DNA from: an uncultured Clostridia bacterium
GTDB lineage: Bacteria; Bacillota; Clostridia; Christensenellales; Borkfalkiaceae
Reading direction: 5' to 3'
Length of the DNA: 61,738 nucleotides
Assembly: GCA_947630705.1 (NCBI GenBank)
Contig: CANRIK010000009.1
Coordinates: 1-61,738, forward strand
Both the position numbers and the translations under genes were made by a program. This document shows positions 1-61,738 of this stretch, piece by piece. Position 1 is the stretch's first letter. Every line of letters begins with the position of its first letter. The notes beneath the pieces are model-generated. The model was not told the origin of the DNA. It saw only the letters and a list, made by a program, of their open reading frames with translations, and made no database searches.

Positions 1-187
1 GCTTATTAACCTTTCTTAAATTAATCTTGCCTTCCTTCTTCTTCTCTTCTTCCCTATGCAGTTGTCAGACTCCGTATACACCCCCCCACCCACATCACCT
101 TCTCCCTCGCTTCCGCGTGGTATCCTCTGATATGGGGTGGGAACCGCTCGTCAATCGGATTTTGTCCTCTCGAACTCTGCGGATGAT

Positions 188-211
188 CTCGCAACGACAG
201 TTGCGGATTGC
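188..211 (-). repeat. Possible dispersed intergenic repeat unit, copy 1
   Basis: Read on the minus strand this is GCAATCCG, five bases, then GTCGTTGCGAG. The same frame (GCAATCCG, a short spacer, GTCATCGCGA) occurs at 8625-8651. Intergenic repeats with a GCAATC...GTCRTTGCGAG pattern occur in many bacteria, so this is a tentative repeat call from two copies only. Confidence 0.3.
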
Positions 212-473
212 CGTTTTTCGATAGAAAAACAGCGCTGTCCAAGGTGACAGCTTTTATATGATATCAAACAATATTCAATGTGTCAACTGTTTTTTTATTT
301 GTTTTTAACAAATTTAAAATATTTTTTTAATGGAATTTTTGCCGATTTTTTCCTTTTTTATACATACCACAATATATAGTATATGATTTATCCGCAGATT
401 GTGTCCGATTGTCCGTCCCACCGGCCGCCGCCCGTGTTAAGCAGTCCGAAATTCAGTCAAAAACGGATAAAGA

Positions 474-509
474 CGGCCGCTCGGCGGACATAAATCCGCC
501 GAGCGGCCG
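474..509 (-). terminator. Hairpin downstream of the sugar isomerase
   Basis: Perfect 15-bp arms (474-488 and 495-509) enclose a 6-base loop. On the minus strand the stem is followed by TCTTTA, a weak U-tract. It lies 55 bases past the stop of the gene at 564, so it most likely ends that transcript. Confidence 0.6.
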
Positions 510-563
510 CATAATAAGTTTTGCCTCATCGTTCAAAAGGTTACAATGTCAAAGCATTGCACG

Positions 564-1352
564 TTATCGTCCGATCTTATACTCCGTTTCCTTCAAAAAT
601 TCAACCGAACGGGCTATCTCTTCATAGTCGCCGTAGTTGTCGCCGTATACTTCGATGACCGCGTCGCCGTCGAATCCCACGCCGTGCAAGCGCTTGAAGA
701 TTTCGGCAAAGTCATAAATCCCCATGCCGGGCAGACAGATATGCCCATCTTTGTCCACGTCGGAGAGATGAACATGCGAAATGGCTCCGGCCATGTCCTC
801 TATATACATATTTATGGGATAACCCGAACGGCGAGCCTGCTTTAAATCGAGCACGGCGGCAAGCTGCGGACAGCGCTCTTTAAATTTTTTAAAGAGCCCC
901 GGGCGATTGTACGTACACCAGCTTACGTTTTCAAGGCAAACCGTGACTTGGTAGTGCGCGCAGAACTCACAGACGGCATTGAGTAAGCCCGAAACTTCGT
1001 CGATATTTTCTCCGCCGGAGCAACGGGAAATATAGCCGTGAAAAGTATATTTATCTGTGCCTAAAAGTTGCGCAGAGCGCATCAGCTGATCCAACCAATA
1101 GAAGGCGTCTCCCCTCACCCTGCGCGAAGGGCTGAACAGCTGCGGCTCGAAATTTCCGGAGAGCGCGTGCACTGCCGATATCGGGATATCCGAAAACCGC
1201 TCCCTGTGCGCTCTTGCATACTCCGGACGGTATTCGTAATACGTGCCCAAAAAAATTTCCGCGCACTCCGCGCCGCATTTTTTTATTTTGTCGATTGCGT
1301 TTTCGCACTCCTCGCGAGGAAAGAAAGACGCCGTAGAAACACCTATTTTCAT
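564..1352 (-). CDS. Sugar phosphate isomerase/epimerase (AP-endonuclease-2-like TIM barrel)
   Basis: The 262-residue protein fits the xylose-isomerase-like TIM-barrel family, soluble enzymes that isomerise or epimerise sugars at a divalent metal. The expected metal ligands are visible: Glu141 in CLENVSW, Asp169 in AVLDLK, His195 in HVHLSD and Glu234 in AVIEVYG. Length is normal for the family. The substrate cannot be read from sequence, and no catabolic partner lies next to it. It appears to be a single-gene unit with a hairpin at 474-509 behind it. No Shine-Dalgarno sequence precedes the ATG. Instead a promoter sits directly in front, so a leaderless mRNA is predicted. A hydroxypyruvate isomerase or inosose-dehydratase-like role is equally possible. 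Confidence 0.8.
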   Translation of the reverse strand: MKIGVSTASFFPREECENAIDKIKKCGAECAEIFLGTYYEYRPEYARAHRERFSDIPISAVHALSGNFEPQLFSPSRRVRGDAFYWLDQLMRSAQLLGTDKYTFHGYISRCSGGENIDEVSGLLNAVCEFCAHYQVTVCLENVSWCTYNRPGLFKKFKERCPQLAAVLDLKQARRSGYPINMYIEDMAGAISHVHLSDVDKDGHICLPGMGIYDFAEIFKRLHGVGFDGDAVIEVYGDNYGDYEEIARSVEFLKETEYKIGR

Positions 1353-1358
1353 AAGGAT

Positions 1359-1386
1359 ATTGTAACATATATCGGCAATTTGTCAA
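1359..1386 (-). promoter_or_regulatory. Sigma-A promoter, predicted leaderless
   Basis: On the minus strand TTGACA (1381-1386), a 16-bp spacer and TACAAT (1359-1364) form a strong promoter. Six bases (ATCCTT) separate the -10 box from the ATG at 1352, placing the expected +1 on the A of the start codon. No ribosome-binding site is present. Confidence 0.75.
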
Positions 1387-1418
1387 GAGCGCACGGCGGC
1401 AATATTATTCCGGCGACA

Positions 1419-1778
1419 TTATTCTATTGCGCGCGAAAGAGCGTTGTATATGCCGTCGTCGGCGATATCGGCTATCGGCTTTAAAAAGAGCGCAGTATCG
1501 CTTTTGCGTTCTTTTATAACCGTTTCGGCGCCGTCTGCCTCCGGAACATTTTCAGAGCTCGGTTTACCGCCGAGCGCGGCGGCTATCGGAGCGATGGCGC
1601 TTATGGCTTCGGAAATCTGTTCGGCCTCTTTCAAAATATTGTCCAACTCATGATTTTCGCCCACGGCATATTTGATTATTTCGGCCATTTCGGAGGCCGA
1701 TATATTGTTTTGCGGCGAAGAATTTCCGCCCTTCTGACCGAGCGCCATTAAAAGAATAAACACAAGGAAAAGTTGCAT
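1419..1778 (-). CDS. Small protein of unknown function, N-terminal hydrophobic segment
   Basis: I do not recognise a family. The chosen start gives 119 residues and has GGAG nine bases ahead; an in-frame ATG six codons upstream lacks a site. Residues 1-13 (MQLFLVFILLMAL) look like a short membrane segment or uncleaved signal. The rest is helical and partly acidic, with a SEMAEIIKYAVG stretch near residue 30. That stretch resembles VEMAKIISKAMNG in the divergent neighbour at 1830, and both proteins later carry an AIAPI or ALAPI stretch. The two may therefore be distant paralogues transcribed away from a shared 51-bp region. Confidence 0.6.
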   Translation of the reverse strand: MQLFLVFILLMALGQKGGNSSPQNNISASEMAEIIKYAVGENHELDNILKEAEQISEAISAIAPIAAALGGKPSSENVPEADGAETVIKERKSDTALFLKPIADIADDGIYNALSRAIE

Positions 1779-1829
1779 AAAATCACTCTCCGGCATATTT
1801 TGTTAATAATATTATATGCGAGGAATTTT

Positions 1830-2126
1830 ATGAACGATTTCAAGAGCTATTCCAACGCTTCCGACAACAACACGGCGGACAAAAAAGGCGGCGACGCTTC
1901 GCTGAACAACACCGTGGAGATGGCAAAAATAATTTCGAAAGCCATGAACGGCAAAAGCACCGCGCAAATAATGCAGACTATTATTTCGGAGGCCGAGAGA
2001 GGAAAACGCGAAGGCCGACTGACCAACGCCGACCTCGACAATTTTTATTCCGCGCTTGCGCCGATACTCGACGGAGCGAAAAAGCGCAAACTGAAAGAGA
2101 TAATTGCAAAGCTGAAAAACATATAA
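1830..2126 (+). CDS. Small helical protein of unknown function
   Basis: The 98-residue ORF starts at an ATG preceded by GCGAGGA. A longer reading from 1773 would run through the shared divergent promoter region and is unlikely. The protein is hydrophilic and helix-rich, beginning with a Ser/Asn-rich stretch. A VEMAKIISKAMNG segment and a later SALAPILDGAKK segment resemble those of the oppositely oriented neighbour at 1419-1778. No signal peptide or membrane segment is visible. It ends before a strong bidirectional hairpin at 2175-2211. Function is unknown; the divergent arrangement suggests a co-regulated pair. Confidence 0.6.
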   Translation: MNDFKSYSNASDNNTADKKGGDASLNNTVEMAKIISKAMNGKSTAQIMQTIISEAERGKREGRLTNADLDNFYSALAPILDGAKKRKLKEIIAKLKNI

Positions 2127-2174
2127 AACTCAACACGTATCCATAAAACACCGATGCAATCTGAATTATTCAAA

Positions 2175-2211
2175 AACTCCCCACCGCGGCGAAATGCCGC
2201 GGTGGGGAGTT
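2175..2211. terminator. Bidirectional intrinsic terminator
   Basis: Sixteen-base arms (2175-2190 and 2196-2211) pair perfectly around GAAAT, with A-rich sequence before and T-rich after. It lies between the convergent small gene at 1830 and the cysteine desulfurase ending at 2221, so it can serve both. Confidence 0.85.
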
Positions 2212-2220
2212 TAAATACCT

Positions 2221-3339
2221 TTATCCGCGCAACGAAAGTTTTTTGACTGCCGCTATCAATTCGTTAACGGCAGAGGGCGGAGTGAACGCCGAAAAGGAAG
2301 CGCGCACCAACCCGTCGGAGAAGAGCGCTCTGTGCATGAGCGGCGCGCAGTGAAGTCCGCCGCGCACGCAGATGCCGAATTCTTCGGAGAGGGCGAATGC
2401 AGCCATTTCGGACTGCATGTTTTTCAGTCGGAAAGCGACTATTCCGTAAGGATTCGGTTTTGAAAATATTTCCGCGCCGCATTCCGCCAACCCCTCCACG
2501 GTTGCCGCGGTCAGACTTTCCGTAACCGTTCGGTGACGCATAATGTGACGTTCGAGATACATGGCGCCCTCCGCAAGCGAAACTATTGCCGGAAAATTCA
2601 ATGTTCCGCTCTCCAATCTGTCCGGATAAAATTCCGGCATATCGGGATTGTAGCTCTCACTGCCCGTTCCACCGAAGGTAAGCGGTTGAGGGTCGAACCT
2701 CTCGGAAAACAGCAGGGCTCCGCTCCCCTGTATGCCCAGCATGCCCTTGTGTCCGGCCACGGCAAGCGCGTCAATGCCGAGAGCTTTCATATCTATGCCG
2801 ATATGTCCGCACGCCTGCGCGCCGTCGCAGATCAGTATACAATCTCGCGGCAGAACCTTTTTTACTCTTTCGATATCCGGAGCAATGCCCGTGACGTTGG
2901 AAGCGAGGGTGATGACGGCGGCGCACGGCGGCTTCCCGACGTGCGCCGCCTCTTCAAGTTTGACTATATCCACCTCTCTGTCGCCGTTTAAAGGAATATA
3001 AATTATTTCCGCGCCGTCTTTTTTAAGCCTTTCAAGCGGACGAAGAACGGAGTTGTGTTCGGCTACGGTGGTGATTATTTTGCCGTCTTTCGGAAGCGAA
3101 AATATGGCAATGTTCAAGGCCTCTGTACAGTTCTTCGTAAAGACCACTCTCTCGTAGCCGTAACCGCCGAAAAAATCGCTCAATACCTTCCTCGCGGAAT
3201 ATACCCTCTCCGAGCATGCAAGAGAGAGCTTGTGTCCGCTTCTCCCGGGATTGGCCGCAGTAACGAGTGCCGCGCTTACGGCGGAAATTACGCAATCGGG
3301 CTTGAAGCCGCCCGTGGCGGCGTTGTCGAGATATATCAT
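2221..3339 (-). CDS. Cysteine desulfurase family protein (class V aminotransferase fold)
   Basis: The protein begins MIYLDNAATGGFKP, as PLP-dependent cysteine desulfurases of the IscS/SufS-like group do. PLP-contact residues His95 and Asp172, the Schiff-base Lys198 in AVAGHKGML, and the catalytic Cys331 in GGLHCAPLMH are present. The start at 3339 is chosen because AAAGAGG lies eight bases upstream; the ATG six codons earlier has no such site. At 372 residues it is slightly shorter than IscS and matches the subfamily often linked to selenium or DUF3343 genes. A DUF3343 gene starts 56 bp away in the divergent direction. It should release sulfur (or selenium) from cysteine as an enzyme-bound persulfide. 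The acceptor is not evident. Confidence 0.88.
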   Translation of the reverse strand: MIYLDNAATGGFKPDCVISAVSAALVTAANPGRSGHKLSLACSERVYSARKVLSDFFGGYGYERVVFTKNCTEALNIAIFSLPKDGKIITTVAEHNSVLRPLERLKKDGAEIIYIPLNGDREVDIVKLEEAAHVGKPPCAAVITLASNVTGIAPDIERVKKVLPRDCILICDGAQACGHIGIDMKALGIDALAVAGHKGMLGIQGSGALLFSERFDPQPLTFGGTGSESYNPDMPEFYPDRLESGTLNFPAIVSLAEGAMYLERHIMRHRTVTESLTAATVEGLAECGAEIFSKPNPYGIVAFRLKNMQSEMAAFALSEEFGICVRGGLHCAPLMHRALFSDGLVRASFSAFTPPSAVNELIAAVKKLSLRG

Positions 3340-3395
3340 AAAATTTTCCTCTTTCATATTATAATAATATATTTATACTATGGAAGGATTGATTT

Positions 3396-3626
3396 ATGAC
3401 AGAGCAAATTGCCGTTTTCCGTTCGCGCGCGCAGGCGATGGACTGCAATTCGAGGTTGCGCTCCATGGGCGTGCCGTCGAGTATTATAAATACGCCGCGC
3501 GAAGCTAATGTGGGTTGCGGACTATCTGTTCGAGTGCCGCAAAACATGCTTGCGAGAGCCAAAGTCATAATTGCCAACGGCAGATATTCGGCATTTTATG
3601 GTTATTTCACAGTCAAAATTTATTGA
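3396..3626 (+). CDS. DUF3343 protein, putative Se/S carrier-like
   Basis: The 76-residue protein matches the DUF3343 pattern: an N-terminal strand (QIAVFRSRAQAM), a central TPREANVGCGLSVRV stretch with the conserved Cys of the GCGL motif, and a short C-terminal region. DUF3343 resembles the C-terminal part of YedF and is thought to carry sulfur or selenium as a persulfide, though biochemical proof is limited. Divergence from a cysteine desulfurase only 56 bp away supports that role: the desulfurase could load this Cys. AAGGA precedes the ATG. The last eight residues (YGYFTVKIY) are not conserved in the versions I recall. Confidence 0.75.
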   Translation: MTEQIAVFRSRAQAMDCNSRLRSMGVPSSIINTPREANVGCGLSVRVPQNMLARAKVIIANGRYSAFYGYFTVKIY

Positions 3627-3651
3627 TTTTGCCGCGGCATTGTGATAGAAT
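3623..3651 (+). promoter_or_regulatory. Sigma-A promoter of nth, predicted leaderless
   Basis: TTGATT (3623-3628), 17 bp, TAGAAT (3646-3651), then TTGCCT and ATG at 3658. The 6-base gap places +1 on the start codon. The -35 box overlaps the stop region of the preceding DUF3343 gene. Confidence 0.7.
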
Positions 3652-3657
3652 TTGCCT

Positions 3658-4287
3658 ATGGAGCAAGAAACAACCTCAAGAATTTTGGAGACGCTCGCAG
3701 AGCTATACCCGAACGCGGCTCCGGCCCTCAAATATAACTCTCCTTACGAACTGCTCGTCGCCGTAATACTCTCGGCGCAATGCACTGACGAGAGAGTGAA
3801 TAAGGTGACCGCAGAGCTGTTCAAATATCATAATACTCCCCGAACAATGCTCGAACTGACGCAGGAAGAACTCGAAAAATACATCTTTTCGTGCGGCTTT
3901 TACCGCAACAAAGCGGCGCATATTCTTTCGGCTTCGCGCGATATTCTCGAAAAGTACGGCGGCGAAGTGCCTGACGGTCACGAACAGCTTAAAACTCTTG
4001 CCGGAGTGGGTCAAAAGACCGCCAACGTAGTATACTCTGTGGCGTTCGGCGGCGACGCAATAGCGGTTGACACTCACGTTTTCAGAGTCTCCAACAGACT
4101 CGGAATAGCAAATGGTAAGACTCCCGAAAAGGTCGAGGAGGGATTGAAAGCGGCGATTCCGCAGAATTTATGGTCGAAAGCCCACCACTACCTCATCTAT
4201 CACGGCCGTCGCGTCTGCCACTCGCAGAGACCAGACTGCGCAAACTGCACTCTCAAAGATTGGTGCGAATTCTACAACGAAAAATAA
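3658..4287 (+). CDS. nth: Endonuclease III
   Basis: This is a base-excision-repair DNA glycosylase/AP lyase that removes oxidised pyrimidines. The 209-residue protein has the helix-hairpin-helix LAGVGQKTANVV (114-125) with catalytic Lys120, the catalytic Asp138 in VDTHVFRV, and a C-terminal 4Fe-4S cluster with ligands Cys187, 194, 197 and 203 (spacing 6-2-5). Length is typical. A TTG two codons upstream could extend it, but that TTG lies in the gap between the -10 box and the ATG, so ATG 3658 is preferred. No Shine-Dalgarno sequence is seen. Two hairpins follow (4295-4354). Confidence 0.95.
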   Translation: MEQETTSRILETLAELYPNAAPALKYNSPYELLVAVILSAQCTDERVNKVTAELFKYHNTPRTMLELTQEELEKYIFSCGFYRNKAAHILSASRDILEKYGGEVPDGHEQLKTLAGVGQKTANVVYSVAFGGDAIAVDTHVFRVSNRLGIANGKTPEKVEEGLKAAIPQNLWSKAHHYLIYHGRRVCHSQRPDCANCTLKDWCEFYNEK

Positions 4288-4294
4288 TTCAAAA

Positions 4295-4314
4295 ACGCGC
4301 GCCGCGGCGCGCGT
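4295..4314 (+). terminator. Terminator hairpin after nth
   Basis: A 20-base perfect GC palindrome (ACGCGCGCCG and its complement) is followed by AAATTTTTAAA. It lies 8 bases after the nth stop and probably ends that transcript, although the zero-base centre means the real loop must open several pairs. Confidence 0.6.
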
Positions 4315-4322
4315 AAATTTTT

Positions 4323-4354
4323 AAAGCGGCGCAACCGAATGGTTGCGCCGCTTT
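4323..4354. terminator. Bidirectional terminator between nth and tuf
   Basis: Fourteen-base arms AAAGCGGCGCAACC and GGTTGCGCCGCTTT enclose GAAT, followed on the plus strand by TATTAG and preceded by TTTTTAAA. It lies 28 bases beyond the tuf stop, so it is the likely end of the str operon on the minus strand and a back-up for nth. Confidence 0.8.
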
Positions 4355-4382
4355 TATTAGCTTTATTGATAAAGAATACTTA

Positions 4383-5603
4383 TTAAAGAACCTTAACGAT
4401 AGTGCCGGAGCCGACCGTTCTGCCGCCTTCACGGATAGCGAAACGGAGTTTTTCTTCAACCGCTACGGGTTTGATGAGCTCTACGGTGATCTCTACATTA
4501 TCGCCGGGCATAACCATTTCGGTGCCTGCGGGAAGATCGATAGAGCCGGTAACGTCGGTAGTTCTGATGAAGAACTGGGGACGATAGTGATTGAAGAAAG
4601 GAGTATGACGTCCGCCTTCCTCCGCTTTCAGTACGTATACCTGAGCGGTGAACTTGGTAGCCGTTTTAACCGTACCGGGCTTTGCAAGAACCTGTCCCTT
4701 TTCGATACCCTTTCTGTCGATGCCGCGAAGAAGCGCGCCGATATTGAATCCGGCAATAGCCTCGTCAACGCTCTTGTGGAACATTTCGAGTCCGGTGATA
4801 ACGGTGCCTACGGGCTTATCGATAAGTCCTACGATCTCTGCGGGATCGCCTACGTGAGCCTTACCGCGCTCTACTCTGCCCGTAGCAACGGTGCCGCGGC
4901 CGGAGATGGTGAACACGTCTTCCACGGGAAGAAGGAAGGGCTTTTCGGTATCTCTCTGAGGAGTGGGGATATACTTGTCGATTACGTCCATGAGTTCGAG
5001 AATGCACTGGCATTCGGGAGCCGCAAGTATCTGTTCGTTCGAAAGATTGGGATTGGAAGCAACTTCCAACGCTTTGAGCGCGGAACCCTTGATGATGGGG
5101 ATTTCGTCGCCCGGGAAGTCGTATCCGGAGAGGGTGTCTCTTATTTCCATTTCAACGAGTTCGAGAAGTTCGGGGTCGTCCATCTGGTCGATCTTGTTGA
5201 GGAATACTACGATGTAAGGAACGCCTACCTGACGGGCAAGAAGGATGTGCTCCTTGGTCTGGGGCATGGGACCGTCGGTTGCCGCAACTACGAGAATCGC
5301 GCCGTCCATCTGCGCTGCACCCGTAATCATGTTCTTTACATAGTCCGCGTGTCCCGGGCAGTCAACGTGAGCATAGTGACGCTTGTCTGTCTGATACTCT
5401 ACGTGCGCGGTATTTATTGTTATACCACGAGCCTTTTCCTCGGGCGCCTTATCGATTTCGTCGTATCTCATTTTCGCTGCCTGACCCTTGCATGCCATAA
5501 CCATTGTGATAGCTGCGGTCAGAGTGGTCTTGCCGTGGTCAACGTGGCCGATTGTGCCTATGTTGACGTGGGGCTTGCTGTTGTCGTACTTAGCCTTTGC
5601 CAT
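4383..5603 (-). CDS. tuf: Elongation factor Tu
   Basis: EF-Tu delivers aminoacyl-tRNA to the ribosome as a GTP complex. The 406-residue protein shows the P-loop [10 protein letters not shown] (19-28), the switch II element DCPGHADY, the NKID specificity motif and the three-domain C-terminal part ending [10 protein letters not shown] strong site (AAGGAGACAAAAA) precedes the ATG. It is the last gene of the str operon, 152 bp behind fusA. That gap holds its own promoter at 5692-5720 and a small leader hairpin. Length is about ten residues above the usual 394-400, with no large insertion visible. No second tuf copy is in the window. Confidence 0.98.
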
Positions 5604-5691
5604 TTTTTTGTCTCCTTAAATTATTTTATAAAAATGATAACTTACGCCTTGCGGCGTCGCAGCTATCGCGATGCCTGTTTTGGCTTTATTC

Positions 5692-5720
5692 ATTATATCT
5701 TATATTTTAAAAAAACACAA
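5692..5720 (-). promoter_or_regulatory. Internal promoter for tuf
   Basis: TTGTGT (5715-5720), 17 bp, TATAAT (5692-5697) on the minus strand, inside the fusA-tuf spacer. It would add tuf transcripts beyond those from the rpsL promoter, fitting the high EF-Tu demand. The leader carries a small ACGCC-GCAA-GGCGT hairpin. Confidence 0.65.
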
Positions 5721-5755
5721 CCAATTTAAACCAATTTATTAAAATAAACCGAGGA

Positions 5756-7867
5756 CTAATCCTTTTTTGCCTTGGCGCGTTCGCCTATAACCTTTTCGGC
5801 TATCGACTTGGGCACTTCGGCATAGTGGTCAAACTGCATTGTGAACTGTCCGCGGCCCTGCGTTCTCGAACGCAAATCGGTCGCATATCCGAACATCTCC
5901 GAAAGAGGAATCTCGGCGTCAACAACCTTCGCTCCGGCTCTGTCGTCCGTAGAAACAATAGTGCCGCGGCGCGACGTTACGTTGCCCATTATATCGCCGA
6001 AGTAGTCGTCGGGAGTGACGATTTCGACTTTCATTATGGGTTCGAGCAGAACTGCCTTGGCCTTTGCCATACCGTCTTTGAACGCCATGGAGCCGGCAAT
6101 CTGGAATGCCATTTCGGAGGAGTCTACCTCGTGATAGCTTCCGTCGTAAACCTGAATTTTGAAGTCAACGACCTCATAGCCGGCCAAAAATCCGTTCTTC
6201 GCTGCGGCGCGTATGCCCTTGTCGATTGCCGGAATGTATTCCTTGGGAATGGAACCGCCGACGGTAAGGTCTTCGAACGAATAGCCTTCCCCGGGATTTG
6301 CCGGAATCATGTGCAGTTTGCAGTGACCGTACTGTCCTTTACCGCCGGACTGACGCTTGTAGAGGCCTTCGCAGTCCACTGCCTGACGTATGGTTTCGCG
6401 GTAAGCAACCTGAGGCGCGCCGACGTTGGCTTCTACTTTGAATTCTCTCAAAAGTCTGTCAACTATGATATCGAGATGCAACTCGCCCATGCCGGCGATT
6501 ATCGTCTGACCGGTCTCCTGATCGGTATAGGTCTTGAAAGTGGGGTCCTCCTCCGCGAGCTTTACGAGCGCCATGGTCATCTTTTCCTGACCGGCTCTGG
6601 TCTTGGGCTCTATGGAGAGCTGAATAACGGGGTCGGAGAAAGTCATCTGTTCAAGCACTATGGGATGATTTTCGTCGCACAGCGTGTCGCCGGTGGTGGT
6701 GTCCTTCAAGCCGACGATGGCGCAGATATCGCCCGAATAAATCTTGTCGATTTCGGTACGGGTGTTTGCGTGCATCTGAACGAGACGTCCCACTCTCTCC
6801 TTCTTGCCCTTTGTGGAATTATATACATACGAACCGGAGTTGAGCACGCCGGAATACGCTCTGAAATATGCAAGACGGCCTACGAAGGGGTCTGTGGCAA
6901 TTTTGAAAGCAAGACCCGAGAAAGGAACGTCGTCGGAGGTCTCTCTCACTTCCTCTTTGCCCGTTTCGGGGTTGATTCCGGTTACGTGGTCCACGTCAAC
7001 GGGCGAGGGGAGATAGTCGATAACCGCGTCGAGAAGCATCTGAACGCCCTTGTTCTTGTACGAGGAGCCGCAGAGCACGGGAGTGCATTTCATGGCTATC
7101 GTAGCCGCTCTCAATCCCTTTCTGATTTCGGCGGGAGTGAGTTCCATGGTGTCGAGGAACTTTTCCATAAGTTCGTCGTCGCCCTCTGCGGCGGCCTCCA
7201 TGACCGCCATGTGCGCCTCTTCCGCGGCCGCGCGCATATCCGCCGGAATCTCGTCCTTATGGTACTGCTTGCCGTCGTCGGAATCATAAATTTCGGCGTT
7301 CATTTCAATGAGGTCTACTATTCCCTGAAAAGTCGCTTCCTTGCCGATGGGGAGTTCGATGGGCACGGGATTGGCGCCCAACCTATCCTTCATCATCTGC
7401 ACGGCGCGCTCGAAGTTTGCGCCGTTGATATCCATCTTGTTTACATAAGCGATACGGGGAACCTTGTACTTGTCCGCCTGACGCCATACGGTTTCGGATT
7501 GGGGTTCGACGCCGCCCTTCGCGCAGAACGTCGCTATGGCGCCGTCGAGGACGCGGAGCGAACGCTCTACCTCTACGGTAAAGTCAACGTGTCCCGGGGT
7601 ATCGATGATATTGATCCTGCACTCGTCCTTCTTCGTCTGACCGCTTCTTGTCCAGTGGCACGTCGTCGCGGCGGAGGTTATGGTAATACCTCTCTCCTGC
7701 TCCTGCACCATCCAGTCCATGGTCGCTTCGCCGTCGTGGACTTCGCCGATCTTGTGCGTAATACCGGTATAGTACAGTATGCGCTCGGTTGTCGTCGTTT
7801 TACCGGCGTCTATGTGCGCCATTATGCCTATATTTCTTGTGTGTACTAAATCGTATTCTCTTGCCAT
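5756..7867 (-). CDS. fusA: Elongation factor G
   Basis: EF-G is the translocation GTPase of protein synthesis. The 703-residue product has [19 protein letters not shown] (P-loop), the [11 protein letters not shown] switch I region, DTPGHVDFT (switch II) and NKMD, followed by the domain II-V region with KGMPxxY-like and [12 protein letters not shown] elements. Its length is typical. An AGAGGTAATTT site precedes the ATG. It is the third gene of the str operon, 13 bp behind rpsG. Nothing is truncated. Long antisense frames over this gene come from codon bias and are not genes. Confidence 0.98.
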
Positions 7868-7880
7868 AAATTACCTCTGA

Positions 7881-8351
7881 TTAGAAACGGAAGTGTGCAA
7901 ACGCCTTGTTTGCTTCTGCCATTCTGTGGGTGTCTTCCTTCTTCTTTACGGCGCCGCCTGTGTTGTTGTAAGCGTCCATAAGCTCTGCGGCGAGCTTTTG
8001 CGCCGTCTCTCTTTCGCTGCGCTTTCTGGTAGCGGTTACCAGCCAGCGAATCGCAAGGGTCTGGCGTCTTTCGGGTCTTATTTCCATGGGGACCTGATAG
8101 TTTGCGCCGCCTACGCGCCTTGCCTTTACTTCGAGTACGGGCATGATGTTTGCCATTGCCTGATCGAAGATTTCCATTGCGTCTTTACCGAGCTTTTCGC
8201 TCATTATCTGAAAAGCGCCGTAAACGATCGATTGAGCCGTTCCGCGCTTGCCGTCGTACATTATCTGGTTGATAAGTTTGGTTACAACCTTCGAATTATA
8301 CACGGGATCGGGTAAAACGTCCCTCTTGGGGACTCCGCCTCTTCTGGGCAT
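7881..8351 (-). CDS. rpsG: 30S ribosomal protein S7
   Basis: S7 nucleates assembly of the 30S head by binding the 3' major domain of 16S rRNA. Starting at [13 protein letters not shown] the protein is exactly 156 residues, the usual length. AAGGAG lies just upstream, and a longer in-frame reading into the spacer is rejected. Characteristic stretches include [15 protein letters not shown] and [14 protein letters not shown]. It is the second gene of the str operon. It lies 381 bp behind rpsL, an unusually long gap, where S7 of other bacteria is known to act as translational repressor. Confidence 0.98.
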
Positions 8352-8732
8352 AATATTCTCCTTTTCTCGCCGTAAGAAAAACATGGCTTCCCGGCGAGTT
8401 TGCCGCCGTCGGATCTCGGAAAAACTTTCCGTTCGTATCCGTTGCGTCCATAAAAGATTTAGACGCGGCGGTTTTCTTTTTTTAAGGGTGCGAACCTTAA
8501 ATAAGCTATTGCGCGCCCGGAATTTCCGGGGCAAACCTTCTCCACCTTCCGGTGAATACTGCCTACTTTTACCGGTTTAAGGGTGCTACATTCCGAGAAT
8601 AAGTAGGAATTGAATTTTCAAAATTCGCGATGACGGGTGTCATCGGATTGCTTCTTTACGTGATTTTCTGTGCGACGGGAACTTCCCGACCGCGAAAATC
8701 AACGGAGTTCAAGCTGCGCGCCGACCGAAAAA
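8352..8732 (-). other. Long structured rpsL-rpsG spacer
   Basis: The spacer holds no gene but carries at least six short perfect or near-perfect inverted repeats: 8481-8501, 8516-8530, 8543-8554 (CACC-TTCC-GGTG), 8612-8626, 8629-8644 (GATGAC-GGGT-GTCATC) and 8676-8688. An 11-base direct repeat TTTAAGGGTGC occurs at 8481-8491 and 8577-8587. Positions 8625-8651 also match the possible dispersed repeat at 188-211. It may be a processing or regulatory element within the operon mRNA, an S7 target, or a repeat insertion. The sequence alone does not decide. Confidence 0.5.
8625..8651 (-). repeat. Possible dispersed repeat unit, copy 2
   Basis: On the minus strand this reads GCAATCCG, nine bases, GTCATCGCGA. 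It shares the outer segments with 188-211 and is embedded in the rpsL-rpsG spacer. Copy number in the genome is unknown. Confidence 0.3.
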
Positions 8733-9107
8733 TTACTTCTTGGGCTTCTTGGCGCCGTATCTCGATCTGGCCTGCATGCGCTTGGATACGCCGGCGGTAT
8801 CGAGCGCGCCGCGAATGATGTGGTAACGCACGCCGGGCAGATCCCTAACTCTTCCGCCGCGGATAAGTACGGACGAGTGCTCCTGCAAGTTGTGACCTTC
8901 ACCGGGAATGTATACGGTACCTTCCTGCTTGTTGGTCAAACGGACTCTGGCAATCTTTCTTATGGCCGAATTGGGCTTTCTGGGAGTTGTGGTGGTCACT
9001 TGAAGGCACACGCCGCGCTTTTGAGGACATCTGTCCAATATGGGCGACTTGCTCTTGTAAACCAACTTCTCTCTGCCGTTTCTGATAAGCTGATTGATTG
9101 TAGGCAT
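8733..9107 (-). CDS. rpsL: 30S ribosomal protein S12
   Basis: S12 lines the decoding centre and controls accuracy. The 124-residue protein has [34 protein letters not shown] and [14 protein letters not shown]. It lacks the 13-residue insert of Bacillus-type S12, as clostridial forms do. The loop normally reading TPKKPNSA is TPRKPNSA (Arg43 counting Met, E. coli 42), and RVKDLPG is RVRDLPG (Arg88, E. coli 87). The codons are AGA and AGG. These are the two classical streptomycin-resistance positions. AAGGAGGAATAAAA precedes the ATG. It is the first gene of the str operon, with a leader of about 160 nt. Confidence 0.98.
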
Positions 9108-9272
9108 TTTTATTCCTCCTTGTTTTACTCGGGTTTTATCCCTGTGGAATATATCACCCCTGCCGCTACCCTTAAAGCGGAGGAAGCGTGATCTCTTTAC
9201 GCCGACTATTATATAAATGTAATGAAAAACATGCCGTTTGGCGACAGTATTCCAGAATAATCAGCAAACGCT

Positions 9273-9301
9273 ATTTTAACAAAATGCAATATAATTGTCA
9301 A
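9273..9301 (-). promoter_or_regulatory. str operon promoter
   Basis: TTGACA (9296-9301), 17 bp, TAAAAT (9273-9278) on the minus strand. The expected start near 9266 gives a leader of about 160 nt before rpsL. The 356-bp interval 9110-9465 holds only this promoter, the leader and the hairpins behind the helicase gene; no other gene is visible. Confidence 0.8.
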
Positions 9302-9412
9302 TTAAATTTTCGAACTTTTTATAAAAGGAAAAGAGTATTTGAAGTTTTTTCGCTTCAAAAGAGGACTTTTTTCGGTTTTTTCTCCCCGAAAGGCCCTTCG
9401 GAGTACGCAGAA

Positions 9413-9441
9413 GCCGCCGCGGACTCTCCGTCCGCGGCGGC
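9413..9441 (-). terminator. Hairpin behind the giant helicase gene
   Basis: Twelve-base arms GCCGCCGCGGAC and GTCCGCGGCGGC enclose five bases, 24 bp after the stop. No U-tract follows directly. A second, weaker hairpin (9382-9402) lies further on, so termination may be imperfect and leak into the str promoter region. Confidence 0.55.
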
Positions 9442-9465
9442 AGCAGGTCGGTTTTCGTCTCTTTA

Positions 9466-12400
9466 TCACACCAAGGAAATTTTATCGGAGACGCTCCTTA
9501 CAAACAGTCCGTGGCGCACGCCCTCCTCTATACACGCGAGCGCCATGCTCTGCATTTTTTCTGTGGAACGCGGCACTTTCAACTCCTTCAAAACCATCGG
9601 CACGAGCTCGTCGGAGTACATGCTGACCTTGTTGAGAAGTATTCCGCGCACCAACGATATAACGTCGTACGGAGTATAGTCGCTCTCCTGCGTGCGCAGA
9701 GGCGCGCCCTCCTCGACTCTGTATCTGTCGAAGGAAGAATACTTGTCCGAACGCATGTAGTAGACGTTGCCGGAAATTTCGCGCGTTTCGAAGCCGCACA
9801 TGTCTATGAGCTGGCGCACTCTGCTCTCCAATCTTATGCCGTATTTGGTTATTCCGAAAAAGGACAGGGCGCGCTTTATAAGAAACTGCGTTGAGACAGG
9901 CTCTTCCGCCGCGACAACCGCCTTTAAAGCTCGGGTGATTTCTCCGTCCCTTTTGCCGGCCGCCACGTCCGCGGAATCGGCGTCCGTTTCGAATTTTGCG
10001 TATTTGTACGGTTTTTTGAAGGGTATCTGTGTCGGTCTGCCGTCAGAAGTAAGTTTGTCGAGGAAATCCTTTATCTTCTTTATCTCGCGCTTGGGATTGT
10101 TGAAGAAATTTATGGTGTAAAGTCTGACAACGTTCCAGTTGTTGCGTTTAAGGGTCTGTACCTGCATGACGGAGCGGTCCTTTACGGAGAACTGCCGCGT
10201 ACCGTCGCAGAGCACGGCAAGTATGAAATTGTGCCTGTTGCGAGGGTCTACGACCGCCACGTCTATCTTGAAGTCGGAAACTCCGACGTCGCAACGGCAC
10301 TCGTAGCCGTACGCCGAGAGCTCCTCGGCAATGAATTTACCTATTCCGCGGCGATTTATTATTATCTCATCGCTCTTTACGGGTATATTGGCCCTGCCCT
10401 TTTCGGCAAATTCGAGGAAGGCTTTCAGTCCGGCCACGCCGCGCGACGTTGTGCGCGAGAGGTCTATCATGGAATAGCGCATGGAGGAGAACACTATCAT
10501 CTCCTCCCTCGCTCTCGACACGGCGACGTTCAGTCGGCGCCAGCCGCCGAACTGATTCAGCGGTCCGAAGTTCAAAGAAATTCTGCCGTCGGAATCGGGG
10601 CCGTAGCATACGGAGAACAATATCACGTCTCTCTCGTCGCCCTGTACGTTTTCGAGATTTTTTATGAACAGCGGCTCTTCGCGCTCGTACGCCGCCTCTT
10701 CAAGTCCGTTCGCGGATATGGCGCGTTGAAGTATTTTTTCCACATATACCTGCTGCGCCACGGAGAAAGTGACTATGCCTATGCTCGAACGGCGGAGTTT
10801 CTCGTCTTTCAGACGGCGCACTACCTCCGAAACAAGGGCTTCGGCCTCAATTTTATTGCACTTCGTACCTCCCCTCTCGTAAACTCCGTTTGTGACGTAA
10901 TGCAGTTTTACTCTGCTGTCGAGAGCGTCCGGCGAAGGGAAGGTGCAGAGCTTGGACGAATAATAATTTATGTTGGAAAAAGCTATAAGGCTCTCATGCT
11001 TCGAGCGATAATGCCAAATAAGATGCTTTTCGGGTATTCCGAGCGCAAGACAGTCTTCGAGGACGCTCTCCAAGTCCTCCGTTTCGGGAGTTTCGTCCTC
11101 TCCGGCGGCCGTCGTAAAGAACATTGTGGGCGGCATCTGCTTGGGGTCTCCCACAATAATCGCGCTCTTTGCCCTCGCAAGCGAAGGCACCGCCTCGCAG
11201 GTGGGTATCTGCGAAGCCTCGTCGAAAATAACCATATCGAACAGCTCGGGGTCGGGCGGAAGGAACTGTGAAACGGTTATCGGGCTCATCAACATGCACG
11301 GCGCGACCGCCTTCAAAAGCTGGGGTATTTCGGCGAACAGCGCGCGCAAATTCAGCGACTTCAAATTGCCCTTGGTCTGTCTCTGAAAGGCCATGAGCTC
11401 CAACGCGAGAGGACCCTCCGTATCCGCAGTCGGAAGCCGCGAAATGAGATCGGCGCGTATCTTTTGTCTGGTGAGCTCCGAAAACTCTTCGAGCAACTGC
11501 GAGAAAGCGGCGGCGCTTTCGTCGAGCACGCTTGCGGAAAAGGCGGCGAGGTCGCTGTCCGCAGGTATGTTGGTCTGAATGAAATTTCTGTATACGTTCT
11601 TTCTGAAAGAAGCGAGCACCTGTCTGCCGCTTATCCTGCCGCGCTCTATGGCGTCGGTCATAAACGTGAGCCCGTTGTCGTTCAGCTTTTTGGCCGTGGC
11701 CTTGTATTCGCACCACGCCGGCAGCATGTCGATATTGTCCACGAGCGCCGAACACTTCTGCGTATAAATTTCGAATATGTCGGCGTCGTCGAACGCGGAT
11801 TTGTCGGCGTCGATAGCCTCGGCATACTCCTCGGCTCCCCTTAAAAAGGCCTCCGCCGCCGCAACGTAGCCGCGCAGCAGGGGTCGGAGCACTCCGCCGG
11901 AAGCTCCCACGCACACGCTGTTGAACGCGTCGGCGTTGTAATCCATGAACGTCTCCGCGCAGAGCGCGTGAAGATTGTACAGCGGCGCGAGAAATTCCTC
12001 TCTCTTCTTGGCGTTTATTCCGCCGAATCCCAGAAATTTTTCGGAAAGCGATGTACTCGTAAGCATCATCACGCGCGCCTTTTCGATTTCGTTTGCGCGT
12101 TTTATCCATTCAAGCTCCTCGGATTCGGGAAGATTTTCCCTTCCGCAACGCTTTATGCGTTTGAGAACCTGCAAGAGCACGCGCGAAGAACGATAATTTT
12201 CTCCCCATACGTCCAGCTCGCGCTCAATGTCGGGCGCAAACTTTTCTATGTCCGGAAGAGACTTGAAATAGCCGAGCCAATGCTTCACTTCGCTGTCGTA
12301 ACGAAGGTTGGCATTGTAGAAACGGTAGAATTGCTCCTCGTCGCACGAAAAGAAGTCTTTAAGTTGCTCGTCAAGCAGAATATTGGCGATACGTATGGAG

Positions 12401-15075
12401 TTTTTCAACTTTGTAACGGTGAATTTGGAGACCTTTTGGTTGAACGTTTCCAGCATCAGTCCCAGATAATTTTTGAGGTGTTTGAGCTCGGCAAGCACTA
12501 CTTCCGCGGCACAGCGCACGGCGGACATTACCCTCTTGTCGCAATAGGTGAGTCGCACTTCGGAAAACGGAGAGCGGTAGACTCCTCCGCATTCGTTCGC
12601 GGCCGCCTGCGCCACGGACAGCATGACCTCGTACTCTTCGAGCTTCTGCCTCGTCAGTCCGTCGTAAAACGTCGTCTCTATGTTCATAAGGTCGGGCGCG
12701 GACTTGTTCTGCAAATAATAAACTATGCCCTCATAGACGGAAACTCCCAATCTTCTCTTTTTGTGGAGAGCTTCGAGGGGAGCGCGGAGCTTTTCCCTTA
12801 CGTCCTTTATTTTGGCGGCTTCGGCGAGAAACTTTTCGCCGTCGGCGGAGCCCGTCAAAGCGAGAGTTTCGTTTATATGCCGCACTATTTCCGATTTATC
12901 GTACGACTTTCCGGAATGTAATTCGAGGCAGAAATCGCCTATGCCTATATCCGAAAGCCTCTTTTGAACAACTTGCAGCGCCGCCTGTTTTTCGGCCACG
13001 AAAAGCACGCGCTTGCCCGAATCCACGGCGTTTGCTATGATGTTGGTTATTGTCTGGCTCTTGCCCGTGCCCGGGGGCCCGTGCAGCACGAATGTAGTGC
13101 CCTTTGCCGACTCCGCCACCGCCGAGAACTGCGCGCTGTCGCAAGGCAGAGGCACGAGCACTTCGGTCGGGTCGCAATCGTCCTCGCTCACGCCGCAGAG
13201 CTTGTTTGACGGAAGTTTGTCCGAATTCGAAAGCAGACTTTCTATGAGAGCGTTCTTGCGGTAGAGGCCGATATTCTCCTTTACGTCAGCCCACATGGCA
13301 TAGCGCACGAAGGTGAACTGCGCGAGATACACGTCGTCGTAGACCATCCAATCGGGCATATTAGCCGTCTTTGCCCTGAAAAGGGCCGCCGTCTCTTCGG
13401 GAGAGAGCCCCTTGCCCTCCGCTCCGCGCATGTCTATGCCGAACTCGCGCTTTAAAAATTCCGTCAACGTGGTGTTTATCTCGAAGCCGTCGCCCGTTTC
13501 CACCGTGAACAGTCTGTTTTTCTGTCTTTTAAGCGTCACGGGAAGCAGAGCGAGAGGCGCGTATTTTTCCTCCTTTTCACCGACATTCTTCCATTTCAGA
13601 AATCCGCATGCGAAGAACAGCGTCTTGGCTCCGGCCTCCTCTTCCGCGCTCTTGGCCTTGCGTATGAGGGTGGCCGCCGTCTCCGCAAGCTCTTCTCCGC
13701 CGACGTCGGCGCGAATCTTGCCGCCCTTCATTTCGAGAGCGACGAGTTCGGAGAGCGTTTTCATCGACTTCGACGCTCCGAATTTCGGAAGGGCCGATAC
13801 ATTTTCGAATTTCGGCAAGAGCGAGAATTTGTCGGTTTGAAGGATACCGTCCGTAAAGCCGTCCGCGGCAAAAATATGCAGACAATCCTTTCCGAAGCGG
13901 AAATTGAGAAGATTATTCTTTAAGGACAGGTCCAGAAGTTTTCTCTGCCAACCGTCGTCCTTCGTCGCCGATTTATCGTACTCGTAGCGCGAAAGGTCCA
14001 TGATTTCGCGCGGTTTTTCGTCATATGAAAACTGACTGTCTCCCAACAGCTCGTAGCCGGAGTCCCTCTTGACCTTCAAGGGCATGGGCAATATGCGGCC
14101 TATGCGGCAGCGCTTGATATCGATCAACGCCTCGAACGCTCCCTTCTGCAACGCCGCAAGAAGGTGCGATTGACTCGTGGAATAGCTTGCGTTCTTATGG
14201 TCGAACAGATCCTCCGCGTCAATTATCGAGAGGTTGTCCACGCCGACGGAAAGATACTTTTCGATCAACTGCATATCGTCTTGCACGGGGGACGAAAAAC
14301 AGCTTTCGCAGAGCCATATTCCCACACCAATCGATTTTTTGCCCATGAGTATCACGGGGTTTAAACGTATGGCTTCGAAACAGCTTGCCGTAAACAGAGC
14401 AAGCGCCAGCGGAGTGGCGCGTCTGCGCTCCGTCACGGAGGCGATATCCCCAACGCAGTTTATTTCGGACAAGTCTCCGCCGTCCTCCCGTCCTATATTC
14501 AGATGCCGCACGGCCGAAAATATCGAGGCGGCGGCGCTTCTGACGGCCGTCTTGTCGTTCCCGGCATATCCCGAAAACTCCGACGAATATCCCCATGTTT
14601 TGAGTTGCAGTCCGGCCTCGGCGAGAATCTTTCTGCAATCGGCGAGCTTCGGCCTTACGAACGCGGCCAAAAGTTCGGCGTTGCCGGAGAGCCCCGACCA
14701 ATAATCGATGGGCAGGGCGGTCACGGGCGCTTCGAGAGTGCATATCGCCGTCCTCTTGCACTTCACCTCCACCTGAACGGTGCAGGGCTCGGGCTTTGAC
14801 AAGTCGGCGAGATATTTGGGATTCAACACCGATTCGGGAACGACTTCCACACTGCTTTCGTGCGGAATCTGTTCTATTTCTATCTCCTGCGGAAGTATGA
14901 GGGGAGTCGACCCCTTTATGGACACCGTTACGGGCTGAATGTTCTCCTCGCCGCGGTTGAAAATTTTAAACGACGTGAAGAGCGGAAGATTGAGATAATA
15001 GGCGGCGTACGAAACCTCGTTTAAAAGCTCGCCCTCTATTTCGATATTTTCGGTCGGTCTGTTTGTCTTTGCCAT
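9466..15075 (-). CDS. DUF4011-type SF1 helicase with nuclease-like and DUF3320 domains
   Basis: This 1869-residue protein follows the DUF4011/COG1112 layout. Residues 1-365 contain an Ig-like and transglutaminase-like region. DUF4011 begins near 369 (WQRKLLDLSLKNNLLNFR). The helicase has Walker A GPPGTGKSQT (about 667), FDEASQIP (about 1280), VGDPKQMPPT (about 1308), NVQGDERDV (about 1478) and VAVSRARE (about 1517). A Vsr/MTES_1575-like nuclease fold sits near 1590-1660 and DUF3320 lies at the C-terminus. Two accessory sites look dead: GVSDFKID is kept, but the usual ECDG reads LCDG, and the N-terminal region reads RRATPLA where relatives have Cys and Asp. The role is uncertain. Related helicase-nuclease fusions include anti-phage proteins. 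GGAG precedes the ATG; the gene is a single unit. Confidence 0.85.
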   Translation of the reverse strand: MAKTNRPTENIEIEGELLNEVSYAAYYLNLPLFTSFKIFNRGEENIQPVTVSIKGSTPLILPQEIEIEQIPHESSVEVVPESVLNPKYLADLSKPEPCTVQVEVKCKRTAICTLEAPVTALPIDYWSGLSGNAELLAAFVRPKLADCRKILAEAGLQLKTWGYSSEFSGYAGNDKTAVRSAAASIFSAVRHLNIGREDGGDLSEINCVGDIASVTERRRATPLALALFTASCFEAIRLNPVILMGKKSIGVGIWLCESCFSSPVQDDMQLIEKYLSVGVDNLSIIDAEDLFDHKNASYSTSQSHLLAALQKGAFEALIDIKRCRIGRILPMPLKVKRDSGYELLGDSQFSYDEKPREIMDLSRYEYDKSATKDDGWQRKLLDLSLKNNLLNFRFGKDCLHIFAADGFTDGILQTDKFSLLPKFENVSALPKFGASKSMKTLSELVALEMKGGKIRADVGGEELAETAATLIRKAKSAEEEAGAKTLFFACGFLKWKNVGEKEEKYAPLALLPVTLKRQKNRLFTVETGDGFEINTTLTEFLKREFGIDMRGAEGKGLSPEETAALFRAKTANMPDWMVYDDVYLAQFTFVRYAMWADVKENIGLYRKNALIESLLSNSDKLPSNKLCGVSEDDCDPTEVLVPLPCDSAQFSAVAESAKGTTFVLHGPPGTGKSQTITNIIANAVDSGKRVLFVAEKQAALQVVQKRLSDIGIGDFCLELHSGKSYDKSEIVRHINETLALTGSADGEKFLAEAAKIKDVREKLRAPLEALHKKRRLGVSVYEGIVYYLQNKSAPDLMNIETTFYDGLTRQKLEEYEVMLSVAQAAANECGGVYRSPFSEVRLTYCDKRVMSAVRCAAEVVLAELKHLKNYLGLMLETFNQKVSKFTVTKLKNSIRIANILLDEQLKDFFSCDEEQFYRFYNANLRYDSEVKHWLGYFKSLPDIEKFAPDIERELDVWGENYRSSRVLLQVLKRIKRCGRENLPESEELEWIKRANEIEKARVMMLTSTSLSEKFLGFGGINAKKREEFLAPLYNLHALCAETFMDYNADAFNSVCVGASGGVLRPLLRGYVAAAEAFLRGAEEYAEAIDADKSAFDDADIFEIYTQKCSALVDNIDMLPAWCEYKATAKKLNDNGLTFMTDAIERGRISGRQVLASFRKNVYRNFIQTNIPADSDLAAFSASVLDESAAAFSQLLEEFSELTRQKIRADLISRLPTADTEGPLALELMAFQRQTKGNLKSLNLRALFAEIPQLLKAVAPCMLMSPITVSQFLPPDPELFDMVIFDEASQIPTCEAVPSLARAKSAIIVGDPKQMPPTMFFTTAAGEDETPETEDLESVLEDCLALGIPEKHLIWHYRSKHESLIAFSNINYYSSKLCTFPSPDALDSRVKLHYVTNGVYERGGTKCNKIEAEALVSEVVRRLKDEKLRRSSIGIVTFSVAQQVYVEKILQRAISANGLEEAAYEREEPLFIKNLENVQGDERDVILFSVCYGPDSDGRISLNFGPLNQFGGWRRLNVAVSRAREEMIVFSSMRYSMIDLSRTTSRGVAGLKAFLEFAEKGRANIPVKSDEIIINRRGIGKFIAEELSAYGYECRCDVGVSDFKIDVAVVDPRNRHNFILAVLCDGTRQFSVKDRSVMQVQTLKRNNWNVVRLYTINFFNNPKREIKKIKDFLDKLTSDGRPTQIPFKKPYKYAKFETDADSADVAAGKRDGEITRALKAVVAAEEPVSTQFLIKRALSFFGITKYGIRLESRVRQLIDMCGFETREISGNVYYMRSDKYSSFDRYRVEEGAPLRTQESDYTPYDVISLVRGILLNKVSMYSDELVPMVLKELKVPRSTEKMQSMALACIEEGVRHGLFVRSVSDKISLV

Positions 15076-15105
15076 ATAATGCTCCGATAAAGAAAATTCA
15101 TTTAA

Positions 15106-15134
15106 ATTATATCACCTCGAACGCTCCGAGGCAA
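15106..15134 (-). promoter_or_regulatory. Promoter of the giant helicase gene
   Basis: TTGCCT (15129-15134), 17 bp, TATAAT (15106-15111) on the minus strand, about 30 bp ahead of the ATG. The -35 box matches consensus at four of six positions. Confidence 0.6.
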
Positions 15135-15251
15135 GAGCCGCGCGAAACGTATTATAAAAAATTATTGACCCGAGGCGCATTTTAAAACGTCCGTGCAAAT
15201 TATCGACATAAACCGACTTTGCGCGGACGTTGAAATTTTGTCGATAGACTT

Positions 15252-17042
15252 TCAAGTCGTCTCGAACTGCGAATAATAAAGTTCCGAATAATAGCCGTTC
15301 GCCGCCATAAGTCGGTCGTGCGTGCCCTGCTCCACCACGTTTCCGTCGCGCATAACGAGTATATTGTCGGCGTGGCGGATAGTGGACAGTCTGTGCGCGA
15401 TAACAAAACACGTTCTGCCCTTCATCAGATTTTTCATTGCTTCCTGAATTATCTGTTCGGTGCGCGTATCCACGTTGGAAGTAGCCTCGTCGAGAATGAG
15501 CATGGGCGAATCGAGCAGCATGGCCCTCGCAATGGTCAAAAGCTGTTTCTGACCCTTTGAAATATTGACCGCATTGTCCGTCAGAACGGTATCGTAGCCT
15601 TGGGGAAGTTTGGTTATGAAGGAATGAATTTTGGCGGCCTTGCAGACTCGGATAACGTCCTCTTTCGAGACTCCGGTATTGCCGTAGGCGATATTTTCGA
15701 ACACCGTTCCCGCGAACAGCCACGTGTCCTGCAACACCATTGTGAAAGCTCTGCGAACGCTCGAACGCGTGAGATTTGCCACATCTTTGCCGTCTATCTC
15801 TATGCTTCCGCCGCACGGGTCGTAGAATCGCATAAGGAGATTGATAATAGTTGTCTTTCCGGCGCCCGTATGCCCAACTATGGCTATTACCTGACCTTTT
15901 TTGACGTCGAGCGAGAAGTCCTTTATGACCGTCTTGCCCTCCGTATATCCGAAATTGAGATGTTCAATATGCACGTCGCCGCGCACGTCCGTAAGCTCCT
16001 CCGCACCCTCGGCGTCGGCCGGTTCGGGCGGCTCTTCCAGAACTCTGAAAACCCTCTCCGCCGCGGCTATCGCCGACTGAAATTCGCCCATTATATTGGC
16101 TATTTCGTTTATCGGTCCCGAGAACTTGCGCGAATAAAGTATGAACGAGGAGATTTGCCCGGGGGTCATTCCTCCGACGGAAAACATATACAACAGCGCG
16201 CCGAACACGCTGACGAGAGTGAGCGAAAGATTATTCACAAGCCCCACGCACGGCCCCGAAATCGTGCCGAAATACTCCGCGCGCGAATAGGCGTTTATGG
16301 CCTCCTCGTTTTTGACCTCGAAATCCGAAATTATCTTTTCTTCGCAGTTGTACGCCCTCGTCGTCTTCTGTCCGGTGGTTATTTCTTCCACATATCCGTT
16401 CAGTTCGCCGAGCTTGCGCGAACGCTTTCTGAACAGCGGCTGGACCCTGCGCACTATAAACCTCGTCATTATGACGGAGAGCGGCACGGTTACGACGAAA
16501 ACGAGCACGAGCACGGGCGCGATTATGAGCATCATCACGAGGGAGCCTACGATCATCACCGAGCTTTTCAGAACTATTATGACGTCGTTGGCGAGAGATT
16601 CTCCCACCGTGTCGATATCGTAGCTCAAAACGGAGATTATGTCTCCCGCCTGCCTGTTGTCGAAATAGCTTACGGGCAGAGCCGAAAGGCTTCTGAATAC
16701 GTCGTTGCGCATCTTTTTGACCGTTCCGCGCGAAATGTACGCCATGCCCACTGCCGAGAGATACTCCAAAAGAGCGGAAACCGCGTAGAGAGCCACGAGC
16801 AAGGCGGCGTAAAAGCCTATCGCCCCGAAATCGGCTTCGGCTATTTCGTCTATCGCAAGTCCGCACAGCCACGGACCCACGAGATTTGAAACAGTGCCCA
16901 AAATATTTGCGGCGAATACGAGCGCAAGCATAGGAATATACGGTTTGAGATAGGAGAAAAGATTTTTCAGAACAAATTTTTTGTCAACTTTTCTGCGTTC
17001 GAGATTACGGGTATCCTTTATGTTTATTCTTCTTACCGCCAT
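15252..17042 (-). CDS. ABC exporter subunit 2 (membrane plus ATPase)
   Basis: A 596-residue half-transporter. Six membrane helices fill residues 40-310 (for example PYIPMLALVFAANILG), and the ATPase domain follows with Walker A GHTGAGKTTI, Q-loop VLQDTWLFAG, signature NISKGQKQ and Walker B MLILDEATS. Its signature is ISKGQ instead of LSGGQ and its Walker B Glu is intact. It starts one base after the TGA of the partner (TGATATG) with GGGAGGG ahead of it. Fused exporters encoded as pairs behind a MarR gene usually form heterodimeric multidrug or lipid exporters. The substrate is not visible. Confidence 0.92.
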   Translation of the reverse strand: MAVRRINIKDTRNLERRKVDKKFVLKNLFSYLKPYIPMLALVFAANILGTVSNLVGPWLCGLAIDEIAEADFGAIGFYAALLVALYAVSALLEYLSAVGMAYISRGTVKKMRNDVFRSLSALPVSYFDNRQAGDIISVLSYDIDTVGESLANDVIIVLKSSVMIVGSLVMMLIIAPVLVLVFVVTVPLSVIMTRFIVRRVQPLFRKRSRKLGELNGYVEEITTGQKTTRAYNCEEKIISDFEVKNEEAINAYSRAEYFGTISGPCVGLVNNLSLTLVSVFGALLYMFSVGGMTPGQISSFILYSRKFSGPINEIANIMGEFQSAIAAAERVFRVLEEPPEPADAEGAEELTDVRGDVHIEHLNFGYTEGKTVIKDFSLDVKKGQVIAIVGHTGAGKTTIINLLMRFYDPCGGSIEIDGKDVANLTRSSVRRAFTMVLQDTWLFAGTVFENIAYGNTGVSKEDVIRVCKAAKIHSFITKLPQGYDTVLTDNAVNISKGQKQLLTIARAMLLDSPMLILDEATSNVDTRTEQIIQEAMKNLMKGRTCFVIAHRLSTIRHADNILVMRDGNVVEQGTHDRLMAANGYYSELYYSQFETT

Positions 17043-17043
17043 A

Positions 17044-18768
17044 TCACGCGCCCTCCCTTTCCGCGCCCATCTGCGTGGAATAAATCAGTGCGTATTCGGC
17101 GCACGAGTCAATCAGATCCTCATGCTTCCCGGCGCCTATAACGTCTCCGTCGTCCAACACTAAAATCAAATCGGCATGCCTTACGGAACTTATTCTTTGA
17201 GCCACTATAACCTTGGTGGACGAGGCATATTCCCGTGCCAACGCCTTTCGGAGAGCGGCGTCGGTGGCGTAATCGAGAGCCGAAGAGCTGTCGTCGAGAA
17301 TCAAAATTTCGGGGGAGGCGGCAAGCGCCCTCGCAATCAGAAGTCTCTGTTTCTGCCCTCCCGAAAGGTTGTTCGCTTTCTGGGCGAGATCGAATTCAAG
17401 TCCGCCGTCCAGACCGTCCACGAACTCGCGCGCCTGCGCGCAGTCCACGGCTTTGTTTATCTGCTCCTCCGAAAGATTTCTTCCGTAGTCCACGTTCTCT
17501 TTGACGGACGCGGCCATGAGAAAGTCGTTCTGAAACGCAACTCCGAACTTTCTGCGCAGTTCGGCTATCGGGTAGTTGCGCACGTCCTTGCCGTCCACGA
17601 AAATCTGACCCTCTCCGACGTCGTAAAAGCGCATCAAGAGGTTTATGACGGTGGATTTACCGCTGCCCGTTGCTCCTATAATACCCAAAGTCTGACCGGA
17701 ATACAGCGAAAAGTTCAGGTTGCGCAGATTGTTTTCGACACCGTTATAAGAGAAACTCACTCCTCTGAATTCAATCTTTTTGGAAGCGTCGCCGTCGGGG
17801 AAATTCCCCACTTTTTCTTCGGTATCGGCTTCGAGCACGCTCTCTATTCTCGACGCGCTGGCCGAGCCGCGCGAAATCACAACAAATATCTTCGAGAGCG
17901 CTATCATGGCATTCAATATGATTACGAAAAATTGCAGAAAAGCGAGCACCGTGCCGGGCGTATTGCCGCAGACGGCTCCCACAACTATCAATACGACCAA
18001 TCCGAGGTTCAATATCAGAGTCGCAAGAGGATTGGAAAGGGACATCAGTTTGTTAGCCTTAAACTCCGTTGCGGCGAGATCTCTTGTGACGTCCTCGAAT
18101 TTCTCAACCTCGTATTCGCTCTTCGACAGCGCCTTGATTACTCTGACGCCCGTGACGTTCTCCTGCGTCCGACGCACCATTACGTCCTGCTTGCGCTGGA
18201 CTTCGAAATATATGGGGATACTTCTCTTCGTGATAAGAAAAATCGTTATTCCGACCAAAGGCACGCACGCGAGCAGCACGCACGCGAGAATTACGTCCTG
18301 CGTGAAGGCGAGAATGAGTCCGCCCGTAATCAGTATGGGCGCGCGCACGCCGAGGCGGAGAGTCCGAGCCACCATCTGATTGACATAATAGCTGTCGCTC
18401 GTCAGTCTCGATATGAGCGAGGGCACGCCGAAGCCGTCCACCTGTTTCGAATCGAGATAACATGTCTTTCTGAAAAGGTCGTACCTCAAATCGTGCGTCA
18501 TTCTGCCCGAAGATTTTACGGTAAGCCTGTTGGCGATAATATTCCCGACAAGCGCAAGTACGGCGCACACCAGCATAAGTCCGCCCAAGACAAGCGTCCA
18601 CTTCAATTTATCGGAGTCCGAAAGAAGCGGATTTGCGGCCACGTCGTCTATTATCCATTCGAGAAGTAGGGGCAAAAACAATTCCGCAACCGCGCCTACG
18701 AATTTGAGAGCCAGCCCGAGCACGACGGTTCCGCCGTAGGGCTTTAAATAGCCAAGCGTTTTAGTCAA
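17044..18768 (-). CDS. ABC exporter subunit 1 (membrane plus ATPase)
   Basis: A 574-residue half-transporter with six membrane helices (about 10-300) and an ATPase domain: Walker A GATGSGKSTV, LSGGQKQR signature, Walker B ILILDDSSSALD. The residue after the Walker B Asp is Asp, not the catalytic Glu of the partner. That is the asymmetry of heterodimeric exporters, where one ATP site is degenerate. The start is a TTG overlapping the marR stop, with GGAGGAG just upstream. The first residues MTKTLGYLKPYG match the family. The start is therefore translationally coupled to marR. Together with the gene at 15252 it should make one membrane exporter. Confidence 0.92.
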   Translation of the reverse strand: MTKTLGYLKPYGGTVVLGLALKFVGAVAELFLPLLLEWIIDDVAANPLLSDSDKLKWTLVLGGLMLVCAVLALVGNIIANRLTVKSSGRMTHDLRYDLFRKTCYLDSKQVDGFGVPSLISRLTSDSYYVNQMVARTLRLGVRAPILITGGLILAFTQDVILACVLLACVPLVGITIFLITKRSIPIYFEVQRKQDVMVRRTQENVTGVRVIKALSKSEYEVEKFEDVTRDLAATEFKANKLMSLSNPLATLILNLGLVVLIVVGAVCGNTPGTVLAFLQFFVIILNAMIALSKIFVVISRGSASASRIESVLEADTEEKVGNFPDGDASKKIEFRGVSFSYNGVENNLRNLNFSLYSGQTLGIIGATGSGKSTVINLLMRFYDVGEGQIFVDGKDVRNYPIAELRRKFGVAFQNDFLMAASVKENVDYGRNLSEEQINKAVDCAQAREFVDGLDGGLEFDLAQKANNLSGGQKQRLLIARALAASPEILILDDSSSALDYATDAALRKALAREYASSTKVIVAQRISSVRHADLILVLDDGDVIGAGKHEDLIDSCAEYALIYSTQMGAEREGA

Positions 18769-19195
18769 TTTGCTCCTCCATATACTTCACGGCATTGCCG
18801 TACAACCTATCGGTAAGCGAGAGCAACACTGACTTCTCCTCTTCCGTAAATCCCTCGGTTATAACTTCACGCCATTTAGCGTTTATGTCGTGTATGACGG
18901 GAATAATTGCAGTAGCTTTATCGGTAGGGAAAACCAGACTCACTCTCTTGTCCTCCCCCTGCCGCCTTTCGACGTAGCCGCTCTCTTCGAGCGCGGCAAT
19001 CTGCCTCGCCACATTCGACTTGTTTACGAACATCAATTTTGCGAGAGCGTCCTGCGATATCCCGGGATTGGAACACACATTCAATATGTACTTCGCTTGA
19101 TAGCCCTTCAAGTCGCAGACTTTCGAGAGCTGCTCCTCCCTGAACTGCGTGGCCGAGCGCGCAACCATGTTTATGTTTTTTAAAAACGTAGCCAT
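18761..19195 (-). CDS. MarR-family transcriptional regulator
   Basis: The 144-residue winged-helix protein has the MarR core: a DNA-binding helix region (ISQDALAKLMFVNKSNVARQ) and a wing with the signature ERRQGEDKRVSLVFPT. The start at 19195 is chosen for the AGGAAGAGGG site; an upstream reading would cross the operator. It is the first gene of an operon with the two ABC subunits and overlaps the first by 8 bp. Its own promoter carries a long palindromic site directly downstream of the -10 box. The simplest reading is autorepression, lifted when the exporter's substrate or a related toxic compound binds MarR. Confidence 0.92.
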   Translation of the reverse strand: MATFLKNINMVARSATQFREEQLSKVCDLKGYQAKYILNVCSNPGISQDALAKLMFVNKSNVARQIAALEESGYVERRQGEDKRVSLVFPTDKATAIIPVIHDINAKWREVITEGFTEEEKSVLLSLTDRLYGNAVKYMEEQID

Positions 19196-19223
19196 ATACC
19201 CTCTTCCTGTTAGACGGATAATT

Positions 19224-19254
19224 AGTTGCGTACGCAATCGTTGCGCACGCAACT
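19224..19254. promoter_or_regulatory. Putative MarR operator
   Basis: Two 12-bp palindromes, TTGCGTACGCAA (19226-19237) and TTGCGCACGCAA (19241-19252), lie 15 bp apart centre to centre. The whole 31 bp is itself almost symmetrical. It covers the transcription start region of marR, where a bound dimer or pair of dimers would block RNA polymerase. Confidence 0.75.
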
Positions 19255-19260
19255 ATATTC

Positions 19261-19289
19261 AGTATACCGCCGCGCAAGACGTTTGTCAA
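19261..19289 (-). promoter_or_regulatory. Promoter of the marR-ABC operon
   Basis: TTGACA (19284-19289), 17 bp, TATACT (19261-19266) on the minus strand: nearly consensus. The operator begins seven bases past the -10 box. The upstream terminator of the kinase operon ends about 20 bp before the -35 box. Confidence 0.85.
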
Positions 19290-19316
19290 TTATTTCGACG
19301 AAATTTGTCAAAAAAA

Positions 19317-19342
19317 GAAAGCCGCTCATAAGAGGGGCTTTC
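19317..19342 (-). terminator. Terminator of the two-component operon
   Basis: GAAAGCC and GGCTTTC arms with a 12-base loop, followed on the minus strand by an uninterrupted run of seven T (19310-19316). It lies about 60 bases after the histidine kinase stop. Confidence 0.85.
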
Positions 19343-19400
19343 GCAATCGCCGCATATATTTAGCACTTTATAAGATTTTATGCTTTAAAATATCGAAGGG

Positions 19401-20435
19401 TCACTGCAAAGGCAGAGAAACTTTGAACTCGGCGCCCTCGCCGACGGCGCTCGCCGCCGAAATGCTTCCGCCGGAAAGAGTGCAGATTCTCTTGCAAATC
19501 GCAAGTCCGAGGCCGTTGCCTTCGGTGTCCTTCGCCGTGGGAGAACGATAGTATTTATCGAAAATTTTCGGCAATTCTTCCTCGGATATGCCGCATCCGT
19601 AATCTCTTACGGTCGCTACGGCAAAATTCCCTTCGCGCTTCAAATTTATCTCTATTTTTCCGCCCTCCGGCGAAAATTTTATGGCGTTGGAGATAAGATT
19701 TATCCATACTTGACGGAGCATAGACGCGTCTCCCTTTATTTTCAAAGGCTGCAAATCGGTGGATATATCTATCTTTTTGTCCTCCCAATCCCTTTCGAGA
19801 AGTATTATGCACTCCGCTATTTCGGAATCGAGCTTTATGAGCTGGCTCTCTCCGGCAAGCTGTTGGTTTTCGAGCTTCGACAATATCAAGGTATTATCGG
19901 CGAGCTTTACGAGTCTGCCGGCCTCGTCGGAGATGACTTTCAGAAATTTCCGCTCTTCCTCCTCGGTCAATCCGCCCTCCGAGAGCAAGTTGGCAAAGCC
20001 CTGTATGGAGAAGAGCGGAGTCTTTATTTCATGGGAAAAATTGCGCACGAAATCTTCGCGCATGGTCTTGACGGAGCGTATCTCGGAGGTCATCTTGTTG
20101 AAGTTTTTATAGACGACCGTAAAAGGGTCGCCGCGGCGGTAATGTATCTCCTTTGCATAGTCTCCGGAGGCCACGGCGGAAAGCCCGTCAATAAGAATTT
20201 GAGCCTTTTTCGCCATAATATAGAAAATTATCGTGACGCCGAGAGCGAGCAGAAGCGAAAAGGCCATCAGCGCAAAGAAGGTTATGGTATACACCTCTAC
20301 CTGCAACCTGTTGGTGAGCACGTTTACAACCGCCACGCCCATGGTGGCCAGACCCAGAAGCACGAGAAAAATCAATACGTTTATGCCTATGAACAGCAGA
20401 GCGCTCATCTTTCGACTTTTAAAGAGTTTAATCAT
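19401..20435 (-). CDS. Sensor histidine kinase
   Basis: A 344-residue membrane kinase of the HAMP/HisKA class. Two membrane helices (about 11-38 and 51-75) with almost no external loop suggest that it senses the membrane or an intramembrane signal. A HAMP-like linker follows (77-125), then HisKA with FSHEIKTPL (phospho-His135) and a HATPase domain with NLISNAIKFS, DYGCGISE and GNGLGLAICK. The ATG overlaps the stop of the response-regulator gene (ATGA), so the longer upstream reading is discarded. It forms an operon with the regulator at 20432. With a very short sensor loop it resembles intramembrane-sensing kinases of cell-envelope stress, which is an inference. Confidence 0.93.
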   Translation of the reverse strand: MIKLFKSRKMSALLFIGINVLIFLVLLGLATMGVAVVNVLTNRLQVEVYTITFFALMAFSLLLALGVTIIFYIMAKKAQILIDGLSAVASGDYAKEIHYRRGDPFTVVYKNFNKMTSEIRSVKTMREDFVRNFSHEIKTPLFSIQGFANLLSEGGLTEEEERKFLKVISDEAGRLVKLADNTLILSKLENQQLAGESQLIKLDSEIAECIILLERDWEDKKIDISTDLQPLKIKGDASMLRQVWINLISNAIKFSPEGGKIEINLKREGNFAVATVRDYGCGISEEELPKIFDKYYRSPTAKDTEGNGLGLAICKRICTLSGGSISAASAVGEGAEFKVSLPLQ

Positions 20436-21103
20436 TTTTTGATCACCGCCTTGTAACCGACGCCTCGGATAGTGCAAATTTCGAATTCCGTAAAATGCTC
20501 GAAGCGCTTGCGCAGTCTGTTAATATGCGTGCGCACCGTACTCTCGTCGCTCTCCGACGTGTAACCCCAAACGCTGTCGAGTATATTGTCTTTTGTGAAT
20601 ATCTTTCCCGGGTAGGATAGCAGAAGATACAGAAGCTGAAATTCTTTCGAGGGGAGTTCCTGAACCTCGTCGCCCCTCGTTACCGTGTAGGACGAATGTT
20701 CTATTACGACGTCGTCTATAACTATCCTGCCCTCGTTTGAAATTTTATATCTCCGCAGCAGCGCGTCGATACGCCATATCAACTCCTCGAAGTTGACGGG
20801 CTTTGTAAGGTAATCATCGCACCCGACCGCAAACCCGTGACCCTTGTCGGATAGAGCTCCCTTTGCCGTGAGCATGATTACGGGCGTCTCGTAGCCGCGC
20901 GTTCTCATGGTCTCCACCAGCGTATAGCCGTCCATGCCGGGCATCATAATATCCGTTATTACGAGGTCCGTTCCGCCCGAGGACAGAACGTCGAGCGCCT
21001 CCTTTCCGCTTGCGACGGAAGTCACGTTGTAGCGCTGTTTGAGTCTCGTATGTATGAGAAGTCTGACGTTGGCGTCGTCCTCTACAAGAAGTATATCTGC
21101 CAT
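20432..21103 (-). CDS. OmpR-family response regulator
   Basis: The 223-residue protein has a receiver domain with acidic residues Glu8, Asp9 and Asp10, phospho-acceptor Asp51 in VITDIMMPG, Thr and Lys of the switch (MLTAKG), and a C-terminal winged helix ending TIRGVGYKAV. The start at 21103 has GTGGAG six bases ahead. It is the first gene of a two-gene operon with the kinase at 19401. Transcription should begin in the AT-rich 140 bp shared with the divergent glycosyltransferase, where I see only weak promoter matches on this strand. The target genes are unknown; the adjacent MarR/ABC unit and the surface-sugar genes are candidates. Confidence 0.93.
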   Translation of the reverse strand: MADILLVEDDANVRLLIHTRLKQRYNVTSVASGKEALDVLSSGGTDLVITDIMMPGMDGYTLVETMRTRGYETPVIMLTAKGALSDKGHGFAVGCDDYLTKPVNFEELIWRIDALLRRYKISNEGRIVIDDVVIEHSSYTVTRGDEVQELPSKEFQLLYLLLSYPGKIFTKDNILDSVWGYTSESDESTVRTHINRLRKRFEHFTEFEICTIRGVGYKAVIKK

Positions 21104-21213
21104 ATGTATCTCCACTATGCTTTACGGTAATATTTTAATATAAAAAAGCAAAAAAATCAATATAAGTTTATATTCATTTTATATTGGCGAACTATATTTT
21201 GTAATGTGTGGGG

Positions 21214-21241
21214 TTGACATAACCCCTTTTTACGGTATATT
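21214..21241 (+). promoter_or_regulatory. Promoter overlapping the start of the GT4 gene
   Basis: TTGACA (21214-21219), 16 bp, TATATT (21236-21241). The ATG at 21245 comes only 3 bases after the -10 box, so transcripts starting at the usual distance would begin on or just inside the start codon. Confidence 0.6.
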
Positions 21242-21244
21242 GAT

Positions 21245-22402
21245 ATGACAATAGTAATTGTAATAGATTTAATAGACAATCTTACCAACGGCTCCGTTAT
21301 GACCGCGAGAAGGTTTGCCGACGGGCTGGCGGAGCGCGGACACCGCGTGAGGATAGTGGCGGTAGGCGCGAAGGGCCCCGACGACGTTGAAGTGGGGATA
21401 AGGTATGTACCCATACTTTCGGAAGTCTCCGCAAAAAACCAGATCAAATACGGAAAATTCGACAGGGAGAAAGTCAAAAAGGCCTTCGAGGGAGCGGATA
21501 TCGTGCACTTCATTTTTCCGTTCAAGCTCGAAAAGAAATGCAAAAAACTTGCCGACGAAATGGGCATACCCACCACTGCGGCATTCCACGTACAGCCCGA
21601 GGACATAAGCTATAACGCGCACGTGCGTTGGATTCCCTTTATCGACAGATATATTTATTCCAATATGCGCAGACACTTCTATAAAAAGTTCAGGCGAATC
21701 CACTGTCCCTCGAAATTTATTGCCAACGAGCTTGACAAGCACGGCTACAAGGCGGAACTGTACGTAATTTCAAACGGCTTCGACAAGAGTTTCCGTCCCC
21801 CCGAAGTTCACGTCGAAAACGAAAAATTCGAAGTAATCATGGTGGGGAGACTCGCGCCCGAAAAGAAACAGAATATTCTGATTTCGGCAGTAGCCGAATC
21901 GAAGTTCAAAGACCGAATACATCTCACTCTTTTGGGAAACGGTCCGAAAAAGAAAAAACTGATGAAACTCGCCGCAAAAAAACAGGTGGACTGCACGTTC
22001 GACTTCATGCCCAAGGACAAGCTGGTAAAGCAATTACAGAGTTCCGACCTGTACGTGCACTCCTCCACCGTTGAAATCGAGGCCATTTCCTGCATAGAGG
22101 CAATAGCGTGCGGACTTGTGCCCGTCATAGCCGACTCCGAACTCTCCGCCACTCCGCAATTTGCCCTCGACGAGAGATCTCTGTTCGAAAAGGACAACGT
22201 TGCCGAGCTCGCAAAGAAAATCGACTATTGGCTTGAAAACGGGGAGGAACGCAAGAAAATGGGCGGAATTTACGCCGCCTCCGCAAAGAACTATCTTTTG
22301 GAGAACTCCCTTCGCCTCGCAGAGAGAATGTTTATCGACGAGATAAACGACTGCAAGGCGGAAAAGCTCAAAGACAGCGCTCCTTTGAAAGCACACAATT
22401 AA
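21245..22402 (+). CDS. Family 4 glycosyltransferase
   Basis: A 385-residue GT-B fold enzyme that transfers a sugar from an activated donor at the membrane face. The N-terminal domain begins MTIVIVIDLIDNLTNGSV, the usual acceptor-side motif. The C-terminal donor domain has ISNGFD, MVGRLAPEKKQ, FMPKDKLVKQL and the HSSTVEIEAISCIEAIACG segment with the EX7E-type pair of glutamates. A basic stretch near NMRRHFYKKFRR may bind lipid headgroups. It resembles glycolipid or exopolysaccharide glycosyltransferases; the sugar is not decidable. The promoter lies immediately before the ATG and no Shine-Dalgarno sequence exists. A strong terminator follows. Confidence 0.9.
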   Translation: MTIVIVIDLIDNLTNGSVMTARRFADGLAERGHRVRIVAVGAKGPDDVEVGIRYVPILSEVSAKNQIKYGKFDREKVKKAFEGADIVHFIFPFKLEKKCKKLADEMGIPTTAAFHVQPEDISYNAHVRWIPFIDRYIYSNMRRHFYKKFRRIHCPSKFIANELDKHGYKAELYVISNGFDKSFRPPEVHVENEKFEVIMVGRLAPEKKQNILISAVAESKFKDRIHLTLLGNGPKKKKLMKLAAKKQVDCTFDFMPKDKLVKQLQSSDLYVHSSTVEIEAISCIEAIACGLVPVIADSELSATPQFALDERSLFEKDNVAELAKKIDYWLENGEERKKMGGIYAASAKNYLLENSLRLAERMFIDEINDCKAEKLKDSAPLKAHN

Positions 22403-22416
22403 AAATCATCCCTTCC

Positions 22417-22450
22417 CCCGTCCGCAAACAAAGTTGCGGACGGGTTTTTT
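22417..22450 (+). terminator. Intrinsic terminator of the GT4 gene
   Basis: CCCGTCCGCAA and TTGCGGACGGG arms with a 6-base loop and six T directly after: a textbook Rho-independent terminator, 15 bases past the stop. Confidence 0.95.
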
Positions 22451-22480
22451 ATTAAAAAGACCAAAACGGGCAATAAAATA

Positions 22481-22509
22481 TTGCAGTATCGTCAAAAATA
22501 TTGTATAAT
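22481..22509 (+). promoter_or_regulatory. Promoter of the polymerase gene
   Basis: TTGCAG (22481-22486), 17 bp, TATAAT (22504-22509). Its position rules out the in-frame TTG at 22481 and ATG at 22508 as starts and supports the TTG at 22541. Confidence 0.8.
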
Positions 22510-22540
22510 GTTGCAAATATCTAAATCAAAGGAAAATGTT

Positions 22541-23998
22541 TTGAACTCCGCCAAAACCGCACAACCGGAAAAATTCATAAAAATAATAAGGGATTACCTC
22601 TCGTCGCGCCTGTATCCGTATTTTGCGGCGGCGGTCATGCTGCTGTGCTACTTCCTCGGCGGAGACATATACGCTATATATTTTATTGCGGTGTCGGCAA
22701 TGCTTATGCTGCTTTTTCTCGACGACCTGACGTCTGGAATTTCGATTTTCCTGTTCATGACGGTTATCGTCTCGCTGAAAAACACTCCGTCGGGGTATGC
22801 CGAGAGCTCCGGATATTATTATCAACCGGTAATCTATATTCAGATTATAGTGATTATTTCACTGCTCGTGGCAACCTGCATTTTCCGCATATTCAAGACC
22901 TTTGCGCAGAAAAGATTCAAGCCCGACCCCGTATTCATTTCTCTCTGCGCCCTCGCCGCCGTATTTATTCTGAACGGAGTTTTCTTTGAAGGTTACACTA
23001 CCAAAAATCTCCTTTACGGACTGTTCTGCGCCGCGACGTATCTGATTATTTTTACGCTCATAAAGAACAACGTGAATTGCAGACGGAAATCGTTCGAGCT
23101 GATCGCCCATGCTTTTCTTGCGTTCAGTATTCTGCTTATAGCCGAGCTTATAGGCGCATATCTCTCTTACGACAACATTTATGTAGACGGAATCATAAAC
23201 AGGAATCTGTTGTTCTTCGGTTGGGGAGTCTACAATACAATGGGTCTGCTGTTGCTTTTATGTATTCCTCCGGTAATCTACCTTGCAAGCCTCTATAAAC
23301 ACGGATACCTTCTTACCGTTTATTCTCTTGCCCTCGTTGTGGCGTGCATGTTCTCTTTGAGCCGTCAGACAATGTTGGGACTCGTCATAATTTATCCTCT
23401 CTGCCTTGTCATGCTTTTCAGACGAAGGGGATACAGATTGATAAACGGTCTGATTATCGCCGCCGCGGCAATCGCCTTTGCGCTTGTCGTCGCTTTGAGA
23501 TGGGGTGAAATTTCAAACATAATCTCGCAGATATTTTCCAACTTCGTTATAGACGGCAAACTCGACGGAAGCGGAAGAATGACTCTGTTCCGTCTTGCGA
23601 TAGAAGACTTCCTCAAAGCCCCCGTCTTCGGCGTGGGATTTTACAGCCCGTCTATTAATGACGCGGTCACAAACTTAACGGGGCTTGAAGTAATACCCGT
23701 ATTCTATCACAACACCGTATTGCAGATGCTCGGCTCCTGCGGCTTCGTCGGATTGATCGTCTACACCGTACACAGAGTCCTTACCGTGTTTTCATACTGC
23801 GGCAACCCCACTTTCGAGCGCACGTTCGTAGCCGTTACAATACTTGTGATACTGTTTTTGAGCCTTTTGGACGTACACATGTTCGACATACTTCCGCCCA
23901 TGCTTTACAGCTATCTTCTGGCAATTCTGGTCGCCACGGAAAAGAAACCGGAAAAAGAGCCTTCGCTTATAAAACTCGTAAATCGCCCCATATTATAA
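22541..23998 (+). CDS. O-antigen ligase/polymerase-like membrane protein
   Basis: The 485-residue protein is almost entirely membrane helices (about 11-12), with one larger extracellular loop near residues 330-390. That loop includes GSGRMTLFRLAIEDFLKAPVFG, close to the motif seen in the Wzy_C/O-antigen ligase family. Such proteins polymerise or ligate lipid-linked sugar repeats on the outer face of the membrane. The start is a TTG preceded by AAAGGA at seven bases. It stands between a glycosyltransferase and the UDP-sugar dehydratase operon, consistent with an exopolysaccharide or teichoic-type polymer. No flippase is visible in the window. Confidence 0.85.
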   Translation: MNSAKTAQPEKFIKIIRDYLSSRLYPYFAAAVMLLCYFLGGDIYAIYFIAVSAMLMLLFLDDLTSGISIFLFMTVIVSLKNTPSGYAESSGYYYQPVIYIQIIVIISLLVATCIFRIFKTFAQKRFKPDPVFISLCALAAVFILNGVFFEGYTTKNLLYGLFCAATYLIIFTLIKNNVNCRRKSFELIAHAFLAFSILLIAELIGAYLSYDNIYVDGIINRNLLFFGWGVYNTMGLLLLLCIPPVIYLASLYKHGYLLTVYSLALVVACMFSLSRQTMLGLVIIYPLCLVMLFRRRGYRLINGLIIAAAAIAFALVVALRWGEISNIISQIFSNFVIDGKLDGSGRMTLFRLAIEDFLKAPVFGVGFYSPSINDAVTNLTGLEVIPVFYHNTVLQMLGSCGFVGLIVYTVHRVLTVFSYCGNPTFERTFVAVTILVILFLSLLDVHMFDILPPMLYSYLLAILVATEKKPEKEPSLIKLVNRPIL

Positions 23999-24023
23999 AA
24001 TACCATATCATAAAAATATTAAA

Positions 24024-24045
24024 AAACCGCGCCGAAGCGCGGTTT
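24024..24045. terminator. Hairpin behind the polymerase gene
   Basis: AAACCGCG and CGCGGTTT arms around a short loop, flanked by A-rich and T-rich bases. First of two adjacent hairpins between convergent genes. Confidence 0.7.
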
Positions 24046-24054
24046 CAAACATTT

Positions 24055-24079
24055 AAAACGCCCTCTTTGAGGGCGTTTT
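24055..24079. terminator. Bidirectional terminator between convergent operons
   Basis: AAAACGCCCTC and GAGGGCGTTTT arms around TTT. It is followed by a T-run on both strands and serves both the polymerase gene and the amino-sugar operon ending at 24080. Confidence 0.85.
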
Positions 24080-25915
24080 TTATTTGTTGTCCGTTATTTT
24101 GTAAGTGGGTACAAGTTTGCAGACAAGCTCCTTCATCTTCGGCGTTTCTTCATAAGCCGCCTTATACAGTTCGTCGAGAGAATTCCAAAGGTTCTCCTCG
24201 TCGAGCTTTATGGGATTGGCTATGTTTATCAGACCGTTGGGAGTTTTCTGCATTCCCTCTTCGTCCATCAATCTTTCCTCGAAGAGCTTTTCGCCCGGGC
24301 GCAGACCGGTGCACTTTATCTCTATATCCACATTTGGTTCGAGCCCTGAAAGTTTGATAAGATTGACGGCGAGATCGTATATCCTTACGGGCTCTCCCAT
24401 ATCCAGAACGAATATCTGTCCGCCCTTCGCATATGCGCCGGCTTGAAGCACGAGCGCAACCGCCTCCGGTATGGTCATAAAGTATCTTATTATATCCTTA
24501 TGGGTGACGGTGACGGGACCGCCCTCGGCGATCTGTTTTTCGAAGAGAGGTATTACGGAGCCGTTTGAACCCAACACATTCCCGAACCTCACGGCCACGA
24601 AATTTGTATTCTTGCTGTGTCGGCCTATCGTCTGTATGATCATCTCGCAGATACGCTTTGTGGCGCCCATCACGTTTGTGGGATTGACGGCTTTATCCGT
24701 GGATATCTGCACAAAGGTTTTGGCTCCGTACTTATCCGCGCAACGCGCAACGTTCAAGGTGCCGAACACATTGTTTTTAACCGCCTCGTTGGGGCTCGTC
24801 TCCATCAAAGGCACATGTTTATGCGCGGCGGCGTTGAATACGATGTCCGGTCTGTACTTGTTAAACACGTCGTCCATTTTACCCTTGTCGCGCACGCTTG
24901 CGATAAGCACAAGCAGATTGAGTTCGGGGTGTTTTCTCTTCAACTCCTGCTCGATGTCGTAGGCGTTGTTTTCATATATATCCAAAATTATGAGCCGCTT
25001 GGGATTATGCGTGGCGATCTGTCTGCAAAGCTCGCTGCCTATCGAGCCGCCTCCGCCAGTGACGAGTATCGTCTGCCCCTCTATATATCCCATTATTTCA
25101 TCGAGATTTACTCTCACTTGGTCGCGCCCGAGCAAGTCGGCTATGCTCACGTCGCGCAGAGCGGAGACGCTGGCCTCGCCCGAAACCAACTGATATATTC
25201 CGGGCAGAGTCTTTACCTTACAGTGGGTGTCTTTACAGATTTCGTATATACGCTTTACTTCGGACTTCGGAGCCGACGGAATGGCTATTATTATTTCGTC
25301 GATTGAATACTTTTCAACAAACTTCGGAATTTCTTCCGTTTTCCCGACAATCTTTACGGTATTTATCTCCAACCCTATCTTGGATTCGTCGTCGTCCACA
25401 ACGCATATGGGCAGATAATCTATCTTGTCGGTAGTCTGCATCTCCCTGATGAGCATGGTTCCGGCGCTTCCGCCGCCGACTATCATCGTTCTGACCCTAT
25501 CCTTCATTCCCTTTGTAAGAGCGTACTTTATGCTTATCAGAAATCTCTTTGAGAATCTCGGAATGAGCGACATCACGGCGAGCAGCAGAACGAAGGTTAT
25601 CATTACCTGTAAATTGACGAGCTCGAACGCAAAAATATAACCTACGTTGACTATTAAAATGAGAGCGACCGCCGATATGACCTTCAATGTGTCTATAATT
25701 CCGGCGGAGGCGAATACTATGAAATATACTCTGAAAACGAGGTAAAACAGAAGAACTGTGCCCAGCTCCGCAAGATACCACCACAGCAGCTCCCAACTTG
25801 CGCCTATGCTGCCGTTTACAATGAGAAGTGAAAATACTACCGAAAGCGTGACGTTTACAAAATCGCACGCCAAAAGTATCAATATGCTTTTTACTTTGGT
25901 AAGCTGTTTAGCCAT
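24080..25915 (-). CDS. Membrane-bound UDP-sugar 4,6-dehydratase (CapD/WbpM-like)
   Basis: The 611-residue protein has four or five N-terminal membrane helices (about 8-125), a nucleotide-binding regulatory domain with GGGSAGTMLIREM, and a C-terminal short-chain dehydrogenase domain. That domain has the NAD motif VTGGGGSIGSELCRQI and an active-site region ISTDKAVNPTNVMGATKR, in which Met replaces the usual Tyr as in WbpM/CapD dehydratases. It converts UDP-GlcNAc to a 4-keto-6-deoxy sugar for surface polysaccharide. GGAGAG precedes the ATG. It lies 30 bp behind glmS and closes the operon that makes its precursor, which supports the role. Confidence 0.92.
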   Translation of the reverse strand: MAKQLTKVKSILILLACDFVNVTLSVVFSLLIVNGSIGASWELLWWYLAELGTVLLFYLVFRVYFIVFASAGIIDTLKVISAVALILIVNVGYIFAFELVNLQVMITFVLLLAVMSLIPRFSKRFLISIKYALTKGMKDRVRTMIVGGGSAGTMLIREMQTTDKIDYLPICVVDDDESKIGLEINTVKIVGKTEEIPKFVEKYSIDEIIIAIPSAPKSEVKRIYEICKDTHCKVKTLPGIYQLVSGEASVSALRDVSIADLLGRDQVRVNLDEIMGYIEGQTILVTGGGGSIGSELCRQIATHNPKRLIILDIYENNAYDIEQELKRKHPELNLLVLIASVRDKGKMDDVFNKYRPDIVFNAAAHKHVPLMETSPNEAVKNNVFGTLNVARCADKYGAKTFVQISTDKAVNPTNVMGATKRICEMIIQTIGRHSKNTNFVAVRFGNVLGSNGSVIPLFEKQIAEGGPVTVTHKDIIRYFMTIPEAVALVLQAGAYAKGGQIFVLDMGEPVRIYDLAVNLIKLSGLEPNVDIEIKCTGLRPGEKLFEERLMDEEGMQKTPNGLINIANPIKLDEENLWNSLDELYKAAYEETPKMKELVCKLVPTYKITDNK

Positions 25916-25945
25916 ATCTCTCCGTTTACCACTATCTTATGAATT

Positions 25946-27769
25946 TTATTCGACGGTAACGCTCTTTGCGAGGTTTCTGGGTTTGTCCACGTCGTTGCCG
26001 CGCAGTACGCTCATATAATAGGCGAGAAGCTGCAAAGGAATGACCGAAAGGCTGGCAGAAAAATACGGCTCCGTTTCGGGAATAACGAATTTATAACCGT
26101 CAGCAGAAATTTTCGGATCGCTCGTAAATACGACCGCCGTTGCCCCTCTCGTCTTTGTCTCTTCAAGATTGCTCATTGTCTTTTCGGCCGTATCGGGCTG
26201 GGAGACGACGGCAATTACGAGAGTTCCGTTTTCTATAAGACTTATCGTTCCGTGTTTGAGCTCGCCCGCGGCGTACGCTTCGGAATGAATATAACTTACT
26301 TCCTTCAATTTAAGACTGCCTTCCAAACTTACCGCGTAGTCAATGCCTCGGCCGATGAAAAAGACGTCGTTCTTATTCGAGACAGAGGCGGCAAAGCGCT
26401 GGATACTCCTCTTCTTGCCGAGAATCTCCTGCACCTTTTCGGGAAGCGCGTTCAACTCCGCAATGAGCGAAGAATATCTCTCGGCAGACAGCTTTTTTCT
26501 CGCTCTTGCAAAGCGCAGTGCAATCAGATAACCGGCAATAAGCTGCGCCGTATAAGCCTTGGTAGTGGCCACGGAAATTTCCGGACCGGCCTTTGTGTAG
26601 AATACTTTATCGGCCTCTCGCGCTATGGTAGAGCCAACCACGTTGACTATGGCAAGCGTGGAAAGTTTGCGGCTCTTTGCAAGCCGGAGAGCGGCAAGGC
26701 TGTCGGCCGTTTCGCCCGATTGACTTATAACCACAAACAACTCGCTCTTGTGCAAAACGGGGTCGCGATATCTGAATTCCGAAGCGAGCTCCACGCGCAC
26801 CGGAATACAGACGAGCCGTTCGAACACGTACTGCATGACGACTGCGGCATGATATGCCGAACCGCACGCCGCTATAACTATGCCGGAATACTTTTTTATC
26901 TCCTTGTCCGAAAGTCCCACCGACGACAAATCCACTTTGCCGCGCTTTATACAGCCGTTCAAAGTGTCCGTTATAACTCTGGGCTGTTCGTGTATTTCTT
27001 TCAGCATAAAGTGCCTGTAACCGCCCTTCTCGGCAGTTTCGGCGTCCCATGTTATCTTCGAAACGGTCTTTACTATCTCTTCGCCGTCGATATTGAAGAA
27101 ATTGACCTGTCCCTTTTTGAGGCAAGCTATTTCGGCATTGTCGATATAATAGACGTTCCTCGTATATTTGAGTATGGCCGGCACGTCGGAGGCCAGCATA
27201 CTCTCGTTGTCCGTAACGCCTATTATCATGGGATTGTCTTTACGTACGGCGTATATTTCGCCCACTCTATCCGCAAAGATGACCGCAAGCGCATAAGAGC
27301 CGCGCACCTTTAAAACGAAATTGGCAAGCGCCTTTAAGGGGTCGTGGTATTTTTTATAGTAATAATCCACGAGCTTGGTCGCAACTTCGGTATCGGTGTC
27401 GGAATAGAAGCTGTAACCGCGCCTCGTGAGTTTTTCTTTCTGTTCTATATAATTTTCTATGATACCGTTGTGCACGGCAACAATAGTCTTATCGTCGTTG
27501 CAGTGGGGATGAGCGTTGTTTTCGGTGGGCTCGCCGTGCGTGGCCCAGCGAGTGTGACCTATACCGCACGTGCCGTGCATATTCTTTCCGCCGTTTGTCT
27601 TTTCAACAAGGCAGGAGAGCTTTCCGGCCGCCTTTACGATATCTATTTCCTTTCCGTCGAATATGGCAATTCCGGCGGAATCGTATCCCCTGTATTCAAG
27701 TTTCGAAAGGCTGTCCAAAATTATCGGAGCCGCCTCTTTATCACCTATGTAACCTACTATTCCACACAT
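25946..27769 (-). CDS. glmS: Glutamine-fructose-6-phosphate aminotransferase
   Basis: GlmS makes glucosamine-6-phosphate, the first step to UDP-GlcNAc. The protein of 607 residues begins MCGIVGYIGD, exposing the N-terminal Cys nucleophile after Met removal. It has the glutaminase stretch GHTRWATHGEPT and two SIS domains with VISQSGETADSLAAL and the C-terminal PRNLAKSVTVE. GGAGG precedes the ATG. It sits 26 bp behind glmM in an operon. The glmS ribozyme known from Firmicutes, normally directly upstream of glmS, has no room here, so feedback control must be elsewhere if it exists. Confidence 0.97.
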   Translation of the reverse strand: MCGIVGYIGDKEAAPIILDSLSKLEYRGYDSAGIAIFDGKEIDIVKAAGKLSCLVEKTNGGKNMHGTCGIGHTRWATHGEPTENNAHPHCNDDKTIVAVHNGIIENYIEQKEKLTRRGYSFYSDTDTEVATKLVDYYYKKYHDPLKALANFVLKVRGSYALAVIFADRVGEIYAVRKDNPMIIGVTDNESMLASDVPAILKYTRNVYYIDNAEIACLKKGQVNFFNIDGEEIVKTVSKITWDAETAEKGGYRHFMLKEIHEQPRVITDTLNGCIKRGKVDLSSVGLSDKEIKKYSGIVIAACGSAYHAAVVMQYVFERLVCIPVRVELASEFRYRDPVLHKSELFVVISQSGETADSLAALRLAKSRKLSTLAIVNVVGSTIAREADKVFYTKAGPEISVATTKAYTAQLIAGYLIALRFARARKKLSAERYSSLIAELNALPEKVQEILGKKRSIQRFAASVSNKNDVFFIGRGIDYAVSLEGSLKLKEVSYIHSEAYAAGELKHGTISLIENGTLVIAVVSQPDTAEKTMSNLEETKTRGATAVVFTSDPKISADGYKFVIPETEPYFSASLSVIPLQLLAYYMSVLRGNDVDKPRNLAKSVTVE

Positions 27770-27795
27770 TTCAAGCCTCCGGCTTCATAGCACGA

Positions 27796-29184
27796 TTATT
27801 TGACTTCGTATCCTTTATTTCTTATCACGTCGGTAACTTTTTTCACACATGCGGCACATATGCCGTCGTTCTCCGCCTCAACCATGACCCTTACGAGAGG
27901 TTCGGTGCCCGAACCGCGTACCAATATTCTGCCGCAGTCGCCCAACTCTCTCTCTACTTCCTTTACAGCCCTCACGACGTCCGCGTCGCCGAGAGTCGCG
28001 GCCTTGTCGGAGACTTTGATATTTACAAGTAATTGCGGATAGATCCGAACGGGAGCGCAGAGCTCGGAAAGTTTTTGCTTTCTCGCCAGCATAACTTCCA
28101 TTATTTTGAGACTTGTAAGTATCCCGTCGCCCGTCGTGGCGTACTTCGAAAAAATTATGTGTCCGGACTGTTCGCCGCCCAAACGATTGCCGTTTTCGGC
28201 CATATATTCGTAAACGTACCTGTCGCCCACGGCAGTACGGGCATACTCTATGTCCAACTCGTCCAGAGCCTTGAAAAGACCTATATTGGACATTACCGTC
28301 GTGACTACCGTATTGGTCATCAGCTTGCCGCGAGCCTTCATGTATCTGGCATAAATATAGAGTATCTTATCGCCGTCCACGACTTGTCCGAGCTCGTCCA
28401 CCGCAAGACACCTGTCCGCGTCTCCGTCGTATGCAAAGCCGACGTCGAGCTTCTCGTCGAGAACGAGCTTTTGCAGTCCGCCGATATGAGTGGAACCGGC
28501 GTTGTCGTTTATATTAAGACCGTCGGGAGATGCGTTTATAACGTATACCTTTGCCCCCAGCGCCTCGAACACCGACTTGGCTATATTCCATGCGGAACCG
28601 TTTGCGCAGTCCAGACCTACTCTCATGCCGCGGAAGGAATAAATACCCAAAGAGATGAGATACGCTATATATCTGTTGCGGCCGGAAGCATAGTCTACCG
28701 TCTTGCCTATGCGGTCTTTGAGGGCGTAGGGCGCCTCCTTTATAGTCTTACCGAAAACGGTAACTTCGCCGTCGAGATACTGTTCTACAAGAGAGAGCGT
28801 GGCGTCGTCCATCTTTTCGCCGCGGCCGTTCAACAGCTTTATTCCGTTGTCATAATAGGGATTATGACTTGCCGAAATCATTATTCCGCAATCGAACTCG
28901 TCCACTCTCGTGATATACGAGACGGAAGGAGTAGTCGTCACGTGCAGCATGTATGCGTCTGCCCCCGAGGCCGTGAGTCCGGCAACGAGAGAATATTCGA
29001 ACATATAGCTCGAACGGCGGGTATCCTTGCCTATGACGACTTTGGGAGGGTCGTTCAAGCCGTCGCGGCGCCTTACCTCGCCAAAATACCAGCCGAGGAA
29101 TCTCCCCACTTTGAAAGCGTTTTCCGCAGTTAAGCCGACGTTGGCTTCGCCGCGGAAGCCGTCGGTACCGAAATATTTACCCAT
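27796..29184 (-). CDS. glmM: Phosphoglucosamine mutase
   Basis: This enzyme converts glucosamine-6-phosphate to glucosamine-1-phosphate. The 462-residue protein begins MGKYFGTDGFRG and has the phosphoserine loop MISASHNPYYDNG (Ser105), the Mg-binding FAYDGDADRC, the GEQSGH-type substrate loop (GGEQSGHII) and RGSGTEPLVRVM. Length is typical. The ATG overlaps the upstream stop by one base (TGATG), and AAAGGAAA is the binding site. It is the second gene in an operon with the acetyltransferase-like protein and glmS, covering consecutive steps. Confidence 0.97.
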   Translation of the reverse strand: MGKYFGTDGFRGEANVGLTAENAFKVGRFLGWYFGEVRRRDGLNDPPKVVIGKDTRRSSYMFEYSLVAGLTASGADAYMLHVTTTPSVSYITRVDEFDCGIMISASHNPYYDNGIKLLNGRGEKMDDATLSLVEQYLDGEVTVFGKTIKEAPYALKDRIGKTVDYASGRNRYIAYLISLGIYSFRGMRVGLDCANGSAWNIAKSVFEALGAKVYVINASPDGLNINDNAGSTHIGGLQKLVLDEKLDVGFAYDGDADRCLAVDELGQVVDGDKILYIYARYMKARGKLMTNTVVTTVMSNIGLFKALDELDIEYARTAVGDRYVYEYMAENGNRLGGEQSGHIIFSKYATTGDGILTSLKIMEVMLARKQKLSELCAPVRIYPQLLVNIKVSDKAATLGDADVVRAVKEVERELGDCGRILVRGSGTEPLVRVMVEAENDGICAACVKKVTDVIRNKGYEVK

Positions 29185-29846
29185 CAGTATTTCCTTTCGA
29201 TTACTTTATCGGAGCTCTTCACTATGCAATCCGGCGGATAGACGCCGCGTGCGGAAGTTAACGGATATACCGAAGTCATTCTGCCTATCACCGTGCCGGG
29301 ATTGAGTACGCTGTTGCAGCCGACTTCGACGAAATCGCCCAAAATCGCGCCCAACTTCTTCAAGCCCGTCGCTATCTTAATGTCTCCGCACTTTATTTCC
29401 ACGGGCCTTTTGTCCGCCTTGACGTTGGAAGTTATCGCTCCCGCGCCGAGGTGGCTTTTATATCCCAATATACTGTCGCCGACGTAGTTATAGTGCGGAA
29501 CCTGCACGCCGTCGAATAAAATCACGTTTTTGAGTTCCGTGGAATTGCCCACCACGCAATTTTCGCCGATGAGAGCCGAACCTCTGACGAAGGCGCAGTG
29601 CCTTACCTCCGTGCCTCGGCCGATTATCGTGGGCGCGCCTATATACGCCGTGGGAGATATCTGCGCTTCCCTGTGGACCCATACTCCCTCTTTTATCTCC
29701 CGATATTCTTCGGGCAAAGTTTTGCCGAGCCCGATTATGAAATCCTTTATTCCGGCGACCGCCTGCCAAGGATATTCGAAAGAGCGGATATAGTCTCCGG
29801 ATAAAGTATGCGCAAAATCAAATAAATTATCAGATGAAAGATTCAT
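29184..29846 (-). CDS. Left-handed beta-helix acetyltransferase, GlmU C-terminal-like
   Basis: The 220-residue protein consists of an N-terminal helical part (1-60) and hexapeptide repeats from about 60 (WVHREAQISPTAYIGAP onward). It has the GlmU-type elements YVGDSILGYKSHLGAGAITSN and VEVGCNSVLNPGTVIG. It lacks the uridylyltransferase half of GlmU. With glmM and glmS downstream it probably acetylates glucosamine-1-phosphate to GlcNAc-1-phosphate. The UMP transfer must then be done by an enzyme outside the window. No Shine-Dalgarno sequence is seen; a nested hairpin ends 13 bases before the ATG. Start choice is moderately certain. Confidence 0.85.
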   Translation of the reverse strand: MNLSSDNLFDFAHTLSGDYIRSFEYPWQAVAGIKDFIIGLGKTLPEEYREIKEGVWVHREAQISPTAYIGAPTIIGRGTEVRHCAFVRGSALIGENCVVGNSTELKNVILFDGVQVPHYNYVGDSILGYKSHLGAGAITSNVKADKRPVEIKCGDIKIATGLKKLGAILGDFVEVGCNSVLNPGTVIGRMTSVYPLTSARGVYPPDCIVKSSDKVIERKY

Positions 29847-29859
29847 ATCAACGATTGAG

Positions 29860-29896
29860 ATTTGCCTTCACGTCCGTCCCGAACGGAGCGGCAAAT
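29860..29896 (-). promoter_or_regulatory. Leader hairpin of the amino-sugar operon
   Basis: On the minus strand ATTTGCC pairs with GGCAAAT, and CCGT with ACGG inside it, within a leader of about 73 nt. The outer arm ends just before the ATG, where a ribosome-binding site would be expected but is missing. It may control translation. Confidence 0.45.
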
Positions 29897-29925
29897 GAAT
29901 ATTATTCATACTATACAACGCAGTA

Positions 29926-29954
29926 ATTTTATCATATGTAAGGGGAATTGTCAA
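29926..29954 (-). promoter_or_regulatory. Promoter of the amino-sugar operon
   Basis: TTGACA (29949-29954), 17 bp, TAAAAT (29926-29931) on the minus strand. The rest of the gap to 30153 is AT-rich, with a long T-run at 30100-30110 (minus-strand reading) that may help end the symporter transcript. No gene is seen there. Confidence 0.8.
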
Positions 29955-30153
29955 ATTTTTATATTATAAATAATATAATACCCCGTCTTGCAAGTATTTG
30001 CTGTTTTTTTGGTCAAAAATAACTTAAATACGACAAATTTTGCAAAAAACGGGGGATTAGTGGGATAAACCCACAACCTTAAATAATTTTTTGTCTCAAA
30101 AAAAATTTTCCGGCGCAGTCAGAACGCCCGAGCGAAGCGCTGCCGATTCTCCT

Positions 30154-31647
30154 TCAATCCGCAGTCATACTCTTCTTCCTCTTCAAAGCTCTCGGTCTGG
30201 CCGCAAAATTGACTATCGTCCCCGAAAGGAACACAAATGCGCACGCTCCCCAGCCGAAGGCAAACTGCGCCCAACGGGGATAATCGAGCCCTGCCGAAAG
30301 GTTGAATATTTCCGGCAGAGCGAGCGCAAAAAGCGCCGCCGGACATAAAAACCCCACGGAAATCAGATAAATTTTCCGAGGCATTTTCAATTTTTTACAG
30401 TAGCGGTTTATCTCACACGAAAGCCCTCTTCCCGTCGGAGAGAGTCCCAACGCAAGACATTCGGCTATGCAGAGAATTATAACGTCGTAGAAATTTATGA
30501 ACCTGTCGGCAATCTCCACCGCCATATCCGCCGCCGTGGTCGCGTAAATTATACTTGTTGCGCCGCCCAGAACGCAGACGACAAGCGCCGCCCTCTTGCG
30601 CGGCAAACCGAATTTTTCAAGGAGAGGCGAAAGCGCGGCTTCAAGCATGGAGACTCCGGACTGTACGGCCATAAGAGCAATGGAAAAATAAAAAACGGTT
30701 CCGACTATTCCGCAAGCAACGGGCTCGGGGAAAAGTCCGGCTATCGCCTTCGGATATACGGAAAACGCCGTTATTATGCCGGAGGTTGAGATGGACGACT
30801 GCAATCCGCAGCCGTACACGGTGGTAAAAAGAGCCACCGACGCCAGCACCGATACAGCCGCGTCCGCGGCGGCTATTATGAAAGACATGGGAAAAATTCC
30901 GCATCTCTCGGGGAGATACGACCCATAGGCCGGCATTATCCCAACTGCCAGCGAGAGCGAGAAAAATACCTGACCCAATGCGTTTATCCACAGCTCCGGA
31001 GAGCCGAAGGATTGAAAATCCGGCACAAACAGAGCGGCGAGCGCCTCTCCCGAATTCTTGTAAGACAGCCCCCTCACAGAGAAGAGCGCAAGCAGAGCGA
31101 TCGGCGCAAACACGGTAAATTTTGCGGCGGACGACAGCGAATCGGCTCCCCCTTTCAAGCAGAAAAACATTGCCGCCCAGACTATGCCCACAGTCACGCA
31201 TACGACGGGGGATATACCCGAAATAACGCCGCTTCCGTCGGAGTGCAGAACGTTCTCGAAAAAGTAATTTGCGGAACGCAAAATTTCCCCCGACGCGCAC
31301 GCCGGCAGAATAGTTATTGCCTCCGACAAGAGCCAACCGGCAAGTCCGGCGTATATCACGGCGGTAATGAGCGAATTGGCGCACTGCGCCCAACCCAGAC
31401 GGTCTCCGCCTCGGAAGAGACTGCGCATACATTCGGGAGCGCCGCTTCTGACCTTTCTTCCCAGCGCTATTTCGGCATTGAGAAGCGGAATACCCAACAG
31501 CAGCAGCGAACAGACGTATATGAAGAGAAACGTGCCTCCGCCGTATTTCGCGCACAGTCCCGGGAATCTCAAAGCATTGCCGAGCCCCACAGCCGCTCCG
31601 ACGCTTGCAAGTATGAATTTGCCCTTTGACTTGAATCTTTCGGCCAT
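30154..31647 (-). CDS. Sodium:neurotransmitter symporter family (NSS) transporter
   Basis: The 497-residue protein has 11-12 membrane helices and the NSS signature in helix 1, SVGAAVGLGNALRFP, where Leu replaces the common Trp. Helix 6 has a broken FFSLSLAVGIMPAYGSY-type segment. Bacterial members take up amino acids or indoleamines with sodium. The substrate cannot be told. The start at 31647 is preferred because a longer reading would begin inside the terminator of the upstream operon. No good Shine-Dalgarno sequence or consensus promoter is visible in the 60 bp available. Confidence 0.88.
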   Translation of the reverse strand: MAERFKSKGKFILASVGAAVGLGNALRFPGLCAKYGGGTFLFIYVCSLLLLGIPLLNAEIALGRKVRSGAPECMRSLFRGGDRLGWAQCANSLITAVIYAGLAGWLLSEAITILPACASGEILRSANYFFENVLHSDGSGVISGISPVVCVTVGIVWAAMFFCLKGGADSLSSAAKFTVFAPIALLALFSVRGLSYKNSGEALAALFVPDFQSFGSPELWINALGQVFFSLSLAVGIMPAYGSYLPERCGIFPMSFIIAAADAAVSVLASVALFTTVYGCGLQSSISTSGIITAFSVYPKAIAGLFPEPVACGIVGTVFYFSIALMAVQSGVSMLEAALSPLLEKFGLPRKRAALVVCVLGGATSIIYATTAADMAVEIADRFINFYDVIILCIAECLALGLSPTGRGLSCEINRYCKKLKMPRKIYLISVGFLCPAALFALALPEIFNLSAGLDYPRWAQFAFGWGACAFVFLSGTIVNFAARPRALKRKKSMTAD

Positions 31648-31713
31648 AGTATATTCATATTCTTCAAAGTCGTCATTTATCACGCATATTCCGGCGCAAT
31701 GAGAGCAAAAAGA

Positions 31714-31738
31714 GGCGGCTCCCCGAAAGGAAGCCGCC
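31714..31738 (-). terminator. Terminator of the glk-rex-RND operon
   Basis: GGCGGCT and AGCCGCC arms with an 11-base loop, followed on the minus strand by TCTTTTT, 27 bases after the RND stop. Confidence 0.85.
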
Positions 31739-31764
31739 AAAACAATTCAAATCCCGATATATGT

Positions 31765-34700
31765 TTACTTTTGTCTGCCGTTGGGACGCTTTTCGGAGAG
31801 TCCGTGCACCGCGCAGTAGACGGCCGGTACGAGCACGAGCGTAACCAGCGTGCCTATCAGAAGACCGCCTATCACGACTATGCCCAGAGGCTGCATCAGC
31901 TCCGAACCCTGCCCGACTCCTATTGCGAGAGGTATGAGGGCGAGAATGGTAGTCAGAGTAGTCATAAATATGGGGCGCAGACGCACCTTGCAGGCCTCCC
32001 GAACAGCGTCGAAATGAGCCATTCCCTCATCGTGAAGCTGTTTTATCTTTTCGAGCATGACTATGGCGTTGTTTACGATAACTCCCATGAGCATTATAAG
32101 ACCTATGAACGAGACCACGTTTAGAGTAGTTCCCGTGATCACCAACGCGAGGAAGCCGCCCGTAAACGAGAATGGTATGCTCGACATTATAATCAGCGGC
32201 TTCAAAGCCGAACCGAACTGCACGGCCATCACCGCATACAATAGGAAGAACGATATTACCAACGCTACCGCAAGACCGCCGAAAGCGTCGTTAAGATAGC
32301 TGGATATTCCGCTCTGCTGGAAAGAGTAGCCGCCCTCGGCGTGGCGTTGAAGAACTTCCCCCGCAATCTCTTTCATGCGCGTGCCGGCCGTGCCGGTATC
32401 AACGTTTGGCAGAGTTGCGGAAACGGAAACCATCTTCTTGCCTCCCGAGCGGCGTATGCACGCGTCTACTTCCCGAGGTTCGGATATTTGAGCGACGTCC
32501 GAAAGTTTTATTGTATTCCCCGAAGCGTCATTGCCGACCGTAAAGTTTTTGAGGGATTCTATGTCCGTAACGGAATCCTTGTCGAAGCTGACGTTTACCG
32601 AATATTCCTCTCCGTTTATTTCCGCGGTGCATGCGGTGTAGGAGGCTATGCCTATCCTCAACGTCATAACGAGAGTCTGATAATCCAGCCCGTACTCTGC
32701 CGCCTTTTTCCTGTCGAATACTATGTCCGTCTGCAACTCCTTCTCGGCGGCGGAAGATTTTACGTCCTTGAAGCCGTTGTCTTGCAGTTCCTTGATGATT
32801 TCCTCGGCAATGTCCACGAGCGCGTCGTTGTCCTCGCCGAGTACGGTAACAGACAAATCGTCGGTGCCGGAGGTGAGCGAGGCCACCACTCCGTCTATCT
32901 CTTTTACGCTCATACCGCTCCGCTTTTCGGCCCTGTCGGCGTCGTCCTCCGCCATTTTCCGTATCTTCTGCACCACTTCGTCGGTGCCGCGGTTGGTATT
33001 CAACTGTACGGTTATTATGCCCGTATCGGTGAGCGCAAGCAGTCCGTTCTTGCCCACGCTCACGGAAATATAATCTATATTATCCTTTAATTCCGATTCT
33101 ATTTTTGCGGCAAAGTTCGCCACGTCTTTCTTTATATCTTCCAGCGAAGCTCCGGCCTCGTAAGTTGCGGTAACTTCCAACTGTCCCTTGTCTATTGAGG
33201 GAAGGAACTCCGTTCCCGTCAAAAACAGCATGCCTATGCTTGCGCCGAATATTATTATCGCCGATAAAATGGGAATTATCTTATGCTTCAAAATAACGGG
33301 AAGAGCCCTTCCGTAGAAAGAGGTGATCGCCGTCATTATTTTCGGCTCTTTTAAAGCGGCAAGCTTTCTTTTGAAAGACCCCTTCTTTACGGGAACGGTC
33401 TTTTCTTCGGGCTCCGCGCCGTCCTTGCGCTCCGCTTCCGGAAGTCCGTCGCCGACAACGTATTCGGGCGAGCTCTCGTTTGCCGTAACCTCTTGACTTA
33501 AATTGTCGGAGTTTTGGGCTATACCGTCGATTGAAAGCTGTTCCGCGGCGGACCGTCCCGTCGGCAAATCGCGCGAGAGCCTGCCGCCCTTCAACATTCT
33601 CTTATCGTTGCAGAATATGGCGTAGAGAGTGGGAATTACGGTGACCGCGACAATCAGCGAGAACACCAGCGAGAATATTACGGCGAACGACAAGTCGGTG
33701 AAAATTTCGCCGGTGAGTCCGCCGGAGAAGATTATGGGTATGAACACGCACACCGTCGTAATCGTGGAGCCGAAGAGCGCTCCGCCGACTTCGGTAGTTC
33801 CGTCCACGGCCGCCTCGAACGCCGTCTTATCCATATCGCGGTGTTTCGAGACGCTCTCTATGACGACTATGCTGTTGTCAACGAGCATGCCTATGCCCAC
33901 GGCAAGGCCGCCGAGGGAGACCATATTCAGCGTTATGCCCATCAGAGACAGACAGATTATCGCCGCCAGCACGGAGAGCGGCATGGTTATTGCTATTATC
34001 AGGGACGTCTTTATTTTTTTGAGGAATACGAATATGACGAGAACGGCAAGCGCTCCGCCTATAAGCATGCTTATGAGCACGTTAGAAATGCTGTCGGAAA
34101 TGAACTGCGACTGATCGTCCAAGAGCTCTATTCTTATTCCCAGCTCTTCCGCGGCGTTCCCCGTAAGATAATCCTTATAAACGTTCTTTACGCTTTCCAC
34201 AACCGCGGCGGAATTGGCGCCGTTGGCCTTGTATATCTCTATGGTAGTGCCGGCTATTATCTGCGGCATCGCGCCGTCGCCGAAATAGACGTACGAGGAG
34301 TACTCTTCCTCCTCCGTTACCGTCGCCACTTCGGATACGTTTACGACTATATTTTCATCTCCGCTCTTTAAAATTATCTCCTTTATGAGGTTGTCGGAAA
34401 AATTTCCGCCCTGACCCTGAATTTGACTTTTTATAAAACTGAAATACAGAGGCGTATTCGCGAAAAGTTGAGCCGCTTGGGGATAGTCTATATTGGCTCT
34501 ATTGTTATATGTTTCGTCATCTTCGTCCCTTTGCCTCGGGAAAAACGCCATAATCCCGTCACGTATTTTGTCGTGCACCGACTTGAACGCAGACGAGGGA
34601 ATCTCCAACGGCATATTCTTTATGTCGTCTTCGGTCTTTATTTTGGAGTTGTTCTTTACCTGCACGCTCCTTTCGCCTTCGGTAAGGTCGCCCAAAGGTA

Positions 34701-35322
34701 TATCCAACGCGCCGTAGGAAAAGGCCTGCACTATGACGGGAGCAATCAGTTCCAGCCCTTTCTGGGGGCGAATTGCCCAAATCTTTTCGGCTCCGCCCTT
34801 TATTTCCACTTCCTCCACGCCGTCGATAGCCGAGAGGCGCGCAGACAGCTCCTTTGCCGCAGTATGGGCGTTGTCAAGTCCGTTTTCGCCGGAAGAAGTA
34901 ACGGAGAGCACGGCGAGAGCTTCGGCGTTCAGATCGATATCGTAGACGTCGCTCGTTATTCCGTCGGGCAGTCCCAGAGAGGGCAGCTTCCCGATTATTT
35001 CGTTCTCCTTTTCGGAAGTGTCCGTGCCGTAGTCGAAGGAGAGCACAACAGCGGAGAGATTATCGTACGAATAGCTGTTTATATCGGTCACTCCGCCTAT
35101 TGCAGAGAGACCGTCCTCTATCTTTCCAGTGACGTCCTCTTCCACCGTCTGCGCGTTGGCTCCGGTATAAATAACCTGAACGCAAACCATGGGGACGTTG
35201 ATGTCCGGCAACAGATTTATGGGCATACGGATAGTGGAGTACACTCCGAACGCCAAAACAAATACGACGATCAGGACTATTGCCACAGATTGTCTTATTA
35301 TAAACGAGAAAAATTTTTTCAA
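31765..35322 (-). CDS. RND-family efflux permease
   Basis: The 1185-residue protein has the RND layout of twelve membrane helices and two large external domains. The N-terminus (FIIRQSVAIVLIVVFVLAF, then PINLLPDINVP) and the helix-4 acidic residues in AVGIGMLVDNSIVVIE match AcrB/SwrC-type proton-driven pumps. It is 130-150 residues longer than usual, mainly because of a hydrophilic, low-complexity stretch of about 90 residues between the two halves. A TTG start overlaps the stop of the upstream small gene (TTGA) behind AGAGAGGG. No adaptor or outer-membrane channel gene is present, as in monoderm bacteria such as Bacillus with SwrC. The substrate may be drugs, lipids or lipopeptides. Confidence 0.92.
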   Translation of the reverse strand: MKKFFSFIIRQSVAIVLIVVFVLAFGVYSTIRMPINLLPDINVPMVCVQVIYTGANAQTVEEDVTGKIEDGLSAIGGVTDINSYSYDNLSAVVLSFDYGTDTSEKENEIIGKLPSLGLPDGITSDVYDIDLNAEALAVLSVTSSGENGLDNAHTAAKELSARLSAIDGVEEVEIKGGAEKIWAIRPQKGLELIAPVIVQAFSYGALDIPLGDLTEGERSVQVKNNSKIKTEDDIKNMPLEIPSSAFKSVHDKIRDGIMAFFPRQRDEDDETYNNRANIDYPQAAQLFANTPLYFSFIKSQIQGQGGNFSDNLIKEIILKSGDENIVVNVSEVATVTEEEEYSSYVYFGDGAMPQIIAGTTIEIYKANGANSAAVVESVKNVYKDYLTGNAAEELGIRIELLDDQSQFISDSISNVLISMLIGGALAVLVIFVFLKKIKTSLIIAITMPLSVLAAIICLSLMGITLNMVSLGGLAVGIGMLVDNSIVVIESVSKHRDMDKTAFEAAVDGTTEVGGALFGSTITTVCVFIPIIFSGGLTGEIFTDLSFAVIFSLVFSLIVAVTVIPTLYAIFCNDKRMLKGGRLSRDLPTGRSAAEQLSIDGIAQNSDNLSQEVTANESSPEYVVGDGLPEAERKDGAEPEEKTVPVKKGSFKRKLAALKEPKIMTAITSFYGRALPVILKHKIIPILSAIIIFGASIGMLFLTGTEFLPSIDKGQLEVTATYEAGASLEDIKKDVANFAAKIESELKDNIDYISVSVGKNGLLALTDTGIITVQLNTNRGTDEVVQKIRKMAEDDADRAEKRSGMSVKEIDGVVASLTSGTDDLSVTVLGEDNDALVDIAEEIIKELQDNGFKDVKSSAAEKELQTDIVFDRKKAAEYGLDYQTLVMTLRIGIASYTACTAEINGEEYSVNVSFDKDSVTDIESLKNFTVGNDASGNTIKLSDVAQISEPREVDACIRRSGGKKMVSVSATLPNVDTGTAGTRMKEIAGEVLQRHAEGGYSFQQSGISSYLNDAFGGLAVALVISFFLLYAVMAVQFGSALKPLIIMSSIPFSFTGGFLALVITGTTLNVVSFIGLIMLMGVIVNNAIVMLEKIKQLHDEGMAHFDAVREACKVRLRPIFMTTLTTILALIPLAIGVGQGSELMQPLGIVVIGGLLIGTLVTLVLVPAVYCAVHGLSEKRPNGRQK

Positions 35323-35603
35323 GACCCCGACCCTCTCTTTTTTAATTTGGATATTGTTACGGTCGCCACGGCGAGACATATCAGCGCGCCTATAACCGTA
35401 AGCGCGGAAATCCCTCCGGTCACCACTACGCCTGTAAGAAGCGCCACCGGATCGGTTTCCGCCAAATTGATTCCGTACGCCACCGATATGAAGATTATCA
35501 AGGCGACAATGGCCGCGACCGAAATAATTACAAGTATTTTAACCGCGGTCAAGCATTTTTTCAGACGCGCTATCCTGCGCTTTTCCGTCTGTTCCGTATC
35601 CAT
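35319..35603 (-). CDS. Small two-helix membrane protein coupled to the RND pump
   Basis: A 94-residue protein of no recognised family. It has a basic N-terminus (KRRIARLKKC), two membrane helices (about 20-46 and 56-84) and a basic tail (SKLKKRGSGS), so both ends should face the cytoplasm. Its stop overlaps the TTG of the RND gene, so the two are translationally coupled and probably made in fixed ratio. It could be an accessory subunit of the pump, comparable in idea to AcrZ, but shares no visible sequence with it. GGTGA precedes the ATG. Confidence 0.7.
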   Translation of the reverse strand: MDTEQTEKRRIARLKKCLTAVKILVIISVAAIVALIIFISVAYGINLAETDPVALLTGVVVTGGISALTVIGALICLAVATVTISKLKKRGSGS

Positions 35604-35625
35604 AATTCACCATTTTTTAAAATCA

Positions 35626-35642
35626 AGCCGTTCCGAACGGCT
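35626..35642 (-). terminator. Weak hairpin between rex and the RND pair
   Basis: AGCCGTT and AACGGCT arms around a 3-base loop, followed by TGATTTTAAAA on the minus strand. It may cause partial termination, lowering pump expression relative to glk and rex. Confidence 0.5.
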
Positions 35643-35671
35643 ATATCGCACAAAAATTAATTATTTAATTA

Positions 35672-36283
35672 TTATATCTGACTTGAAAGTATTGCGAGAT
35701 TTGCCGCCACGTCGATATTTCTGACGTTTACGCCCTCGGGCACTTTCAACAGCACGGGGGCAAAGTTGAGAACGGCGCAAATTCCGCAGCCGACGAGGGT
35801 ATCGCACACTTCCTGCGCAACCGAAGCCGGAACGCATATGACCGCCAGCTTTACGTTGTGCCTTCGAATGACTTCGGCCGCCTCCGATACTCGGCAAATA
35901 CGTATGTCCGCCACAAATTTATCCGTCTTGTCCGGATCGTTGTCGAACGCCGCAACTATATTTATTCCGTAATTTTTGAATCCGCCGTAAGACATGAGCG
36001 CTCTGCCCAACCCTCCCGCGCCGAAAATCACGGCCGGAAGCACGCGGTTGCAGCCGAGATACTCCTCTATCGCGGAAATGAGCTCGCCGCACCTGTAACC
36101 TATGCGCGTTTTGCCCTGCGCGGAGGTATAGGCCAGATCCTTTCTCACAAGAACTTCGCCCATGCCCAGCGCCGCGGCAATCGCGCCGGAAGAGATGTTT
36201 CTATCGGTATTTTCAAGAGATTTAAGGTAGTTCAGATATACGGGCAGTCTCTGCAACGAAGTGACGGGTATTTGCTGTTTCAT
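35672..36283 (-). CDS. rex: Redox-sensing repressor Rex
   Basis: Rex senses the NADH/NAD+ ratio and represses fermentation and anaerobic genes. The 203-residue protein has an N-terminal winged helix (SLQRLPVYLNYLKSL, AAALGMGEVLVRKDLAY) and a Rossmann domain with VIFGAGGLGRAL, where Gly replaces the common Asn. The C-terminal domain-swapped helix includes VLNFAPVLLKVPEGV and NIDVAANLAILS. The ATG at 36283 has GGAGAGGTG ahead; a GTG three codons earlier overlaps that site and is rejected. It lies 51 bp behind glucokinase in the same operon, linking glucose entry and redox control. Confidence 0.95.
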   Translation of the reverse strand: MKQQIPVTSLQRLPVYLNYLKSLENTDRNISSGAIAAALGMGEVLVRKDLAYTSAQGKTRIGYRCGELISAIEEYLGCNRVLPAVIFGAGGLGRALMSYGGFKNYGINIVAAFDNDPDKTDKFVADIRICRVSEAAEVIRRHNVKLAVICVPASVAQEVCDTLVGCGICAVLNFAPVLLKVPEGVNVRNIDVAANLAILSSQI

Positions 36284-36334
36284 GCTTTTCACCTCTCCGC
36301 AAAAATCGCGGTCTTTGAAATTCTTCGACGGCGT

Positions 36335-37258
36335 TTACATAAACAACGCCGCCGCCCCGTATGCGCCGGCTCGGTTGCCGAGAGTTGCGCACTTTATCTC
36401 CACGGGCGCGTAATCGGCGGCAAATATTTCGGCGTCCACAAGGCGTTGAAGAGGTTTTATGAGCCTCGAACCCTGCGCCGCGACTCCGCCGCCTATCAGA
36501 ATGATTTGAGGTCGGAAAATATTGGCGAGATTAGCCACTCCGCAGGCAAGATATTTCAGATATCTGTCCACGACTTTCTTTGCGGAGAGGTCGGTGTCCA
36601 TACACTCGAACGCCGCTCTGCCGTCCGCCGTATCGTAGGTGTAGTTCTTCCACATCTCCGAAGCCGTATCGTATTTCATCGCCTCTTTCGTGCTCTCGGT
36701 AAGAGCTCGCGCAGAACAGTAAGCCTCGAAACAACCGTATCTTCCGCAAGAGCATCTGACGCCGCCGCGCTCTATCACCATATGCCCTATCTCCGCTCCG
36801 GCTTTCTTGTTGCCCTCGAACAGCTTTCCGCCTATCACGACGCCGCCGCCCACTCCCGTGCCGAGAGTGACGAGAACGCTGTCGTCCGTCCCCGAACCCG
36901 CGCCGAAACGCGCCTCTCCGAGCGCCGCCGCATTGGCGTCGTTGCAAACCTTGACGGGCAGAGAGAGCTTTTCTTCGAGAAGTTTCTTCAACGGGTAATT
37001 TTTAAGTCCGAGGTTGGCCGCCTTGACGACCTTGCCGTCGTCGGATATAACTCCGGCACAGCTCACGCCGACGCCCGAAATCTGCGAGAATACGGTGCCG
37101 CTTCCGACAACCAACTCCTCCACGAGCCCCTCTATACAGTCGGCGAGTTTTTCGCCGCAAACGGTGGGAATATCGTGCTCATAGACGGCTTTGCCGTCAT
37201 TCATGACCAACCCCTTGACAAAGGTGCCGCCCACGTCGATTCCGAGAATATATGACAT
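36335..37258 (-). CDS. ROK-family glucokinase
   Basis: The 307-residue sugar kinase phosphorylates glucose (or a close hexose) with ATP. It has the phosphate loop LGIDVGGTFVKG, the catalytic CNDANAAALGEA with Asp, the TLGTGVGGGVVIGG segment, and the ROK zinc motif GHMVI...CSCGRYGCFEAY with His and Cys ligands. There is no N-terminal DNA-binding domain, so it is an enzyme and not a ROK repressor. It is first in an operon with rex, the small membrane protein and the RND pump. The promoter carries a striking 28-bp palindrome over the -10 region. An N-acetylhexosamine kinase role cannot be excluded. Confidence 0.92.
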   Translation of the reverse strand: MSYILGIDVGGTFVKGLVMNDGKAVYEHDIPTVCGEKLADCIEGLVEELVVGSGTVFSQISGVGVSCAGVISDDGKVVKAANLGLKNYPLKKLLEEKLSLPVKVCNDANAAALGEARFGAGSGTDDSVLVTLGTGVGGGVVIGGKLFEGNKKAGAEIGHMVIERGGVRCSCGRYGCFEAYCSARALTESTKEAMKYDTASEMWKNYTYDTADGRAAFECMDTDLSAKKVVDRYLKYLACGVANLANIFRPQIILIGGGVAAQGSRLIKPLQRLVDAEIFAADYAPVEIKCATLGNRAGAYGAAALFM

Positions 37259-37270
37259 ACCTGCCTCCGA

Positions 37271-37298
37271 ACATAAACTATATAATTATAGTTTATGT
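37271..37298. promoter_or_regulatory. 28-bp palindromic operator
   Basis: Twelve-base arms ACATAAACTATA and TATAGTTTATGT are perfectly complementary around TAAT. It covers the -10 box and start region of the glucokinase operon. It does not match the Rex consensus (TTGTTAA...TTAACAA). The cognate regulator is not obvious in the window. Confidence 0.75.
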
Positions 37299-37318
37299 AT
37301 TTTTAGATAAACTGTCAA
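37290..37318 (-). promoter_or_regulatory. Promoter of the glk-rex-RND operon
   Basis: TTGACA (37313-37318), 17 bp, TAAACT (37290-37295) on the minus strand. The -10 box lies inside the palindrome at 37271-37298. Confidence 0.75.
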
Positions 37319-37341
37319 GGGCTCTTTGAAAATTTAACGCT

Positions 37342-37367
37342 AAAAAGGCGTCCGAAAACGCCTTTTT
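37342..37367 (-). terminator. Terminator of the nrdD-nrdG-dut operon
   Basis: AAAAAGGCG and CGCCTTTTT arms with an 8-base loop; the minus-strand stem ends in five T. It lies 49 bases after the dut stop. Confidence 0.85.
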
Positions 37368-37415
37368 AATTGATATTATGAATTTTTATGCGCACTATGC
37401 ATTTTTTGACGGCCG

Positions 37416-37856
37416 CTATGCTCTCTTGTCCGTGGAACCGAAGCCTCCCTCGCCGCGGTCGGTGGCGGAGAGCTCCGCCGCCTCGACGAATTCCGCAGTG
37501 ATATACGGCATTATAACGAGCTGCGCTATTCTGTCTCCGTAAGATACGGTCTGCGGAACTTCCGAATGATTATGAAGAGAAACCATCACCTCGCCGCGAT
37601 AGTCGCAATCTATAACTCCCACCTTGTTTGCAGGAGCAAGTCCCTTTTTTAAGGACAGACCGCTTCTCGCAAACACGAATCCGGCGTAGTCGTGGGGCAA
37701 TTCGAGCGCGATGCCCGTATTTATCATCTTCGTTTCGTGCGGCTTTACGGTGACTTCGCCGTCAATGCACGCGTAGAGGTCCGCGCCTGCCGCATTGGCG
37801 GTGCCGTAGGTGGGCACGACGGCCTTGTCGTTCAGTTTCTTTATCTTGATTTTCAT
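37416..37856 (-). CDS. dut: dUTP diphosphatase
   Basis: dUTPase cleaves dUTP to dUMP, keeping uracil out of DNA and feeding dTMP synthesis. The 146-residue trimeric-type protein shows all five motifs: AGADLYA, FARSGLSLKKGLA, GVIDCDYRGEV (catalytic Asp), RIAQLVIMP and the C-terminal RGEGGFGST arm. GAGGATAAGTTT precedes the ATG. It is 35 bp behind nrdG and shares its terminator, so dNTP production and dUTP removal are probably co-transcribed under NrdR. Confidence 0.97.
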   Translation of the reverse strand: MKIKIKKLNDKAVVPTYGTANAAGADLYACIDGEVTVKPHETKMINTGIALELPHDYAGFVFARSGLSLKKGLAPANKVGVIDCDYRGEVMVSLHNHSEVPQTVSYGDRIAQLVIMPYITAEFVEAAELSATDRGEGGFGSTDKRA

Positions 37857-37891
37857 AAACTTATCCTCAAAAACTCAACATATTCCCACAA

Positions 37892-38425
37892 TCAAACGAA
37901 ATCGACTTCGTTCCAGAGCACTACTTCGTCGCTTTCGAGACTGGGTTTAACAAGTATTATGCGCTGATTCGAAGAGCCGCGGAACTTTAAATTGAGGTCC
38001 TTGCGCTCCTCGACGAATCTGCCGTCCACAAGCACGTCGAGAGTATGAAGTATACGCATGTTGGTATCGATATTCCCCAGCTTGCCCGTGAGTATGTCTC
38101 GCTCGTAATCGTAGCCCGTAAAGCACCAGAGCGATTTTTCGGGATAGGCCGCGCGCAACTTCTCCATAAAAGGCGCCAGCCTCTCTGCGTTTTCCGGCTC
38201 GAACGGGTCGCCGCCGAGGAGGGTGAATCCCTTTATGTAATCCGGACGCATGGACTCTATTATCTTGTCCTCGACCTCTTCGGTAAAGGGCTCTCCGTAA
38301 GAGAAATCCCATGTTTCGGGGTTGAAACAGTTTTTGCAGTGGTTGCGACAGCCGCTGACATAGAGCGATGTTCTGACGCCCGGGCCGTTGGAAATATCGT
38401 AATATTTTATCTTTGCATAATTCAT
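37892..38425 (-). CDS. nrdG: Anaerobic ribonucleotide reductase activating protein
   Basis: NrdG is the radical-SAM activase that generates the glycyl radical in NrdD. The 177-residue protein begins MNYAKIKYYDISNGPGVRTSLYVSG and has the radical-SAM cluster motif CRNHCKNC (spacing 3-2). GGGAG precedes the ATG. It lies 180 bp behind nrdD; the spacer contains strong hairpins and no gene. dut follows by 35 bp. Confidence 0.96.
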   Translation of the reverse strand: MNYAKIKYYDISNGPGVRTSLYVSGCRNHCKNCFNPETWDFSYGEPFTEEVEDKIIESMRPDYIKGFTLLGGDPFEPENAERLAPFMEKLRAAYPEKSLWCFTGYDYERDILTGKLGNIDTNMRILHTLDVLVDGRFVEERKDLNLKFRGSSNQRIILVKPSLESDEVVLWNEVDFV

Positions 38426-38484
38426 ATATACTCCCTTACGCGCGGATATAGCGCGACGTCTGACAGAATTTCGAATGCGCGGTC

Positions 38485-38520
38485 TATATAAGCCGCTTTG
38501 GTGTCAAAGCGGCTTATATA
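38485..38520. other. Strong hairpin in the nrdD-nrdG spacer
   Basis: Sixteen-base arms (38485-38500 and 38505-38520) are perfectly complementary around GTGT. Neither side has a U-tract, so it is less likely a terminator than an RNA-stability or processing element setting the NrdD:NrdG ratio. A second hairpin (CTGTTGT/ACAACAG) lies at about 38529-38546. Confidence 0.6.
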
Positions 38521-38605
38521 AACTATTGCTGTTGTCGAACAACAGGGGAAAACCGTAATATCGCGGACCTTCCGACCGACAAAAATTCGCGGAGTTGCGA
38601 GCGAA

Positions 38606-40732
38606 TTAAAGGTGAAGCACGCGCGCCTTGATCTCTTTTGTCTTGCCGACGTTCCAGAAGTTTTCGCCGAGATATCCGCACGTTCTTCTCGTGACGTTCA
38701 TCTTGCGCTGGTCCTTATTGTGGCAGACGGGGCACTCCCATTCGTTGTCGTCGTTGATTATTATTTCGCCGTCGAAGCCGCACACGTGGCAGTAGTCCGA
38801 CTTGGTATTGAATTCGGCGTACTGGATATTGTCGTAAATGAACTTAACCACGTCTTCGAGGGCATGCAGATTGTTGCGCATGTTGGGTATTTCGACATAG
38901 GATATTGCGCCGCCGGAGGATATCTTCTGGAATTGGCTCTCGAACTTGAATTTGGAGAAAGCGTCGATATGCTCGCGCACGTCCACATGGTAGCTGTTGG
39001 TATAGTAGCCCTTGTCCGTTACGTCCTCGATGGTTCCGAAACGCTCCTTGTCTATTCTCGCAAAGCGATAGCAGAGCGATTCCGCCGGAGTGCCGTAAAG
39101 CGCAAATCCGAGGCCGGTATCCTTCTTCCATTTGTCGCAGTGGTCGCGCATTACCTGCATAACTTTGAGCGCAAATTCCTGACCCTCGGGAGTTGTGTGC
39201 GAAACGCCCTTGACAAGCTTTGTAACCTCATAGAGGCCTATATATCCCAAAGATATCGTGGAATATCCGCCCAAGAGGTATTTATCTATCTTCTCCCCGG
39301 GTTGAAGTCTTGCTATCGCACCGTACTGCCAATGCACGGGGGATACGTCGCTCGTTACGCCCATGAGAGCGTCGTGGCGGCACATAAGAGCTTCATAGCA
39401 GAGCTGCAATCTGTCTTCGAGAATCTCCCAGAATTTCTTTTCGTCGCCCTTTGCGAGTATTCCGCACTGCGGAAGATTGATGGATACGACGCCTTGATTG
39501 AATCTGCCCTCGAACTTATAATTTCCGTTCTCGTCCTTCCAAGGAGCGAGGAAAGAGCGGCAGCCCATGGGCGCGAATACGTTTCCGGCGTAGTTCTCGC
39601 GCATCTTCTTTGCCGAGATATAGTCGGGGTAGAGACGCTTCGACGAGCACTTTACCGCAAGTTTGGTGAGATAATCGTACTTGCCGCCTTTCAAACAGTT
39701 GTTCTCGTCGAGAACGTATACGAGTTTGGGGAATGCGGGAGTGATATATACTCCCTTTTCGTTCTTGATGCCCTGATAACGCTGATTGAGTATCTCCTCG
39801 ATTATCATTGCGTTCTCTTCAATATACTCGTCGTTGTCGTCGAGATGCATGAACAGAGTGACGAAGGGCGACTGACCGTTGGTGGTCATGAGGGTATTTA
39901 TCTGATATTGTATGGTCTGCACGCCGGCTTTGAGCGCTTCCTTCAAGCGCATATCCACGAATTGCTTCTTGGTTTCCGCGTCGATCTTATCGCCGAACTG
40001 CTCCTCGCACTGCTCTACGTACTTGTCGCGAGTGCGGCGAAGATATTTGCCGAGGTGCGCAACGTTCACCGACTGTCCGCCGTACTGCGAAGAGGCCACG
40101 GAAGCTATTATCTGCGTGGTGATAGTGCAAGCCGTCTGGAAAGACTTGGGGCTCTCTATCATCTTGCCGTTCATGACCGTGCCGTTTTCGAGCATGTCCT
40201 TTATGTTGATGAGGCAGCAGTTAAATATGGGTTGCAGGAAATAATCGGCGTCATGGAAATGTATCGCGCCCTCGTCGTGCGCCTTCGAAATTTTTTCAGG
40301 CAGCAGAATACGACGGGTGAGGTCCTTGGAAACTTCGCCGGCAATGAGGTCGCGCTGGGTGGACGCCGTGCGCGCGTTCTTGTTGGAGTTCTCCTCCATG
40401 ACGTCCTTATTCTTGTTGCGGATGAGCGAAAGAATACTCTCGTCCGTGGTGTTGGCCTTTCTTATAAGCGCGCGCTCATAGCGATACAGAATGTACGCCT
40501 TCATAAGCTGGAACTTTTGAAGTTCCATGAGCTGCTCTTCCACCATGTCCTGAATATCCTCTACGAGCAGTCTCGTCCTGTGACGGGCGGCTATGTTGTC
40601 AACGATCGTATTTATCTGCGCATCGTTGATTCTGTCCTCGAAGTCAACGGCTTCGTTAGCCTTCCTTATTGCCACTACTATTTTGTTTCTGTCGAAATCG
40701 CACGTTGTGCCGTCGCGCTTGATAACTTTCAT
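38606..40732 (-). CDS. nrdD: Anaerobic ribonucleoside-triphosphate reductase
   Basis: Class III ribonucleotide reductase, which reduces NTPs to dNTPs without oxygen. The 708-residue protein has an N-terminal ATP cone (MKVIKRDGTTCDFDRNKIV), the catalytic core, a zinc site made of CHVC and CPVC pairs, and the C-terminal glycyl-radical loop RRTCGYLGENFWN. The start at 40732 is chosen for AGGTAA eight bases before; an earlier reading would remove it. It heads the nrdD-nrdG-dut operon with a strong promoter and paired NrdR boxes. It suggests a strict or facultative anaerobe; no aerobic reductase is visible in the window. Confidence 0.97.
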   Translation of the reverse strand: MKVIKRDGTTCDFDRNKIVVAIRKANEAVDFEDRINDAQINTIVDNIAARHRTRLLVEDIQDMVEEQLMELQKFQLMKAYILYRYERALIRKANTTDESILSLIRNKNKDVMEENSNKNARTASTQRDLIAGEVSKDLTRRILLPEKISKAHDEGAIHFHDADYFLQPIFNCCLINIKDMLENGTVMNGKMIESPKSFQTACTITTQIIASVASSQYGGQSVNVAHLGKYLRRTRDKYVEQCEEQFGDKIDAETKKQFVDMRLKEALKAGVQTIQYQINTLMTTNGQSPFVTLFMHLDDNDEYIEENAMIIEEILNQRYQGIKNEKGVYITPAFPKLVYVLDENNCLKGGKYDYLTKLAVKCSSKRLYPDYISAKKMRENYAGNVFAPMGCRSFLAPWKDENGNYKFEGRFNQGVVSINLPQCGILAKGDEKKFWEILEDRLQLCYEALMCRHDALMGVTSDVSPVHWQYGAIARLQPGEKIDKYLLGGYSTISLGYIGLYEVTKLVKGVSHTTPEGQEFALKVMQVMRDHCDKWKKDTGLGFALYGTPAESLCYRFARIDKERFGTIEDVTDKGYYTNSYHVDVREHIDAFSKFKFESQFQKISSGGAISYVEIPNMRNNLHALEDVVKFIYDNIQYAEFNTKSDYCHVCGFDGEIIINDDNEWECPVCHNKDQRKMNVTRRTCGYLGENFWNVGKTKEIKARVLHL

Positions 40733-40825
40733 TTTGATTACCTGCATTTGTTTTATTTTATATTTATTATTATGTATATCCGACCTCGGTTATTATGCCG
40801 AGCCTCTTTTTTTGTGAACGCTGTT

Positions 40826-40854
40826 ATTGTAACACATACATTTGTGCTTGTCAA
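40826..40854 (-). promoter_or_regulatory. Promoter of the nrdD operon
   Basis: TTGACA (40849-40854), 17 bp, TACAAT (40826-40831) on the minus strand. The leader to nrdD is about 87 nt. Confidence 0.85.
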
Positions 40855-40862
40855 TACACTCA

Positions 40863-40909
40863 ACACAATATATTGTATGAAAATTTTTAACTATCTAACA
40901 ATATGTTGT
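40863..40909 (-). promoter_or_regulatory. Paired NrdR boxes
   Basis: ACACAATATATTGT (40863-40876) and TAACAATATGTTGT (40896-40909) match the NrdR-box pattern (ACAC, AT-rich core, GTGT-like end) and start 33 bp apart, near three helical turns as known for NrdR. They lie just upstream of the -35 box. A weaker third match, ACACATACATTTGT, sits at 40832-40845, inside the promoter spacer and 31 bp from the first. Confidence 0.8.
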
Positions 40910-40939
40910 GATTGATAATTTTTAACAAACATTAAAAAA

Positions 40940-40978
40940 ACGGCGGAAAAATGGCGTTTTTTGCCTTTTTTTCGCCGT
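40940..40978 (-). terminator. Probable terminator of the HNH gene
   Basis: ACGGCG and CGCCGT arms with a long A/T-rich loop that contains an inner GGCA/CGCC pairing, followed by seven T on the minus strand. About 60 bases past the HNH stop at 41038. Confidence 0.6.
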
Positions 40979-41037
40979 GAAACATAACACTTTATAAAAC
41001 ATTTTCTTTTTTGGGGGAGAAACCGGAGTCCGTGCCG

Positions 41038-41466
41038 TCACAAAAATTTTTTAAGATAACTCAAATCGAGTTTCCACTCGGCTATACGGTTCCTGCGCCG
41101 GTGCGCCTCGTTTGCCTCTTTGAGAGCTTTCCTGTAATCCGCATAGCCGCAGTCGTTGACTTTCATGAAGTGCGCGCACGCCCTCTCTTCTCCTCCCAAA
41201 AGGGAAGTTCTGCCGATATGTATCACCTCGTGGCACGCATGACAGACGGCAACGACGTCTTTTAAACGCTGTACGGCGTTCTCTTCGTCGTACTCCCACC
41301 GTTCGTGCGCTTCAAGTCTCCTGACTTTCGCTCCGCATATCATGCACGCTCCGTTTGCGCGCGCATACGCCTCCCTCCTCACCGCGTCCCACTGCGCGGC
41401 GGAAAGAATACTCCTTAAATTGGAATACCAACAGCTGTCGGGAACAAGTTCTATTTCAAGTTTCAT
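41038..41466 (-). CDS. HNH-endonuclease-like zinc protein
   Basis: The 142-residue protein has an HNH-type core: CMICG, then the signature LEAHERWEYDE with the catalytic-type His, and a second zinc pair in CHACHEVIHIGR. That gives two CxxC knuckles around a beta-beta-alpha-metal fold. The C-terminal half is basic and helical. Such stand-alone HNH proteins may be nicking nucleases or inactive DNA-binding proteins; the target is unknown and no phage genes flank it. No Shine-Dalgarno sequence precedes the ATG at 41466, and a promoter ends 6 bases before it, so a leaderless mRNA is predicted. It is divergent from the SPFH operon. Confidence 0.75.
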   Translation of the reverse strand: MKLEIELVPDSCWYSNLRSILSAAQWDAVRREAYARANGACMICGAKVRRLEAHERWEYDEENAVQRLKDVVAVCHACHEVIHIGRTSLLGGEERACAHFMKVNDCGYADYRKALKEANEAHRRRNRIAEWKLDLSYLKKFL

Positions 41467-41472
41467 GCCTGA

Positions 41473-41501
41473 ATTATACAACTTCGGACTTCGAATTTCA
41501 A
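41473..41501 (-). promoter_or_regulatory. Sigma-A promoter of the HNH gene, predicted leaderless
   Basis: TTGAAA (41496-41501), 17 bp, TATAAT (41473-41478) on the minus strand, then TCAGGC and ATG. Same 6-base geometry as the isomerase, nth and glpK promoters. Confidence 0.75.
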
Positions 41502-41529
41502 TATCCGCGGCTTAAATTTCATTTTCCGC

Positions 41530-41558
41530 TTGACAAAAAAATTTTGAAGACATATAAT
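41530..41558 (+). promoter_or_regulatory. Promoter of the SPFH operon
   Basis: TTGACA (41530-41535), 17 bp, TATAAT (41553-41558): a perfect consensus promoter, which implies the need for a repressor if expression is conditional. Confidence 0.9.
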
Positions 41559-41563
41559 GACTG

Positions 41564-41582
41564 TGATATCAAAATGATATCA
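41564..41582. promoter_or_regulatory. Tandem 8-bp palindromes, putative operator
   Basis: TGATATCA occurs twice (41564-41571 and 41575-41582), centres 11 bp apart, directly over the transcription start. One helical turn between short palindromes fits pairs of ribbon-helix-helix dimers, and such a protein is encoded at 42581 in the same operon. Autoregulation is an inference. Confidence 0.6.
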
Positions 41583-41602
41583 ATAAATCAGGGAGATGAA
41601 TT

Positions 41603-42541
41603 ATGCAGAACATCGAAGAAAAGGAATTGAAAGGCGTCAACGGCTGGCTCATGCTGGTCGTGTGCATACTCGGAGTGATTTTGAGCATTGCGTTCATCAT
41701 CATGGGGCCGGTATTTGCGATAGACTCTTCGGAGGAGGTTACGAGACCGGCGTTTTTCGCCTTAACAGGCATAGGAGTATTGACGGGCATAGCGTTTACA
41801 ATTTGCTTTTGCGGACTTAAAATCGTAAATCCCAACGAAGCCATAGTCTTGACTATATTCGGAAAGTACCACGGCACGTTGGCAAGGGACGGCTTCTACT
41901 TTGTAAACCCCTTCTGCATCGCCGTAAATCCGGCGGCAGTGGGCGGTTTGGGCAGGAAGGTGAGCCTTAAAGCAATGACTTTGAACAACGATAAACAGAA
42001 GGTAAACGATGAGGACGGCAACCCGATAGAAATCTCCGTTGTAGTTATCTGGAAGATAGACGACGCCGCCAAAGCGGTGTTTGCCGTGCAGAATTATATG
42101 ACTTTCATATCCACCCAGTGCGATTCCGCCATCAGGCAGGTTGCGAGAAAGTATCCCTACGACGTGAGCGACAACGGCGACGAAAAATCACTTCGCGGCT
42201 CCTCCGTCGAGGTGGCGGAAGAACTCAAAAAGGAGTTGCAGACCCGTTGCGACATGGCCGGCATAAACATTATGGACGTCAGAATAAACAACCTTGCGTA
42301 CGCGCCCGAAATTGCGGCGGCAATGCTTCAACGCCAGCAGGCCGGAGCCATAATCGCCGCGAGGCAGAAGATAGTCGACGGCGCGGTGTCAATGGTTGAA
42401 ATGGCGCTTAAAAAACTTTCCGACAACGACATTGTGGAACTCGACGACGAGAGAAAGGCGCAGATGGTGTCCAACCTGCTCGTTGTGCTCTGCGGCAACC
42501 GCGACGCGCAGCCCGTAGTGAACAGCGGCTCGATCTATTGA
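41603..42541 (+). CDS. SPFH/Band 7 domain membrane protein
   Basis: The 312-residue protein has two N-terminal membrane helices (about 15-40 and 50-71) and an SPFH domain. The domain begins [20 protein letters not shown], continues through a VVIWKIDD segment and the Arg/Glu-rich coiled helix, and includes [22 protein letters not shown]. Stomatin-like proteins oligomerise in membrane microdomains. GGGAGATGAATT precedes the ATG. It is first of a four-gene operon with a ribbon-helix-helix protein, a membrane protein and an ATP-grasp enzyme, ending at the terminator at 44281. The role in the operon is unknown. Confidence 0.88.
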
Positions 42542-42580
42542 TAAAACGGGAAAGGATTCCCCGACGCAGACGGTGCAACT

Positions 42581-42772
42581 ATGGAAAATACCCGTAAAAA
42601 GCAGATACCTTTGAGGATATCCGAAAAGCTCTATGCCGAACTCAACCGTTGGGCGGAGGATGAATTCCGCTCCGTAAACGGGCAGATAGAGTATCTTCTT
42701 AACGAATGTGTGAAATACCGTAAAAAAGGGAAAAATGGCTTGACGGACGGTATCGACGGCGATAAAATATAG
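42581..42772 (+). CDS. Arc-type ribbon-helix-helix DNA-binding protein
   Basis: The 63-residue protein fits the Arc/CopG fold: the strand KKQIPLRISEKLYAEL, then helix A (LNRWAEDEF), the turn RSVNGQ and helix B (IEYLLNECVKYRKK). RHH proteins bind DNA as dimers of the intertwined strand. It follows the SPFH gene by 39 bp. Arc-like proteins of this length often accompany SPFH genes in Clostridia. The two 8-bp palindromes at 41564-41582 are a natural candidate target. No toxin partner is visible, so a toxin-antitoxin reading is not favoured. Confidence 0.8.
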   Translation: MENTRKKQIPLRISEKLYAELNRWAEDEFRSVNGQIEYLLNECVKYRKKGKNGLTDGIDGDKI

Positions 42773-42784
42773 TCGAGGTGAATT

Positions 42785-43399
42785 ATGGCACAGCTTGACG
42801 CCGCAAGAATCAAAAAACTGAAAACGGGCGAACTGACGGGCTTCATAGCCACCGGCTTCTGCGCCGCAGTGCTCGTTTACGCGATAGTAATGTTTTCCCT
42901 GTTTATGACGGGTAGAGAGGAATTGGGCGTCGTTCTCTGGTCCACCGCTCCGGCGCTCATGGCACTGGGTCTTTCCATTGCGGCCTTCTGCAACATAAAG
43001 TTCGGCGGTGAAATAGAAAAACTGATAAAGAGCTATATATTGAACGTCTGCGTGGAGAACGCCGCGCTCATGCACCCCGAAAGAAATTCCCTCACATTCT
43101 TTATAGAACTCGGCGATTCCGATGTTCGCTTGACCGTAAACGGTTACAAAGAGGCGATAGTTTTCGACTTTTCGGCGTTCGGAAAGCTGTCTTTGACAAG
43201 GAAGATGGCGGTCATGCGAATTCTGACCGAAAGACTGTGCGTAACTTTCTGCCGGCTTTACGAGCGCGGAGCCAAATACAAATCGGTGGAATATATCGAA
43301 AAGAGCTCTTCACTCAAAAAATCCGGAAAAGTGATACACATAATTTCAGACGGAGTACCCGATAAAAAGTCGTACAAAATCTACCTTAAAAACAGATGA
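42785..43399 (+). CDS. Membrane protein of unknown function
   Basis: A 204-residue protein with two membrane helices (about 18-40 and 51-72) followed by a cytoplasmic domain of about 130 residues rich in beta strands (SLTFFIELGDSDVRLTVNG, KVIHIISDGVPD). I recognise no family. GAGGTGAATT precedes the ATG. It lies 12 bp behind the RHH gene and its stop overlaps the ATG of the ATP-grasp gene (ATGA), so it is firmly part of this operon. It may share a membrane complex with the SPFH protein, which has a similar two-helix N-terminus. That is an inference from context. Confidence 0.7.
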   Translation: MAQLDAARIKKLKTGELTGFIATGFCAAVLVYAIVMFSLFMTGREELGVVLWSTAPALMALGLSIAAFCNIKFGGEIEKLIKSYILNVCVENAALMHPERNSLTFFIELGDSDVRLTVNGYKEAIVFDFSAFGKLSLTRKMAVMRILTERLCVTFCRLYERGAKYKSVEYIEKSSSLKKSGKVIHIISDGVPDKKSYKIYLKNR

Positions 43400-44265
43400 A
43401 AGGACTAATTTTAAACAACGCATATTACGAAACTCCCTCCACTCTGTATCAGAGCGAGAGGCTGGCCGCCGAGCTTTCAGAGCTCGGCGTTTCGACGGAT
43501 ATACGGAAAAACGACTTCTTCGGCGCGGAAATCGACGGAGGCAAGCTGAAAAACACAGCTCGCGGCTACGATTTCTGCATATATCTCGACAAGGACAAGT
43601 ATGTGAGCTACGCTCTCGAAAAGCTCGGACTGCGGCTCTTCAACCGCCACGACGCCATTCAGGCCTGCGACGACAAGGCGGTCACGGCTCTCCGGCTCGC
43701 CGACAGCGGCATACCCATGCCTCTGACTCTGCCCGGGTTGCTGTGCTACGAGCCGACGGCGAAAGTCTCTGCCGATACAATCGATTATATTGAAAGCCGC
43801 CTCGGATATCCGATGGTGGCAAAGCACTGCTTCGGTTCTTTGGGGAAGTTCGTCTACAAGATAGACGACAGACGCGAACTCTCCGATATGTGCGAAAAAC
43901 TTCGGTGCGTTCCTCATCTCTTTCAGAAATATATCGCGGAGAGCGCCGGCAGGGATATTCGCGTAATAGTCATAGGCGGCAGAGCCGTCGCAGCGATGGA
44001 GAGAAAATCCGACGCGGATTTCCGCTCCAACATAGAGCTCGGAGCGAGCGCAACGCCCAAGGAATTGGACGGGGAGCTGCGCGCGCTGACCGAGAGGGCG
44101 GCGACTCTCTTGAATCTCGATTATTGCGGCATAGATATTCTCTGCGGACGAGACGGATACCTGCTTTGCGAGGTGAACTCCAACGCATTCTTCGGCGGCA
44201 TGGAGAGAGCCACGGGCATAAACATTGCAAAACTCTATGCCGAGCACATAGTCAAAAACACTTAA
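43396..44265 (+). CDS. RimK-like ATP-grasp ligase
   Basis: The 289-residue protein has the ATP-grasp layout: an N-terminal pre-ATP domain (MKGLILNNAYYETPS), central ATP-binding elements PMVAKHCFGSLGKFVYKI, FQKYIAESAGRDIRVIVIGG, and the metal-binding end GIDILCGRDGYLLCEVNSN with Asp, Glu and Asn. The family forms amide bonds such as glutamate or lysine additions to proteins or peptides, through an acyl phosphate. The partner substrates cannot be told. It is last in the SPFH operon, overlapping its neighbour by ATGA, and ends before a 15-bp terminator stem. Confidence 0.85.
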   Translation: MKGLILNNAYYETPSTLYQSERLAAELSELGVSTDIRKNDFFGAEIDGGKLKNTARGYDFCIYLDKDKYVSYALEKLGLRLFNRHDAIQACDDKAVTALRLADSGIPMPLTLPGLLCYEPTAKVSADTIDYIESRLGYPMVAKHCFGSLGKFVYKIDDRRELSDMCEKLRCVPHLFQKYIAESAGRDIRVIVIGGRAVAAMERKSDADFRSNIELGASATPKELDGELRALTERAATLLNLDYCGIDILCGRDGYLLCEVNSNAFFGGMERATGINIAKLYAEHIVKNT

Positions 44266-44280
44266 ATCTTCAAAACATTG

Positions 44281-44316
44281 AAGCGGCGGACGTTTAAAAA
44301 AACGTCCGCCGCTTTT
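44281..44316 (+). terminator. Terminator of the SPFH operon
   Basis: Fifteen-base arms (44281-44295 and 44300-44314) pair perfectly with a 4-base loop and end in TTTT on the plus strand only, so it acts for the rightward operon. It lies 15 bases after the ATP-grasp stop. Confidence 0.9.
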
Positions 44317-44398
44317 CACTTAACGGTGAATTGTCACTGTATTTTTACGAATTTGTGCGCCGTATCTGCCGTACAAGCCGATAGCGCAAGACTTTTAA

Positions 44399-45877
44399 TT
44401 ACTTCAATCTCGCCCTTCTTACCGCGGTTTGCCAATCGCCGAGCAATTTAATGCGAGCAGTCTCCGACATTTTCGGAGTAAAAACGCGCTCTGTTCTGCG
44501 GTTTTTACGGATCTCCTCGACCGATTTCCAATAACCGCATCCGAGGCCGGCGAGATATGCGGCTCCGAGAGCCGTCGTTTCGGAGATCTCCGGACGCACT
44601 GCCTCGCAAGAGAGTATATCCGCCTGAAACTGCATAAGAAAATTATTTGCGGAGGCTCCGCCGTCCACGGCGAGTGAAGTTATCTTCATTCCGGAGTCCT
44701 TTTCCATTGCCGAAACGATATCGCAAACCTGAAAAGCTATGCTTTCGAGAGCGGCACGGACTATGTGCGCAGAAGTCGTGCCCCTCGTAATTCCCGTGAC
44801 GGTCCCTCTGGCAAAGGGGTCCCAATACGGCGCGCCCAGCCCCGTAAACGCCGGAACCACATAGACTCCGCCGCTGTCCTGAACGCTCTTTGCGCACCTT
44901 TCGCTCTCTTCGGCAGAGGATATCAGTTTCAGTCCGTCGCGCAGCCACTGAACTACGGCGCCGCCGACGAATACGGAACCTTCGAGCACATAGCACGGTT
45001 TGCCGTCTGCCGAAGCCCCGAGAGTTGTGATGAGCCCGTTGCGGCTTTTTACGGGCTTGTCCCCCGTGTTCATCAGAAGGAAACAGCCCGTGCCGTAGGT
45101 GTTCTTGATGTCTCCCTTGCGCGTGCAGAGCTGGCCGAACAGCGCCGCCTGTTGGTCGCCGGCAACGCCGCAGATTTCCGCGCCCGAGAGAACTCCCCAC
45201 TCCGCCTTTCCGAAATCATATATCGAGGGGTGCACTTCCGGAAGCATGCTTTCGGGAATGTCGAAGAGCCGCAAGAGCTCTCTGTCCCAATCGAGAGTAT
45301 GTATATTGAAGAGCATTGTACGGCTGGCGTTGGTGTAGTCGGTGGCAAAAATTTTGCCCTTCGAAAGCTGAAAGAGCAAATAGGTATCCACCGTGCCGAA
45401 ACAGAGTTCGCCGCGCTCGGCGCGCGCACGCACGCCCTCTACGTTGTCTAAAATCCACTTTATTTTCGTGGCCGAAAAGTATGCGTCGGGCACGAGCCCC
45501 GTCTTGTTGTATATCCGCTCCGAAAATCCCTCGTCCACGAGCTTGCGGCAGAAATCGGCCGTTCTGCGGCACTGCCAGACTATGGCGTTCGAGACCGGTT
45601 CGCCCGTGGCTCTGTCCCATACGAGAGTGGTTTCGCGCTGGTTGGTTATGCCTATCGCCGCTATATCCGCCGCCGAAAGTCCGGCTCGCGCAAGCGCTTC
45701 CGCCGCGACCGCCATACATGTGCCGAGGATATCTTTCGGAGAATGTTCCACCCAACCCGGGGTGGGATAGATCTGGCCGAATTCCAACTGCGCCTTTGAA
45801 ATTATCTGCCCGTCGCCGCCGAAAACTATGGCGCGCGAGCTTGTGGTTCCCTGATCCAACGCAAGAATGTATTTCAT
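44399..45877 (-). CDS. glpK: Glycerol kinase
   Basis: GlpK phosphorylates glycerol to sn-glycerol-3-phosphate with ATP, feeding lipid synthesis and glycolysis. The 492-residue FGGY kinase begins [19 protein letters not shown] and has the [17 protein letters not shown] and [20 protein letters not shown] stretches of the family. Length is normal. No glycerol facilitator or dehydrogenase lies beside it, so it stands alone. No Shine-Dalgarno sequence precedes the ATG at 45877; a promoter ends 6 bases before it, predicting a leaderless mRNA. An ATG seven codons upstream would overlap that promoter and is rejected. Confidence 0.95.
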
Positions 45878-45883
45878 AGAAAA

Positions 45884-45912
45884 ATTATAACATATCATCT
45901 GCGACGTTGCAA
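45884..45912 (-). promoter_or_regulatory. Sigma-A promoter of glpK, predicted leaderless
   Basis: TTGCAA (45907-45912), 17 bp, TATAAT (45884-45889) on the minus strand, then TTTTCT and ATG. The +1 is expected on the A of ATG. Confidence 0.75.
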
Positions 45913-45930
45913 TATCCGCGATAAAATTTT

Positions 45931-45972
45931 AATTAAAAGCGCCGCGCGTATTTTCGCGCGGCGCTTTTAATT
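45931..45972. terminator. Long bidirectional terminator
   Basis: Eighteen-base arms (45931-45948 and 45955-45972) pair perfectly around TATTTT and include A/T tracts on both sides, so the stem works in both directions. It ends the GH4/51-residue-ORF transcript before the glpK promoter. Confidence 0.9.
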
Positions 45973-45985
45973 ATCCGATGAGAAC

Positions 45986-46141
45986 TCATTCGTCTTTGCC
46001 GTCTTTATTGTATATTCTGTGAAATTCGGCCACCTCTTCGGGGTCGAGCGAAACTTTCTGAAAGAGCCCCGTGCATTCGTTTGCCGAGGCGCAGCCCTCC
46101 AAAAGCTCCTCTATTTGTTTTCTGCTCTTGCGTTTGCTCAT
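45986..46141 (-). CDS. Short ORF (51 residues) behind the GH4 gene
   Basis: A 51-residue open frame from ATG 46141 to TGA 45986, starting MSKRKSRKQIEELLEG and ending NKDGKDE. It is basic at the start, acidic at the end, and contains two Cys (17 and 23). It lies 40 bases behind the GH4 stop and directly before a strong terminator, so it is co-transcribed. No clear Shine-Dalgarno sequence is present, and no family is recognised. Neat positioning between stop and terminator supports a real gene, but proof is lacking. Confidence 0.45.
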   Translation of the reverse strand: MSKRKSRKQIEELLEGCASANECTGLFQKVSLDPEEVAEFHRIYNKDGKDE

Positions 46142-46181
46142 ACCGTAAGTCTGCGCAAATCAACAAAAGTTATTCAATCTT

Positions 46182-47579
46182 TTATAATTTTCTCATATCG
46201 TAAAAATCTTTCAAATAGGGCGAAGTCGCCTCCGCCATCTCTTTAAACAGCGCGTATGCACTGTCTACGGAGAGCCCCGAACAGAGGGGCTGATTTACGA
46301 ACGAAGCGAAAATCTCTTCGAAATCCCTGTGCTTTATACCCGAATAGCAAGTCTCTATGTTCATGCCGTTGCGATAGACGAGGTTGGCCACAGCCGGAGG
46401 CAATCTGTCGGCGACCACGGGCTTTACGGAATCGGCGTCGAATACGCAGTTGGTTTCCACCACCATTCCGAGGGGCATATCCCGCATCTGTCCGAGGTTA
46501 GGCATATTGACGTTTGAAACTATCTTCCCCTTGCCGAGCACAGCCTGCATGAGGAAGGTGGCCTCCTCGTCGGAATGTACTACGTTGACGGGCTTTTTGC
46601 CGGCGGCGAAGAGTTCGCTCTCCTCCACTTTCGCCTTGCAGTCCGAGCGCCGATAATCGACGCTCGTCAGATGATAGAGCCATTTTTTCACCGTTTCGGG
46701 GTCCTTTATATACCACTCGTTGTTCATAAACTCCACGAGGTGTCTGTCTCCGGCGGCGGCGAGCACGCCGTAGCGGCGGAAGAGGTCGAGCTTTACCTTG
46801 TTGCCGTACAAAAAGGGATTGGAGCCCATATGGTCGTCCTTTTGAAAGCCTATCTGCTCGCAATAACCCCTTTCGTAGTAGAGCGCCGAAAACTCCGGCA
46901 AAAGCGCCAGAAGATCCGTATCTTTATATCTCGCCTTCGTTATCCAAGTAAAATGGTTGATTCCGCAGGCGTCTATGGATATTTCGTGTCGGTCGGGACG
47001 GGGCACTTTGAGGATTTCCGCGGCGACGCATGCGAGAAGCTCCTGCGCATGGAACACCTCGTGACAGCAACCGAAGGCCTTCGCCTCGGGGAATACGTCG
47101 TAGAGCGTCTTGGTGCATATGGACATCGGATTGGTGAAATTTATAATCCATGCCTTCGGGCATGTTTCGGCAATCTCCCTTGCAAAACCCTCGTACAGAG
47201 GCACAGTGCGCATTGCCCGAAGCACTCCGCCCGGGCCCACGGTGTCGCCCACGGACTGATATATGCCGTACTTTTCCGGCAAATGCACATCGACCGCCAT
47301 CTCGTCGAAAGTACCCGGGAGAATGGAACACACGACGAAATCCGCGCCTTTGAGCGCTTCCTTTAAAGTATCGCAGACCGTATATCTCCACTTCGAAACC
47401 GTGCGCCTGTCGGCGTTGATTTTTTCGCCTATTTTCATGTTGCGCACGGCCGCCGGTTTGTCGATATCGTACAGAGCTATCTCTCCGCACATGCCCTCCG
47501 TCAGCGCGAGGTCATACATGAACACCCTCGCCCACATCTTGGAACCGCCGCCTATATAGGCTATTTTTATTTCATTCAT
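46182..47579 (-). CDS. Family 4 glycoside hydrolase
   Basis: The 465-residue enzyme belongs to GH4, which cleaves glycosides by an NAD+- and Mn2+-dependent oxidation-elimination route in the cytoplasm. The NAD site is IAYIGGGSKMWARVFMYDL. Metal and specificity residues are in GCCHEVFHAQ and the GINHFTW stretch. A Cys-His pair points to non-phosphorylated alpha-glucosides, alpha-galactosides or alpha-galacturonides rather than 6-phospho-beta-glucosides. No PTS or sugar transporter is adjacent. GGGGGATAGCT precedes the ATG. The promoter overlaps an 18-bp palindrome, implying substrate-controlled expression. Confidence 0.9.
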   Translation of the reverse strand: MNEIKIAYIGGGSKMWARVFMYDLALTEGMCGEIALYDIDKPAAVRNMKIGEKINADRRTVSKWRYTVCDTLKEALKGADFVVCSILPGTFDEMAVDVHLPEKYGIYQSVGDTVGPGGVLRAMRTVPLYEGFAREIAETCPKAWIINFTNPMSICTKTLYDVFPEAKAFGCCHEVFHAQELLACVAAEILKVPRPDRHEISIDACGINHFTWITKARYKDTDLLALLPEFSALYYERGYCEQIGFQKDDHMGSNPFLYGNKVKLDLFRRYGVLAAAGDRHLVEFMNNEWYIKDPETVKKWLYHLTSVDYRRSDCKAKVEESELFAAGKKPVNVVHSDEEATFLMQAVLGKGKIVSNVNMPNLGQMRDMPLGMVVETNCVFDADSVKPVVADRLPPAVANLVYRNGMNIETCYSGIKHRDFEEIFASFVNQPLCSGLSVDSAYALFKEMAEATSPYLKDFYDMRKL

Positions 47580-47605
47580 AGCTATCCCCCTTAATCTGTA
47601 TTCCG

Positions 47606-47641
47606 CAGATATAATTATATCTGACGCAATTCATAAGTCAA
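47606..47641 (-). promoter_or_regulatory. Promoter with 18-bp palindromic operator, GH4 gene
   Basis: TTGACT (47636-47641), 16 bp, TATAAT (47614-47619) on the minus strand. The -10 box lies inside the perfect palindrome CAGATATAATTATATCTG (47606-47623). Its core TATAATTATA is also the centre of the glucokinase-operon palindrome, but the outer bases differ. Confidence 0.75.
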
Positions 47642-47648
47642 TACGTAT

Positions 47649-47843
47649 TTACTTTTTTCCCTTGCGAGGGAGTTTGCCGTCGCTCCGACTTCCGACGTCG
47701 CCGCCCTCTTTTTTGTCCGCGTCCTCGCCGTCGGGCTCATCGTCTTCGAGCCGCCCGAGCATCTTCGTAATCTGCTCGTCGGAAAGCTCTTCGCTCATTT
47801 TCGCAAGTTTGCCGTAAGCGAGTTTGTCGTGATGAATGGTCAT
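47649..47843 (-). CDS. Small charged protein of unknown function
   Basis: A 64-residue protein starting MTIHHDKLAYGKLAKM, chosen because AAGAGG lies six bases before the ATG at 47843. It has a helical first half (SEELSDEQITKMLGRL) and a disordered, charged tail ending KLPRKGKK. No domain is recognised. It is the last gene of the trpS-led operon, 10 bp behind the RlmD-like gene. Nothing in sequence suggests a function beyond a possible nucleic-acid-associated tail. Confidence 0.6.
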   Translation of the reverse strand: MTIHHDKLAYGKLAKMSEELSDEQITKMLGRLEDDEPDGEDADKKEGGDVGSRSDGKLPRKGKK

Positions 47844-47853
47844 ATTACGCCTC

Positions 47854-49215
47854 TTAACGATTTTTATTTTCGAGTACCACAAGAGTCTCCACGTGACGGG
47901 TCTGCGGAAACATGTCGAACGGCGTAACGGACGCCGCCTCGAAACGGCCTTTCGAACATTCCGTGATTATTTTCAGGTCGCGTGCAAGCGTGGCCGGATT
48001 GCACGATATCAGAATTATCTTATCCGCGTCGGTCTCGCCCAGCTTTTCAGCAACGGAACGCTCCATACCCTTACGGGGAGGGTCGCACACTATTATCTTC
48101 TTGCCGTCAGTTGCGGAGAGCACGCCGTCCAGCTTGTCCTCCACCCTGCCGCAGACGTTTATCATTTTGCCCTTCAATCCGTTCCTCTCGCACAGCTCGT
48201 CGGCGCAGAGAGAAGCCTCTCTCACCGCCTCCACACCGTAGGCCCTTTTGCATGCCTTCGCGAGCATCGCCGTGAGAAGTCCGCCGCCCGAATACAGGTC
48301 CACCGCCTCGCAATCCGCGCCGGCTTCTGCCAAAACGCGCGAATAGAGCTTGTTCCTTACGTCGTCGTTCACCTGCACGAAAGTTTCCGCGCCGGCGCTG
48401 TATGTTATGCCGTTCTCCTCCGCTTCGAAGCGACCTTCGCCGCGGCAAACCAGCCATTTGTCCGAAAAGATAACGTTGCCCGTAGAATTATTTATATTCA
48501 AAAGAAAGGTAAAGTCTTTAAAGATTTTTTCAAGCTCTTTCAAAAGAACTTCCGCGTCGATCCTTTTTGTGACGACGAGCGCGACTATGAATTTGCCCTT
48601 TATCTCCCTGACAACTATCTGCCGCAACTCGCCCTCGCGCGTTCTCTCGTCATAGCCCCTGTAACCGGTGACCCGTGAATATTTTTTCACTGCGGAGATA
48701 ACCTCTTTTATCCACTCCGCCTGTATAAGACAGTCGTCGGCGGAAACTATTCTGTGACTGCGCCTCGCATAGAAACCGAGCACGGTATTCCCCCCGTCGT
48801 CCGTGCCTATCGGCAGAGCGACCTTGTTTCGATAGCGATACTCCGCTCGGCAGGCGGTTACGGGCTCCACCGAAAGGGATATTCCGCCTATCTTTCTCAA
48901 AGTGGACGCCACAAGCTCCCTCTTGAAGGCGAGCTGCGCGGAGTATTTCATATGTTGAAGATCGCAACCTCCGCACTTTTTGAAAAGAGGGCACGGCGGC
49001 TCCGTTCGGTCGGGCGAAAAATCGGAAATTTCCTCCGCCTTGCCGTACGCCGCCTTTCCGCCGTCCGTGATTTTCAGAGCTCTGAATTTCACCCTTTCGC
49101 CGACAAGACAAAAAGGCACAAACGCCGTTGTGCCTTCCGTTTTTATTATCGCCTCTCCGGCGCTTCCGAGCGCCTCCGCGACGCCTTCGTACAATCCGTT
49201 TTTCACCATGCTCAT
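47854..49215 (-). CDS. 23S rRNA (uracil-5-)-methyltransferase, RlmD/RlmCD type
   Basis: The 453-residue protein methylates a uridine of 23S rRNA with SAM. It has an N-terminal TRAM-like beta domain, the 4Fe-4S motif CPLFKKCGGC plus a later Cys, and a C-terminal methyltransferase with VDLYSGGGLLTAML, ICDPPRKGMERS-like text (VCDPPRKGME) and the catalytic ISCNPATLARDL. The ATG overlaps the stop of the upstream membrane-protein gene (ATGA) with AGGATAAGAAA ahead; a longer reading overlaps that gene by 46 bp and is rejected. RlmD, RlmCD and TrmA-like members cannot be told apart from sequence alone. Confidence 0.9.
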   Translation of the reverse strand: MSMVKNGLYEGVAEALGSAGEAIIKTEGTTAFVPFCLVGERVKFRALKITDGGKAAYGKAEEISDFSPDRTEPPCPLFKKCGGCDLQHMKYSAQLAFKRELVASTLRKIGGISLSVEPVTACRAEYRYRNKVALPIGTDDGGNTVLGFYARRSHRIVSADDCLIQAEWIKEVISAVKKYSRVTGYRGYDERTREGELRQIVVREIKGKFIVALVVTKRIDAEVLLKELEKIFKDFTFLLNINNSTGNVIFSDKWLVCRGEGRFEAEENGITYSAGAETFVQVNDDVRNKLYSRVLAEAGADCEAVDLYSGGGLLTAMLAKACKRAYGVEAVREASLCADELCERNGLKGKMINVCGRVEDKLDGVLSATDGKKIIVCDPPRKGMERSVAEKLGETDADKIILISCNPATLARDLKIITECSKGRFEAASVTPFDMFPQTRHVETLVVLENKNR

Positions 49216-49775
49216 TTTCTTATCCTGTAAATAAGGGAGTTTATCATTATCTGACATCTGAATATGAGAAAATCATATATGAGAAACACGACTGCGCCGA
49301 CTATGGGAATGAGGATATATATGTAGTTTTTCAGATACTCAAATAGTTGAGTCCGTAAAATTCCGTCGCCGATAAGTCCGTAGACCATCATAAAATATCC
49401 GGCGTAAAGCGTGCCTATAAACCATATCGCTTTCAAGGCATAAGCCAGCCAGCGATTGACTTTAAAGCGGATTTGCAGAGCGTTTGCGAGCGGATGGAGT
49501 CCGAAAAACATTATGAACGGGAGAAGATCCCAGAATTTCGCCACGGCGCCTAAAATCACCGTAAGTATGCAGGTGCCCAGATAGGCGAGGAATCCGCCCA
49601 GAAAAAACTGTTTGGAGAGCGGAACCATCAACGCGAGCACGGCAATAAGATACCACAGCCCCAGAAAATATCCTCCGGCGCCGAGAATACCGAGCGACAG
49701 AAAGAGCACGGCGACGGCGCAGGAAATTGCCGATAACGCTATTTCAAAGGATTTGGAATACTTGTTTTTTCCCAT
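49212..49775 (-). CDS. Polytopic membrane protein of unknown function
   Basis: A 187-residue protein with five or six membrane helices: about 11-35, 38-52, 56-80, 84-100, 110-135 and 148-172. The N-terminus is basic (MGKNKYSKSF), and the helix order resembles small ECF-like or permease-like proteins, but no motif allows a call. It begins two bases after the stop of the J-like gene (TGATATG) without a separate binding site, so translation is coupled. It overlaps the methyltransferase by ATGA. Confidence 0.75.
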   Translation of the reverse strand: MGKNKYSKSFEIALSAISCAVAVLFLSLGILGAGGYFLGLWYLIAVLALMVPLSKQFFLGGFLAYLGTCILTVILGAVAKFWDLLPFIMFFGLHPLANALQIRFKVNRWLAYALKAIWFIGTLYAGYFMMVYGLIGDGILRTQLFEYLKNYIYILIPIVGAVVFLIYDFLIFRCQIMINSLIYRIRK

Positions 49776-49776
49776 A

Positions 49777-50400
49777 TCAGCGACAGCATGAGTCGCACAT
49801 ACAGCTTATGCAAAGATAGGTATAGCAGCAATCGATGCAGTTGGCGCAAAACCCTCCGCCCATCTGATCCTGCGGAGCGGGACTGTTCATATTCTGACCC
49901 TGATATTGACTCTGATATCCGCCCTGTGCGTTGGGTTGAGGATTGGAGTTTATCTTATCGTTTAACTTGCGATAAGTTTCCTTGTATTTATCGTTATTGG
50001 GTTCGAGCTGTATGGCAATTTCAAGCTGTTTTTTGCTCTCGTTTATCCAATTCTTGCGATAAAAAACCACACTCTGCAAATAATGCCACTGCGCAGTTCT
50101 CTCGTTGAAACTGTCGAGAACGTGCTGCGCTTCGGCAATATTTCCGGCTTTCAGCAACTCCTCGACTTTCGAAAAGGAAGCTCCGCCGTCCTCCGCCGCC
50201 GCATTCTCGCTGATTTCGGTCATCAGCTCCTGATAGGCAACGTCTATCTTGTTGAGCATTTTGGCGGCGTTATTTCCCTTTTCACCGTCCGAAAAACGCT
50301 CTTCGAGATATTTCGCGCGCAACTCTTCGTAAGCCTTCGTTATCTCCTCGGCGGTTGCGCTCTCTCCGAGCCCCAATATGTCAAGATTTTTTTTGTTCAT
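49777..50400 (-). CDS. J-like/TPR protein with cysteine-rich tail
   Basis: The 207-residue protein starts with a J-domain-like region (LDILGLGESATAEEITKAYEEL) lacking the HPD tripeptide needed to stimulate Hsp70. A TPR-like segment (80-150) follows (AGNIAEAQHVLDSF, ESKKQLEIAIQLEPNNDKY), then a Gln/Asn-rich linker (155-185). The tail of about 25 residues holds nine Cys (CANCIDCCYTYLC, CMCDSCC), likely a metal site or anchor. Two adjacent ATGs exist; the second has the better spacing from AAAGGAG. It overlaps the DUF5685 gene by 20 bp. J-like/DUF5685 pairs recur in Clostridia; function is unknown. Confidence 0.75.
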   Translation of the reverse strand: MNKKNLDILGLGESATAEEITKAYEELRAKYLEERFSDGEKGNNAAKMLNKIDVAYQELMTEISENAAAEDGGASFSKVEELLKAGNIAEAQHVLDSFNERTAQWHYLQSVVFYRKNWINESKKQLEIAIQLEPNNDKYKETYRKLNDKINSNPQPNAQGGYQSQYQGQNMNSPAPQDQMGGGFCANCIDCCYTYLCISCMCDSCCR

Positions 50401-51262
50401 CATGAACTCCTTTGCTTCCGCAGCTCTTACCGTAAAAAATTTCCCTCGATTTCAGAGGTATGCCGCGGAGAATTATATTGTCAGTAAGGTCGTGATTGAA
50501 TTTGAAATTTATTCCGGCAAGTCCCTCGCGCATGTCGGCGAATAAAACGTCTAAAATAAATTTCAGTTCTTCGCCGTATTTCTCTGTCATTTCCTCGCGA
50601 GAGCGCAGACCGTATGCGTTGAGCAGAACGTTATATCCGCCCTTTTTCACGTCCTTTTCGAAGTCGTCGAGGGCGTCGATTATATATACCCATTTGCCGA
50701 GGCTGTAAAACAGCTTGTCGGTGCAATCGGAAGCCCGCTCGCCGAGGGCGTAACGCGAGAGCGAAAGCATCATCTGCGCCGTCGGCTCCGCCGCCTCGTC
50801 GATAGACGCGCAGCCCCTCTTTTCGAGCTCCGCCTGCCTCTCGGTCTGCTCCCCTATTATCTCCGCGATGCGCGGATGCTTCTTTCTCGCCCTTTTAAAT
50901 CCGCGCCTTATGAATATGCGCAGAGCTCCCCTCGCTTCGCCGTCGCGCTTGTCGTCGCACAGCTTGAAGTAAGCCAGCGCAGTGTTCGCGCAACCGAGCA
51001 TTACGGTGACGTCGTCCGGCTCCGCGACGGGGCGCCGCCTGAACCAGTGCACGATACACCTCTTTTTCTCTATTTTTACGTCCTCTCCGCGGATATTATG
51101 AACGAGCGCCGAAACAAAGGCCATATCGTAAGTGAGCGTCGTCCGCGCGCACTGTCCGCAGCCCCTGCCTATGCTCTTGCAAAGTCCGCAGTAGACAGCC
51201 TTGTACAGCGTTTCGTCCTTTTTGAAGAGATAGGGCGTATCGGGAGAAATGTAACCGAACAT
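50381..51262 (-). CDS. DUF5685 family protein
   Basis: The 293-residue protein begins MFGYISPDTPYLFKKDETLYKAVYCGLCKSIGR, as DUF5685 members do, and is rich in helices. Conserved Cys (CGLC, CGQC) and acidic residues near IDALDDFEKDVKKGGYNVL suggest a helical metal- or isoprenoid-related fold. I know no assigned biochemical role. AAGGGA precedes the ATG. It lies 12 bp behind trpS and overlaps the J-like gene by 20 bp, so both are co-translated. The J-like partner's Cys-rich tail and these Cys pairs may cooperate, which is speculation. Confidence 0.8.
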   Translation of the reverse strand: MFGYISPDTPYLFKKDETLYKAVYCGLCKSIGRGCGQCARTTLTYDMAFVSALVHNIRGEDVKIEKKRCIVHWFRRRPVAEPDDVTVMLGCANTALAYFKLCDDKRDGEARGALRIFIRRGFKRARKKHPRIAEIIGEQTERQAELEKRGCASIDEAAEPTAQMMLSLSRYALGERASDCTDKLFYSLGKWVYIIDALDDFEKDVKKGGYNVLLNAYGLRSREEMTEKYGEELKFILDVLFADMREGLAGINFKFNHDLTDNIILRGIPLKSREIFYGKSCGSKGVHDEQKKS

Positions 51263-51274
51263 TATTATTCCCTT

Positions 51275-52273
51275 TTAGATTTGGTAAAAGCCTATCTTTT
51301 TATACACTTTGAAGAGCGTTTTGCCGGCCGTGCGCGCCGCGCGCTCCGCTCCCGATTTCAATATGGAATCGAGATATTGTCTGTCGGCAAGAATTCTGGC
51401 CTGCTCCGCCTGCAAGGGCGCGAGCTTGTCCGCCACGGCCTCGCCGACCGCCGCCTTGAATTCACCGTAGCCCCTGCCGTCAAACTCTGCCTCGGCCTCT
51501 TCGACGCTCTTGTCCGCAAAAACCGAATATATAGTAAGCAAATTGGACACCCCGGGCTTGTTTTCGGGGTCGAATCTTATCGTGGACTGGCTGTCGGTTA
51601 CGGCGCGTTTGAATTTTCTTATGATAGTGTCCCTGTCGTCGGAGAGAAATACCGAACCGTTGGGATTTTCGACCGATTTCGACATCTTTTTGGAGGGGTC
51701 CTGCAAGTCGTTTATCTTTGCCCCTACCTTCATAAAAAGTCCCTCGGGCACGGTGAACGTGGGCGAGAAGGCGTTATTGAAGCGTTGGGCTATGTCGCGC
51801 GCTATTTCGAGGTGCTGACGCTGGTCCTCGCCGACGGGCACGTACTGCGCCTGATACAGGAGAATGTCCGCCGCCATGAGCACGGGGTAATCCATAAGTC
51901 CCATATTCACGTTTTCCGCGTGACGGGCGGATTTGTCCTTGAACTGGGTCATTCTCTCCATTTCCCCGACGTACGTGAAAGTGTTCAGAACCCAGCAAAG
52001 TTCCGCGTGCGCGGATACGTGCGATTGCACGTAGAGGCAACATTTTTCGGGGTCTATGCCGCACGCCACATACAGAGCGAGCAGAGCGAGAGTTTTCTTG
52101 CGGAGCTCCGCCGGATCCTGCCGCACCGTTATCGCGTGCATATTGGCAATGGAAAAATAACAGTCGTAGTTTTCCTGCAAGTTGAGCCAATTCTTTATTG
52201 CCCCGACATAGTTGCCTATGGTGAGATTATTGGTCGGCTGTATGGCCGAATACAGAGTCTTTCTTTCTTCCAT
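51275..52273 (-). CDS. trpS: Tryptophanyl-tRNA synthetase
   Basis: TrpS charges tRNA-Trp. The class I enzyme of 332 residues has the HIGH-equivalent TIGNYVGAIKNW, the GEDQRQHLEIARDIA segment and KMSKS. Length is typical. It is the first gene of an operon with DUF5685, the J-like protein, a membrane protein, an rRNA methyltransferase and a 64-residue protein. Only a short leader precedes it, with no T-box. The Shine-Dalgarno sequence is weak. Confidence 0.97.
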   Translation of the reverse strand: MEERKTLYSAIQPTNNLTIGNYVGAIKNWLNLQENYDCYFSIANMHAITVRQDPAELRKKTLALLALYVACGIDPEKCCLYVQSHVSAHAELCWVLNTFTYVGEMERMTQFKDKSARHAENVNMGLMDYPVLMAADILLYQAQYVPVGEDQRQHLEIARDIAQRFNNAFSPTFTVPEGLFMKVGAKINDLQDPSKKMSKSVENPNGSVFLSDDRDTIIRKFKRAVTDSQSTIRFDPENKPGVSNLLTIYSVFADKSVEEAEAEFDGRGYGEFKAAVGEAVADKLAPLQAEQARILADRQYLDSILKSGAERAARTAGKTLFKVYKKIGFYQI

Positions 52274-52303
52274 AATCTGAATTTCCGAAATCTATTCGGT
52301 TTC

Positions 52304-52332
52304 ATATTAACACAACATTATAAAAAAATCAA
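52304..52332 (-). promoter_or_regulatory. Probable promoter of the trpS operon
   Basis: TTGATT (52327-52332), 17 bp, TAATAT (52304-52309) on the minus strand. Leader about 25 nt. Confidence 0.55.
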
Positions 52333-52409
52333 GCAATCTGCCCATCTATAAATGCGCAAGCACAGGAAAGAAGCGCCGCGGCTCACTGCCGACCGCCGGA
52401 AAACAAAAA

Positions 52410-52433
52410 GCGCGGCGTACTGCTACGCCGCGC
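52410..52433 (-). terminator. Terminator of thrC
   Basis: Ten-base arms GCGCGGCGTA and TACGCCGCGC with a 4-base loop, followed on the minus strand by TTTTTGTTTT, 18 bases after the thrC stop. Confidence 0.9.
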
Positions 52434-52451
52434 GACCTGTCTGTCAGCGAA

Positions 52452-53933
52452 TTATTCCGATACGAATTCCATAACTTCCTTGAACAGCTTGCCGGCGTCC
52501 GCCGTCTTGGTGAAGCGAACGGGCTTATCGCGCAGATTTATAAGGCTCTTGGGCACGGCCATAGCCGTGGCCGCGTGCAGCCTCTTTATGCCCTTGAAGC
52601 TGTCCTTTACGTCGTTACCCGTCACGGCGTACAATACGTCCTGCGGAAATTTATAGGGATTGGCCGTGGAAACTATAACCATGTCGGTCTCGTCTTTCTT
52701 GTTCTTCTCAAACCAGTCGAGCGCGACCTTCATGGCGCAACCCGTATGGGTATCCATGGTGTAGCCGACGTCCTCGAACACTCCGTACATGGCCTCCACC
52801 GAAGTCTCCTCGCTTGCGAAGCCCCCGTCGAAGGTCTCCCTTATATATGCGAGCTCTTCGGGAGTAATCTCGTATTTGAGCTCCGTTTTCAACGCCTTCA
52901 TTCTATCCGCGGTAAGTTTGCAATTTCTGCCCGACGCCTCGAAAAGAAGTCTTTCGAGGTTGGAGGATATGAGAATGTCCATAGAGGGCGAAGTAGTCTT
53001 GTAGAACTCGCGGTGCATGTCGTAAACGCCCGTCTCAAAAAAGTCCGTAAGAATATTGTTGAGATTGCTCGCACAGTGCAGACGTCTTATCGGCAAGCCC
53101 ATTCTCTTGGCGTAATATGCGGCGAGTATGTTGCCGAAATTGCCCGTGGGCACGGTGAAATCTATGCTCTGCCCCATCTCTATCTGACCGCCGGAAACGA
53201 GGTCGAGATATGAGGAAAAGTAGTAGGCTATCTGCGGAGCCAGCCTGCCGAAGTTGATGGAATTGGCGGAGGAAAGAATCACGTTCTTCTCTTTAAGAGC
53301 GGCGGCATATTCCGCATTGGAAAAAATCTCCTTTACGGCCGACTGACAGTCGTCGAAGTTGCCGCGCACCGCCACAACGTTCACGTTGGAGCCCTCCTGC
53401 GTGCACATCTGCAATTTCTGCATCTTGGAAACACCCTCGCTGGGATAGAACACCATAATTTTGATTCCCTCGGCGTCTTTGAAGCCTTCGAGAGCGGCCT
53501 TGCCCGTGTCGCCGGAAGTTGCCACGAGAATGAGTATCTGCTCGTGAATTCCGCAGATATCGCAGCCCTTTCTCAAAAGATAGGGCAAGACGGTGAGCGC
53601 CATATCCTTGAAGGCGCACGTCGGCCCGTGCCAGAGTTCCAGAATGTATACTCCGTCGTCCAGACGCACGAGGGGAGCCGGATCCCCGTCGAATTTGGAG
53701 TATGCCGACTCGCACGCCTTTAAGAGCTCGTCTTTATCGTATTCGTCGAGGTACTTATGCAGTACCTCCGCCGCTCTCTCGGGATAGCTCATTTCAAGCA
53801 TTTTTTCCAGCTCCGAACGCGAAATTTCCGGAAACTTTTCGGGAACGAACAGTCCGCCGTCGTCGGCAAGTCCCTTCACTATGGCGCGTGCGCCCGTAAC
53901 CTTTTCTCCTCCGCGCGTGCTTATAAAATTCAT
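52452..53933 (-). CDS. thrC: Threonine synthase
   Basis: ThrC converts O-phosphohomoserine to threonine with PLP. The 493-residue protein begins MNFISTRGGEKVTGARAIVKGL and has the PLP lysine K109 in HGPTCAFKDMAL, the phosphate loop ATSGDTGKAAL and the FTVPTGNFGNILA stretch. It belongs to the longer, fungal/E. coli-type subgroup. AGAGGTGTGAC precedes the ATG at 53933; an earlier in-frame reading crosses a terminator and is rejected. No other threonine genes are adjacent. The promoter is not clear in the 70 bp ahead. Confidence 0.95.
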   Translation of the reverse strand: MNFISTRGGEKVTGARAIVKGLADDGGLFVPEKFPEISRSELEKMLEMSYPERAAEVLHKYLDEYDKDELLKACESAYSKFDGDPAPLVRLDDGVYILELWHGPTCAFKDMALTVLPYLLRKGCDICGIHEQILILVATSGDTGKAALEGFKDAEGIKIMVFYPSEGVSKMQKLQMCTQEGSNVNVVAVRGNFDDCQSAVKEIFSNAEYAAALKEKNVILSSANSINFGRLAPQIAYYFSSYLDLVSGGQIEMGQSIDFTVPTGNFGNILAAYYAKRMGLPIRRLHCASNLNNILTDFFETGVYDMHREFYKTTSPSMDILISSNLERLLFEASGRNCKLTADRMKALKTELKYEITPEELAYIRETFDGGFASEETSVEAMYGVFEDVGYTMDTHTGCAMKVALDWFEKNKKDETDMVIVSTANPYKFPQDVLYAVTGNDVKDSFKGIKRLHAATAMAVPKSLINLRDKPVRFTKTADAGKLFKEVMEFVSE

Positions 53934-54002
53934 GTCACACCTCTTTTTATGTACTCTTTCGAATCCGTCCGCAAATCGGCCCGTTCCGAAAGGGAGAAAA
54001 AA

Positions 54003-54026
54003 GGCGGCACGGAATTCCGTGCCGCC
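54003..54026 (-). terminator. Terminator of the P-loop gene
   Basis: A 24-base perfect palindrome (GGCGGCACGGAA and its complement) is followed by six T on the minus strand, 14 bases after the stop at 54041. Confidence 0.85.
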
Positions 54027-54040
54027 GTAATAATCATTGT

Positions 54041-54448
54041 TTATACGTATTTCTTGACGAAATCGGGGAGTTCGGACTCCTCGCAACTGCACGTAATATA
54101 GATAGTTATATCATTTTCGGCGGAAACCTTGTCGAGCATATAGAATATGCCGCCGAGCTGGTCTATGGATTTGCCGGTTATGCGCGCCACGCCGTCGATA
54201 TAAATATATTCATGGTCGCTGTTGCATGCCGCAACGCCTTTAACGAAGCCGCAGAGAGCGTCCTCGCCCACCACTTGATAATCGGCCACGTCGATAAAGC
54301 GCACGCTGCGGTGCAGATCGTACATACATCTCTTGTTATCGGTGATGAACACGCTCAATCCCTTCGCGTCGCGCGCGTTTACATTTGCAACGTCGATGAG
54401 CTGCTTCGTTTTACCGGTTCCCTTTGGTCCGTAAATAATTTTAATCAT
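54041..54448 (-). CDS. Small P-loop ATPase of unknown function
   Basis: The 135-residue protein starts MIKIIYGPKGTGKTKQLID with a Walker A motif (7-14) and has a Walker B-like strand HEYIYIDGVARITG. GGAGG lies six bases before the ATG at 54448. It has no further recognised domain. The compact size and the late TIYITCSCEESELPDFV strand recall small ATP-binding modules of the RecA/AAA type lacking their usual extra parts. It stands alone between thrC and the aspartate aminotransferase, with its own terminator. Substrate and partner are unknown. Confidence 0.7.
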   Translation of the reverse strand: MIKIIYGPKGTGKTKQLIDVANVNARDAKGLSVFITDNKRCMYDLHRSVRFIDVADYQVVGEDALCGFVKGVAACNSDHEYIYIDGVARITGKSIDQLGGIFYMLDKVSAENDITIYITCSCEESELPDFVKKYV

Positions 54449-54592
54449 GAAAATCCTCCATATAGGTATTATACTTACCGTCTGCATATATTTTAACAGT
54501 TATCGGGAGGAATTTCAAGCCCTAATTTAAAATTTCCGTAAAAATATGAAATCGACTGTCTTTGAAGAGCCTTGAAAGCGCAGAGGAGCCGA

Positions 54593-55795
54593 TTATTCGG
54601 CTTCGCGCGCCAGCTCCGCAATCTTTTCCAATCCGGCCTTGATATCTTCAAGCGAAAGCGCGTAGGAAAGGCGTATCGTGCTGTCGTCGCCGAAGCATAT
54701 CCCGGGAGTTACGGCAACCTGTTTCTCGGTGAGGAGCAGATCGGCAACGTCCATGCTCCCCTCTATTTTCTTGCCCTTATAGCTCTTGCCGAACAACTTG
54801 TCCACGACCAGCATCACATAGAACGCTCCGTCGGGCTTCACATAGTCCAGACCTATGCTCTTATAGCCGTCGAGTATCTTCATCATCTTTTCGCGGCGGT
54901 CGCCGAACGCGGCTATCATTTTCTCCATGGGCGCCGTGTCCCCTTCGAGAGCGGCTATGGCGGCATACTGCGTCATGGTGTTCACGTTGGAAGTCGAATG
55001 GCTCTGAAATGAAGAAATGGCCTTGGCAATGACCGGCGCGCACGCCAGATATCCCAGCCGCCAGCCCGTCATGGCATACGATTTCGAAACGCCGTTAATG
55101 ACTATGGTCAGCTCCTTCATTTCGGGGGAAACCTGCGCTATGGAATAGTGTTTCTCGCCGCCGTAGATAAGTTTTTCGTAAATTTCGTCCGAAAGCACGA
55201 GAATGTTGTGCTTGACGCAAACTCTTGCGATTTTTTCTATCTCCTCGCGGACGTACACCGAACCCGTGGGATTGGACGGCGTATTCAGAATGAGCATCTT
55301 CGTTTTGGGAGTTATGGCCCTTTCGAGCTGTTCGGCAGTCATCTTGTAACCGCTCTCGCGAGAAGTCTGCACATATACGGGAACGCCGCCGCAACTTTTG
55401 ACGACTTCGGGATAGGTCAACCAGTAGGGCGAGGGAATTATAACTTCGTCGCCGTCGTCGATAGTGACGAAAAGAGCGTTGAATATGGAGTGTTTCGCGC
55501 CGTTCGAAACTACTATCTGCGAGGGCTCGTAATCGAGGCCGTTGTCCTCTTTGAACTTTTTGCAGATGGCCTTTTTCAGCGCCGGCAATCCGGCGGCGGC
55601 AACATACTTCGTATAGCCCTTGTCCATGGCGTCTTTGGCCGCGTTGATAATATGTTCGGGGGTATTGAAGTCGGGCTCGCCCACTCCGAAGTTGATAACG
55701 CGCACTCCGGCGGCCTTCAACTCGTTGGCTTTTGCGGAAATCGCAAGCGTCATACTCGGCGCAATCGACGCCGCCCTACGGGAAACTTTAATCAT
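54593..55795 (-). CDS. Aspartate aminotransferase-like class I aminotransferase
   Basis: The 400-residue PLP enzyme exchanges amino groups between aspartate and 2-oxoglutarate, or a related pair. It has INFGVGEPDFNTPEHI, the substrate-cofactor stretch NTPSNPTGSVY, SDEIYEKLIY and the Schiff-base Lys238 in INGVSKSYAMTGWRLGY, with a C-terminal Arg for the carboxylate. The subgroup (Ib) includes aspartate, prephenate and some alanine aminotransferases. AAGGAG precedes the ATG. It is a single gene with promoter at 55844-55873; no clear terminator is seen before the P-loop gene. Confidence 0.93.
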   Translation of the reverse strand: MIKVSRRAASIAPSMTLAISAKANELKAAGVRVINFGVGEPDFNTPEHIINAAKDAMDKGYTKYVAAAGLPALKKAICKKFKEDNGLDYEPSQIVVSNGAKHSIFNALFVTIDDGDEVIIPSPYWLTYPEVVKSCGGVPVYVQTSRESGYKMTAEQLERAITPKTKMLILNTPSNPTGSVYVREEIEKIARVCVKHNILVLSDEIYEKLIYGGEKHYSIAQVSPEMKELTIVINGVSKSYAMTGWRLGYLACAPVIAKAISSFQSHSTSNVNTMTQYAAIAALEGDTAPMEKMIAAFGDRREKMMKILDGYKSIGLDYVKPDGAFYVMLVVDKLFGKSYKGKKIEGSMDVADLLLTEKQVAVTPGICFGDDSTIRLSYALSLEDIKAGLEKIAELAREAE

Positions 55796-55843
55796 ACGTT
55801 ACACTCCTTACCGCTCTGCGGCAACAGATTTTTTCACATTTAG

Positions 55844-55873
55844 AGTATAACACAGCCGCCGTCGGTTTTGCAA
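55844..55873 (-). promoter_or_regulatory. Promoter of the aminotransferase gene
   Basis: TTGCAA (55868-55873), 18 bp, TATACT (55844-55849) on the minus strand. Confidence 0.7.
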
Positions 55874-55982
55874 CGGTTTGAAATTATTTTCTTATATAGC
55901 CTGATTTTGTAATAAATATAACTTTTTATGATATTTGTTAAAGTCGGATAAAAACTTATCATGCCTTTTTTTTGCCAAGTTC

Positions 55983-56011
55983 TTGCAAACGCATAAATTG
56001 TATGGTATAAT
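55983..56011 (+). promoter_or_regulatory. Promoter of the aldolase gene
   Basis: TTGCAA (55983-55988), 17 bp, TATAAT (56006-56011), followed by a 33-nt leader with AAGGAGG. Confidence 0.85.
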
Positions 56012-56050
56012 ATGTAAGGTTAAAATCCGAAATTTCAAGGAGGAAAAATT

Positions 56051-56665
56051 ATGGCTCACGAAAAACTCATCGAACAAATCAAAAAAATGAAAATAGTGCC
56101 CGTTGTGGTACTCAACTCCATTGAGGAAACTCTGCCCAAGATGCAGGCTCTGGTAGACGGCGGACTGCCCTGCGCGGAAATCACCTTCCGTACTCCCTGC
56201 GCGGCCGACGCAATTAAGCTGACCGTTGAAAAGTATCCCGATATGCTTGTAGGCGCCGGCACGGTCATAAACCGCGAACAGTGCGAAAAGGCCATAGCCG
56301 TAGGCTCGAAATTCATAGTCTCCCCGGGATTCTCCGAGGAAGTCGCCGATTGCTGCGCCGAGCACAACATGCTCTATCTCCCCGGCATCGTAACTCCCAC
56401 CGAGGCGATGGCCGCAATAGCGAAAGGTCTGACGACCCTTAAATTCTTCCCCGCCTCCAACTACGGCGGACTCAAAACCATAAAGGCCATCTGCGCGGCG
56501 TTCCCCTACCTGCACATTATGCCCACCGGCGGAATAAACGAGAGCAATATCCTCGAATATCTGGCATACGATAAGATCATCGCCTGCGGCGGAAGCTGGA
56601 TGATGAGCGGCACGCCCGAAGAAATCAAGGAAAAGACGAAAGCGGCCGTTAAACTTGTCAAATAA
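56051..56665 (+). CDS. eda: KDPG/KHG aldolase
   Basis: The 204-residue class I aldolase splits 2-keto-3-deoxy-6-phosphogluconate (or 4-hydroxy-2-oxoglutarate) to pyruvate and glyceraldehyde-3-phosphate (or glyoxylate). It has the active-site Glu43 in CAEITFRTP and the Schiff-base Lys131 in TTLKFFPAS, with FIVSPGFSEEV and MPTGGINESN. A strong AAGGAGG precedes the ATG. It is a single gene with its own promoter and terminator. Hexuronate or Entner-Doudoroff genes are not in the window, so the pathway is inferred. Confidence 0.93.
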   Translation: MAHEKLIEQIKKMKIVPVVVLNSIEETLPKMQALVDGGLPCAEITFRTPCAADAIKLTVEKYPDMLVGAGTVINREQCEKAIAVGSKFIVSPGFSEEVADCCAEHNMLYLPGIVTPTEAMAAIAKGLTTLKFFPASNYGGLKTIKAICAAFPYLHIMPTGGINESNILEYLAYDKIIACGGSWMMSGTPEEIKEKTKAAVKLVK

Positions 56666-56681
56666 TCAAAACGCACAGTCA

Positions 56682-56712
56682 AAAAGCCGTGGGCAGCCAG
56701 TCCACGGCTTTT
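56682..56712. terminator. Terminator between eda and yitT
   Basis: AAAAGCCGTGG and CCACGGCTTTT arms with a 9-base loop. The flanking A and T runs make it usable from both convergent sides. Confidence 0.85.
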
Positions 56713-56744
56713 ATCGTACTTCGATTAATTTTAACACTTCAAAA

Positions 56745-57752
56745 TCAATTTTGATTCCGTTCTTCTTCCGCGCTTCCGACGGGTTCGGCATTTGTATCTA
56801 TTCCGTCGCCGTCCGCGTCCGGCTCATGGCCGCGCTTTTTCTTTCCGCTTTTCACAACTTCGTCTATCGGCGCGGTAAATCCTTTCCCGAGTATCTCGTT
56901 GGCGTCGGTTATAATTACGAAGGACGTCGGGTCCACTTCGTGCAGTTTGGCTTTGAGGCGCACCGCCTGCGAACGACGGCAGACGGTTATGACTATCGTG
57001 CGCTCCTTGCCCGTGTAGCCGCCTTCCGCCTTATACTTCGTAAAGCCGCGGTCTATGTCCTCTATTATAACCTTCGAAACGATATCGGGATTGTCCGTAA
57101 TTATCGTAACGTATTTGGTTTTTGCTATGTTCTCTATTATTCCGTCCACAACGAACGCGCGCAGCAACAGTCCCAAAATGGAGAGCAGTCCGGCCTCCGC
57201 GCCGAAGAAAAACGCAAGTCCGGAGACAAGCAAATCGCTTATTATTACGGCGTTGCCTATGTTGAGGTTGGTATACTTTTTAACGATAAGCGCTATGATA
57301 TCGCTTCCGCCCGACGACGCGCCGCAGTTGAACATAACGGCGCAGCCGAGGCCTATAAGCAATACCGCATAGACGGCTTCGAGAAGAGTTTCGTCGGTCA
57401 ACGGTCCGGACATGGGCGCGATTATGCTCATAAGCCAGACTTCGAGGGAATACATAAGCGAGCAGTAAATGGTTTTGAAAGTCACTCCTTTCCCCAAGAA
57501 GATAAAGCCTATCAAAAGGAGCATAACGTTCAGCATCGTCAGAATTATGGGCTGCGTCAGCCAACTCACGAGAGGCGTAATGTAGTATGCAAGCAGAATG
57601 GAAAGTCCGCTCACTCCTCCCATTACAAAATTATTGGGTGCCTCGAAAACATATACGCCTAACGACATCGCCAATATTCCGAGATTGAGGACCGTCCAAT
57701 AAATAATTTTAGACAATATTTTGTTTTCTTTGTCTTTTTTTGTCTTTATCAT
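56745..57752 (-). CDS. YitT family membrane protein (second paralogue)
   Basis: The 335-residue protein has five or six membrane helices (about 15-180) and a C-terminal cytoplasmic DUF2179 domain with KAEGGYTGKERTIVITVCRR. It has an added acidic, charged tail of about 40 residues (GHEPDADGDGIDTNAEPVG). YitT proteins are of unclear function. GAGGAGAAT precedes the ATG. It is 56 bp behind a close paralogue, and a small hairpin (57762-57780) lies between them. The extra tail is the main difference from the first copy. Confidence 0.88.
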   Translation of the reverse strand: MIKTKKDKENKILSKIIYWTVLNLGILAMSLGVYVFEAPNNFVMGGVSGLSILLAYYITPLVSWLTQPIILTMLNVMLLLIGFIFLGKGVTFKTIYCSLMYSLEVWLMSIIAPMSGPLTDETLLEAVYAVLLIGLGCAVMFNCGASSGGSDIIALIVKKYTNLNIGNAVIISDLLVSGLAFFFGAEAGLLSILGLLLRAFVVDGIIENIAKTKYVTIITDNPDIVSKVIIEDIDRGFTKYKAEGGYTGKERTIVITVCRRSQAVRLKAKLHEVDPTSFVIITDANEILGKGFTAPIDEVVKSGKKKRGHEPDADGDGIDTNAEPVGSAEEERNQN

Positions 57753-57808
57753 ATTCTCCTCTTACTCCTTCACGGAGTAAAATTTCAAAAACTCGCAATT
57801 CTTTGCTC

Positions 57809-58702
57809 TCACATTCTCTCCGAAAAACCCTTGCCGAGAATTTCGTTTGCGTCTGTTATAATTACGAACGCCGTGGGGTCAACCTCGTGGAGGCTCGCTT
57901 TGAGGCGCGCCGCCTGCGAACGCCGACAAACGGTTATGATGATCGTACGCTCCTCGCCGGTATATCCGCCTTCCGCCTTATATTTGGTATAGCCGCGGTG
58001 GATATTGTCGAGAATCACTTCCGCAACTATTTCGGGATTGACGGTTATAATGGTCACGTATTTCGTTTTCGCCATATTTTCTATTACGCCGTCTATCACA
58101 AACGACTTCGCGAATACGCCGAGGACGGAGAACAGTCCTATCAAAGGTCCGAACGTCCAGAACGAGAGACAGGCAATCAGGAAGTCTGCCGCAAGCAGAG
58201 CCGGAGCTATATTCATTTTGGAATATTTTTTGATGATGAGCGCTATAATATCGCTTCCGCCGGTGGAGGCTCTGCAATTAAACACGATCGCATGCGCCGC
58301 GCCCGAAAGTATTATGGCGTAGACGAGTTCGAGAAAGGGCTCGTTTGTAAGCGGCCTCTCCAAAGGTATAAAGCTGAAAAGATATACTTCGAGCGAATAG
58401 GCTATGGTACAGTATATGGTCTTTACGGTCATATCCTTTCCCAAGAAAATAAGTCCGAGCACGAGAAGTATTCCGTTTAAAATGGCGAGCAGCACCGGTT
58501 GAGTAAGAAAACTTATCGCCGGCGTAATATACTTTGCCAGAACTATCGAAAGTCCCCCCATTCCGCCGAGGGCAAAATGGTTGGGTTCGTTGAACATATA
58601 CATGCTCACCGAAAGAAGCAAAACACCGAAATTGAGCAAGGCCCAATATCTTACAGAATCGAGTACTTTATTCGACTTTTTTTCCGAAACCTTATTTAAC
58701 AT
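57809..58702 (-). CDS. YitT family membrane protein (first paralogue)
   Basis: A 297-residue YitT protein with helices at about 20-175 and a C-terminal DUF2179 domain containing KAEGGYTGEERTIIITVCRR and the end DANEILGKGFSE. It shares most of this text with the following gene, so the two come from a tandem duplication. AGAGGCG precedes the ATG. The operon promoter is at 58730-58758. The two copies differ mainly in the membrane part and tail, so they may form hetero-oligomers or differ in ligand. Confidence 0.9.
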   Translation of the reverse strand: MLNKVSEKKSNKVLDSVRYWALLNFGVLLLSVSMYMFNEPNHFALGGMGGLSIVLAKYITPAISFLTQPVLLAILNGILLVLGLIFLGKDMTVKTIYCTIAYSLEVYLFSFIPLERPLTNEPFLELVYAIILSGAAHAIVFNCRASTGGSDIIALIIKKYSKMNIAPALLAADFLIACLSFWTFGPLIGLFSVLGVFAKSFVIDGVIENMAKTKYVTIITVNPEIVAEVILDNIHRGYTKYKAEGGYTGEERTIIITVCRRSQAARLKASLHEVDPTAFVIITDANEILGKGFSERM

Positions 58703-58729
58703 AAATGGCGCCTCTTCAAAGCCGCTAAT

Positions 58730-58758
58730 ATCATATCACTATCTTTTTTTACTGTCAA
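58730..58758 (-). promoter_or_regulatory. Promoter of the yitT pair
   Basis: TTGACA (58753-58758), 17 bp, TATGAT (58730-58735) on the minus strand, leader about 25 nt. Confidence 0.8.
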
Positions 58759-58829
58759 TATTTTTATGCGCATAGTGAATAAAATTTTATTCGTATAAGT
58801 GTATAGAACCACGGTATTCAAGCAGTCAG

Positions 58830-59065
58830 ATTGCTATATACTCTTTAACTATATGCCTCTTTTAAAATTACTCCCCTCCCTGACCATTTGTTCTTCTTAT
58901 ATATACTCCCTTTATCTATGCTCCTGCATGTATATGAGCCCTTGTCTATGCCGCTCCCTTGACTAATAGATCTGCTTGCCTATGCTCCACCAAGCAAGGA
59001 GTATCCGAACTCAAAGTGTTCGACTTTGAGACGCGGCGCTCCTGCTTGTGTCCGTATGCTCCTTA
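58830..59065. repeat. Degenerate tandem-like TATGCTCC motif cluster
   Basis: About eight loose copies of a TAT(A/G)(T)(A/G)CTCC motif recur (near 58836, 58850, 58902, 58917, 58930, 58946, 58980 and 59055), mostly 14-50 bp apart. On the minus strand they read as GGAG-CATA steps. A hairpin CTCAAAGT/ACTTTGAG lies near 59010-59030. No gene is supported in 58759-59253. The array may be decayed coding or repeat DNA. Confidence 0.35.
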
Positions 59066-59253
59066 AAAACAGTAGCCGCAAAAACAATAGCCGCGCGCTC
59101 CGTTCAAAGCGCGCGTTGCAGAGGTTTGGCAGACGGCGAGCGTCAGCAATTAGATTAAAATAAAAAAACATCTCAAAATTGCTTGTTTTTTTCAGAAAAT
59201 GTATATATAATAATTGAGTAATTTGAGATTATCGGTTTATAGTTTAATATTAT

Positions 59254-59328
59254 TGGGGCGTCGCCAAGCGGTAAGGCAACGGACTCTGACTCCGTCATTC
59301 GGGTGTTCGAATCACTTCGCCCCAGCCA
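59254..59328 (+). tRNA. tRNA-Gln (CTG)
   Basis: A full cloverleaf: acceptor TGGGGCG/CGCCCCA, D-arm with GCCAAGCGGTAAGGC, anticodon stem ACGGA/TCCGT with loop CTCTGAC (anticodon CTG, reading CAG), T-arm with GGGTGTTCGAATCAC, discriminator G and encoded CCA (59326-59328). U1-A72 fits tRNA-Gln. It is the only tRNA found in the window. Confidence 0.95.
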
Positions 59329-59334
59329 CATTGG

Positions 59335-59388
59335 GATAATTCGAACTTTTTTGTAATCCGCAAAACGTTCGGATTATCTTTTGTTTTT
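59335..59388 (+). terminator. Terminator of tRNA-Gln
   Basis: GATAATTCGAAC pairs with GTTCGGATTATC (one G-U), then TTTTGTTTTT. The 169 bp up to the next gene hold only its promoter. Confidence 0.8.
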
Positions 59389-59495
59389 AAAGACTTTAAA
59401 TAAATGAAAATGCGGTAAATATGGGGTATTATTTAAAAGGATCGCTCCACTCACTGTTTTGTCGTTAGTTTTATCTGAACTCAGCCGTTTATATA

Positions 59496-59524
59496 TTGCA
59501 AAACGAAAAAAGTTGTGATACTAT
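59496..59524 (+). promoter_or_regulatory. Promoter of the flavodoxin-M24-GNAT operon
   Basis: TTGCAA (59496-59501), 17 bp, TACTAT (59519-59524), about 33 bp before the ATG. Confidence 0.55.
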
Positions 59525-59557
59525 ATATCAAATTCGTTTTTATAGGTAGGTTTCACG

Positions 59558-60127
59558 ATGAAAATTACTTGCATTGTCGGCAGTCCGAACCCGAAAGGCA
59601 GTTGCGCCTATCTTGCAGATACTTTCATTAAAGGCGTTGACCCGTCACGAGCAAGCGTCAAAAAATACTGCATAGGCGACTTGAAAATAAATTACTGTCT
59701 CGGCTGCAAAAAATGCTATACGGGCGGTGAGTGCATACAAAACGACGACGTTAAAGGCGTCGTCCTCGACATATTAACCTCGGACTATGTGCTGATTGCC
59801 GCTCCGTCCTGGTGGGCAGGCGTTCCCGCGCAACTTAAAACTCTTTTTGACAGAACTACTCCCTACGGCGACACTAACCCCAACCGCAAATATCAAGCCG
59901 AAAAACCTATAAAGGGAATTGCGATAGCCGTCAGAGCAGGCGTAAGGAAACAAGAAAACGAATTGATTTTGGACGCTATTTCGCACTATTTCGGGCATTT
60001 AAAAATTGAAACGACAGAGAGAATTTCTGTTTGTCAAACGGATAAAGTATCGGATTTATTGCAAAATCATCAAGCCGAAATTCAAAAAATTTTTGACTTG
60101 GGCAAGAGGATAGGAAAATCAGTATGA
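59558..60127 (+). CDS. Flavodoxin-fold NAD(P)H-dependent oxidoreductase
   Basis: The 189-residue protein begins MKITCIVGSPNPKGSCAYLAD, the FMN-phosphate loop of the NADPH-dependent FMN reductase group. It continues with YCLGCKKCYTGGECIQ (a Cys cluster typical of iron-sulfur flavoproteins) and the flavin-contact APSWWAGVPAQLKTLFDR. It probably reduces quinones, flavins or nitro compounds. AGGTAGG precedes the ATG loosely. It is first of a three-gene operon that is AT-richer than the rest of the window, overlapping the M24 gene by ATGA. Confidence 0.85.
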   Translation: MKITCIVGSPNPKGSCAYLADTFIKGVDPSRASVKKYCIGDLKINYCLGCKKCYTGGECIQNDDVKGVVLDILTSDYVLIAAPSWWAGVPAQLKTLFDRTTPYGDTNPNRKYQAEKPIKGIAIAVRAGVRKQENELILDAISHYFGHLKIETTERISVCQTDKVSDLLQNHQAEIQKIFDLGKRIGKSV

Positions 60128-60813
60128 CAAACGCCGAAGTGCAGCAAATAGCAAAATTAACCATTGCTTACGTTAAGTCACAGATAAAAGTCGGTATGTC
60201 TTTAATAAAGTTAAGAGAGCTTACCGAAAGTAAAATGTCGGACTTGGGCGCAACTTCTTTTTGGTATTGGGATATAGGCGCGTTTGTTTTTTCGGGCAAT
60301 GAAACTACTTTGTCCGTATCGGGCAAGCATTATCGCACGGCCGACCGTAAAATCGAAAATAACGATATAATAACGGTTGATTTAAGCCCTCAGTCAGGCA
60401 ATGTTTGGGGCGACTATGCAAGAACGTTAATCATTGAAAACGGCAAAGTTGTTTCGGATATAAATAAAATAAGCAACGCCGAATGGAAAAACGGCTTGCT
60501 TATGGAAGAAAGGTTGCATAATGAATTATCGGCATTTGCCACACCCAAAACAACATTTGAAGAATTGTATTTGCATATAAACGAATTTATTGCGGCTAAC
60601 GGCTATATCAATTTGGATTTTATGGGGAATTTAGGGCATTCGATCGCAACGCATAAAGACGATAGAATTTATATTGAAAAGGGCAACATCTTGCACCTTG
60701 ACAGCGTAAAATATTTTACTTTCGAACCGCATATCGCCGTTAAAGGTTCCCAATACGGATTCAAAAAAGAAAATATCTATTACTTCGAAAACGGAAAAAT
60801 ATCCGAACTATGA
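60124..60813 (+). CDS. M24 family metallopeptidase
   Basis: The 229-residue protein has the pita-bread fold of methionine aminopeptidases and prolidases. All five metal ligands are visible: Asp86 in TVDLSP, Asp97 in WGDYAR, His172 in NLGHSIA, Glu201 in FEPHIA and Glu216 in KKENIYYFE. It is short, lacking the N-terminal creatinase domain, so it may be a di- or aminopeptidase. Codon use is AT-rich (many AAA, AAT, TTA). It overlaps both neighbours by ATGA. Homologues in unusual host-associated operons are common, but the substrate is unknown. Confidence 0.85.
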   Translation: MTNAEVQQIAKLTIAYVKSQIKVGMSLIKLRELTESKMSDLGATSFWYWDIGAFVFSGNETTLSVSGKHYRTADRKIENNDIITVDLSPQSGNVWGDYARTLIIENGKVVSDINKISNAEWKNGLLMEERLHNELSAFATPKTTFEELYLHINEFIAANGYINLDFMGNLGHSIATHKDDRIYIEKGNILHLDSVKYFTFEPHIAVKGSQYGFKKENIYYFENGKISEL

Positions 60814-61283
60814 ACAATGTTAAATTAGTCAAAGCGAATATAGGCGATGCCGAAGAGCTTTTAAAAATGCAGAAAGCGGCTTTTGAGGAACTGCTCAACA
60901 AGTACGAAGATTATGAAACAAGTCCCGCAAACGAGCCGTTGGAAAAAGTGATAAAACGGTTAAACGAGGCGTTCACTTACTTTTATTTTATCGTTATCGA
61001 GCCGGAAGGCAAAAAAATAGGCGCAATAAGAGTTGTCGATAAAAAATCGTCGGAACCCAAACATATTTCGCCCATTTTTATTTTGCCCGAATATCGTAAT
61101 TGCGGTTATGCTCAAACGGCTATACGTCAAGCGGAAACAATACACGGCTCTTACGGTTGGGAGATTGACACGATTTTGCAAGAGCCGGCAAATTGCAGAT
61201 TGTATGAAAAAATGGGTTACTGCAAAACAGGTAAAATTAGAGTAATAAGTCCAAAATTGACCCTGGTATATTATAAAAAATGA
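60810..61283 (+). CDS. GNAT family N-acetyltransferase
   Basis: The 157-residue protein has the GNAT fold: EGKKIGAIRVV (strand 4), then PIFILPEYRNCGYAQTAIRQAE with the acetyl-CoA pyrophosphate loop (RNCGYA), and LYEKMGYCKTGKI at the end. It acetylates an amine of unknown kind. It overlaps the M24 gene by ATGA and precedes a 16-bp terminator stem. AT-rich codons, as in its operon partners, suggest a shared foreign origin. Confidence 0.85.
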   Translation: MNNVKLVKANIGDAEELLKMQKAAFEELLNKYEDYETSPANEPLEKVIKRLNEAFTYFYFIVIEPEGKKIGAIRVVDKKSSEPKHISPIFILPEYRNCGYAQTAIRQAETIHGSYGWEIDTILQEPANCRLYEKMGYCKTGKIRVISPKLTLVYYKK

Positions 61284-61309
61284 CGTAAATTTATGCAAGT
61301 AGCAAAAAT

Positions 61310-61342
61310 GCGGGGAGCGATTTTTCAAAAATCGCTCCCCGC
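61310..61342. terminator. Terminator of the AT-rich operon
   Basis: Sixteen-base arms (61310-61325 and 61327-61342), GCGGGGAGCGATTTTT and complement, around one base. The plus strand then reads TTGCCGTTATTTT. The central A/T run makes it usable in both directions. Confidence 0.8.
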
Positions 61343-61468
61343 TTGCCGTTATTTTAGGTTTATGACATTCGACTCAACCTTTCACTGATTATCTTTCTTA
61401 AAATTTCTATAATCCGCTCTTATTTGCGCGGACAAACCCTTTCGGGTATCCTTATGGCTTCAAAAGGA

Positions 61469-61645
61469 CTAATCTTGAATATTTTGACTATTCGATTTTT
61501 GCTTTGCCGTCCATTCGGCAAAATCCCATTGCCCTTCGTCCGAGGAAAGATAGGCCCGAAGAATAGGAAAAAGTGTTCTCGCAAGCGATTTCAGTTTTTC
61601 ATTTGAAATACCTGCACCGCCGCTACCATCGCGCTCTTTTGACAT
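61469..61645 (-). CDS. Small ORF (58 residues), possibly mobile-element-linked
   Basis: The frame runs from ATG 61645 to TAG 61469. It starts MSKERDGSGGAGISNEKLKS, continues LARTLFPILRAYLSS and DEGQWDFAEWTAKQ, and ends NIQD. It resembles, from memory, short ORFs beside site-specific recombinases in clostridial mobile elements. AAGGAGG occurs upstream but about 20 bases from the ATG, too far for normal use. The interval 61346-61468 holds nothing else clear. Confidence 0.45.
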   Translation of the reverse strand: MSKERDGSGGAGISNEKLKSLARTLFPILRAYLSSDEGQWDFAEWTAKQKSNSQNIQD

Positions 61646-61738
61646 TAAATTTGACCGATATTTTACCTCCTTATAGACTTATTCAGTTGTTACTTTGTGT
61701 TGCCGCCGCCCTTGCGATTTCCGTTAAAATGGGTGGGC
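61646..61738. other. Right edge of window
   Basis: Too short to assign. On the minus strand two frames end here: one at 61690-61692 with tail NGNRKGGGNTK, another soon after. One of them may be the last codons of a gene lying outside the window, possibly a partner of the small ORF at 61469. Confidence 0.25.

Follow-up and report, generated by a model that had tools for sequence, protein, structure and literature searches.

At 1350..1386 of the window, by which we mean the whole stretch of 61,738 nucleotides that was analysed, a promoter lies so close to the ATG of an isomerase-like gene that the question arises whether its message has any leader, and whether such starts are a regular feature of this organism. 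Clostridia are regarded as strongly Shine-Dalgarno (SD) dependent, and to our knowledge the leaderless mode is seen as rare among them. The original prediction described four sigma-A type promoters in the window with the -10 box ending exactly 6 nt before the ATG, and our reading of the sequence agrees at all four.

1350..1386, minus strand: TTGACA-16-TACAAT-ATCCTT-ATG promoter of the isomerase-like gene (-35 at 1386-1381, -10 at 1364-1359, ATG at 1352-1350)
3623..3660, plus strand: TTGATT-17-TAGAAT-TTGCCT-ATG promoter of nth (-35 at 3623-3628, -10 at 3646-3651, ATG at 3658-3660)
41464..41501, minus strand: TTGAAA-17-TATAAT-TCAGGC-ATG promoter of a small 'HNH' gene (-35 at 41501-41496, -10 at 41478-41473, ATG at 41466-41464)
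45875..45912, minus strand: TTGCAA-17-TATAAT-TTTTCT-ATG promoter of glpK (-35 at 45912-45907, -10 at 45889-45884, ATG at 45877-45875)

The four ATGs were also said to lack an SD sequence, and a scan for words of at least 3 bases of the anti-SD complement holding GG or GAG returned none at any of them. Three of the four promoters carry an extended -10 (TGT before TACAAT at the isomerase-like gene, TGA before TAGAAT at nth and TGT before TATAAT at glpK), the promoter of the small 'HNH' gene being the one without TGn. A possible fifth case is weak, with no good -35 and with an alternative start at 3339 that has an AGGA word.

2221..3357, minus strand: class-V aminotransferase, TATTAT 6 nt before the ATG at 3357

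Genes and starts behind the four promoters

The four promoters precede the following genes.

564..1352, minus strand: xylose-isomerase-like TIM-barrel protein, 262 aa, predicted leaderless (Pfam AP_endonuc_2, E 2.6e-23)
3658..4287, plus strand: endonuclease III-like DNA glycosylase (nth), 209 aa, predicted leaderless (Pfam HhH-GPD, E 3.3e-26)
41038..41466, minus strand: small protein, 142 aa, predicted leaderless (NCBIfam IscB, E 7.8e-4, far under the cut-off)
44399..45877, minus strand: FGGY-family carbohydrate kinase (glycerol kinase, glpK), 492 aa, predicted leaderless (Pfam FGGY_N and FGGY_C)

The HNH label first given to the small protein at 41038..41466 keeps a weak HNH-type match (IscB) in its favour and gains nothing from Pfam, where no match was found at 1e-3. 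For glpK, the longest mechanical open reading frame begins at 45898, with an in-frame ATG that overlaps the promoter (45875-45898). We favour the start at 45877 because it gives an N-terminus (10 residues) that we take to be conserved in glycerol kinases; automatic annotation could here pick a start 7 codons too early.

Judged from the sequence, these four genes are very likely leaderless, the sigma-A type promoter setting +1 on the A of the AUG. In the mechanism that we propose, a housekeeping sigma-A type promoter would be placed with the end of its -10 hexamer 6 nt before the ATG, RNA polymerase would begin at the A of the ATG (7 nt beyond the -10), giving an mRNA with a 5'-terminal AUG and neither leader nor SD. 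Initiation on leaderless mRNAs proceeds through the terminal AUG and initiator tRNA, not through anti-SD pairing, and ribosomes would recognise the AUG in that way here. What the sequences show directly is the geometry, its enrichment at gene starts, a base preference like that of transcription start sites, the lack of SD words, conservation at nth and the distribution over genomes; where the mRNAs actually begin and how ribosomes start on them is inferred.

Enrichment of the 6-nt spacing at gene starts

Boxes of this kind could be chance AT-rich words near starts, picked out by a pattern-seeking reader, and two counts speak for this: TANN(A/T)T is no commoner 6 nt before the window's ATGs, taken all together, than at other distances, after which we limited the count to gene-start ATGs, and for 577 such candidates each single spacing yields about 6 TATAAT-like boxes. 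The latter count comes from a 462-kb sample (29%, including 20 stretches of 20 kb) of the window's genome, which measures 1.589 Mb in 18 contigs and is 97% complete. Genes were called with our own simple caller, which uses periodic 5-mer statistics and is not an annotation, and the in-frame ATGs near gene starts were scanned for a strict -10, a TATAAT-like hexamer of the form TA....T with at most one mismatch. At spacing 6 the box was present before 24 of the 577 candidate ATGs, compared to a mean of 6.1 (sd 2.65, maximum 11) at the other spacings from 0 to 44, leaving out 5-7, and to a mean of 3.9 (maximum 10) in 300 dinucleotide shuffles. There was no spike at spacing 6 for GTG (2/215) or TTG (4/307) in the sample, and the 11,247 other ATGs gave a flat profile, with 40 at spacing 6.

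Over the whole genome, the pattern TTGNNNN{14,18}TANAATN6ATG gave 34 matches and the reversed pattern none. The reversed pattern, which is not promoter-like, overstates the signal (in many genomes of other orders, too, the count is two to three times that of the reversed pattern), and we therefore took spacings of 9-12 nt as the control; the 34 matches then stand against 41 over these four spacings, a ratio of 3.3. The 60 genome-wide -35/-10 matches at spacings 5-7 fall into 18, 34 and 8, respectively, and at the 30 loci fetched the ATG opens at least 80 codons in 1/8, 13/19 and 3/3. Two of the loci, L009 and L029 (G000 C2:1790 and C7:62874), lie near the ends of two contigs and have the same promoter-like sequence; the assembly may have broken at a repeat there. 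In the window and L031-L050, all from this genome, CTAG is strongly depleted (15 vs ∼319 expected).

The bases around the boxes also behave as they would at transcription start sites. RNA polymerase tends to start on a purine that follows a pyrimidine, and the base at -1 is T or C in all 24 spacing-6 cases of the sample compared to 328 of the 553 other candidate ATGs (P = 3.6e-6); genome-wide, a pyrimidine is found there in 31/34 matches at spacing 6, 7/18 at 5 and 4/8 at 7. The extended -10 (TGn) accompanies 10 of the 24 spacing-6 boxes vs 35 of 256 boxes elsewhere, and a -35 with at most 2 mismatches from TTGACA is found for 16/24 vs 77/256 at other spacings. The same-genus genome G007 is a weaker replicate, with 13 boxes at spacing 6 against a mean of 4.5 and a maximum of 10 elsewhere (gene caller), and with T at -1 in 12/13 of these cases vs 252/468. 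In the G007 sample (L162-L181), CATG occurs 0 times vs ∼550 expected in 400 kb, GGCC (105 of 1426) and CCGG (478 of 1913) are depleted and C precedes no candidate ATG; the tetranucleotide depletion is perhaps an avoidance tied to restriction-modification. The spike is absent from G094, of another family (f4) of the same order (1 at spacing 6 vs 1.7), and from G334, of the same class (3 vs 5.5).

A chance origin is refuted for the set as a whole by the spacing spike, the shuffles and the pyrimidine at -1, and we find it hardly credible: the spike occurs at a single spacing and only before in-frame gene-start ATGs, start-like bases and better -35 boxes accompany it, and it is missing from the two control genomes and from the pooled other orders. 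About 4 to 6 of the 24 spacing-6 cases are nevertheless expected by chance, so single genes are uncertain.

In the sample, no spacing-6 start has an SD word of more than 3 bases, and a word of 3 bases is found at 3 of the 24. The genome-wide check put forward in the original prediction, that SD-less starts with the 6-base spacing be enriched, is thus passed both in the 29% sample and in the whole-genome pattern counts. An SD word of at least 4 bases at a usable spacing is found for 246 of 344 sampled genes at one or more candidate starts, a figure inflated by using the best of several starts per gene. On the same measure, the share is 71-72% in the window's own and the same-genus genome vs 89% and 85% in the two control genomes. 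The single 16S rRNA gene found has a 3' end with an intact anti-SD; together with the 71% of sampled genes that have an SD word, this differs from the SD rarity of the Bacteroidetes type.

The lack of SD words also bears on another reading, in which most of the transcript is made from a promoter farther upstream and the short-spaced one plays a secondary part. This is the arrangement described in Clostridium phytofermentans, where, according to the available text, the potentially leaderless transcription start sites (4%) generally come with another, upstream start site and a typical ribosome-binding site (PMC5171806). In the 24 sampled genes a longer leader would add no ribosome-binding site, since none has an SD word of more than 3 bases, and at nth the geometry is often kept; we consider such a main upstream message very unlikely.

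Of 346 genes, 23 have a strict box at spacing 6, where the other spacings would predict 5.6; the excess is 17.4 (5.0%), and among the 207 genes that are apparently first in their transcription unit the excess was 16.8 (8.1%). In G007, the excess amounts to 2.9% of genes and 5.5% of unit-first genes. Looser -10 motifs gave 3.5-4.0% of genes and did not raise the estimated share. Leaderless translation had at first been called routine in this organism; a regular minority mode stands, and 'routine' overstates an excess of ∼5% of the sampled genes. It seems that the leaderless mode serves about this share of genes beside SD-led initiation and that it recurs in part of one order of Clostridia.

Another 19 spacing-6 proteins were scanned for families, 14 of them taken from the 19 starts that the sample holds beyond the window and 5 from genome-wide loci. 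Their best families include a PcrA-type helicase, an RdgB-type pyrophosphatase, RsmG, RuvX, an MntR-like regulator, a RecD-like helicase, alanine racemase, a D-Ala-D-Ala carboxypeptidase, an RlmI-type methyltransferase, serine-tRNA ligase, TrmB, IspE and a CDF transporter. There was no match for three of the 19 proteins scanned, and several matches were under the NCBIfam cut-offs.

Among family genomes, nth is present in 60 of the 61 searched, and 17 of the 30 best loci (our own included) have the exact spacing-6 geometry, the six bases between box and ATG varying. By eye, 8 of the 30 have a TATAAT-like box at other distances, namely 7 (one), 8 (one) and 9 nt (six), and 7 of these 8 belong to genera g3 and g5; two of the last 5 of the 30 loci have a 5-base SD word at the candidate start. 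In most nth loci of g3 and g5 (L139-L141, L143, L147, L150 and L152), the -10 lies at 8-9 nt, with 9 in six of the seven, so a leader of 2-3 nt is predicted. For glpK, one relative among 80 loci (L052, 71% identity) has the spacing-6 geometry and L054-L057 have SD words instead; our own rule did not find the glpK start codon in the nearest relative, L051, or in several others of the 80 loci. The SD words of near relatives at glpK and the more distant -10 at nth in g3 and g5 count against the leaderless reading.

In a near-leaderless reading, transcription starts 1-5 nt from the A and leaves a very short 5' tail. The spacings of 7-9 in 8 of the 30 nth loci agree with it, as do the long frames opened at all three spacing-7 loci fetched and the 7 boxes that G007 has at spacing 7. 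In the window's own genome, on the other hand, the excess lies at 6, with 4 boxes each at spacings 5 and 7 among the 577 candidate ATGs, and the pyrimidine at -1 fits a +1 on the A itself. We regard a short 5' tail as improbable and a start on the A as the preferred reading.

Distribution over the order and ribosomal protein S1

We surveyed 385 genomes, 151 of the order and 234 of the class outside it (class sample 245), and for the ratio we divided the count at spacing 6 by the average count at one control spacing (9-12), both taken from the same genomes. Outside the order the pooled ratio is 1.03 (median 1.02), with a ratio of at least 2 in 4/234 genomes. Within it, the ratio is at least 2 in 70 of the 151 genomes, 1.3-2 in 27 and below 1.3 in 54, and these last count against the leaderless reading, the signal being variable. 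Pooled by family, the ratio is highest in f32 (3.9), f16 (3.5), the window's own family f1 (3.5), f3 (3.1), f24 and f6 (both 2.9), f8 and f30 (both 2.8) and f28 (2.4), followed by f10, f18, f14, f19, f29 and f11 (2.1-1.8), and lowest (0.7-0.9) in f4, f13, f23, f26 and f33; the excess at spacing 6 has a P value below 1e-4 in 15 of the 33 families of the order. Related families thus range from no excess to nearly fourfold and differ in ribosomal protein S1 too, so a gain of leaderless initiation is open to direct comparison.

S1 was searched with TIGR00717 over the order; the 12 of 151 genomes without a match of at least 126 bits were dropped from the correlation, in which some low scores that are partial matches (e.g., G127 and G188) were kept. 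The S1 score and the leaderless ratio are negatively correlated (Spearman -0.82 for the 33 families and -0.71 for 139 genomes). The ratio reaches 2 in 3 of the 57 genomes whose S1 scores at least 260 bits (pooled ratio 1.10), compared to 62 of the 82 genomes below 260 bits (pooled ratio 2.64). The low-scoring state is probably derived, because 94 of 113 genomes of the class sample outside the order score 261-406 bits, the other 19 being weaker, split or trace.

In the 20 genomes fetched for S1, hand-picked for long contigs, S1 forms the C-terminal part of an IspH-S1 fusion open reading frame, which provides a rate control within one frame. In f28, whose genomes measure 0.8-1.2 Mb, the S1 match lies in a frame of ∼340-358 aa in 6/7, too short for the fusion. 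Between 10 sequences of leaderless families and 9 others (f11 being in neither group), identity within the groups is 0.37 and 0.41 for IspH and 0.48 and 0.56 for S1, compared to 0.35 and 0.37, respectively, between them, and the between-group identity of S1 is lowest in the first two of four blocks of alignment columns (0.30 and 0.32). The ratio of S1 to IspH score averages 0.98 in the leaderless families vs 1.36, with one overlap (f16, 1.25); IspH scores are also lower there, at 0.80 of the other group's, and those of S1 at 0.57.

In trees of 10 leaderless-family and 10 other rows, with f11 placed among the latter, the branch that splits the two groups measures 0.82 for S1 (median tip 0.32), 0.24 for IspH (0.96), 0.23 for IF3 (0.46) and 0.225 for L20 (0.25), that is, 2.6 median tips for S1 vs 0.25-0.9 for the other three. 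The ten leaderless-family rows fall on one side in all four trees, which have no outgroup and, for IspH, come with long-branch warnings (support 100/100, 93/93, 96/97 and 98/95 for S1, IspH, IF3 and L20). Of the 15 families whose excess is significant, this side includes 6; f11, which also belongs to the 15, lies on the opposite side, so that the trees do not show a single origin. IF3 was considered as a cause and is unsupported, being found in 139/151 genomes and having a short split branch.

Families with a leaderless excess mostly carry the shifted S1, a correlation that has exceptions. S1 is normal in f11, which has a ratio of 1.81 and 3 of 8 genomes above 2; f9 and f20 (one genome each) have a weak S1 and a ratio of 1.2; and f71, outside the order, has trace S1 matches in the 3 genomes searched, its nine genomes pooling to 1.22 (0.86-2.12). 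A weak or missing S1 is therefore neither needed nor sufficient. A link of S1 to leaderless initiation is still plausible because, in the available text of a review (PMC9031893), bS1 and uS2 are reported as dispensable for leaderless and needed for canonical initiation. The same text states that bS1 is absent from the ribosomes of low-GC Gram-positives such as Bacillus, which puts the role of the IspH-S1 fusion itself in question.

It is rather probable that the S1 shift has nothing to do with leaderless initiation and is a by-product of fast evolution in the branch that gained leaderless genes: both traits sit on one branch of the tree and so count once, the L20 split branch is fairly long too (0.9 of a median tip), the IspH scores fall along with those of S1 and there are the four exceptional families. 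This account has to accommodate the fact that, on that branch and relative to the tips, the change in S1 was ∼3 to 10 times that in L20, in IF3 and in the IspH of its own reading frame, as well as the reported dispensability of bS1 for leaderless but not canonical initiation (PMC9031893). That remodelling of S1 and regular leaderless initiation arose on the same branch inside the order and are causally linked is a tentative idea that we think unlikely, and we lowered our estimate slightly since the trees cover 6 of the 15 excess families and have f11 on the other side. In such a scheme S1, most altered in its N-terminal half, would favour leadered mRNAs less and so allow starts on a 5'-terminal AUG. 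If true, the mode of initiation would have switched naturally here, and a protein would be the candidate cause. Of these findings, the S1 association most deserves a test.

Comparison with known leaderless systems

The view that leaderless starts are not typical of Clostridia holds: the 234 genomes of other orders have no pooled excess, and mapped clostridia, in the reports as available, have few leaderless transcripts or keep the ribosome-binding site. By those partial texts, the start site map of Clostridium ljungdahlii detected no leaderless transcripts (PMC6203783), ∼2% of start sites lie at <10 nt in C. autoethanogenum (PMC6873888) and 2-3% at <6 nt in three solventogenic clostridia (PMC9045289), and C. 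difficile has 15 potentially leaderless genes (PMC7438776). The few cases there are defined by cut-offs such as <6 or <10 nt, whereas here they are predicted from sequence, by an exact spacing and the lack of an SD word. The portions of PMC10783764 and PMC5397173 that we could consult name no such leaderless lineage. A literature search for leaderless together with Christensenell returned one paper on a leaderless bacteriocin and another in which both words occur solely in the reference list, the GeneMarkS-2 survey lying outside its scope. Further literature searches turned up no title about this lineage. A regular leaderless minority in part of a clostridial order affects how gene starts are annotated and how promoters are read.

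Zheng et al. (2011; PMC3160421), in the text available, report leaderless genes in 56/209 Firmicutes genomes (mean 4.2%, range 2.4-16.6%), concentrated in Lactobacillales and Mycoplasma; 'clostridi-' is not mentioned in the main text as far as it was available. The genes described here resemble their TA-led genes in having TANNNT ∼12 bp (from the first T) before the start codon and no SD, as well as TG before the -10, as in several low-GC genomes there, and our share of 5% lies within their Firmicutes range. Unlike the Lactobacillales and Mycoplasma cases of that study, the leaderless genes are here found in part of a clostridial order. The promoter geometry is the same as in leaderless genes of Actinobacteria and Deinococcus-Thermus, but the mean leaderless share in those groups is 19% and 39%, respectively, by the same partial text (PMC3160421) vs ∼5% here, and GTG starts are without excess here. 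With an excess of 5.0% of sampled genes, the genome stays below the ∼20-40% of leaderless-rich genomes. The kind of system is therefore a known one, and its occurrence in this lineage is, as far as we have searched, new.
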